Shown here piece by piece: positions 1 to 33,531 of a stretch of DNA of 33,531 bases. The position numbers were made by a program, and so were the translations under genes. This stretch comes from Betaproteobacteria bacterium. GTDB lineage: Bacteria > Pseudomonadota > Gammaproteobacteria > Burkholderiales > SG8-41. Every line of letters starts with the position of its first letter. Position 1 is the stretch's first letter. Where the stretch lies: positions 1-33,531 of the forward strand of contig JANXSE010000266.1 of assembly GCA_025356695.1 (NCBI GenBank), written 5' to 3'. Under the pieces are notes generated by a model. It saw only the letters and a list, made by a program, of their open reading frames with translations, searched no databases and was not told the DNA's origin.

Positions 1-909
1 GGCGTTGTAACGCGTCGGCGCCGCCAGCCAGGTGTTTTCCCACGGCATGTGCAACGCGTAATAGACGGCGTCGCGGCGCATGGTCACGGCGTTGATACGC
101 ACCTGCGGGTTCCAGTGCAGCCCGCCCATCAGGCGGGTGAATTCGCCGAAGCGGCCCTCCGGATAGATCCAGCCGGTCGGCAGGATCTCGCCTTCGAGCA
201 CGATCTCGGCGTCGGCAATGCACGGCAGGTCGATGGTTTCGCAGGCAACGAGATCGACCGGCGCGCCGCGGATGCCGCCGGCGATGCCCATTTCATCGAC
301 ACCGAGCGGCGCGCGAAAGCCTGAGCCCATGATTTCGAAGGGATGCGTGCCGATCGAAATCGAAATCGGGCAGGGGCGGCCGGCTTCGTAGGCGCGCTGC
401 GCGAAGAGGCGCATGTTGTTCGGCGTGACGATGTCGATGCCAGTGAGGTTTTTTTCCTTCACCATGAAGCGGTACATGCCCGAGTTGAGGCCGAACTCCG
501 GGTCTTTGGCGATGACGACGCCGGCGGTGATCATCGGGCCGCCGTCGTAGATCGACGACATTGGTACTGGCAGCTTGAACAGATCGACCGCATCGCCTTT
601 CTGGATGACTTCCTTGTGCGGCGCGGTCTTCAAGTGGCGCGGTGCGATCGGCTGGGTGATGCCGCGCTCGAGCAGCGCTTCGATCTCGTTCCAGTTTTCG
701 ACACCCATGCCCAGGGCGGCGCGCTTCTGTGTGCGGATGATGCCGGAGACTACAGGGATGTCGTAGCCGATGACGTTGTGAAACCACAGCGCGTGTTCGG
801 ATTGATCGACCAGGGTGGCGATGTGGCGGATGTCGACGGGTTGCCGGATGTCGATCAGTTCTTTCTCGCTGCGCAGGTGGTCGAGGAACTGGCGGAAATT
901 TTCACTCAT
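1..909 (-). CDS. UbiD-family prenyl-FMN-dependent decarboxylase (3' end outside window)
   Basis: The visible 303 codons are the N-terminal part of a UbiD-family decarboxylase, an enzyme that uses prenylated FMN for reversible decarboxylation of aromatic or alpha,beta-unsaturated acids. The protein starts MSENFRQFLDHLRSEKEL. It carries family-typical stretches such as KLPVPMSSIYDGGPMITAG, RAPLGVDEMGIAGGIRG and ADAEIVLEGEI. The frame is open to base 1, so the C-terminal part is missing here. The ATG at 909 lies 4 bases after the ubiX stop and is preceded by AAAAGGC, so translation is probably coupled to ubiX. Adjacency to a UbiX cofactor synthase fits a catabolic or ubiquinone UbiD pair; the acyl-CoA ligase and GntR regulator upstream favour a catabolic role. 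The substrate cannot be read from sequence, so I give no gene symbol. Confidence 0.93.
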   Translation of the reverse strand, partial: MSENFRQFLDHLRSEKELIDIRQPVDIRHIATLVDQSEHALWFHNVIGYDIPVVSGIIRTQKRAALGMGVENWNEIEALLERGITQPIAPRHLKTAPHKEVIQKGDAVDLFKLPVPMSSIYDGGPMITAGVVIAKDPEFGLNSGMYRFMVKEKNLTGIDIVTPNNMRLFAQRAYEAGRPCPISISIGTHPFEIMGSGFRAPLGVDEMGIAGGIRGAPVDLVACETIDLPCIADAEIVLEGEILPTGWIYPEGRFGEFTRLMGGLHWNPQVRINAVTMRRDAVYYALHMPWENTWLAAPTRYNA

Positions 910-913
910 GGGG

Positions 914-1510
914 TTAGCCTTTTTTCTTCGCGGTTTTCGCCGACTTCATGCCTTCCCAGCGCGCGATGTTTTCGTGTGGCACGTCGAACAGATCTAGAAT
1001 GCGGCCGACCGTGTGATTGACCATGCCGTTGATGTCTTTGACCTTGCTGTAGAAGGCCGGCACCGGCGGGAAGATGATGCCGCCCATTTCCGTTACCGCC
1101 ACCATGTTGCGCAGGTGCGCAAGATTGAGCGGGGCCTCGCGTGTGATCAGCACGAGGCGGCGACGTTCTTTCAGGATGACATCAGCGGCGCGCACCACCA
1201 GATTGTCGGAGTAGGCATGGGCGACGCCGGAGAGTGTTTTCATCGAGCACGGCGCGATCACCATGCCCTGCGTAATAAACGAGCCGCTGGCGATGGTGGC
1301 GCCGATGTCGCGCGGATTGTGCACGACGTCGGCGAGCTTTTCGATGTCGGCGCGTTTCAGGCCGAGTTCCTGGAACGCGTTGAGCACGCCGGCCTCTGAG
1401 AGGACAAGGTGCGACTCCCAGCCGCCGATGGCGCGCAACTGTTTGAGAATGCCGATGCCGTAAACGGCACCGGTGGCACCGGTGATGGCGACGATCAGGC
1501 GTTTTTTCAT
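914..1510 (-). CDS. ubiX: UbiX-family flavin prenyltransferase
   Basis: This is a 198-residue UbiX/Pad1 protein, which transfers a dimethylallyl group to FMN to make the prenyl-FMN cofactor of UbiD decarboxylases. The N-terminus has the flavin-binding ITGATGA loop just after the start. The conserved APCSMKTLSGVAHAYSDNL, the RAADVILKERRRL segment and the REAPLNLAHLRNM segment (active-site Lys, Arg and Glu region) follow in order. The start at MKKRLIVAITG (ATG at 1510) is preferred over an in-frame ATG 63 bases upstream: it has GGAG about 9 bases before it, matches the family's usual N-terminus, and the longer form adds an unrelated basic stretch overlapping the preceding gene. It sits between an ABC permease gene and ubiD in one orientation with very short spacing, so it is probably co-transcribed and serves the adjacent UbiD. 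Confidence 0.95.
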   Translation of the reverse strand: MKKRLIVAITGATGAVYGIGILKQLRAIGGWESHLVLSEAGVLNAFQELGLKRADIEKLADVVHNPRDIGATIASGSFITQGMVIAPCSMKTLSGVAHAYSDNLVVRAADVILKERRRLVLITREAPLNLAHLRNMVAVTEMGGIIFPPVPAFYSKVKDINGMVNHTVGRILDLFDVPHENIARWEGMKSAKTAKKKG

Positions 1511-1526
1511 AGGGGCTTTCTCCGGG

Positions 1527-2327
1527 TCACTGCGTTTCTGCTTCTTTTTTCCAGCGGAAGAGATGATTTTCAAGTGGTTTCAAGACGCCCGATTCGAGCG
1601 CTACCATCATTGCAATCATGGTGAGGGTCCAGGCAAATACCTGGTCGGTTTGTATTAGATCGGCGGCCTGGCGCAGGCGGTAGCCGACGCCGCTCGAGGC
1701 GCCGATAGTTTCGGCGACGAGGCTGACGCGCCAGCCGAAGCCGAAGGCCAGCCGCGCGCCCGAAAAGAAATAAGGCATCACGGTCGGCAGATAAATTTTC
1801 CGCATGACTTTCCAGCCGGGCATGCGCAGTGTGTGGGCAAGTTCGATGAAATCCGCGTTGACGGCACGCGTGCCCTGCCAGACGTTGGTGATGATCAGCG
1901 GCATCGCGGTCATGAACACGACGAAGATGATCGAGGCTTCCGAAATGCTGAACCAGATGATGCCGAAGATCGCCCAGATCGCCGAAGATACCGTGTTCAG
2001 TACCGGCAGCACGGGTTCGAAGAATTCGCCGAGCGGGCGGATCGCGCCGAGCATGATGCCCAGCGGCACGCTGACGACGGCAGCCAGACCGAAACCGATG
2101 CAGACACGCTTGAGTGTGACGGCGAGATTGTGCCAGAGGTCGCCGTTGTCGATGATCAGCGACAGGGCGTCCCAGACGCGCAGAGGTCCCGGCAGCACGT
2201 AATGCGGGTAACGCAGCGACAGCAGCCACCAGATGCCAAGCAGCACCACAAGCAGCGCGGTGCGTTTGGCGATCAAATCGACGCGCACGCCGCTGGCGCG
2301 CGTTGCGATGGTTTGGGGTTGGTTCAT
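1527..2327 (-). CDS. ABC transporter permease, nitrate/sulfonate/taurine (SsuC/TauC) type
   Basis: A 266-residue inner-membrane permease of the binding-protein-dependent class. It has about six hydrophobic segments. The cytoplasmic EAA-type loop that contacts the ATPase reads ELAHTLRMPGWKVMRKIYLP, followed by a PYFFSGARLAFGFGWR segment typical of SsuC/TauC/NrtB-like importers. The start is the ATG at 2327, with GGAA about 11 bases upstream, 26 bases after the thioesterase stop. No ATP-binding or periplasmic substrate-binding partner is in the visible operon; they may lie downstream beyond the left edge or elsewhere. Its place between a thioesterase and ubiX suggests uptake of the acid handled by the operon. 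The sulfonate/taurine label is family-level only and should not be taken as the substrate. Confidence 0.92.
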   Translation of the reverse strand: MNQPQTIATRASGVRVDLIAKRTALLVVLLGIWWLLSLRYPHYVLPGPLRVWDALSLIIDNGDLWHNLAVTLKRVCIGFGLAAVVSVPLGIMLGAIRPLGEFFEPVLPVLNTVSSAIWAIFGIIWFSISEASIIFVVFMTAMPLIITNVWQGTRAVNADFIELAHTLRMPGWKVMRKIYLPTVMPYFFSGARLAFGFGWRVSLVAETIGASSGVGYRLRQAADLIQTDQVFAWTLTMIAMMVALESGVLKPLENHLFRWKKEAETQ

Positions 2328-2353
2328 GCTGCGTTGAGTTCCGGTTGTGAAGG

Positions 2354-2776
2354 CTAGGCTTTCGGCGGCGCGGTGAAATAGGTGCCGCGCCCACTGGCGA
2401 CCAGTGCGCCGTCCTTGTCATAGACGTAGGCTTCGGCGGTCGAATACTGGCTGCCGCTTCTGATCACGCGTGCCTTGGCGGTCAGGTCGCCGGGCATCGC
2501 AGCCTTGTGATAATCGACACGGATGTCGATGGTCGGCACCGGGCGCCCGATTTGCGCGGCAATGGCGTAGTCGGCAGCAACATCGACGATCGCAGCGAGG
2601 ATACCGCCGTGGGTGTACTTGCGGTCCGGGTTGACCACCCATTCTTCGCGCCAACCCGATTTAAGCTCGATGCCTTCGGCGTCGGCTTTCAGCACGGTGA
2701 AATTCAGCCACTGGTTGAACGGCCCGCGCGTGATCAGTTTTTGCAGGGTTTCAATGCTGACGGTGTTTTCTGCCAT
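2354..2776 (-). CDS. PaaI-like hotdog-fold acyl-CoA thioesterase
   Basis: A 140-residue single hotdog-domain protein of the PaaI/4HBT superfamily, which hydrolyses acyl-CoA thioesters and usually works as a tetramer. The segment HGGILAAIVDVAADYAIAA matches the family's HGG(x)(x)A(x)xD active-site helix, with Asp as probable catalytic residue. It is followed by the TIDIRVDYHKAAMPGDLTAKA strand region, and length fits the family. The ATG at 2776 has CGGAG about 7 bases upstream and follows the ligase stop by 12 bases, so it belongs to the same transcript. Next to an acyl-CoA ligase it probably recycles CoA from stalled or misformed thioesters, or releases the acid product after decarboxylation. 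The specific substrate is unknown. Confidence 0.9.
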   Translation of the reverse strand: MAENTVSIETLQKLITRGPFNQWLNFTVLKADAEGIELKSGWREEWVVNPDRKYTHGGILAAIVDVAADYAIAAQIGRPVPTIDIRVDYHKAAMPGDLTAKARVIRSGSQYSTAEAYVYDKDGALVASGRGTYFTAPPKA

Positions 2777-2788
2777 GGAATGCTCCGG

Positions 2789-4354
2789 TTAGCGTGAGTT
2801 GTTTGCGGTTGGTGTGGCGGCTGCGATCTGCCGCAACGCGTGTTGATCGATCTTGTTGGTGCCGGCCAGTGGCATGCGTTCGAGGAAAAACACGCGGCGC
2901 GGATGCTGGTAGGCGGGGCCGTGTTCGAGTGCGTAATCCTTCAGTGCCTGTTCCGAGGCTTGTTGCCCGGGCCGCAGTACGACGAACGCATACGGTACCT
3001 GGCCCTTGAGGTCGTGCGCAAACGGCAGTACCACCGCCTGATGCACGGCCGGATGGCGTTCGAGCAGGGAAACGACCTCGATCGGAAAAATGTTTTCGCC
3101 GCCGCAGACGAACATGTCGTCGGTGCGACCGACGAACCAGTAAAAGCCCTCGGCATCGCGGCGGCATATGTCGCCGCTGTGATACCAGCCGTCGCGGATG
3201 CGCTTGGCGGTTTCTTCTGGCATGTTGTGATAACCGAGCAGGATGCCGGGGTTCTTCAGGATCAATTCGCCTTCGTCCGGCGTGGCGCCACCGATGAGTT
3301 TCGCTTCGGTGCTGCGATAGGGCACGCCGATCGAGCCGGGTGGACGCGCCTTGCCGTCGGGATGCGGGCCCAGCGGCACCGGGCCGCCTTCGGTGACGCC
3401 GTAGACAACCAGCGCTTCGGCGTTGGGGAAATCGTGTTTGAGATCGCGCAGAATCTGCAGCGAGGCGGGGGCAGAACCCATCATCACTGTATGCACGGAC
3501 GACACATCTGTTTTGGCGAGCAGGTCTTTGCGCGCGAGCACCATCGATGTCATGGTCGGCACGCCGGAAATCACAGTGCAGCGATAGCGGCCGATCGCAT
3601 CGATGTAACGCTCGACATTGAACTGCGGCAGTAGCGGCAGCATGGCGCCGGCGGTCAGGCCCTGCTTGATCGCGTTGAGCGCATTCTTGTGATAGAGCGG
3701 CGCGGCGACGAGGATGACGTCGTCTGCCGTAGTGCGGCGCGACCAGGCAAGCACAAGGCGGCTCCAGTTCTGGCCGTAGTGCGTCAGCAACACGCCTTTC
3801 GGACGGCCCGTCGAGCCCGAGGTGTAAGGCTGTATCGCCACGGTGTCTGCGGCGGGTTCGATGGCCGTGAATTCGCCATGATCGATGAAAGCGTCGAAGC
3901 CTGCCGCTACGCCGTATTCGGCGACCGTGCTGTCCGCCGGACACAAACGCCGCAACGACGGTTCGGCGAAAATCAGTTTTGCGCCGGCATCTTTGACGAT
4001 ATAGCCGACGGTGTCAGTCGGCAATTTGATATTGATCGGCACCGGCACCACGCCAGCGCGCATGCTGCCGAGCACGGTCGCGACGAACTCGACCCGGTTC
4101 AGCGAAAGTATGGCAATACGATCGCCCGCGACGAGACCGGCCCGCACAAGTCCGCGCGCGACGGCATTGCACAGGGCGTCGAGTGCACGAAAGCTGATTT
4201 CGCGCGGTTTCGTCGCATCGTGCAGATCAACAATCGCGGTGCGGTCCGAACGCGCGTGCACGGCGAACAGCAAGCCGAGATTGCCGGCATGGCCGCGCGC
4301 CGAGGGTTCGGCGATGCCGCCCGCGACCGGCGCCTTGTGTGCGGTCAGGGGCAA
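2789..4354 (-). CDS. AMP-dependent acyl-CoA synthetase (class I adenylate-forming ligase)
   Basis: An adenylate-forming enzyme of about 521 residues that activates a carboxylic acid with ATP and CoA. Motifs appear in order: the AMP/P-loop YTSGSTGRPKGVLLTH near residue 177, YGVTEGG (A5), GWYHSGDICRRDAEGFYWFVG (A7), RTDDMFVCGGENIFP (A8), and GTNKID with the catalytic lysine near the C-terminus (A10). There is no in-frame ATG near the N-terminus. The best start is a TTG at 4354, with AAGGTGG just upstream, overlapping the end of the oxidoreductase by 10 bases; the exact start is uncertain. The long frame continues upstream to 4633, but that part is only the antiphase reading of the oxidoreductase. 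It shares an operon with a thioesterase and UbiX/UbiD, consistent with CoA activation of an organic acid. Confidence 0.92.
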   Translation of the reverse strand: MPLTAHKAPVAGGIAEPSARGHAGNLGLLFAVHARSDRTAIVDLHDATKPREISFRALDALCNAVARGLVRAGLVAGDRIAILSLNRVEFVATVLGSMRAGVVPVPINIKLPTDTVGYIVKDAGAKLIFAEPSLRRLCPADSTVAEYGVAAGFDAFIDHGEFTAIEPAADTVAIQPYTSGSTGRPKGVLLTHYGQNWSRLVLAWSRRTTADDVILVAAPLYHKNALNAIKQGLTAGAMLPLLPQFNVERYIDAIGRYRCTVISGVPTMTSMVLARKDLLAKTDVSSVHTVMMGSAPASLQILRDLKHDFPNAEALVVYGVTEGGPVPLGPHPDGKARPPGSIGVPYRSTEAKLIGGATPDEGELILKNPGILLGYHNMPEETAKRIRDGWYHSGDICRRDAEGFYWFVGRTDDMFVCGGENIFPIEVVSLLERHPAVHQAVVLPFAHDLKGQVPYAFVVLRPGQQASEQALKDYALEHGPAYQHPRRVFFLERMPLAGTNKIDQHALRQIAAATPTANNSR

Positions 4355-5349
4355 ATCACCACCTTGCCGAAGACTTCGCGGTTTTCGATCAGCTTGAGGC
4401 CCTGTCCGGCTTTTTCCAGCGGCAGCACTTCGTCGATCACGGGTTTGATTTTGCCTTCCTGAATCAGGTCCATCAGCGCCTTGAGGTTTTCGTCGTAGAA
4501 ACTGTTGGAGCCGACGATCTGGATTTCGAAGCTCCAGATGTAGCGCAGGTCTTCCTTCGGATCGAAGCCGGCGGTGGCGCCGCAGACGAGGATCTTGCCG
4601 CCGCGCTTGACGCATTTGAGCGACGGCAGCCAAGTGTCGCCGCCGGTGAAGTTGATGACGACGTCAACGCCGCCTTCATAGTTGCGGCGCTGCGGCTTGC
4701 CGAATTTTTCAATCGCCCATTTCGAGAAGTCCGTGTCTTTGTAATTGACGACATGGTCGGCACCGAGATCTTTCAGGCGCTGGATCTTGTCGGCGCTGCT
4801 GGCGCAGGCGATGACTTCGGCGCCCAGCATCTTCGCCAGCAGTACGCAACCGGTGCCGACGCCGCCGCTGGCGCCGAGTACCAGCACCTTGTCGCCGGCC
4901 TTGATTGTGTTGTGCGTGATCATCATGCGGTGCGCAGTGCCGTAGGCGACCGGCAGCGAGGCGGCCTGCTCGAAGCTGACGTTGTCGGGCATGCGGATCA
5001 ACTGGCCGGCGGAAACCAGACATTTCTCAGCGAGACCGCCGTGCATCATTTCACCCATCAGGCCGACCTTGGGGTTGAGCGGGTTGACCAGCACGCGGTC
5101 GCCCTTTTTCCAGCCGCTGACACCGGCGCCGACTTCGAGAATTTCACCGGCGATATCGAGGCCGATGATCATCGGCATCGGCACCTTGATGCCGGGCATG
5201 CCGCGTACCGTGAAGACGTCGTGGTAGTTGAACGAGGTGGCGCCGACGCGGATGACCACATGCCCTTCCTTTGCCACGGGATCCGGAAAGTCGGTCACGT
5301 ATTCGAGATCGTCGATCGTGCCGTGCTGTTTCAATACAACTGCCTTCAT
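4345..5349 (-). CDS. Zinc-lacking MDR-family NAD(P)H oxidoreductase (quinone reductase/alcohol dehydrogenase-like)
   Basis: A 334-residue medium-chain dehydrogenase/reductase. The N-terminal GroES-like half contains FNYHDVFTVRG, where zinc-dependent alcohol dehydrogenases carry the catalytic-zinc Cys. The four-Cys structural zinc lobe is also absent, so this is probably a zinc-free quinone or enone reductase. The Rossmann half has the nucleotide-binding motif VLVLGASGGVGTG, then GADHVVNYKD and the IDEVLPLEKAGQGLKLIENR C-terminal region. The ATG at 5349 has CGGAGAA 6-8 bases upstream. Its stop overlaps the presumed TTG start of the acyl-CoA ligase, and it lies 40 bases after the GntR gene, so it is the first structural gene of the operon. 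Whether it acts on a quinone, an enoyl compound or an alcohol cannot be decided from sequence. Confidence 0.93.
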   Translation of the reverse strand: MKAVVLKQHGTIDDLEYVTDFPDPVAKEGHVVIRVGATSFNYHDVFTVRGMPGIKVPMPMIIGLDIAGEILEVGAGVSGWKKGDRVLVNPLNPKVGLMGEMMHGGLAEKCLVSAGQLIRMPDNVSFEQAASLPVAYGTAHRMMITHNTIKAGDKVLVLGASGGVGTGCVLLAKMLGAEVIACASSADKIQRLKDLGADHVVNYKDTDFSKWAIEKFGKPQRRNYEGGVDVVINFTGGDTWLPSLKCVKRGGKILVCGATAGFDPKEDLRYIWSFEIQIVGSNSFYDENLKALMDLIQEGKIKPVIDEVLPLEKAGQGLKLIENREVFGKVVICP

Positions 5350-5389
5350 GGTGTTCTCCGTTGAATGATTTCTGGTGTCTAAATGCGTT

Positions 5390-6109
5390 TCAATCGCCGC
5401 TGAGGGCGAGGTTCATGATGCTGTGGCTGGACATGACCGCGGACAACACCATGCTGCGCGCGGCTTCGATCTGTTCGCGCGCAAGGCGTTCTGCACTGTC
5501 GCCGTTGCCGCGCACCAGCGCCTTGAGTAGGGCGCGTTGTTCGATTTGCATTTCGCCCGAGCGGTTGCGCAGGCCGAGGCCAAGATGCAGCAGCCGCGTC
5601 ATCTGGTCGTGCAGTTGCGCAATCATCGACGACAGTCGCACGTTGCCAGTGGTTTCGGCGATGGCGACGTGGAACTCTTTGTTGGCGTCGAGAAAGCTGG
5701 CGATGCTGCGCGCGTCGTGCATCTGGTAACCGTTGCCGGTGGCGGCCTCGAGTGCGCGGGCACGGCGCGTGTCGATTTTTCCGGCGGCCATGCGCGCCGC
5801 CAGTGGTTCGAGCATCAGACGCAGTTCGAAAATGTCCTGGATGTCTTTGAGCGTGACCGGGCTGATGCGATAACCGCGGCGCGGGATTGCGCGCACCAGG
5901 CCGTCATGAGCGAGGCGGATCAGCGCCATACGCACGGGCGCTTTGCCGAGCCGGTATTGCAGGCAGAGTTGCGGTTCGGAGACTTCGGTGCCGGGGGCGA
6001 GCACGCAGGTGATCACATCGTGCTTGATGCGTTCGTAGGCGCGGTCGGTGAGCAGCGGTATCGGCGCATCGGCACTGCGGGGGCGGCTTTGTGGGGGCGG
6101 AATGGCCAC
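5390..6109 (-). CDS. GntR-family transcriptional regulator (FadR/FCD subfamily)
   Basis: A 239-residue regulator. The N-terminal winged helix-turn-helix (residues about 20-90) reads LTDRAYERIKHDVITCVLAPG, then KAPVRMALIRLAHDGLVRAIPRRGYRISP, the usual GntR DNA-binding signature. The C-terminal half is all-helical and contains DIFELRLMLEPLAARMAA, typical of the FCD ligand-binding domain of regulators that respond to carboxylic acids. The only sensible start is GTG at 6109. It is the first gene behind a strong minus-strand promoter (6134-6162), with a short leader of about 18 bases and only a weak ribosome binding site. As first gene of the catabolic operon it is probably an autoregulating repressor released by an acid substrate or intermediate; that regulatory logic is inferred from position. 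Confidence 0.92.
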   Translation of the reverse strand: MAIPPPQSRPRSADAPIPLLTDRAYERIKHDVITCVLAPGTEVSEPQLCLQYRLGKAPVRMALIRLAHDGLVRAIPRRGYRISPVTLKDIQDIFELRLMLEPLAARMAAGKIDTRRARALEAATGNGYQMHDARSIASFLDANKEFHVAIAETTGNVRLSSMIAQLHDQMTRLLHLGLGLRNRSGEMQIEQRALLKALVRGNGDSAERLAREQIEAARSMVLSAVMSSHSIMNLALSGD

Positions 6110-6133
6110 GGCGATCGTCCGGTTGGGCTTGCG

Positions 6134-6162
6134 ATACTATGAGCAGCCCCGTGACATGTCAA
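6134..6162 (-). promoter_or_regulatory. Sigma-70 promoter for the GntR-led operon
   Basis: On the minus strand a perfect -35 TTGACA (6157-6162) is separated by exactly 17 bases from a -10 TAGTAT (6134-6139). The predicted transcript starts near 6127, about 18 bases before the GTG of the GntR gene. It is the best-looking promoter in the left half of the window and no other comparable one is seen inside the operon. Confidence 0.75.
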
Positions 6163-6263
6163 CGTTGTGGTAACAATCTCCGCACGCGAAAGTTACCCGG
6201 AGAAGTTGCAGAGTGAAGCGGGATGCGCCGGTCGCCGTGCAGGCGGAGTCCGGCGTTTGCGCG

Positions 6264-6404
6264 TTACTTGAGGAAAATGACCGCGGGGAAGGTTCCTGCA
6301 GCCAACGCAAGCACCAGCCACTCAAGGTTGTTGCGCCGGAGCCAGCCGGTGAAATGCAGAATCAGAATGACGATCGCTACTGCGTAAAAGGCGTAAAACC
6401 CCAT
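6264..6404 (-). CDS. Small membrane protein, 46 residues
   Basis: A short open frame starting with ATG at 6404, preceded by a strong GGAGG ribosome binding site five bases upstream. The product begins MGFYAFYAVAIVILILHF, has a short charged turn GWLRRNNLEW, and ends in a second hydrophobic segment LVLALAAGTFPAVIFLK. It is therefore predicted as a two-pass (hairpin) inner-membrane peptide with the WLRRNN loop on the cytoplasmic side. A possible -10 TATGAT lies at 6467-6472. I do not recognise the family. The near-consensus Shine-Dalgarno, clean hydrophobicity pattern and lack of an overlapping gene argue it is real; absence of homologues would weaken this. Confidence 0.6.
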   Translation of the reverse strand: MGFYAFYAVAIVILILHFTGWLRRNNLEWLVLALAAGTFPAVIFLK

Positions 6405-6618
6405 AATTGCCTCCGTCTGATCGGGTGCCGCGCCGCTCAGTTTAATCGTTGATTGGATCAGTAATAATCATACATCAGAACAGCACAAATAAAAAGTTTT
6501 GGGGCGGTGTTTCCGCATGATTACGGGCACTTTTCGGTGTTTTGAGGGGGCGACCGGCACGGTCCGCGCCGAATAGCGTTTATGATCACCTTTTAAGCTC
6601 CGATTGCACAGGCACGAT
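6405..6618. other. Divergent intergenic region between the small membrane protein and the GDPD gene
   Basis: This A/T-richer stretch separates two divergent genes. It holds a candidate minus-strand -10 TATGAT (6467-6472, with a poor TTTTTA -35 at 6490-6495). On the plus strand there is another TATGAT (6581-6586) with no recognisable -35 before the GDPD gene. No terminator or RNA gene is seen. Confidence 0.4.
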
Positions 6619-7278
6619 ATGCTGGTTCTAGCGCACCGTGGATATCACGCAGGGCTTCCGGAGAACACGCTGGCCGCGTTTGAAGCGGCGCAGCGCCTCG
6701 GCGTCGACGGCATTGAAACCGACGTGCGTCTGAGTGCGGACGGCAAACCCGTCATCATGCATGACCGCGTCACGTCCGCCGGGCGCGCCGTGTCGGCGAT
6801 CACGCACCGCGAAATTGAAGACGATTGCGGCCATGCGGTGCCGCTGCTGGCGGAGATTCTCGATGTGGCCCCGGCGCTGCTGTGGAACATCGAGATCAAG
6901 CTGCCGGAGGCATGGCCGGTTGCCGCGCCAATACTCAAACAGTTTCAGAAAACGCGACGCATCATGGTCAGTTCGTTCCGGCATGACGTGGTTTATCAAT
7001 GCGCGTCGGAACTGGAGGTGGACTGCGGTCTGTTGATCGCCAGCCGGCCGCTGGATGTCGGTGCCATCATGGCGGCGTGCGCGGCGCGGCCGCGCATCCA
7101 AAGCATCGTCTGGGACTACAACATTATCGACGTAGAAATCCTGCAGACCGTCGTAGCGCGCGGCTGGAATAACTATGTCTATGGCGCGCATACACCGGAA
7201 GAACATGCGTATTGCGGGACGCTGAACCTGCGCGGACTGATCACCGATCACCCGCAGCGGGCAGGGTGCGGCCTGTGA
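6619..7278 (+). CDS. ugpQ: Glycerophosphodiester phosphodiesterase
   Basis: A 219-residue GDPD-family TIM-barrel enzyme that hydrolyses glycerophosphodiesters to sn-glycerol 3-phosphate and an alcohol. The catalytic region is clear at the N-terminus: [18 protein letters not shown] supplies the first His/Arg and Glu-Asn, and [19 protein letters not shown] supplies the metal-binding Glu/Asp and the second His. WNIEIKLPE gives the later acidic metal site. No signal peptide is present, so it is a cytoplasmic UgpQ-like form. The ATG at 6619 (AGG seven bases upstream) is preferred over a TTG at 6604. It overlaps the glycerol kinase start by four bases, so the two gene products probably work together in glycerol/G3P supply. 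The symbol rests on size and location class, not on a direct comparison. Confidence 0.9.
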
Positions 7279-8768
7279 GTTACATACTGGCGCTCGATCA
7301 GGGCACCACGAGTTCGCGCGCCATTGTGTTTGACCACGGCGGCGCCGTTCGCGCCATGGCGCAAAAGGAATTCACGCAGATTTTTCCGCAGCCGGGCCGG
7401 GTCGAACACGATGCGAACGAAATCTGGGCGACGCAATCGGGGGTGGCCGCTGAAGCCATTGCGCGCGCCGGCATTGCCGTCGGCGATATCGCCGCGATCG
7501 GTATCACGAACCAGCGCGAAACCACGGTGTTGTGGGACCGCACCAGCGGCGAACCGGTGTGTAATGCCATCGTCTGGCAGGACCGGCGCACCGCGGCGGC
7601 CTGCGACGCGCTCAAAGCCGCCGGTCATGCGCCGCTGTTTGCAGAGCGTACGGGCCTGGTGCTCGATGCTTATTTTTCCGGTACTAAACTGGCATGGATG
7701 CTGGATAACGTCAAAGGCGCGCGTACGGCGGCTGAGGCGGGACGCCTTGCCTTCGGCACCATCGATACCTGGCTGGTCTGGAAATTGTCCGGTGGCGCCG
7801 CGCATGTGACCGATGCCAGCAATGCGTCGCGGACCCTGATGTTCAACATACACGGTGGCGATTGGGATGATGAATTGCTGGCCCTGCTGAAGATTCCGCG
7901 GGCAGTATTGCCGCGCGTTGTCGCGTCGAGCGGCGTTGCTGCTGAAACCTCGCGCAAGGTTTTCAATGCGGCAATACCGATAGCCGGCATCGCCGGCGAC
8001 CAGCAGGCCGCATTGTTCGGCCAGCGCTGCACCGCGCCGGGGATGGTCAAGAACACCTACGGCACCGGTTGTTTCATGTTGATGCAAACCGGTTGCGATG
8101 CGGTCGCTTCAGGCAGCAAATTGCTGACGACGACGGCTTGGCGTATCAAGGGGCGCGACAATTTTGCGCTGGAGGGCAGCGTGTTCATGGCCGGTGCCGT
8201 CGTGCAGTGGCTGCGCGACGGACTTGGCATCATCAAGACGTCTGCGGACGTCGGTGCGCTCGCCGCCAGTGTGCCGGACAACGGCGGGGTTTATCTGGTG
8301 CCGGCGTTTGCCGGGCTGGGCGCGCCGCATTGGGATCCGTACGCGCGCGGCACCATCGTCGGGCTGACGCGCGGCAGCAATGCAGGCCATATTGCACGTG
8401 CTGCACTGGAAGGCATTGCCTATCAGGTTGCCGACGTGCTCGAGGCCATGCAGGCTGACTCGGGAATACGTCTTGCTGAACTGCGTGTCGATGGCGGTGC
8501 CACGCAGAACGATTTATTGATGCAGTTCCAAGCGGATATTCTCGGTGTCAGGGTAGTGCGTCCGAAAATCATTGAGACGACGGCGCTGGGTGCGGCTTAT
8601 CTGGCCGGGCTGGGGGTGGGCTACTGGGGCAGTGCCGCGGAGATTAATGCGCAGTGGCAGGCTGAGCGAGTATTCGAGCCGGCGATGCGGCGGGAGGCTG
8701 CGGACGCCTTGTGTGCGCAGTGGCGTCGCGCTCTCGGCCGCGCGGCTGCCTGGGCCGCGCGCGATTAG
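7275..8768 (+). CDS. glpK: Glycerol kinase
   Basis: A 497-residue FGGY-family kinase that phosphorylates glycerol with ATP to sn-glycerol 3-phosphate. Family motifs run the full length: [15 protein letters not shown] at the N-terminus, [66 protein letters not shown], the FGGY-like [20 protein letters not shown], and [18 protein letters not shown]. The start is GTG at 7275, overlapping the GDPD stop (GTGA); a longer in-frame start at 7212 lies inside the GDPD gene and adds residues not seen in the family. Length is normal for GlpK. Pairing with a phosphodiesterase rather than with glpF/glpD suggests a module that converges on glycerol 3-phosphate. Confidence 0.97.
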
Positions 8769-8797
8769 TCTTTCGGGGCGATCAGGGATCGTCCGGT

Positions 8798-9007
8798 TTA
8801 GTCCGGTGTGCGGGCTACCGCGCGCCAGAAACGCAGGCGCTGATACAAGCCGTGGGGATTCATCGCATGCAGCATGCGTTTCGAAGCGGCGACGATTTCA
8901 TCCACGTAGAGCACGCCCAGCAGCATGGCGATGGCAAAAACGTTGACGATTAACAACACATCGGCAAAATCGACCGAAATTCCTTCGTGCAGCGTATCGA
9001 TGGGCAT
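8798..9007 (-). CDS. Small single-pass membrane protein, unknown function
   Basis: A 69-residue product starting MPIDTLHEGISVDF. It has one strong hydrophobic segment, ADVLLIVNVFAIAMLLGVLY (residues about 15-34), then an amphipathic basic tail including SKRMLHAMNPHGLYQRLRFW. The ATG at 9007 has AAAGGA seven bases upstream, a good ribosome binding site, and the gene fills the gap between glpK and the next intergenic region. It is transcribed opposite to glpK, converging on it. I do not recognise the family. An 8-bp inverted repeat lies in its 5' region. Confidence 0.6.
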   Translation of the reverse strand: MPIDTLHEGISVDFADVLLIVNVFAIAMLLGVLYVDEIVAASKRMLHAMNPHGLYQRLRFWRAVARTPD

Positions 9008-9027
9008 TTTGTGTCCTTTATTCAGTC

Positions 9028-9052
9028 TGTTGCTGCAATACGATCAGCAACA
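9028..9052. repeat. 8-bp inverted repeat upstream of the small membrane protein gene
   Basis: TGTTGCTG (9028-9035) and CAGCAACA (9045-9052) are perfect inverted arms separated by 9 bases. They lie about 20 bases upstream of the ATG at 9007, so they could be an operator or a leader hairpin next to the ribosome binding site of the minus-strand gene. Confidence 0.5.
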
Positions 9053-9271
9053 ACCGTGCCAAATAATAATTACAAATAATCAATACGTTATATATTAATA
9101 ACGACGAATCTGTGCACAACTATAGCACATATTCTGCTGCGACGCACCAATTCGTTGCGCTACAGGGACTTAGCATTGGTATTTCGAGTGGTTGGCGCAG
9201 GTGCGCGCCGGGTGGTGTAGCACCACCCTGATTTGCGCCGGGCATGCGCAGCCGGCGCAGCGCTTAAGTGT
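9053..9271. other. A/T-rich intergenic region with a G/C hairpin
   Basis: Bases about 9060-9130 are strongly A/T-rich and likely hold the promoter of the minus-strand gene starting at 9007, though no -35/-10 pair is convincing. Toward the gcdH end lies a perfect hairpin, GGGTGGTG (9210-9217), loop TAG, CACCACCC (9221-9228). It sits 44 bases after the gcdH stop and could end or stabilise that transcript, but no U-tract follows on either strand. I see no gene here. Confidence 0.45.
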
Positions 9272-10462
9272 CTAGAAAGCGGAAAGGCCGGTCTGGGCGC
9301 GACCGAGGATCAGCGCGTGAATGTCGGCGGTGCCTTCGTAGGTGTTGACGACTTCGAGATTCATCAAGTGGCGGATGACATGAAATTCGTCATGGATGCC
9401 GTTGCCGCCGTGCATGTCGCGCGCGAGACGCGAGATATCCAGCGCCTTGCCAGCGTTGTTGCGCTTGAGTAATGAAACCATTTCTGGCGCGGCGCGGCCC
9501 TCGTCCATCAGACGGCCGAGGCGCAGCACGCTTTGCAGACCCAGCGTGATTTCGGTCTGCATATTGGCGAGCTTCAACTGGATCAGCTGGTTGGCGGCAA
9601 GGGGGCGGCCGAACTGCTTGCGCGCCATGGTGTAGTCGCGCGCGGCGTGCCAGCAGAATTCGGCGGCGCCCATCGACCCCCATGCGATCCCGTAGCGTGC
9701 CTTGTTCAGACAACTCATCGGCCCCTTGATGCCGCTGACGCCGGGCAGCATGTTTTCTTCCGGTACGAAAACGTTGTCCATGACGACTTCGCCGGTGATC
9801 GAAACGCGCAGGCTGAATTTCCCTTCGATTTTCGGTGAGGAGAGTCCCTTCGCGCCTTTTTCAAGCAGGAAACCGTGGATAACGCCATCGTCTGTTTTTG
9901 CCCAGACCAGAAACACGTCGGCGACCGGCGCATTGGATATCCACATCTTGGCGCCGTTGAGCAGATAGCCGCCGTCGGTTTTTTTCGCGCGCGTGATCAT
10001 ACCCATGGGGTCGGAGCCGTGATCGGGTTCGGTCAGGCCGAAGCAGCCGACCCATTCGCCGGTGGCGAGTTTGGGCAGATATTTCTGCCGCTGTGCCTCG
10101 CTGCCGAAGGCGTGAATCGGGTACATGACGAGGCTGGATTGCACGCCTGCAGTCGAGCGGTAGCCCGAATCGACACGTTCGAGTTCGCGCGCGATCAGGC
10201 CGTAACAAACGTAGCTGACGCCGGCGCAGCCGTAACCCTCGATAGTGGCTCCGAGGAAGCCCATTTCGCCCATTTCATTAAAGACGCCGCGATCAAACGT
10301 CTCGTGGCGGTGCGCCATGAGCACGCGCGACATCAGCTTATCCTGGCAATAGGCGCGTGCCGAATCGCGCACCATGCGCTCGTCTTCGCTCAGCTGGTCA
10401 TCGAACAGCAGTGCGTCGTCCCACTTGAAGGTCGGTTTGGCGGAAGATGAGGGGGCGCTCAC
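9272..10462 (-). CDS. gcdH: Glutaryl-CoA dehydrogenase
   Basis: A 396-residue FAD-dependent acyl-CoA dehydrogenase that oxidises and decarboxylates glutaryl-CoA to crotonyl-CoA, passing electrons to ETF. Recognisable parts are [20 protein letters not shown] (FAD/substrate region), [77 protein letters not shown], and the catalytic glutamate (about E376) in [17 protein letters not shown]. Presence of VNTYEGT with IRHLMNLE is characteristic of GcdH. The GTG at 10462 with AGGAG upstream is the likely start; the frame extends 23 codons further without a ribosome binding site. It serves lysine/tryptophan or benzoyl-CoA-type breakdown. It stands alone, divergent from the export operon, and has no adjacent etf or glutarate genes. 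Confidence 0.95.
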
Positions 10463-10531
10463 GACGGTCTCCTGATAAAATTCAAGGTTATTGTACTGCG
10501 AATCCTGCGCGCGTCCGCGCGCCGATGCCAA

Positions 10532-11749
10532 ATGTCCGAATCCGATCTCTCGAAGCTGAAAATCTCCCGCGACCCCGCGGCTGCGCCTGTTAAGTCGCGG
10601 CGACGCGGTCTGAAGCGCATCGTTTTAATTGTGCTTGTCCTTGCGGTGGCGGCGCTACTGGTGGCGCGCAGCGTGATGGCGCCGGTCGAGGTGGAAACGG
10701 CGACCGTATCCGTGGCCTACCGTTCGCAGTCTTATACGCAGTTGAATGCGACCGGTTACGTGGTCGCGCAGCGCAAAGCTGCGGTGGCGTCGAAGGCGAC
10801 CGGACGGCTGGAGTGGCTGGGCGTGCGCGAAGGCTCGGTGGTACGCCAGAACGACGTGCTGGCGCGGCTGGAAAACCGCGACGTTACGGCATCGATGGAG
10901 CAGGCGGCGGCGAACATCAAGGTGACGCAGGCGAATCTCGAGCAGGGCGAAGCCGAACTGAACGAGGCGGAGCGCAACTTCAACCGTTCGCGCGATCTGC
11001 TGGCGAAAAAATTTGTTTCGCCGGCGGCGCACGATATCGCGGTTGGCAGGCTTGAGAAGGCGAGGGCCGCGGTGAGCGGTTATCGCGCCGCCATCTCGGT
11101 GGCGCAGGCCAACCACCGTGCATCGCAGGTTGCCGTCGAGCAAACGCTGATCCGCGCGCCGTTCGACGGTGTGGTGCTGACGAAGAACGCCAACGTCGGT
11201 GATGTGATCACGCCGTTTTCGTCGGCGCTGGGTTCGCAGGCGGCGGTGGTGACGATGGCCGATATGACGACACTGGAAGTCGAAGCCGACGTTTCGGAGT
11301 CGAATCTCGCCAAGGTCAAAATCGATCAGCCCTGCGAGATACAACTCGATGCGCTGCCCGACACGCGTTTCCGCGGCAGGCTGCTGCGGCTGGTGCCGAC
11401 AGTCGACCGTTCGAAGGCCACAGTGCTGGCGAAGGTGCGTTTTGCCGAACTCGATCCGCGCATCCTGCCGGAAATGAGTGCCAAGGTTTCTTTTCTGTCG
11501 CAGGAAGTTCCCGAGGCCGAGCGCGGCGCCCGCGTTGCGGTTCATCCGGCGGCGGTCGTGACACGGGACGGCAAGAGCGTGGTCTTCTCCGTCCGCGACG
11601 GGCGTGCGGTGCAACTGGCGGTGGAGGCCGGTGACAAACTCGGCGAACTTCTCGAGATCAAGTCGGGTGTTGCCGCCGGTGACAAACTGGTGCTGCGTCC
11701 TGCCGAGAAACTGCGTGACGGTATGCGCGTCGTGCAGGGCGCGCGCTGA
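10532..11749 (+). CDS. Periplasmic adaptor subunit (HlyD/MacA-like membrane fusion protein)
   Basis: A 405-residue adaptor of tripartite export pumps. A short basic cytoplasmic N-terminus (KSRRRGLKR) precedes one inner-membrane anchor, [20 protein letters not shown]. Next come the first half of the biotinyl-lipoyl domain ([38 protein letters not shown]), an alpha-helical hairpin of about residues 125-205 rich in Ala/Glu/Gln, and the second lipoyl half [20 protein letters not shown]. Beta-barrel and membrane-proximal domains follow. It is the first gene of a four-gene set with an ABC ATPase and two FtsX-type permeases, so it should bridge the inner-membrane transporter and an outer-membrane channel such as TolC, which is not encoded here. 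Substrate unknown. Confidence 0.93.
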
Positions 11750-11778
11750 TCGCCGCTGCAGACGGCGTCACACCCGGC

Positions 11779-12465
11779 ATGAATCAGAACACCCAAGCGG
11801 TCGTCGAGATCCGCAATCTCGCCAAGGCCTATCACCGCGGTGGTCAGGTGGTGCCGGTGCTGACCGATATCACACTCGACATTGCCGCCGGCGATTACGT
11901 GGCGCTGATGGGGCCCTCGGGTTCCGGTAAAAGCACGCTGCTCAATCTGATCGCCGGCATTGATAAACCGGATGCCGGCAGCCTGCGCGTCGGCGGCGTC
12001 GACATCGTTATGCTTGACGAGGCGGACCTCGCCGCCTGGCGCGCGCGCAACGTCGGTTTTATATTCCAGTTTTACAACCTGATGCCGGTGCTGACGGCGT
12101 TTGAAAACGTCGAACTGCCGTTGTTGTTGACGGACCTTGATGCGCGCGAGCGCGAGGAGCACGTAACGGCGGCGCTGGCGATGGTCGGTTTGTCCGATCG
12201 CATCGAACACTATCCCTCCGAGTTGTCGGGCGGGCAGCAGCAGCGGGTGGCGATTGCGCGCGCCATCATCACCGACCCGACGATTCTAGTGGCCGACGAG
12301 CCGACCGGTGATCTCGACCGCGCCTCTGCCGAAGACGTGCTAAATCTCATCGATCGGCTGAACCGCGAACTCGGCAAGACCGTGATCATGGTGACCCACG
12401 ATCCGCACGCGGCGGCCAAGGCGCGCAGCATCCGCCAGCTCGACAAGGGCGAGTTGGCGAAGTAG
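11779..12465 (+). CDS. ABC transporter ATP-binding protein (MacB/LolD-type)
   Basis: A 228-residue ATPase with all nucleotide-binding motifs: Walker A GPSGSGKST (about residue 45), Q-loop in FIFQFYNLMPVLTAFENVELP, signature LSGGQQQRVAIARA, Walker B ILVADEPTGDLD, and H-loop MVTHDPHAA. The FYNLMPVLTAFENVELPLLL segment is typical of the MacB/LolD/FtsE branch, whose members drive mechanotransmission rather than carry solute through the membrane. It starts at ATG 11779, 29 bases after the adaptor gene, and is followed 14 bases on by the first permease. It probably powers the two downstream FtsX-type permeases as a heterodimer. Confidence 0.96.
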   Translation: MNQNTQAVVEIRNLAKAYHRGGQVVPVLTDITLDIAAGDYVALMGPSGSGKSTLLNLIAGIDKPDAGSLRVGGVDIVMLDEADLAAWRARNVGFIFQFYNLMPVLTAFENVELPLLLTDLDAREREEHVTAALAMVGLSDRIEHYPSELSGGQQQRVAIARAIITDPTILVADEPTGDLDRASAEDVLNLIDRLNRELGKTVIMVTHDPHAAAKARSIRQLDKGELAK

Positions 12466-12479
12466 CCGGGGTGGCGCGT

Positions 12480-13637
12480 ATGTATTACCTCAAAATGATA
12501 TTCCGCAATGCGCTGCGCCATCGTCTGCGCAGCGGCCTGACGGTGCTCGGCATTGTCGTTGCGATCGTTGCGTTCGGGCTGTTGCGCACCGTCGTCGATG
12601 CCTGGTACGCTGGTGCCGAAGCGGCCTCCAAGTCGCGCCTTGTTTCGCGTAATTCGATTTCTCTCGTGTTTTCGTTGCCGCTGGCGTATTCCAACAAGAT
12701 CCGCCAGATCGACGGCGTGAAAGCGGTGTCGTACGCCAACTGGTTCGGCGGCGTTTACGTCACCGAGAAAAATTTTTTTCCGCAGTTCGCCGTGCATGCG
12801 CCGACGTATTTCGACCTCTATCCGGAGTTTGTCGTGCCGCCGACGCAATTGCGCGATTTTCAGCGCGATCGCAAAGGCGCCATTGTCGGACGGCGGCTGG
12901 CCGACACCTATGGTTTTAAGATTGGCGACAGTGTTAGTCTGCGCGGCACGATTTTTCCGGGTAACTGGGAGTTCGTCATCCGCGGCATCTACGATGGTGC
13001 GGAGAAAAAGACCGACGTCTCACAGTTTTTCTTTCAGTGGGACTATCTGAACGAAACCATGCGCAAGGTCGCGCCGCGGCGCCTCAACTCGGTCGGCGTT
13101 TACATCATCGGCTTGACCGGTGCCGACCGCGCAGCCGAGGTGGCGGCAACCGTGGATGCCACCTTCAAGAATTCGCTGGCGGAAACGCTGACCGAAACGG
13201 AACAGGCTTTCCAGTTGGGTTTTGTTTCGATGACTGAGGCAATCGTGGTGGCGATTCGCATCGTCTCCTATCTGGTCATCTTCATCATCATGGCTGTGAT
13301 GGCGAACACCATGGCGATGACGGTGCGCGAACGCATGACCGAGTATGCCACCTTGAAGGCGCTGGGTTTCGGCGGCGGGCATCTCGCGGCGCTGATTTTC
13401 GGCGAGGCCTCGGTCATATCCGGGGTGGGCGCAATGCTCGGGATTTTTCTGACTTATCCTATTGCCGAAAAATTCGGCAAAGCGACCGGCACGCTGTTTC
13501 CGGCGTTTCGCGTGCATGACGAAACGGTCTATCTGCAACTGGCCTGCGCGGCATTGATCGCCGTGACCGCCGCGCTGGTGCCTTGCTGGCGGGCGGCGCG
13601 CGTGCGCATTGTCGATGGTCTGCGCAATATCGGTTAA
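12480..13637 (+). CDS. FtsX-like ABC transporter permease, first of pair
   Basis: A MacB/FtsX-type permease of about 385 residues. TM1 (GLTVLGIVVAIVAFGLL) lies near the N-terminus, then a periplasmic domain of roughly 220 residues. Three C-terminal helices follow, the first in AIRIVSYLVIFIIMAVMANT, then the conserved MTVRERMTEYATLKALGF coupling helix. The translation start may be ATG 12480 or an in-frame GTG at 12471; the ATG has GGGGTGG at better spacing. It lies directly after the ATPase gene and 2 bases before the second permease gene. Unlike MacB, the ATPase is a separate polypeptide. It probably forms a heterodimer with its neighbour. Confidence 0.93.
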   Translation: MYYLKMIFRNALRHRLRSGLTVLGIVVAIVAFGLLRTVVDAWYAGAEAASKSRLVSRNSISLVFSLPLAYSNKIRQIDGVKAVSYANWFGGVYVTEKNFFPQFAVHAPTYFDLYPEFVVPPTQLRDFQRDRKGAIVGRRLADTYGFKIGDSVSLRGTIFPGNWEFVIRGIYDGAEKKTDVSQFFFQWDYLNETMRKVAPRRLNSVGVYIIGLTGADRAAEVAATVDATFKNSLAETLTETEQAFQLGFVSMTEAIVVAIRIVSYLVIFIIMAVMANTMAMTVRERMTEYATLKALGFGGGHLAALIFGEASVISGVGAMLGIFLTYPIAEKFGKATGTLFPAFRVHDETVYLQLACAALIAVTAALVPCWRAARVRIVDGLRNIG

Positions 13638-13639
13638 CG

Positions 13640-14806
13640 ATGAAGATCCCGTATTCATACACATTCCGCAATTTGTGGGCGCGCAAATGGACCACGCTGC
13701 TGACGGTGGGCGGCATGGCGCTGGTGGTGTTCGTGTTTTCGACCGTGTTGATGCTGGAAGAGGGGCTGCGCAAGACCATGGTCGAGACCGGCTCCTACGA
13801 CAATGTCGTGGTCATCCGTCGTTCCTCGCAGACCGAGGTGCAGAGCATCGTCGACCGCACGCAGGCGGCGCTGCTCGAGAGCCAGCCGGCAATTGCGCTG
13901 GGCGGCGACGGCGCGCGGATGATTTCGAAAGAAACTGTGGTGCTGGTCAATCTGAACAAGCGCGACAGCGGCCGGCCAACCAATGTCATGGTGCGCGGTG
14001 TCGGGGCGGGGGCGGTTGTGTTGCGGCCGCAGGTGAAAATCATCGAAGGCCGGATGTTTCGGCCTGGCGCTTCAGAAATCGTCGCCGGACGTAGCGCAGC
14101 CGACCGTTTCACCGGCGCCGGCATTGGCGAGATGCTGCGGTTCGGCCAGCGCGAGTGGCGCGTCGTCGGCGTATTCGATGCCCGCAAGAGCGGCTTTGAT
14201 TCGGAAATCTGGGGCGACGCCGACCAGTTGATGCAGGCATTCCGTCGTCCGGTCTACTCGGCGGTGGTCGCCAAGCTCAGCGACACTGCGCGTTTTGATG
14301 AATTCAAGAAAGACGTTGAAAGCGATCCACGCCTCACCGTCGAGGCCAAGCGTGAGACGGTGTTCTATGCCGACCAGTCCGAGGTGCTGGCCAACTTCAT
14401 CAAGTATCTGGGTTTGACGCTGTCGATCATCTTTTCGATCGGTGCGGTGATCGGCGCGATGATCACCATGTATGCCTCGGTGGCGAGCCGCACCGCGGAG
14501 ATCGGCACCTTGCGCGCGCTTGGTTTCCGGCGGCGCAGCGTGCTCGCCGCGTTTTTGCTGGAAGCAGCGCTGCTCGGCATCACGGGCGGCGTGATCGGGC
14601 TGTTCTTCGCCTCGTTCATGCAGTTGTTCACCATTTCAACGATGAACTGGCAGTCGTTTTCGGAGCTGGCGTTCAGTTTTACACTGACGCCGGCGATCGC
14701 GCTGAAGACGGTGGCGTTTGCCCTGTTCATGGGCGTGGTCGGCGGTTTTCTGCCGGCGATCCGCGCCTCCAATCTCAAAATCGTCGACGCCCTGCGCGCC
14801 GTTTAA
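13640..14806 (+). CDS. FtsX-like ABC transporter permease, second of pair
   Basis: A 388-residue paralogue of the preceding permease, with TM1 in KWTTLLTVGGMALVVFVFST, a periplasmic domain of about 220 residues, and a C-terminal bundle of three helices. The cytoplasmic coupling segment MYASVASRTAEIGTLRALGF matches the FtsX consensus. The ATG at 13640 is two bases after the previous stop; a longer frame starting at 13583 would overlap the previous gene without a ribosome binding site. The four genes 10532-14806 form one operon of adaptor, ATPase and two permeases. The exported substrate (macrolide, peptide, lipid or lipoprotein) cannot be inferred. Confidence 0.94.
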   Translation: MKIPYSYTFRNLWARKWTTLLTVGGMALVVFVFSTVLMLEEGLRKTMVETGSYDNVVVIRRSSQTEVQSIVDRTQAALLESQPAIALGGDGARMISKETVVLVNLNKRDSGRPTNVMVRGVGAGAVVLRPQVKIIEGRMFRPGASEIVAGRSAADRFTGAGIGEMLRFGQREWRVVGVFDARKSGFDSEIWGDADQLMQAFRRPVYSAVVAKLSDTARFDEFKKDVESDPRLTVEAKRETVFYADQSEVLANFIKYLGLTLSIIFSIGAVIGAMITMYASVASRTAEIGTLRALGFRRRSVLAAFLLEAALLGITGGVIGLFFASFMQLFTISTMNWQSFSELAFSFTLTPAIALKTVAFALFMGVVGGFLPAIRASNLKIVDALRAV

Positions 14807-14824
14807 GCAACGCCTGGGCGGCGG

Positions 14825-15364
14825 TCAGGGTTTGACCGCTTCGATCGTGCCCATGTGGAAGGGGAAGGCCCCTTTGCGCCGGTCGTCGAAATAGTGCGTC
14901 AGCGTGTTGCGCACCGTGGCAAAGGCGATTTCGTTCCAGGGAATTTCGGCTTCGTCGAACAGTTTGAGTTCGAGCGTTTCTTCGCCGGGACTGAAATCGA
15001 GATCGAGCAGGCGCGCGCGGAACAGCAAATACACCTGGCTGATGTGCGGAATGTTGTAGAGCGCGTAGAGCGAATCGATCTCGACGCGGGCATTGGCTTC
15101 TTCGAGCGTTTCGCGCATCGCACCTTGAAAGGTGGTTTCGCCGTTTTCCATGAAGCCGGCGGGCAGCGTCCAGAGGCCGCGTCGTGGTTCAATGGCACGG
15201 CGGCAGAGCAGGATTTTGCGCTCCCACTCGGGGATGCAGCCGACCACCATCTTGGGGTTCTGGTAGTGGATCATGCCGCAGGCCGTGCAGACGTGGCGCG
15301 GCAGCGAGTCGCCTTCAGGGATGCGCAGCGCGACGGGGGCGCTGCAGTGGCTGCAGAATTTCAT
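14825..15364 (-). CDS. Nudix hydrolase with N-terminal zinc ribbon
   Basis: A 179-residue protein. The N-terminus carries two Cys pairs, CSHC and CTAC, about 20 residues apart, making a zinc ribbon like those of NudC-type hydrolases. The Nudix fold follows, with the box GFMENGETTFQGAMRETLEE giving the metal-binding glutamates. The usual Gly near the end of the box is replaced by Asn (REtlEEaNa). Nudix enzymes hydrolyse nucleoside diphosphate derivatives; the zinc ribbon suggests an NAD(H)-pyrophosphatase-like or ADP-ribose-type substrate, but the full NudC substrate motif is not seen. The start is ATG 15364 immediately before the zinc ribbon; an ATG 48 bases upstream adds residues outside the domain. 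It converges on the export operon. Confidence 0.88.
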   Translation of the reverse strand: MKFCSHCSAPVALRIPEGDSLPRHVCTACGMIHYQNPKMVVGCIPEWERKILLCRRAIEPRRGLWTLPAGFMENGETTFQGAMRETLEEANARVEIDSLYALYNIPHISQVYLLFRARLLDLDFSPGEETLELKLFDEAEIPWNEIAFATVRNTLTHYFDDRRKGAFPFHMGTIEAVKP

Positions 15365-15470
15365 TTCGGTGTCCGAGGCAATGAAGAATGCTACCACACG
15401 CAGATTGCGCATTTATGGCGCTGCCGCAGCGGCGGGCGTGGCTTCCGTCACAGGCAACGCCCGCGTCACA

Positions 15471-15479
15471 TGATATGAT
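15471..15479 (+). promoter_or_regulatory. Extended -10 promoter before the Ala/Pro-tailed protein gene
   Basis: TGATATGAT fits the extended -10 consensus TGnTATAAT, which can compensate for a poor -35; no TTGACA-like box is at the right distance. Transcription would start near 15486, about 34 bases before the ATG at 15520. Confidence 0.5.
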
Positions 15480-15519
15480 TACAAGCTGCAATACTTGAAA
15501 TTTCATGGGGGAAGCAAAA

Positions 15520-16134
15520 ATGAGCGATAAAGTAAAGATGATTCTCGTGGGCGTCGTTTCGCTGCTCGTCGGTGCTGCCGCTGGCGGTGGATTCGGCATG
15601 ATGCAGGTTGACGAAGTAACCCAGCAGTTGAATGCGGCGAACCAGCAGAAGGACGAGGCGCTCAAGGGCCTCGACCGCGCGAAGAAAATGCCCGATGAGT
15701 CGGCGAAGAAATTCGGCAAGGACCTCGCTGCGCTGGCGACTGCGGCCGGTGCCGCGACCGATGACCCGGCCAAGACCATCGACGCTACCCGTGCACTGCT
15801 GACGGCGCGCGACCAGATCCGTGCGTCGCTCGACGGCGTGCGTGCTTCGATGGATGGCGACATGGATGCGCTGGCCACGGAACTCGGTGCGGCGAACCCG
15901 AATGCCGACAAGATCAAAGTCGCGCTGGAGTCGCTCAAGCAGAACTGGCCCGCCAAGGAGCAGGCGATTGAAGCGGCATCGCGCAAGCTGCTCGTCGATC
16001 TCGGCCTGTTGCAGGCGCCGCCAGCACCGAAAGTCGAGGCTGCTCCCGCGCCGGCTGCTGCCGCACCCGCGCCTGCCGCCACCGCACCCGCAGCCGTCGC
16101 GGCTCCCGCTGCCGCGCCCGCCGCGAAAAAGTAA
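15520..16134 (+). CDS. Membrane-anchored hypothetical protein with helical region and Ala/Pro-rich tail
   Basis: A 204-residue protein of no family I recognise. A short basic N-terminus is followed by one hydrophobic segment, MILVGVVSLLVGAAAGGGFG, which acts as an uncleaved anchor or signal. Residues about 35-165 are charged and predicted helical, with many Ala, Lys, Asp and Gln. The last 40 or so residues are a low-complexity Ala/Pro tail ending AAKK. The ATG at 15520 is favoured by the GGGGGAAG immediately upstream, which lies inside the longer frame starting at 15505. It is a single-gene unit with its own promoter and strong terminator. The Ala/Pro tail suggests an extended cell-wall-spanning or flexible periplasmic segment; function is unknown. 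Confidence 0.75.
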   Translation: MSDKVKMILVGVVSLLVGAAAGGGFGMMQVDEVTQQLNAANQQKDEALKGLDRAKKMPDESAKKFGKDLAALATAAGAATDDPAKTIDATRALLTARDQIRASLDGVRASMDGDMDALATELGAANPNADKIKVALESLKQNWPAKEQAIEAASRKLLVDLGLLQAPPAPKVEAAPAPAAAAPAPAATAPAAVAAPAAAPAAKK

Positions 16135-16150
16135 TTTAGCTGGTCACAGG

Positions 16151-16190
16151 AAAATGCCGCCGCCGGGTGATCCGGCGGCGGCATTTTTTT
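16151..16190. terminator. Bidirectional Rho-independent terminator
   Basis: ATGCCGCCGCCGG (16154-16166) pairs perfectly with CCGGCGGCGGCAT (16172-16184) around the loop GTGAT, and flanking AAA/TTT extends the stem. A run of seven T (16184-16190) follows on the plus strand, ending the gene at 15520-16134. Four A at 16151-16154 give a short U-tract on the minus strand, so it may also end the SulP transcript. Confidence 0.92.
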
Positions 16191-16235
16191 CGTCGTTCAG
16201 ATGTTTGCAGGGATGGCGCCGAATGGCGCGAGGCC

Positions 16236-18545
16236 CTAACTGGCCAATTGATAGATGGTGCGATTGGCACGGCGCAAATGGCTTGCCAGTTCACGTCCGA
16301 GGTTGGTCAGCAGCTTGATGGCGATGACGGGATCATGCCTGGTCAACTGGTCGAAGCTGCTGCGGTTCAGCACGTAGCAGACGAGGTCTTCATCGGCTTC
16401 GACGGTCGCCGAGCGCGCCTCCTGATCGAGTAACGCGAGTTCGCCGAAAACCGTGCCGGCTGAAAACGTGATCAGGCGTGTTTGCCGGTCGGTACCGGTA
16501 AGCCGCAAGCGTGCGCTGGCGCTGCCCATGGCGACGATATACATCTCGTTGCTTTCATCGCCCTCTTCGAACACAACTTCCCCCTGCCGGTAGAGGCGTC
16601 TGGACAGGCTCGTCTTGAGCACGCCGATTTCCTGTTCGCTCATGCCGGCGAGCACGTCGAGCTGGTGGAACGGAAACTCGGCGCCCGCTTCGATTTCACC
16701 GATGTGGCTGAAGATCAGGCGGTCCTCCGCCCATTCGATAGCCAGATCGGTGTCGTGGAAGAGGCGGTTGCGTGTAAGTGCTGCAGTGACGCCCATGTCC
16801 TTGAGGATGTCGGCGACGTGGGTGCGCTCTGCGATGGAGCTCAGCAGCAGATATTTGCCGTCCTTGGCGAGGCGGTCGTGTGTCTGCAGCAGGATTTTCG
16901 CCCCGGTGCTGTCGACGTCATTGACGCGTTTGAGATCAAAGATGACATAACGAGTCTCGTCTTTGACCGCTGCTTCGATTTCGCTGGCGAGGTTTTCCGC
17001 AGTGCCGAAGAAAAGCGGTCCCTCAAGCTCGTAGACAAGAATTTCCCCACCGTGGAGGCCGAGCAGTTCCATCAACTTTTCATCGCGCGACTTGCGGGAG
17101 TGCACACTGTCGCAACGGTAGGCGCGGCGAACGACTGATTTGCTCATGCGCAGCAGGAAAAACACGATGGTAACGGTAACGCCGATGAGGACGGCAAACA
17201 CGATATTGATCGCCACCGCAGCAACCGTCACGAAGAGAATAATCGTGAGATCGAGCAACATGCTCTGCGCACTGGCGAATTCGCGCTTGAGCAGCTTCAC
17301 GCCGATTTGTATCGTCCAGCGATCCAGCAGCTGGATGGCGACAACTACAAGCATCGCGGCAATGACAACGCGCGGAATATAGGCAATCATTGGCGATAGC
17401 ACCAACACTGCGAGCAGCAAAAAACCCGCATGAATGACCAGCGAAAGCGGAGTGCGCGCGCCGCTGCGGTGGTTGGCGAAACTGGAGGCGAGATTGATGC
17501 CGTTGGCGATGCCGCCAAAACCGGCCGCCACCATGTTGCCGACGCCGAGTCGCGTGAGTTCCTGGTTGGCATGAATGCGGTTGCCGGAATCGCTCTCGAT
17601 CAGGCGTGCGCACAACATGCCGTCGAGCGACGCAACGATGGCAAGGCTCAGGGCGCCGCCGATCAGCATGGGCATGACTTCGGCAAACCCGGGGGACGAT
17701 ACGAGGCCTGCGAATTCCAGGAAGTAGTGCGGGTTTGGCAGCGCGAATGGGATCGCACCGACCGGTTGCGACAAACTGGCGCCCAGGCCGGCCGCAATCA
17801 AAAGATAATAAAGCGCGATGCCGCTGAACAGACCCATTATCGTCGGCGGAATACGGCGCGTGATGCGTGCCCCCTTGAGTATGACGGCGCAGGTCACGAT
17901 GCCGACCAGCAATGTCGGCAATTGCACGTTAGCCAGGTTGGCTGGCAGGTCAGCCAGCGCCATGCGCGGCCGCAGTCCCAGCATGCTGTTGATTTGCGAA
18001 AAGAAAATCAGAATTGCAGCCGCATTTTGAAATCCGGCGATCACAGGCGCGGGGATGTAGCGAACCAGACCGCCGAAGCGGAACACGCCGAACAGGGTCT
18101 GAAAAAAGCCGGCCATGAAGATCAGCATGAGGGCGATGCTGAGCAGTGCGACCGGAGTTGCGGACTGTAGAGAGGCCAGATTCGAATGCGCGATGCTGTC
18201 GAGTACCAGTGAGCCGATCAGGAAGGTGACGATACTGCGCGGCGAGTAAATCATCGTCGTGTTGGCGCCGAGCAACACAGCGACCAGGCAGCCGAAAATC
18301 GGTGCGTAGAGTCCGGCCAGTATTGCCATGGGTACCATCGAATCGCCGAGCGGGGACAGCGCAAGCAGTCCGTAACCCATACTGACGGGTATGGTCATGA
18401 CTGCTGCGGCGATGCCGCCGACAATGTCGCCCTTCAGGTGTCGCATCCACGGTTTCGTCTCCGTGGTCGTGGTCTGCACCGGTATCGTCTGCGGTTCGGC
18501 TTGGTCGGGCAGGCCGTAGCCCCATTTGCGCTGTGCAGTGGACAT
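16236..18545 (-). CDS. SulP-family anion transporter fused to STAS and cyclic-nucleotide-binding domains
   Basis: A protein of about 769 residues in three parts. Residues about 40-420 are a SulP (SLC26) transporter domain with roughly ten or more hydrophobic segments, including VGGIAAAVMTIPVSMGYGLL and the PAPVIAGFQNAAAILIFFSQ region. Next is a STAS domain with YVIFDLKRVNDVDSTGAKIL. The C-terminus is a cyclic-nucleotide-binding domain with LYRQGEVVFEEGDESNEMYI and the phosphate-binding cassette FGELALLDQEARSATV, whose conserved Glu and Arg are intact. It probably moves an anion such as sulfate, bicarbonate or a dicarboxylate, gated by cAMP or cGMP; the ligand is inferred. The ATG at 18545 is preferred to an upstream TTG at 18617. 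It follows the FemAB-like gene on the same strand at 78 bases. Confidence 0.92.
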   Translation of the reverse strand: MSTAQRKWGYGLPDQAEPQTIPVQTTTTETKPWMRHLKGDIVGGIAAAVMTIPVSMGYGLLALSPLGDSMVPMAILAGLYAPIFGCLVAVLLGANTTMIYSPRSIVTFLIGSLVLDSIAHSNLASLQSATPVALLSIALMLIFMAGFFQTLFGVFRFGGLVRYIPAPVIAGFQNAAAILIFFSQINSMLGLRPRMALADLPANLANVQLPTLLVGIVTCAVILKGARITRRIPPTIMGLFSGIALYYLLIAAGLGASLSQPVGAIPFALPNPHYFLEFAGLVSSPGFAEVMPMLIGGALSLAIVASLDGMLCARLIESDSGNRIHANQELTRLGVGNMVAAGFGGIANGINLASSFANHRSGARTPLSLVIHAGFLLLAVLVLSPMIAYIPRVVIAAMLVVVAIQLLDRWTIQIGVKLLKREFASAQSMLLDLTIILFVTVAAVAINIVFAVLIGVTVTIVFFLLRMSKSVVRRAYRCDSVHSRKSRDEKLMELLGLHGGEILVYELEGPLFFGTAENLASEIEAAVKDETRYVIFDLKRVNDVDSTGAKILLQTHDRLAKDGKYLLLSSIAERTHVADILKDMGVTAALTRNRLFHDTDLAIEWAEDRLIFSHIGEIEAGAEFPFHQLDVLAGMSEQEIGVLKTSLSRRLYRQGEVVFEEGDESNEMYIVAMGSASARLRLTGTDRQTRLITFSAGTVFGELALLDQEARSATVEADEDLVCYVLNRSSFDQLTRHDPVIAIKLLTNLGRELASHLRRANRTIYQLAS

Positions 18546-18623
18546 GATCGGTTGGAAGCCCTGAAGTGCGCCCAATTGGACTATGCGACAGTTTATTGAG
18601 TCGCCACTGTTATGCAAGCGTAA

Positions 18624-19784
18624 TTAAGCGGGATCGATGTCGTTTCCCGGTGTGCCGCTCGAGAGGTAGGGATTGCGCTCAGCGAGTTCGTCCATATGCA
18701 TGGCAACGTTCTGTTTTTCGCGCGCGAGAAAATCTTCGACCGCTGCGGCGAACTGCGGGTGCGCCAGCCAGTGCGCCGAGCGGGTCGCTACCGGCAGCAG
18801 ACCGCGTGCCATCTTGTGTTCGCCCTGGGCGCCGCCTTCGAAGGTGGTGATGCCGCGCGCGATGCAATATTCGATGACCTGGTAATAGCAGGTTTCGAAA
18901 TGTAGCGCGGGATGGTATTCAAGGCTGCCCCAGTAGCGGCCGAATAATGTGCGGCCATTGTGCAGGTTCAGCGAAGCGGCGATTGGTTTGCCGTCACGCT
19001 GTGCCAGCATCAGAACAATATTTTCCGGCATGCGGCAGCCGATTTCGCGGAAAAAATCCAGGCTCAGGTACGGCGTCGAGTGATGCAGGCGGTAGGTCTC
19101 GCGATAGCAACGATTGAAGAAGACCCACTGCGCGTCGGTGATGGCCGCACCGTCTACCCATTCGAAAGAAATTCCGGCGTCGCGAACGCGCCGCCGTTCC
19201 TGGCGGATTTTTTTACGTTTGACCTGGTTCAGGCTAGCGAGAAACGCTTCGAAATCGGCATGGCCCGCATTGGTCCAGTGAAATTGCACGCCCTGGCGCA
19301 ACAGCATTCCGGCCCCCTGCATGGCTGCAGCTTCCGCCGCGGATGGAAACAGGACGTGCAGCGACGACACACCGCTGTCGCGTGCCAGTTGCAGCGCCGC
19401 CTTCAGCAGGAGGTCGCGGTGCCCGTCTTCCGCGGCCAGCAGACGGTGTCCGCCGACGGGCGTGAACGGAATGGCGCCCAGTAATTTCGGGTAATAGTGG
19501 AGACCGTGGCGTTGATAGGCGTCGGCCCACGCCCAGTCGAACACGTATTCGCCGTACGAATGGCCTTTCAGATACAACGGCATGGCGGCGCGCAGCGCGT
19601 CGTCTTCGCGCAGGACGAGATATTGCGGTGTCCAGCCGGTTTCCGTGCTGGCGCAACCGCTGGCATGCAGGGTGTGCAGAAACTCGTGACGCAGAAACGG
19701 GTCGCCTCCGGCGAGGGTGTTCCATTCCAGCGGAGAAATTCCACTGATCGATGCGCAGACTTCTATGGTTTCAGCTGCGGCCAT
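18624..19784 (-). CDS. FemAB/GNAT-like acyltransferase (DUF482-type)
   Basis: A 386-residue protein of the family annotated as GNAT-like or peptidogalycan biosynthesis/recognition proteins (DUF482). Typical segments are SSLHVLFPSAAEA, FEAFLASLNQVKRKKIRQER, LAQRDGKPIAASLNLHNGRT, LFGRYWGSLEYHPALHFETC, YYQVIEYCIARGITTFEGGA and QGEHKMARGLLPV. The fold is a tandem GNAT arrangement, so an aminoacyl or acyl transfer reaction is likely, but no substrate is established. The start is ATG 19784; an upstream TTG at 19793 is less likely. It diverges from nadE and precedes the SulP gene, so the two may share a transcript. Confidence 0.85.
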   Translation of the reverse strand: MAAAETIEVCASISGISPLEWNTLAGGDPFLRHEFLHTLHASGCASTETGWTPQYLVLREDDALRAAMPLYLKGHSYGEYVFDWAWADAYQRHGLHYYPKLLGAIPFTPVGGHRLLAAEDGHRDLLLKAALQLARDSGVSSLHVLFPSAAEAAAMQGAGMLLRQGVQFHWTNAGHADFEAFLASLNQVKRKKIRQERRRVRDAGISFEWVDGAAITDAQWVFFNRCYRETYRLHHSTPYLSLDFFREIGCRMPENIVLMLAQRDGKPIAASLNLHNGRTLFGRYWGSLEYHPALHFETCYYQVIEYCIARGITTFEGGAQGEHKMARGLLPVATRSAHWLAHPQFAAAVEDFLAREKQNVAMHMDELAERNPYLSSGTPGNDIDPA

Positions 19785-19861
19785 GTTTAACAAAGTGGAT
19801 TTGATGGGCGGTGATACGGCAATCCGGCCACAGCATACGGCAGGTGCACGCGGGCAAATGA

Positions 19862-19867
19862 TATATT
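19862..19867 (+). promoter_or_regulatory. Candidate -10 box placing the nadE start at the transcript 5' end
   Basis: TATATT ends seven bases before the ATG of nadE at 19874. If it is the -10 box, transcription would start at or next to the start codon, giving a leaderless mRNA; no Shine-Dalgarno is seen before that ATG (TTAGCGGC). No good -35 is present, so the call is weak. Confidence 0.3.
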
Positions 19868-19873
19868 AGCGGC

Positions 19874-21556
19874 ATGAAAATCGCGATTGCCCAGATAAAC
19901 TGCACGGTCGGCGACCTTGCCGGCAATGTTTCACGCATCCTTGACTTTGTTGCGCGCGCGCGCGCGCAGTCGGCGGACATTATGATCACACCGGAACTCG
20001 CGCTCTGCGGTTATCCGCCGGAAGACCTGCTGTTGCGCGACGATTTTTATCGCGATTGCGACGCGGCGCTGGCGCGCCTTGCCGCCGGCATCAGCGGCAT
20101 TGCCGTCGTTGTCGGGCATCCGCGGCAGGCCGGACGCAAACGCTACAACGCCGCGTCGGTGATCCGTGATGGACGCATTGTGGCGACCTACCACAAGCAT
20201 GCGCTGCCCAATTACACAGTGTTCGACGAACAGCGCTACTTCGAGCCGGGTTGCGACGCCTGCGTATTCGACGTCAAGGGTGTGCGCTTTGGCGTCAACA
20301 TTTGCGAAGACACCTGGGGGCGGCAGGGCCCTGCGCTTGCCAGCATCGGTCCCGAAGGGCGAACGCGCGATGCTGGAGAAGATGGTGCTTCCGGCGCGCA
20401 GGCGCCGCTGGCGGCACGCGATGCCGGCGCGCAGGTGTTGCTGGTGTTGAACGCGTCACCCTACCATGTGCGCAAGCAGCAGACCCGCTACGATGTGATG
20501 CGCCAGCGCGTGGCAGAAACCGGCATGCCGGTCGTCTATGCCAACATGGTTGGCGGACAGGACGAACTGGTGTTCGATGGGGCGTCGTTTGCGCTAGACA
20601 ACAAGGGGGCACTGACCCATCAGTTGCCGATGTTTGAGGAGGCACTGGGATTCGTCACGCTGGACGGTGCGAATGCGCTGCCGGGTGAGATTACGCCACG
20701 GATATCGCCGGAGGCCGAGGTGTATTCGGCATTGTGCCTCGGCGTGCGGGATTACGTTGGCAAAAACGGTTTTCCCGGCGTGCTGCTTGGGCTGTCCGGC
20801 GGTATTGATTCGGCGGTCACACTGGCCATTGCCGCCGACGCGATCGGGCCGTCGAAGGTGCATGCGGTGATGATGCCTTCGCAGTATACGGCGGACATCA
20901 GCCAGATCGACGCTCGCGAAGAAGCGGAAAAACTCGGCGTGCGTTATTCGGAAATCGCGATTCGCCCGGTATTCGATGTATTTATGTCTGCGCTTGCCGG
21001 CGAATTCAAGGGGTTGGCCGCGGATACCACGGAAGAGAACATCCAGGCGCGTGTGCGCGGCACACTGCTGATGGCCTTGTCGAACAAGACCGGTGCGATT
21101 GTGGTGACCACCGGCAACAAGAGCGAAATGGGCACCGGTTACGCCACGCTCTATGGCGACATGGCCGGCGGTTTCGCCGTGCTGAAAGACATCAGCAAAA
21201 TGCTGGTCTACCGGCTGGCCAATTACCGCAACACGATTTCGCCGGTGATTCCGCAGCGTGTGATTATCCGCGCGCCGTCGGCCGAATTGCGCCCGAACCA
21301 GACCGATCAGGACAGCCTCCCGCCCTACGATGTGCTGGACGCTATCATGGAGGCTTATGTAGAACACAATCGCGGCCCCGAGGAAATCGAGGCGGCGGGG
21401 TATGCGCGCAAGGATGTCGACCGCGTGGTGCAGTTGCTGCGCATCAGCGAATACAAGCGCAGGCAGTCGCCGGTCGGCATCCGCATCACGCCGCGCGGCT
21501 TCGGCAAGGACTGGCGCTATCCGATCACGAACAAATACCGGCACCGCTTTGACTAA
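19874..21556 (+). CDS. nadE: Glutamine-dependent NAD+ synthetase
   Basis: A 560-residue two-domain enzyme converting deamido-NAD to NAD+ with ATP and glutamine. The N-terminal nitrilase-type glutaminase has its Glu in ITPELALCGYPPEDLLLRDD, Lys in YHKHALPNYTVFDEQRYF and nucleophile Cys in VNICEDTW. The C-terminal synthetase has the ATP pyrophosphatase loop GLSGGIDSAVTLAIA, then VVTTGNKSEMGTGYATLYGD and KDISKMLVYRLANYR. Between the catalytic Cys and the next strand (AQVLLVLNASPYHV) there appear to be some twenty extra residues rich in Gly/Ala/Asp (bases about 20340-20405). A (GC)7 tract occurs at 19952-19965. It precedes glnB on the same strand, a gene order common in betaproteobacteria. Confidence 0.97.
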   Translation: MKIAIAQINCTVGDLAGNVSRILDFVARARAQSADIMITPELALCGYPPEDLLLRDDFYRDCDAALARLAAGISGIAVVVGHPRQAGRKRYNAASVIRDGRIVATYHKHALPNYTVFDEQRYFEPGCDACVFDVKGVRFGVNICEDTWGRQGPALASIGPEGRTRDAGEDGASGAQAPLAARDAGAQVLLVLNASPYHVRKQQTRYDVMRQRVAETGMPVVYANMVGGQDELVFDGASFALDNKGALTHQLPMFEEALGFVTLDGANALPGEITPRISPEAEVYSALCLGVRDYVGKNGFPGVLLGLSGGIDSAVTLAIAADAIGPSKVHAVMMPSQYTADISQIDAREEAEKLGVRYSEIAIRPVFDVFMSALAGEFKGLAADTTEENIQARVRGTLLMALSNKTGAIVVTTGNKSEMGTGYATLYGDMAGGFAVLKDISKMLVYRLANYRNTISPVIPQRVIIRAPSAELRPNQTDQDSLPPYDVLDAIMEAYVEHNRGPEEIEAAGYARKDVDRVVQLLRISEYKRRQSPVGIRITPRGFGKDWRYPITNKYRHRFD

Positions 21557-21988
<432 letters not shown>

Positions 21989-21990
21989 TT

Positions 21991-22022
21991 CTGAAAACGC
22001 GGCGTTAGCGCGGTGTTTTCAG
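21991..22022. terminator. Possible convergent hairpin between glnB and the Smr gene
   Basis: CTGAAAAC and GTTTTCAG are perfect inverted arms around a GC-rich centre that contains the Smr-gene stop codon, three bases after the glnB stop. The A- and T-rich arms could serve as termination signals in either direction; no separate T-run follows, so this is tentative. Confidence 0.4.
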
Positions 22023-22559
22023 CAGCACGACGACGGCGCCACTGCCGCCGTAGATTTGTCTGGCCTGGCAGTACGCAAGCACTTCTTCGCGCTGCCTTAA
22101 CCAGTTTCCCACTCTGGTTTTGAGCACGGGTTCGCGGTTTTTCGAGCGCAGCCCCTTGCCGTGCACGATGCGCACGCAGCGCACGCCCTCAATCAGACAC
22201 TCATGCAGAAATGTCGCCAATGCAACGCGAGCTTCCGCTGTGGTGCGCCCGTGCAGATCGAGTTCTCCCTGCATGACCCAGTGCCCGCGCCGAAGTTTGC
22301 GCAGCGTTTGCGACTGCATGCCGTCACGCAGATAAACCAGTTCGTCACCGGTTTCATTGCCGATGTCCCCGCCGATATGATCGCTGAGATTTGCTGTGAG
22401 CGCGGCTTGTTCGTCGCTCATGCGCTGGCGGGCGACCGGGGGGATTTTTTTTCGCGGATGCAGCGCGCGTCCGTGGTCGGGCATGCGCGTGACGTCCGGA
22501 AGCAGCGCTTCCAGACGTTCGGTATCGTCGGCAACGATTGCGGGCGGGCGCTTTTTCAT
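22005..22559 (-). CDS. Smr-domain protein (MutS2-type C-terminal endonuclease domain)
   Basis: A 184-residue stand-alone Smr protein. The N-terminal 95 residues are charged and variable. The Smr domain follows, with WVMQGELDLHGRTTAEARVAL (LDLHG motif), CVRIVHGKGLRSKNREPVLK (HGKG motif), and the ending QIYGGSGAVVVLLK (GGxGA motif). Smr domains nick branched or aberrant nucleic acids, RNA included in some members; the specific role of these short proteobacterial forms (YdaL/SmrB-like) is not settled, and ribosome-collision cleavage is known for E. coli SmrB. The ATG at 22559 is used. It converges with glnB and lies 34 bases after trxB on the same strand, so it is probably co-transcribed with trxB. 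Confidence 0.92.
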   Translation of the reverse strand: MKKRPPAIVADDTERLEALLPDVTRMPDHGRALHPRKKIPPVARQRMSDEQAALTANLSDHIGGDIGNETGDELVYLRDGMQSQTLRKLRRGHWVMQGELDLHGRTTAEARVALATFLHECLIEGVRCVRIVHGKGLRSKNREPVLKTRVGNWLRQREEVLAYCQARQIYGGSGAVVVLLKTPR

Positions 22560-22593
22560 GGCGCCGTCGTCATGAAAATACGGGCAGTTGCGC

Positions 22594-23629
<1,036 letters not shown>

Positions 23630-23635
23630 ATCAGC

Positions 23636-23670
23636 ATTAATATTCACCATTAATCCCTTGGTATATAATT
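23636..23670 (+). promoter_or_regulatory. A/T-rich promoter region for tpsB with a perfect -10 box
   Basis: TATAAT at 23664-23669 (within GTATATAATT) is a perfect -10 for the plus-strand TpsB gene. The -35 position holds no TTGACA. Just upstream two ATTAAT sequences are separated by seven bases (within CATTAATATTCACCATTAAT), a possible operator overlapping the -35, so the gene may depend on an activator. Confidence 0.5.
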
Positions 23671-23739
23671 AAAAAAATAGGGAATTTGTGACTTTTGCAC
23701 CAGCGCATCCCAGCGCAAATAAAAAATATCGGGAAATTG

Positions 23740-26700
23740 ATGGTTTTTGCTTTCCGAAAATTCGTGTGTGCCACTGTTGCGTGGCTCATGCTGTTGACCC
23801 CGGTGTGCGGACAAACGCAGCCCGTGGCCGCACGCTTTGACGTTAGCGGATTTTCGGTTTTGGGCGCGCCGCAGATTGCGGCCGAAGAATTTTCAAGAAT
23901 TGTTGCGCCCTTCATCGGACGACAAAAGACCTCTGCAGATGTGCAACGAGCGCAGCAGGCCGTGCAACAGGCGTATTTCGATCTGGGGCATTGTTCGACT
24001 CAGGTAACGGTTCCCCTGTCGGAGCCTGAGTTCGGGGTCGTCACTTTCCGGCTCGTGCAATCGGCAACGCCCCTCAGCAGGGACTGCGCACCCACCATCG
24101 TCCTCGACCAAAAACGTGCCGCGCCGCCGGTGCCGGTTTCGCCTGGTGAAGTTGCCACGCGACCGCTGGCGGACGTGACGGGGGCTCTGGCCGATGTTGC
24201 GCAGCCGGAACAAAAAGTCGAGATTGCCCGTGCGACCACGACTAAGCCGCTGCAGGACGGTCCCGTCGCAAAGCCTCTGCAAGACCGTCCACCGGTGGCA
24301 CCAGTGATTGCGTCATCGCCAAACGCCGTGATTGCGCCGAAGCCGGCGGTGATTGCGATTGCACCGAAACCCGAGCCTGTGCCGAAAGTTGAAGTTGTGC
24401 CGCCGCGGCCGGAACCCGTTGCCAAGGCGGAACCGGTAGTCGCGCCGAAATTGGCGGAGGTCGCAATTGTACCGAAACCTGAACCGGCGCCTGCGTCGAA
24501 AGTTGAAGTGGTGTCCACTCAACCGCAGCCCGTTGCCAAGGTGGAACCGGTTGTCGAGCCGAAGCCGACAGTAATTGCGGTTACACCAAAACCCGAACCA
24601 ACGCCCGTGCCGAAAGTTGAGGTTGCGCCGCCGCAGCCGGAACTCATCGCCAAGGTAGAGCCAGTAATCGAACCGAAGCCGGTGGTGGTTGCAATTGCAC
24701 CGAAACCTGAGGTGGCACCTGCGCCAAAAGTTGAAGTCGTGCCGTCGCCGCAGGAACCCGTTGCCAAGGTGGAGCCGGTAGTCGAACCGAAGCCAGCGGT
24801 GATTGCACTTGCACCGAAATCTGAGTCGGCGCTGAAACTTGAAGCCGCACCTCCGCAGCCGGAACCAGTAGCCAGAGTTGAACCGGTAGTCGAGCCGAAG
24901 CCGGCGGTGGTTGCAATTGCACCGAAACCTGAGGTGGCACCTGCGCCGAAAGTTGAAGTCGCGCCGCCGCAGCCGGAACCCGTCGCCAAGGTGGAGCCGG
25001 TAGTCGATCCGAAGCCAGCGGTGGTTGCAATTGCTCCGAAACCTGAGCTAGCGCCTGCTCCGAGAGTTGAAGTTGTGCCGCCGCAGCCGGAACCCGTTGC
25101 AAAGGTGGAGCCGGTGGTCGAGCCGAAGCCGGCCGTGGTTGCCATTGCACCGAAACCTGATCCGGCGTCTACACCCAAACTAGAACCGGCCGCGAAGATT
25201 GCACCTGCGCCGGCTGCCGCCACAGCGCTGCAGTCTGAAGTCGTGGTGCGACCGCTGGCAGATGCGGGTGCTGCGTCCCAATCAACGGAGACCGCTTCGT
25301 CGCCGAAGCCACCCATTGAAAAAGCGCCCGTGCGTCCGTTGCAGGACCGTACCGAAACGCCGGTGGCGCGAACAGAGATTGCAGCCCCAGTAATGAGCAC
25401 ACCTTTGGTTGAGCCGAAGCCGAAAACGTCCGTTGCAGAAGCGGCCGCGCAGACGCCGTTGGCGAAACCCGAAGCCAAGACCGCTTTGGCGCCGGGCCAA
25501 AAGGCACTGGCAGTTCCGGCGCCGGTCTATGTGCAGGCACCTGCCAACGCACCGGAACAACCGGTTGCGCAAACTGAGGACGAGGCGGCGGCAGCGGCAT
25601 TGCGTTTTGATATTGCGCGTTACCTTGTTGTCGGCAACACGATGCTCAAGCCGGATCAGATTCGCGGTGTTTTGCGCAGCTACACGGGCAGGCAGAAGGA
25701 TTTTGCCGACGTGCAGCGCGCGCTTGAGGCGCTTCAATCAGCCTATTCGGAAAGAGGGTTCAGTGCCGTGCAGGTTACGCTGCCTGAGCAGGAACTTGAG
25801 CGGGGCGAAGTAAAGTTTGAGGTGGTTGAATCGAAGATCGGCAAGATCGATGTGCAGGGCAATGAACTGCATTCCGAGCGGAACGTACGCAACAGCCTGC
25901 CGACGCTGCGCGAAGGTGTGACGCCGAACGCGCTTGATATCGCGCGTAATCTCAAACTGGTCAATGAAAACGCGAGCAAACAGACGCAGGTTTCGTTGCG
26001 CGCGGGCAGCCAGGAAGGCGAAGTGGATGCCACGATCAAGCTGATCGAGGATGATCCCGTCAAGTATTCGGTAAGCATGGACAACACGGGCACCTACGCT
26101 TCAGGAAAATACCGTGTCGGTTTTGGCTACCAGAATTCGAACATGTTCGACCGTGATCACACGCTGACGCTGCAATACATCACCAGCCCCGAGCACCCGA
26201 GTGCGGTGACCGTGTTCGGCTTTGGCTACCGCGTGCCGGTGTTTTCGTCGGGGAATTCGGTTGACGTTATCGCAGGCTATTCGGACGTGACATCCGGAAC
26301 CGTCGGCCAATTGTTTAACGTTGCGGGTGCCGGCACGGTCGTGGGTCTTCGTTTCAACCACAATTTCGACCGCGTGGAGAATTACGAGCACAAGATCACC
26401 TACGCGCTCGACTACAAGGCATTTCAAAGCAACGTGACTTTTGTCGGCAGCACCACGCCGCTGGTGCCGGACATCACGGTGCATCCGGTCAGTGTTACCT
26501 ATGCCGGTACCTGGCGCGGTACGACGAGTCAACTGGACTTCTACGCGAGTTATTCGCAGAACGTGTTCCCTGGCGGCAATGATGGCGCGAACAGCGACTT
26601 TCAGGAACGCAAGGTTGGCTACCCCAATGCGGCGCGGATAGAGGCGAAGGCCGGTTACAGCATCCTCCGCGGTGGCGCCAATTACGTTTATCAGATGTGG

Positions 26701-27153
26701 GGCGAATGGCAGGCGCGTACCGCGCTGAATATCCAGCAGACGGATGCCGCCTTGATCGCGGGCGAGCAGTTTGGCGCCGGCGGTGCCGAGTCGGTGCGCG
26801 GTTTCGACGAGCGCGCAGTGTCAAACGACCGTGGCTGGCGCGCCAACTTCGAGTTATATACGCCGGATATTGCGGGTGACCTTGGATGGACCGGTGGCAG
26901 GCTGAAAGTGCTGGCGTTTTACGATACCGCGGACCTGACCCGCAATCGTCGCCAACCCGGTGAGGGCGGGGGCACGACGATTTCCAGTTATGGACTCGGT
27001 TTGCGCGTCCAGACCAAAAACGTGTTCAGCATGAAGGTCGATTACGCGCAGGTTTACCACGACGGTGAAATCGAAAATGGCACGCCGCGCCTGATCAAAG
27101 ACGGGCGCCGCAATTCGAATACCGTGCACGCATCGATGGCATGGGTTTTTTAG
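23740..27153 (+). CDS. TpsB-type two-partner secretion transporter (ShlB/FhaC/HecB family) with duplicated POTRA and long repeat linker
   Basis: A 1,137-residue outer-membrane transporter, about twice the 550-600 residues usual for TpsB. A signal peptide (FVCATVAWLMLLTPVCG) is followed by a POTRA_2-like domain at about 31-109. Residues 110-620 are Pro/Ala/Lys/Glu/Val-rich and include seven tandem 38-residue repeats. A second POTRA_2-like domain lies at about 621-700 and a third POTRA at 701-780 (KIGKIDVQGNELHSERNVR). The barrel runs to the end, with the family VRGF motif at residues 1019-1022 and terminal Phe (ASMAWVF). The first two POTRAs share RFD, GRQK..ADVQRA and QVT.P, so they look like a duplication. 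The ATG at 23740 (GGGAAA upstream) is preferred to a TTG at 23695. The partner TpsA follows at 390 bp. POTRAs should bind the TPS domain in the periplasm; the linker's role is unknown. Confidence 0.93.
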   Translation: MVFAFRKFVCATVAWLMLLTPVCGQTQPVAARFDVSGFSVLGAPQIAAEEFSRIVAPFIGRQKTSADVQRAQQAVQQAYFDLGHCSTQVTVPLSEPEFGVVTFRLVQSATPLSRDCAPTIVLDQKRAAPPVPVSPGEVATRPLADVTGALADVAQPEQKVEIARATTTKPLQDGPVAKPLQDRPPVAPVIASSPNAVIAPKPAVIAIAPKPEPVPKVEVVPPRPEPVAKAEPVVAPKLAEVAIVPKPEPAPASKVEVVSTQPQPVAKVEPVVEPKPTVIAVTPKPEPTPVPKVEVAPPQPELIAKVEPVIEPKPVVVAIAPKPEVAPAPKVEVVPSPQEPVAKVEPVVEPKPAVIALAPKSESALKLEAAPPQPEPVARVEPVVEPKPAVVAIAPKPEVAPAPKVEVAPPQPEPVAKVEPVVDPKPAVVAIAPKPELAPAPRVEVVPPQPEPVAKVEPVVEPKPAVVAIAPKPDPASTPKLEPAAKIAPAPAAATALQSEVVVRPLADAGAASQSTETASSPKPPIEKAPVRPLQDRTETPVARTEIAAPVMSTPLVEPKPKTSVAEAAAQTPLAKPEAKTALAPGQKALAVPAPVYVQAPANAPEQPVAQTEDEAAAAALRFDIARYLVVGNTMLKPDQIRGVLRSYTGRQKDFADVQRALEALQSAYSERGFSAVQVTLPEQELERGEVKFEVVESKIGKIDVQGNELHSERNVRNSLPTLREGVTPNALDIARNLKLVNENASKQTQVSLRAGSQEGEVDATIKLIEDDPVKYSVSMDNTGTYASGKYRVGFGYQNSNMFDRDHTLTLQYITSPEHPSAVTVFGFGYRVPVFSSGNSVDVIAGYSDVTSGTVGQLFNVAGAGTVVGLRFNHNFDRVENYEHKITYALDYKAFQSNVTFVGSTTPLVPDITVHPVSVTYAGTWRGTTSQLDFYASYSQNVFPGGNDGANSDFQERKVGYPNAARIEAKAGYSILRGGANYVYQMWGEWQARTALNIQQTDAALIAGEQFGAGGAESVRGFDERAVSNDRGWRANFELYTPDIAGDLGWTGGRLKVLAFYDTADLTRNRRQPGEGGGTTISSYGLGLRVQTKNVFSMKVDYAQVYHDGEIENGTPRLIKDGRRNSNTVHASMAWVF
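24385..25176 (+). repeat. Seven-unit tandem repeat (114 bp, 38 residues) inside the tpsB linker
   Basis: Units begin at 24385, 24499, 24613, 24727, 24835, 24949 and 25063. All are 114 bp except the fourth, which is 108 bp. The consensus unit starts KVEVVPPQPEPVAKVEPVV and continues EPKPAVVAIAPKPEPAPAP. Later units (fifth to seventh) are the most alike at the DNA level. An eighth, degenerate start (KLEPAAK) follows at 25177, and a partial half-unit precedes the first. Pro at every second or third position with alternating Lys/Glu suggests an extended, stiff polypeptide. Confidence 0.95.
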
Positions 27154-27543
27154 CCTTGTTTGACTGGATTTTTCGAGCTTAAGTATCTGAAGATAATTGT
27201 TAAATTATCGATCTTTTGATCTTAGGCATAGCGGGCGGTCGCAAGTGTGATTTTGTTCACTTGTCGGGTCTGGTTGATTGGCCTAGCTTAGGCGCAGATT
27301 GGCGGTGGTACGTCTCTTGCGACAGTTCAGTCGGTGGGGCGCGACAATCGTGATTAGGCGCAATGAAGATAATAAAAATCAATAATTTCAGGTGGTTGTA
27401 GTACTGGCTGTTTAGGGTTTCGCGGTCCGGGTTAAGTGCCGGAAATTTGCGCTGACCTTTTGCGACAGTAAATTGAGCTTTTTGGTGCGCAATTTGAGGC
27501 GGCCATGCGTGTAAACGCACGAGGCGTCGGGAGTTTTAGGCTT
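27154..27543. promoter_or_regulatory. tpsB-tpsA intergenic region with direct and inverted repeats
   Basis: This 390-bp stretch has no gene I can support. It contains the inverted repeat GATAATT (27192-27198), loop GTTA, AATTATC (27203-27209). TTAGGCGCA occurs at 27288-27296 and again at 27354-27362. TTGCGACAGT occurs at 27317-27326 and again at 27460-27469, with another GCGACA near 27341. A small hairpin with a GTAA tetraloop, TGCGT/ACGCA (27506-27519), lies in the probable leader of tpsA. No clear -35/-10 pair and no strong terminator after tpsB are seen. The repeats look like regulator sites, which would allow tpsA its own promoter. Confidence 0.45.
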
Positions 27544-30500
27544 ATGAAGAATTCGAACCGGGTCAAGCGCAAAGCGTCACTCAGGCGCAAGGTCGTAACG
27601 CTCGCAGTGGCGTCGTGTTTTGCCACCGAACTGGCGCACGCCAATCCGACCGGTCCGACCGTCATCAGCGGCCAGGTCTCGATGACCACCAACGGCAACC
27701 TGCTGCAGATCACGAATTCCCCCGGCTCGATCATCAACTGGCAGGGCTTTTCGATCGGCGCCAGTGAAATTACCCGTTTCCTTCAGCAATCGGCATCCAG
27801 CACTGTTCTCAACCGCGTCGTCGGCGCGAATCCCTCGGTCATCCTCGGCGCATTGCAGTCGAACGGCCGTGTGCTTCTAATTAACGGCAACGGCATAGTT
27901 TTTGGCGCCGGTTCGACCATCGATACGGCAGGCCTCGTCGCGTCCACGCTCAAACTTTCGGATGCGGATTTTCTTGCCGGACGGATGAAATTTACTGATG
28001 GTGCCGGGGCGGGCAACGTTGTTAACGACGGCAGGATCACAACGGCGACGGGTGGTTTCGTCTACCTCGTGGCGCCGAACATTCAAAACAGCGGCATCAT
28101 ACGCAGTGACGGCGGCGAAATCATACTGGCCGCGGGCAAGAGCGTTGATATCGTCAATCCGAATTCGCCAGACGTTCGCGTCACGGTGACTGCGCCTGAC
28201 GGCCAGGCGCTCAACGTCGGACAGATCATTGCCAGCAAGATCGGCATCTATGGTGCGTTGATCAAGCAGGCGGGCGTTGTCAACGCCAATATGGCAGTGC
28301 GTGGCGAGAATGGCAAGATCGTTTTCAAGGCAACCAAAGATGTGACGCTTGCCGCAGGCAGCAGCACGACTGCGAACGGCCCGACGGGCGGTTCGATCAC
28401 GATTCAATCTGATTCCGGTAAAGCAACGGTTGCAGGCACCGTTGAGGCCAATGGCACACAGGGCAAGGGCGGCACGGTTTCCATTGCGGCGCCCCAAGGG
28501 GTTTCGGTTGAGGCAACCGGACGTGTTAGTGCCAATGGTAGCGAAGGCGGCAGTGTCAATCTGGCTTCCGCTGGCGGTGCTGTCAATGTTGCCGGCACTA
28601 TCACGGCGAATTCAACGTCTGGGCGCGCGGGCGAAATCGCAATTACGGCCGCCACGTCAAGCGGCCTTGCTTCCTCTGGACAACTCAGTGCGAGCGGCGG
28701 ACTCGGCGGTGGTTCAGTTTCAATCAGGGGTGGCAGTAACGTAACGCTTGAACCGGGCAGCAAAGTCGCAGTGAACGGTGCGGCCGGCGGCAATGTATCG
28801 GTTCAATCGGATCAAGGTACAGTTCTCGCACAAGGTACGATTGACGCCTCGTCGGCCGAAGGCGCCGGTGGCAGCGTGCAGATTAATGCGTTGTCGGATA
28901 TTACGCTGGATGACGGCAGCCGAATTCTGGTTGGCGGAAGCGTAGGCGGTGAGGCGAAGATTCAATCGACCGAAGGCACCTTGCTCGCGTCCGGTTTGAT
29001 TGATGGGCAAGGCAGCGGCGGACCCGGCGGATTGGTCTGGTTGCTCGCGCCGCGCGTCGGTTTGATTCGTGAAGCCTTAGTTAATGTGTCCGGCATGACC
29101 GGCGGCGGTACTGTTTTGGTTGGTGGCGATTATCACGGGGGTAACCCGGATATTCAGAACGCGTTCCGCACTTACTTCGGATCGGGAGCTTCTGTAATTG
29201 CGGATGCGCTTCAGTCCGGCGCTGGCGGCAAGGTTGTCGTTTGGTCGGATGACATTACGCGTTATTACGGCAGCATAAGCGCACGCGGCGGTGCCCAATC
29301 CGGCAACGGCGGGTTTGTTGAGGTTTCTGGCGCGCGCTTGCTTGACTTTAATGGCGGCGTCGATTTGGGGGCTGTGCGTGGAATAACGGGTACATTGTTA
29401 CTTGATCCTCTGAATATCACCATTGACAGTGCCGGTGCAAACGGAAATCTGGTTGGTGGCGGTGGAACAACGGACGGCAATGCAAATACCTACGCATTCT
29501 CGGAAGATCCTGCCGCTACCAGCAATATAAGGCCGGCATTTCTTGACGGCTTGAACGCGACCGTGACGCTTCAGGCCAAGAACAATATTACGTTTGCAGC
29601 GGGTGCAGCTGGCACGGTCACGTTGACCACCGCTGGTGCAGGATTCATTGCGCAAGCGGGCAATAACATCACATTTGGCGCTGGCAGCGGCATTACGACC
29701 AATGGTGGTGTGATCACACTGACTGCCAATGACACCAGTACTGGCAGCGTACCGACGGGGATCGGCAGCATCGTCGGGAGTGCGGCGTTAAGTTCGGCCG
29801 GATCGAATGCTACAAACTCGGCGGGTGGTGCGATCACGCTTGCGATCGGCGCGGGCACTGGTACGATTTCGGTTGGAACAATTGATACGCATGGTGGTGG
29901 AAGCGCGGCTGCGACGACAGGCGGCGCGGGGGGCTTGGTATCAGTTACAACAGTTGATGGTGCGATTACTACTGGCACGATCACAACCACGGGCGGTGCG
30001 GCGGGTAGTGGGGCTGCAACTGCGAAGACCGGCGGCGATGCGGGTGGTGTGACCATTCAAGTGACAGCACCAGCCGCTGCACGCTTGATTACTGTCGGAG
30101 ATATCACGGCAGTCGGCGGAGTTGGTGGTGCATCTGCGACTGGTGTTGTCGGCGGCACCGGGGGCAAGGGTGGATCCATTCTGATTACGGCGAGTGCCGG
30201 ATCTGGAGGTTCGATATCGGCCGGCTTAATCAATGCGACAGGCGGGGCAGGTGGAGCCAATGCGATCGCTGCGACTGATGTCGGTGGCGCAGGTGGTTTG
30301 GCGGGGACAATTACGCTTACGACTACGGGGGCGGCGCAAACCGCTTCCGCCTCTGGAGCATTAACCGCAGCAGGTGGAGCCGGCGGTGTGTCCGGGGCGT
30401 CTGCAACAAATTCGAGCGGAGGAAATGGCAGCGCAATCTCCATTGTTTCGAATGGCGCGACACTGAATGGCGCGAACGCCAAAGGTGGTGTGGCGGGAAC

Positions 30501-33500
30501 TGGCGGCACCGGGGGTGTCGCGGGAAGCGGCGCAAACATTTCGATCAACGGCGGAACAGGTGGAATAGCCCTCAGTACGGCAGCTGTTGCCACCGATGCA
30601 AGCCACAACATCACGCTCAGCACAACAGGGGCGGCGACTCAGGCGGGTGCTGCGGCGCTGACTGCAGGGGGGCTTGAGCTGCTGGGTGTAGGCGGCACGT
30701 ATACGCTGACGAACGCGGGTAACCAGATCGCGACGCTGGCGGGTAATACGGGCACGGTGTCGTTCAAGGACAACGGGACGGGCTTTGCGATCGGGACGGT
30801 GAATACGGTTGGTCTGACGACGAGCGGGAACACGACGCTGAATACGAGCGGGCATATCTCGCAGACGCAGGCGATCACGGCGGCTGGGCTTGAGCTGCTC
30901 AATGGTGATTTCGATCTGAGGGGTGCGAACAATGCGGTGACGACACTGGCGGCGAACGCCGGGCCGTTGAGTTTCCAGGACAACGCCGGGTTTGCAATCG
31001 GCACGGTGAATGCGACCAATGGCATTACTACGAGCGCGAATATCCAACTGATCAGCACCGGGACGGTGACGCAGACACAGCCGATCACGACGGTAGCAGT
31101 CGTGCGGTTCTCCGGCGCGGGCGGTGTTTACAACCTGACGGGTGCGAACAACGCGGTCGGGTTCGTGGTGGCGGACACGGGGACGGTGAAGTTGCTGGAT
31201 AACGCGGGATTTGTGGTCGGCGGAATTCCGGTCAACGGATTAACCACCTACACCACAAGCGGCAATACGACGTTCAATACGACCGGCACGGTGACGCAGA
31301 TAACGCCGATCAACGCGTCGGGTCTTGAATTGCTGGGTGCAGGCGGTACGTATACGCTGAATACGCAGAACAACGTGGTGACGACGCTGGCGGGGAACAC
31401 GGGGACGGTGAAGTTCCGGGACAACGGTGGCTTCGCGGTGGGTACTGTGAACACGGTTGGCTTGACGAGCAGCGGGAACACGACGTTGAGTTCGACGGGG
31501 ACGGTGACGCAGTCGCAGGCGATCACGGCGGCGGGTCTGGAATTGCTGGGGGCGGCAGGCGTATTTACGCTGAATACGCAAAACAACGTGGTATCGACAC
31601 TCGCCGCCAATACCGGGACGGTAAACTTCAATAATTCCGGCGCTCTGGCGGTTGGCGCCGTGAATACGGCGGGCATCACTACGAGTGGTGGAGATGTCAC
31701 TCTAAGCGCGAACAATACCGTTACCGTGAACAATAACATTGCCGCGGGCGCTGGCAAGGTCAATATTACGACGACTGGTGCAAGCAGCAATATTGATGGC
31801 GGTGGCGGCACGATATCATCCTCGAACGGAGCAACCGGGATCTCGCTGAATGCCGGCGGTGGTATTGGTATCGGGGCGGCGATTAATACGAATCTGGCGG
31901 GCGGCGGCAAATTAACGCTTACCACGAATGGCAACGCTGCGGCGGGCGATATGACGCTCGTCGAAGCGGGGCCTCTCAACTCGGGCGGCTCGTTCAGTGC
32001 GGCGCCGAGTGTTCTCGGTACGGGAGCTCATACCCTGACGTTTACCACGACCGCGGGGCCGTGGACCGTCAGTGCGACGAACCCGATTGTCGAATCGGGA
32101 CAAAACGTAACCTTGATTACCTCGGCGGGCGATATCGTATTGAGCGATAACGTTACGCTCGGCACCGGTACATTGCGCCTGGTTTCGGCCGGCAAGGTCA
32201 ATCAGACGGCGGGTAACATCACTGCAGCCGCAATGGGGGTGCGCGCTGCCAATGACGTTGATCTGATCGTTGGTTCAAACCATGTGGCGACGTTCGCGGC
32301 TAATAACACCGGTTCCACCAACCATATTTCCTATACGGATACGGGTGCATTGGGGCTCGGCACGGTTGGCGCGTCCGCAGGATTCACCAGCACGAGTGGT
32401 GTCAGCACCACGAACGGCAACGTCACTTTGCAGTCGGGCGCTGCCATGTCAGTGCCGGGCAATATCTCGGCAGGCACCGGAACGGTCAGTCTGACGACGA
32501 CGGCCGGCAATATCGATTTCAGCGGTGCGACAACCCTGACCGCCGCTGCGGTTACCTTGAATGCCGCCGCTGCGATTACCAGCGGCACCGCAGGAACCGA
32601 CATCGATACCAGCGGCAGCAATGGCACGATCGATTTGACGGCAGGAACCAGCATCGGCGCGAGCGGTAACTCGCTCGAAGTCAATATGGGTAGCGGCAAT
32701 CTGAAACTGACGGCGACAACCGGTGATGTGTACGTTGAAAAGTCCGCAGGCAGTTTGTCGTTCTCGAAGCTGACCACAGTCAGTCTTGCCGGCACCGGCA
32801 AGGCGCTGCAACTGTCCACGACCAACGGCAGCATCAACATTGATAGCTACGCCGGCTTTAACGCCAACACCACGAACGATAATGTTTCGGTGCTTGCGAA
32901 CGGTGCGGCGAGCGATTTGACGGTTACGATCGCGCAGCCTTCGATGTCCGGCACGATTTCCGGAAACGCAGGTCGCAACATCGCGCTGAACGTGGCAAAC
33001 GCGATCAACACGAGCGGCAATGTAAACCTTACTGCAGGCGGCACGATCAGCGACAATTCGGCCGTTGGTACGATTGTTGGCGCATTGCTGACAACCAGTT
33101 CGGTCGGTGGAACTTCGCTGACCGGTGCAAATACGGTCAGTAGCTTTAACGCGACGAATTCGGGGGGCGGCACGGCATCGCTGACCAACACGACGTCAAC
33201 GCTGAACGTGACGGGTGTTAATCAGTCGGGTGGCGGCGGCATCATCATCAATAACACCGGCAATCTGACAGTCAGTGGCGGAGTGTCTGCAGGTGCGACG
33301 CCGGCCAATATCCAACTCATGGCAACGGGTGCGACCGCAGATGCTGCGCTTAACGGCGCAGTCGGTGGCGGCTCTGGGACTGTTTCGGTCAGTGCCGGCC
33401 GTAACGTAACGATCAATACCGGCGGCGATATTACAACCTCCGGAGCGGTGGTATTGAACGCAGGTCAGACTGCGGTTACCGGAACGATCACCGAAGCCGG

Positions 33501-33531
33501 TACAGGCAAGATCCTTACAGCCTCGGGGTTG
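27544..33531 (+). CDS. TpsA-type filamentous-haemagglutinin-like exoprotein (3' end outside window)
   Basis: An open frame of 1,996 codons that runs off the right edge. The basic N-terminus MKNSNRVKRKASLRRK and hydrophobic VVTLAVASCFATELAHA form a signal peptide with probable cleavage after AHA. The TPS (haemagg_act) domain follows, with NLLQITNSPGSIINWQGFSI and ASSTVLNRVVGANPSVILGA; the usual NPNG motif appears as LLINGNGIVFG. The rest is Gly/Ser/Thr/Asn-rich beta-helix sequence, first with GGxVxI-type strands, then a Gly-rich array (about 29878-30555), then five 71-residue units (30670-31740). Almost no Cys is present, as usual for secreted beta-helices. The ATG at 27544 has AGG six bases upstream. 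It is the probable cargo of the TpsB upstream: an adhesin or other large surface/secreted protein. No C-terminal effector domain is visible. Confidence 0.93.
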   Translation, partial: MKNSNRVKRKASLRRKVVTLAVASCFATELAHANPTGPTVISGQVSMTTNGNLLQITNSPGSIINWQGFSIGASEITRFLQQSASSTVLNRVVGANPSVILGALQSNGRVLLINGNGIVFGAGSTIDTAGLVASTLKLSDADFLAGRMKFTDGAGAGNVVNDGRITTATGGFVYLVAPNIQNSGIIRSDGGEIILAAGKSVDIVNPNSPDVRVTVTAPDGQALNVGQIIASKIGIYGALIKQAGVVNANMAVRGENGKIVFKATKDVTLAAGSSTTANGPTGGSITIQSDSGKATVAGTVEANGTQGKGGTVSIAAPQGVSVEATGRVSANGSEGGSVNLASAGGAVNVAGTITANSTSGRAGEIAITAATSSGLASSGQLSASGGLGGGSVSIRGGSNVTLEPGSKVAVNGAAGGNVSVQSDQGTVLAQGTIDASSAEGAGGSVQINALSDITLDDGSRILVGGSVGGEAKIQSTEGTLLASGLIDGQGSGGPGGLVWLLAPRVGLIREALVNVSGMTGGGTVLVGGDYHGGNPDIQNAFRTYFGSGASVIADALQSGAGGKVVVWSDDITRYYGSISARGGAQSGNGGFVEVSGARLLDFNGGVDLGAVRGITGTLLLDPLNITIDSAGANGNLVGGGGTTDGNANTYAFSEDPAATSNIRPAFLDGLNATVTLQAKNNITFAAGAAGTVTLTTAGAGFIAQAGNNITFGAGSGITTNGGVITLTANDTSTGSVPTGIGSIVGSAALSSAGSNATNSAGGAITLAIGAGTGTISVGTIDTHGGGSAAATTGGAGGLVSVTTVDGAITTGTITTTGGAAGSGAATAKTGGDAGGVTIQVTAPAAARLITVGDITAVGGVGGASATGVVGGTGGKGGSILITASAGSGGSISAGLINATGGAGGANAIAATDVGGAGGLAGTITLTTTGAAQTASASGALTAAGGAGGVSGASATNSSGGNGSAISIVSNGATLNGANAKGGVAGTGGTGGVAGSGANISINGGTGGIALSTAAVATDASHNITLSTTGAATQAGAAALTAGGLELLGVGGTYTLTNAGNQIATLAGNTGTVSFKDNGTGFAIGTVNTVGLTTSGNTTLNTSGHISQTQAITAAGLELLNGDFDLRGANNAVTTLAANAGPLSFQDNAGFAIGTVNATNGITTSANIQLISTGTVTQTQPITTVAVVRFSGAGGVYNLTGANNAVGFVVADTGTVKLLDNAGFVVGGIPVNGLTTYTTSGNTTFNTTGTVTQITPINASGLELLGAGGTYTLNTQNNVVTTLAGNTGTVKFRDNGGFAVGTVNTVGLTSSGNTTLSSTGTVTQSQAITAAGLELLGAAGVFTLNTQNNVVSTLAANTGTVNFNNSGALAVGAVNTAGITTSGGDVTLSANNTVTVNNNIAAGAGKVNITTTGASSNIDGGGGTISSSNGATGISLNAGGGIGIGAAINTNLAGGGKLTLTTNGNAAAGDMTLVEAGPLNSGGSFSAAPSVLGTGAHTLTFTTTAGPWTVSATNPIVESGQNVTLITSAGDIVLSDNVTLGTGTLRLVSAGKVNQTAGNITAAAMGVRAANDVDLIVGSNHVATFAANNTGSTNHISYTDTGALGLGTVGASAGFTSTSGVSTTNGNVTLQSGAAMSVPGNISAGTGTVSLTTTAGNIDFSGATTLTAAAVTLNAAAAITSGTAGTDIDTSGSNGTIDLTAGTSIGASGNSLEVNMGSGNLKLTATTGDVYVEKSAGSLSFSKLTTVSLAGTGKALQLSTTNGSINIDSYAGFNANTTNDNVSVLANGAASDLTVTIAQPSMSGTISGNAGRNIALNVANAINTSGNVNLTAGGTISDNSAVGTIVGALLTTSSVGGTSLTGANTVSSFNATNSGGGTASLTNTTSTLNVTGVNQSGGGGIIINNTGNLTVSGGVSAGATPANIQLMATGATADAALNGAVGGGSGTVSVSAGRNVTINTGGDITTSGAVVLNAGQTAVTGTITEAGTGKILTASGL
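29878..30555 (+). repeat. Gly-rich imperfect repeats in tpsA
   Basis: Six imperfect units of about 35-44 residues share the pattern x-I/L-xTxGGAGGxxGA, then xxGGxGGxxGxIxITxxG. Unit starts lie near 29878, 29977, 30100, 30226, 30358 and 30475. Each gives a Gly-rich loop followed by a beta strand, as in a right-handed beta-helix with long glycine turns. Confidence 0.8.
30670..31740 (+). repeat. Five-unit tandem repeat (about 71 residues) in tpsA
   Basis: Units start near 30670, 30886, 31099, 31321 and 31534, 213-222 bp apart. The pattern is GLELLGAGGTYTLNTQNNVV, TTLAGNTGTVKFRDNGGFAV, GTVNTVGLTTSGNTTLNTTG and TVTQTQAITA. Units one, four and five are most alike; units two and three are diverged, the third having lost the GLELL start. 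Typical of large TpsA stalks. Confidence 0.9.

Follow-up and report, generated by a model that had tools for sequence, protein, structure and literature searches.

The TpsB protein encoded in the window (the whole stretch of 33,531 nucleotides that was analysed) is a genuine outer-membrane transporter of two-partner secretion (type Vb) that has gained a third, dedicated POTRA domain at its N-terminus, here called the N-POTRA. In the textbook picture, a TpsB is a minimal translocator of two POTRAs and a barrel. We place at about 0.45 the probability that the N-POTRA is a tethered adaptor, stapled and carried on a flexible leash, which would catch TpsA by 'fly-casting' and hand the substrate to the pore. 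The question bears on how a very long, unfolded TpsA is located, held open and led across a periplasm that supplies no energy. The earlier note knew of no TPS system with such a layout and, in keeping with this, the literature searched holds, in the parts of the papers available, no description of a TpsB with POTRA-linker-POTRA order. The features of the window are collected in Table 1.

Table 1. Positions of tpsB, its parts and its neighbours in the window
Feature	Positions	Strand	Remarks
thioredoxin-reductase-like gene	22594..23553	-	divergent, not part of the transporter; neighbour common to many related tpsB loci
tpsB	23740..27153	+	1137 aa, single terminal stop; signal peptide, N-POTRA, linker, POTRA1, POTRA2, barrel
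signal peptide	23740..23811	+	residues 1 to ~24, cut likely after VCG; by eye, AF2 helix 2-19
N-POTRA (extra N-terminal POTRA, type A)	23830..24066	+	residues 31-109; Pfam, alignment, AF2, structure match, tree
Cys85 (LGHC), conserved	23992..23994	+	immediately ahead of strand beta2
Cys116 (RDC), conserved	24085..24087	+	nine residues beyond strand beta3
linker, Pro/Ala/Val-rich	24088..25593	+	residues 117-618; predicted disordered
[KR]PL[QA]D motifs, upstream of repeat array	24160..24285	+	residues 141, 169, 178
tandem repeat array within linker	24336..25167	+	114-bp (38-aa) unit, 7.4 copies
[KR]PL[QA]D motifs, downstream of repeat array	25249..25347	+	residues 504, 532
POTRA1	25600..25830	+	residues 621-697, without Cys; Pfam, AF2
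POTRA2	25834..26055	+	residues 699-772; AF2 secondary structure, alignment to CdiB 6wim
Omp85/TpsB beta-barrel	26056..27150	+	residues 773-1137; VRGF at residues 1019-1022
partner tpsA	27505..33531	+	TPS domain PF05860, residues 45-278, 4.1e-25; ORF runs past window end

A TpsB core with a third POTRA

Profile searches with Pfam matched POTRA_2 (PF08479) in two stretches before the barrel (1.6e-23, the best at residues 623-697) and the ShlB barrel profile PF03865 at residues 765-1089 (3.8e-21; 76.3 bits against a cut-off of 22.7). The predicted structure has the FhaC/CdiB fold (Foldseek 6.5e-27 for 6wim and 9.4e-23 for 4qky, with a TM-score by target of 0.75 each), and V1019, R1020 and G1021 of VRGF, the VRGY/F motif of loop L6 described in PMC5422565, are invariant across 16 aligned sequences. 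Together Pfam and AlphaFold2 (AF2) give three POTRAs, two being the usual but not the required number in the TpsB family. By eye, no lipobox was seen in the signal peptide.

The window TpsB shares POTRA1, POTRA2, a 16-strand barrel, VRGF and a downstream TpsA with FhaC, the Bordetella TpsB, and with CdiB (4qky/4ql0, 6wim, 6wil). In FhaC and CdiB, POTRA1 is preceded by a plug helix at the N-terminus and by 20-30 linker residues (PMC5422565, PMC7644211), whereas the window protein has an extra POTRA and a leash of about 500 residues. Omp85 barrels with three or five POTRAs are likewise known from TamA and BamA (PMC4104836). The window barrel, in contrast to theirs, matches the ShlB profile. In TamA and BamA the POTRAs follow one another directly.

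The earlier note had read the protein as carrying a duplicated POTRA, its two copies set apart by a Pro-rich linker of about 500 residues. The two segments and the linker between them are upheld: a gap-free alignment of residues ~30-109 with ~620-699 has 32 of 80 identical positions, and the BLOSUM62 score of N-POTRA against POTRA1 is 153, where 5000 shuffles gave 25.3 +- 4.7 and a maximum of 55. The first segment is predicted to fold as a POTRA (beta-alpha-alpha-beta-beta), its best structural matches being the POTRAs of CdiB, TpsB4 and FhaC, and it resembles POTRA1 and not POTRA2. The word 'duplicated' holds only as far as an extra N-terminal POTRA exists. In a tree of 68 hand-chosen rows and 89 columns (24 of the 48 type A copies, 8 of a second type, B, and 36 POTRA1; the branches at P0081 are long), type A forms a single clade separate from POTRA1 with support of 100/100, which rules out a recent duplicate of POTRA1. 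By this tree the N-POTRA belongs to an old clade of its own.

Exactly two cysteines, 31 residues apart, are present in 48 of 48 type A copies, and POTRA1 is free of Cys in 82 of 82 sequences; a putative Cys85-Cys116 disulfide in the N-POTRA is for this reason likely. Cys116 sits where model confidence drops (pLDDT 71 for the AF2 block 111-120, and lower in another model). CdiBs also have a disulfide at POTRA1, joining the end of their linker to that domain (PMC7644211), whereas in the window TpsB the extra POTRA holds both cysteines and POTRA1 lacks them.

A linker of variable length

The linker (503 aa by the alignment cut) consists of 22.5% P, 17.9% A and 16.5% V; in AF2 its pLDDT is mostly below 50 and secondary structure is absent. 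The [KR]PL[QA]D pattern on either side of the repeat array was devised after inspection of the sequence, which makes its shuffle control lenient. A periplasmic Pro-rich linker is also found in the inner-membrane protein TonB, where Pro with alternating Glu/Lys forms an extended, flexible stretch.

Linkers range from 43 to 726 aa among the 47 type A proteins, and two relatives with 87% core identity have linkers of 726 and 122 aa. By this spread linker length is unconstrained among type A TpsBs, and a fixed-length ruler is ruled out. Fully stretched, the shortest linker is calculated to measure 13-15 nm and could barely span a periplasm, which is ~20-25 nm wide. The earlier note had pictured a tether long enough, if extended, to span much of the periplasm, with a distal domain that may catch TpsA near the inner membrane as it leaves Sec; given how much linker length varies, such reach is no requirement of the family, and this part of the proposal is not supported.

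A [LVI][AV][QK]A motif lies within the 50 residues ahead of POTRA1 in 23 of the 47 type A proteins, where shuffles gave 2.8, and in 13 of 75 TpsB frames of loci without type A, where they gave 2.5; the pattern is partial.

Distribution among relatives

The search for further TpsBs of POTRA-linker-POTRA order, proposed in the earlier note, found them. Type A is present in 47 of the 83 proteins examined (the window TpsB and 82 from protein searches, the later P0085-P0087 standing outside these counts), a share that is biased upwards because the searches took sizes of 0.55-1.75 x 1137 aa and ordinary TpsBs of 550-600 aa were thus not candidates. Some of the proteins without an N-POTRA are shortened, such as P0021, which has the same core as the N-POTRA-bearing L002; P0051 is a type A copy with its start missing. 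At the genome level, N-POTRA, linker and TpsB lie in one open frame at 5 of 80 loci, four of which share the upstream neighbour. The other 75, among which L044 is truncated at its 5' end, have no N-POTRA on the TpsB frame, so TPS secretion in itself can do without the domain. Most of the TpsA genes extend beyond the ends of these loci. By order and class, the genomes were sampled evenly and 12 or 13 candidates were scored in each, so that rare copies may have escaped. A search of viral_contigs found no relative.

An artefact, with two genes fused or a repeat misassembled, would be suggested by the tandem repeat in the linker and by two related assemblies (L090, L091) that seem to stop within it, yet the recurrence of the same order in these proteins and loci refutes either as the source of the architecture and leaves the idea a negligible chance. 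Assembly error could affect the exact repeat number only. Found again in a little-known group of relatives, the layout is apparently a true variant of a known machine and not a sequencing error.

Other modules occupy the same N-terminal slot in related TpsBs: AMIN (P0059, P0060), FimV_N (P0066, P0071), TPR (P0077-P0079) and, in 8 proteins, the type B POTRA (8 of 9 entries labelled so by script were valid, P0076 being excluded because its core match is a fragment). N-terminal parts of L043 and L050 that appeared LysM-like by eye gave no Pfam match to LysM at E up to 1. The core tree (FastTree, with many open forks) excludes P0002, P0083, P0084, late-starting core matches and 14 distant loci, and changes were counted on it with rows of unknown N-terminal state excluded. 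The way relatives swap modules at the periplasmic N-terminus suggests that it serves as an adaptor slot.

Possible roles of the N-POTRA

The N-POTRA may serve to capture TpsA, the reading we favour, or, less probably, to dock to peptidoglycan or another envelope partner. In the capture mechanism, DsbA-type oxidation would link Cys85 with Cys116 and so staple the domain, which, on its flexible leash, could explore a wide part of the periplasm near the pore. There it would bind the extended TpsA chain or the TPS domain weakly, as other TpsB POTRAs do, raising the local concentration of substrate, which would next be passed by way of POTRA1-POTRA2 into the barrel. The inner membrane need not lie within reach of the leash, and an N-POTRA on a short linker probably works beside POTRA1 and POTRA2. 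Against capture, the major TPS-binding groove of FhaC is on the barrel-proximal POTRA2, not on POTRA1 (PMC5422565), and the N-POTRA resembles the latter; in addition, Heinz and Lithgow regard those POTRAs of Omp85 proteins that lie nearer the N-terminus as places where partner proteins bind (PMC4104836).

The strongest competitor, possible though clearly less favoured, is that the leashed domain places or holds the transporter by attaching to peptidoglycan or to a protein of the envelope. The earlier note had named peptidoglycan or another partner as its alternative, and this gains weight because relatives hold AMIN or FimV_N in the same slot; with TPR included, the occupants of the slot suggest docking or localisation over capture. 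The PilQ secretin, which is not homologous, likewise joins an accessory periplasmic domain at its N-terminus to an outer-membrane pore, and its AMIN domains attach to peptidoglycan and position the pilus machine (PMC5285504); this anchor function is established for PilQ, and for the window TpsB it would be an analogy. Leashes of 43-65 aa would be long enough for the cell wall but hardly for the inner membrane. However, POTRAs are known as binders of polypeptides, not of glycans, TPR modules point to protein contacts, and AMIN and FimV_N each occur in only 2 of the 82 proteins searched, FimV_N itself being a putative binder of peptidoglycan.

It is improbable that the N-POTRA acts as a gate or plug, folding onto POTRA2 or beneath the barrel to control access in place of the H1 helix and linker of FhaC and CdiB; H1 is present in most TpsBs and is dispensable. 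The FhaC linker does lie in the POTRA2 groove (PMC5422565), and the AF2 model has no helix from the signal peptide to POTRA1, the stretch between linker and POTRA1 included, apart from those of the N-POTRA itself. Short relatives, however, have by eye few residues from the signal peptide to POTRA1 and seem to be without a plug to replace, and secretion persists in CdiB without H1 and linker (PMC7644211). A linker of 500-700 aa would make a poor hinge, and the pore is probably too narrow for a POTRA. Display of the N-POTRA at the cell surface, with the linker running through the barrel much as FhaC H1 has its N-terminus at the surface, is very improbable: a long linker could thread the pore, but the export path would be blocked and 43-aa linkers would leave little slack.

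A separate, tethered and chemically marked POTRA offers a clean test of how TpsA is located and led to the pore, since it can be removed, expressed alone or brought closer by shortening the leash while the pore is untouched. A broader version of capture is tentative and less likely than not: a portable, disulfide-stapled domain on a freely variable leash would scout the periplasm for the unfolded giant TpsA, prevent its folding or degradation and reel it to the barrel, and would also have been transferred to a C39 peptidase, directing it to the same substrate. If this were true, periplasmic modules (POTRA, AMIN, FimV_N, TPR) would be interchangeable at the TpsB N-terminus, and type V secretion would have a further layer, of which the literature searched, in its available parts, holds no description.

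The peptidase in question is P0087, in which an N-POTRA-type domain is joined to C39. Its C39 part has no match among the frames of L001-L091 or the window, and phmmer found no TpsB, TpsA or N-POTRA in any of the three C39 neighbourhoods examined, out of four (5.1, 10.7 and 16 kb). P0087 is thus an isolated case and may be a chimaera itself, although 10 sequences belong to its cluster; a C39 relative is present in 4 of 74 genomes of the family.

Organization of the transporter and its locus

The earlier note had proposed a duplicated POTRA domain in the window TpsB, and the Pfam POTRA_2 profile indeed matches the protein in two stretches (best 623-697), alongside matches to ShlB (765-1089) and Omp85. 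Among solved structures, those closest in sequence come from CdiB proteins and from the POTRA of TpsB4. The transporter itself is ordinary; what is unusual is its N-terminal module, an extra POTRA at residues 31-109 (the N-POTRA, whose kind is called type A here), and the leash that follows it. In agreement with the earlier note, no description of a POTRA-linker-POTRA layout in TPS transporters was found in the largely open-access literature searched, and the layout is absent from the accessible portions of PMC5422565, PMC7644211, PMC4490367 and PMC8151025.

Features of the tpsB locus in the window
Feature	Position	Strand	Remarks
tpsB ORF	23740-27153	+	1137 residues
Partner TpsA gene	27505 to past window end		Downstream of tpsB; TPS domain PF05860, residues 45-278
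Thioredoxin-reductase-like gene	22594-23553	-	Upstream of tpsB, divergent

A divergent thioredoxin-reductase-like neighbour is present at 25 of 80 loci, excluding a weaker match in locus L052, and these comprise 4 of the 5 type A loci and 21 without type A. Since the neighbour occurs both with and without type A, tpsB often lies at an old common position at which the N-terminal domain varies.

Distribution and ancestry of the N-terminal POTRA

Sequence searches with residues 1-115, residues 612-1137 and a short-linker relative returned 17, 82 and 8 proteins, respectively, and a genome scan yielded the 80 loci. Further TpsBs with the POTRA-linker-POTRA order were found among database proteins and genome loci alike, and the layout is a trait of a family. 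With the window protein included, a script assigned a type A N-POTRA to 47 of 83 TpsB proteins (48 copies in total) and an extra POTRA of a different type, type B, to 8 of 83. One protein, P0003, carries two type A N-POTRAs in series (residues 31-112 and 462-543), each followed by its own linker.

In the genome collection, type A was found on the TpsB frame at 5 of the 80 loci, all from Betaproteobacteria whose genomes belong to one family-level group. Within that group it occurs in 8 of 74 genomes (E <= 1e-26); in one of the eight, G298, it is only a decayed remnant adjoining the same thioredoxin-reductase-like gene, and in two the contig apparently ends inside the linker. Even samples, in which few candidates were scored per genome, gave 2 of 399 genomes for the order, both from the same family, and 1 of 369 for the class.

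In a tree of 68 POTRAs, which has few columns and long branches at P0081, type A forms a single clade (support 100/100), while type B copies are scattered among POTRA1 sequences with 5 changes, at least 3 of them forced by starred branches. The window N-POTRA is therefore not a fresh copy of its own POTRA1, and the extra POTRAs of other TpsBs were probably gained independently. When mapped onto a FastTree phylogeny built from 146 cores, the N-terminal state (A, B or other) changes at least 11 times, so the module seems to be readily gained, lost or exchanged. Metagenome bins L016, L018, L030 and L069 are labelled Bordetella parapertussis or Klebsiella pneumoniae; these labels seem questionable, given that on the core tree, which omits L069, the TpsBs of the other three bins cluster with those of uncultured Betaproteobacteria.

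Cysteine pair and linker

Every type A domain has exactly two cysteines at a spacing of 31 (48/48), one directly before beta2 and the other nine residues beyond beta3 of the predicted structure, and a disulfide probably joins them. No further cysteine occurs from the N-POTRA onward in 46 of 47 type A proteins; POTRA1 has none (82/82), nor have the nine type B entries, of which P0076 is no true type B. Disulfides at TpsB POTRAs are already known from CdiB structures, in which two cysteines join the linker end to POTRA1; this pair is conserved throughout the CdiB proteins and in some other TpsB transporters (PMC7644211). In the window type, by contrast, both cysteines lie within the extra POTRA or at its C-terminal edge.

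Linker length ranges from 43 to 726 aa (median 122; 47 proteins) and differs even between close relatives, being 726 aa in P0007 against 122 aa in P0028 (core identity 87%) and 682 aa in P0005 against 537 aa in P0006 (96%). Proline makes up 15-37% of the linkers listed. In that of the window, a 38-aa unit is repeated 7.4 times in tandem, and five [KR]PL[QA]D motifs (residues 141, 169, 178, 504 and 532) lie on either side of this array where linker shuffles predict 0.0015, although the pattern was picked after inspection. Where the linker is >=240 aa long, 13 of 15 proteins have at least one copy of a looser pattern, versus 2 of 32 where it is shorter, and [KR]PL[QA]D is possibly a short binding motif. 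By a simple polymer estimate, a linker of 506 aa has an end-to-end distance of ~21 nm and a contour length of 157-172 nm; at 43 aa the values are ~5 nm and 13-15 nm. Rather than a ruler, the linker is probably a leash: the reach to Sec near the inner membrane that the earlier note envisaged is possible for the window protein, but is not a requirement common to the family.

Possible roles of the N-terminal module

Our first choice, at a probability of about 0.45, is that the N-POTRA captures TpsA for the pore. The POTRAs of TpsB proteins bind TpsA at its TPS domain, and contacts in FhaC are fast, micromolar and made chiefly through the POTRA2 groove (PMC5422565); a leashed extra POTRA would raise the odds of catching emerging TpsA and holding it near the pore.

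A less probable second choice is anchoring, in which the N-POTRA would bind peptidoglycan or an envelope protein; it ranks there because AMIN (P0059, P0060) or FimV_N (P0066, P0071) replaces the N-POTRA in the same slot of relatives from the core search; P0077-P0079 have TPRs there. The AMIN domains of PilQ bind peptidoglycan and position the pilus machine (PMC5285504). LysM and further wall-binding domains are listed for other Omp85 proteins (PMC4104836). Less likely is a gate that takes over from the FhaC plug: in short relatives the signal peptide is followed almost at once by POTRA1, and CdiB still secretes without plug and linker (PMC7644211).

One protein, P0087 (381 aa), has a type A N-POTRA, with its own cysteine pair at spacing 31, fused to a C39 peptidase in place of TpsB; the peptidase part has sub-cut-off likeness to FapD and FilB. 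No second N-POTRA-C39 fusion was found, and none of the C39 genes examined in the family-level group adjoins tpsB. P0087 may reflect a ligand common to both kinds of N-POTRA protein, or may be a chimaera.

Other arrangements were also seen. P0083 (1504 aa) and P0084 (1454 aa) carry TPS, POTRA_2 and ShlB on one polypeptide and are TpsA-TpsB fusions; the open frame L037:7533-9887 encodes TpsB and then an Hsp70 match (residues 664-784), either a fusion or an assembly error; and locus L019 has tandem tpsB frames (3198-4835 and 5024-6634) ahead of a single tpsA.
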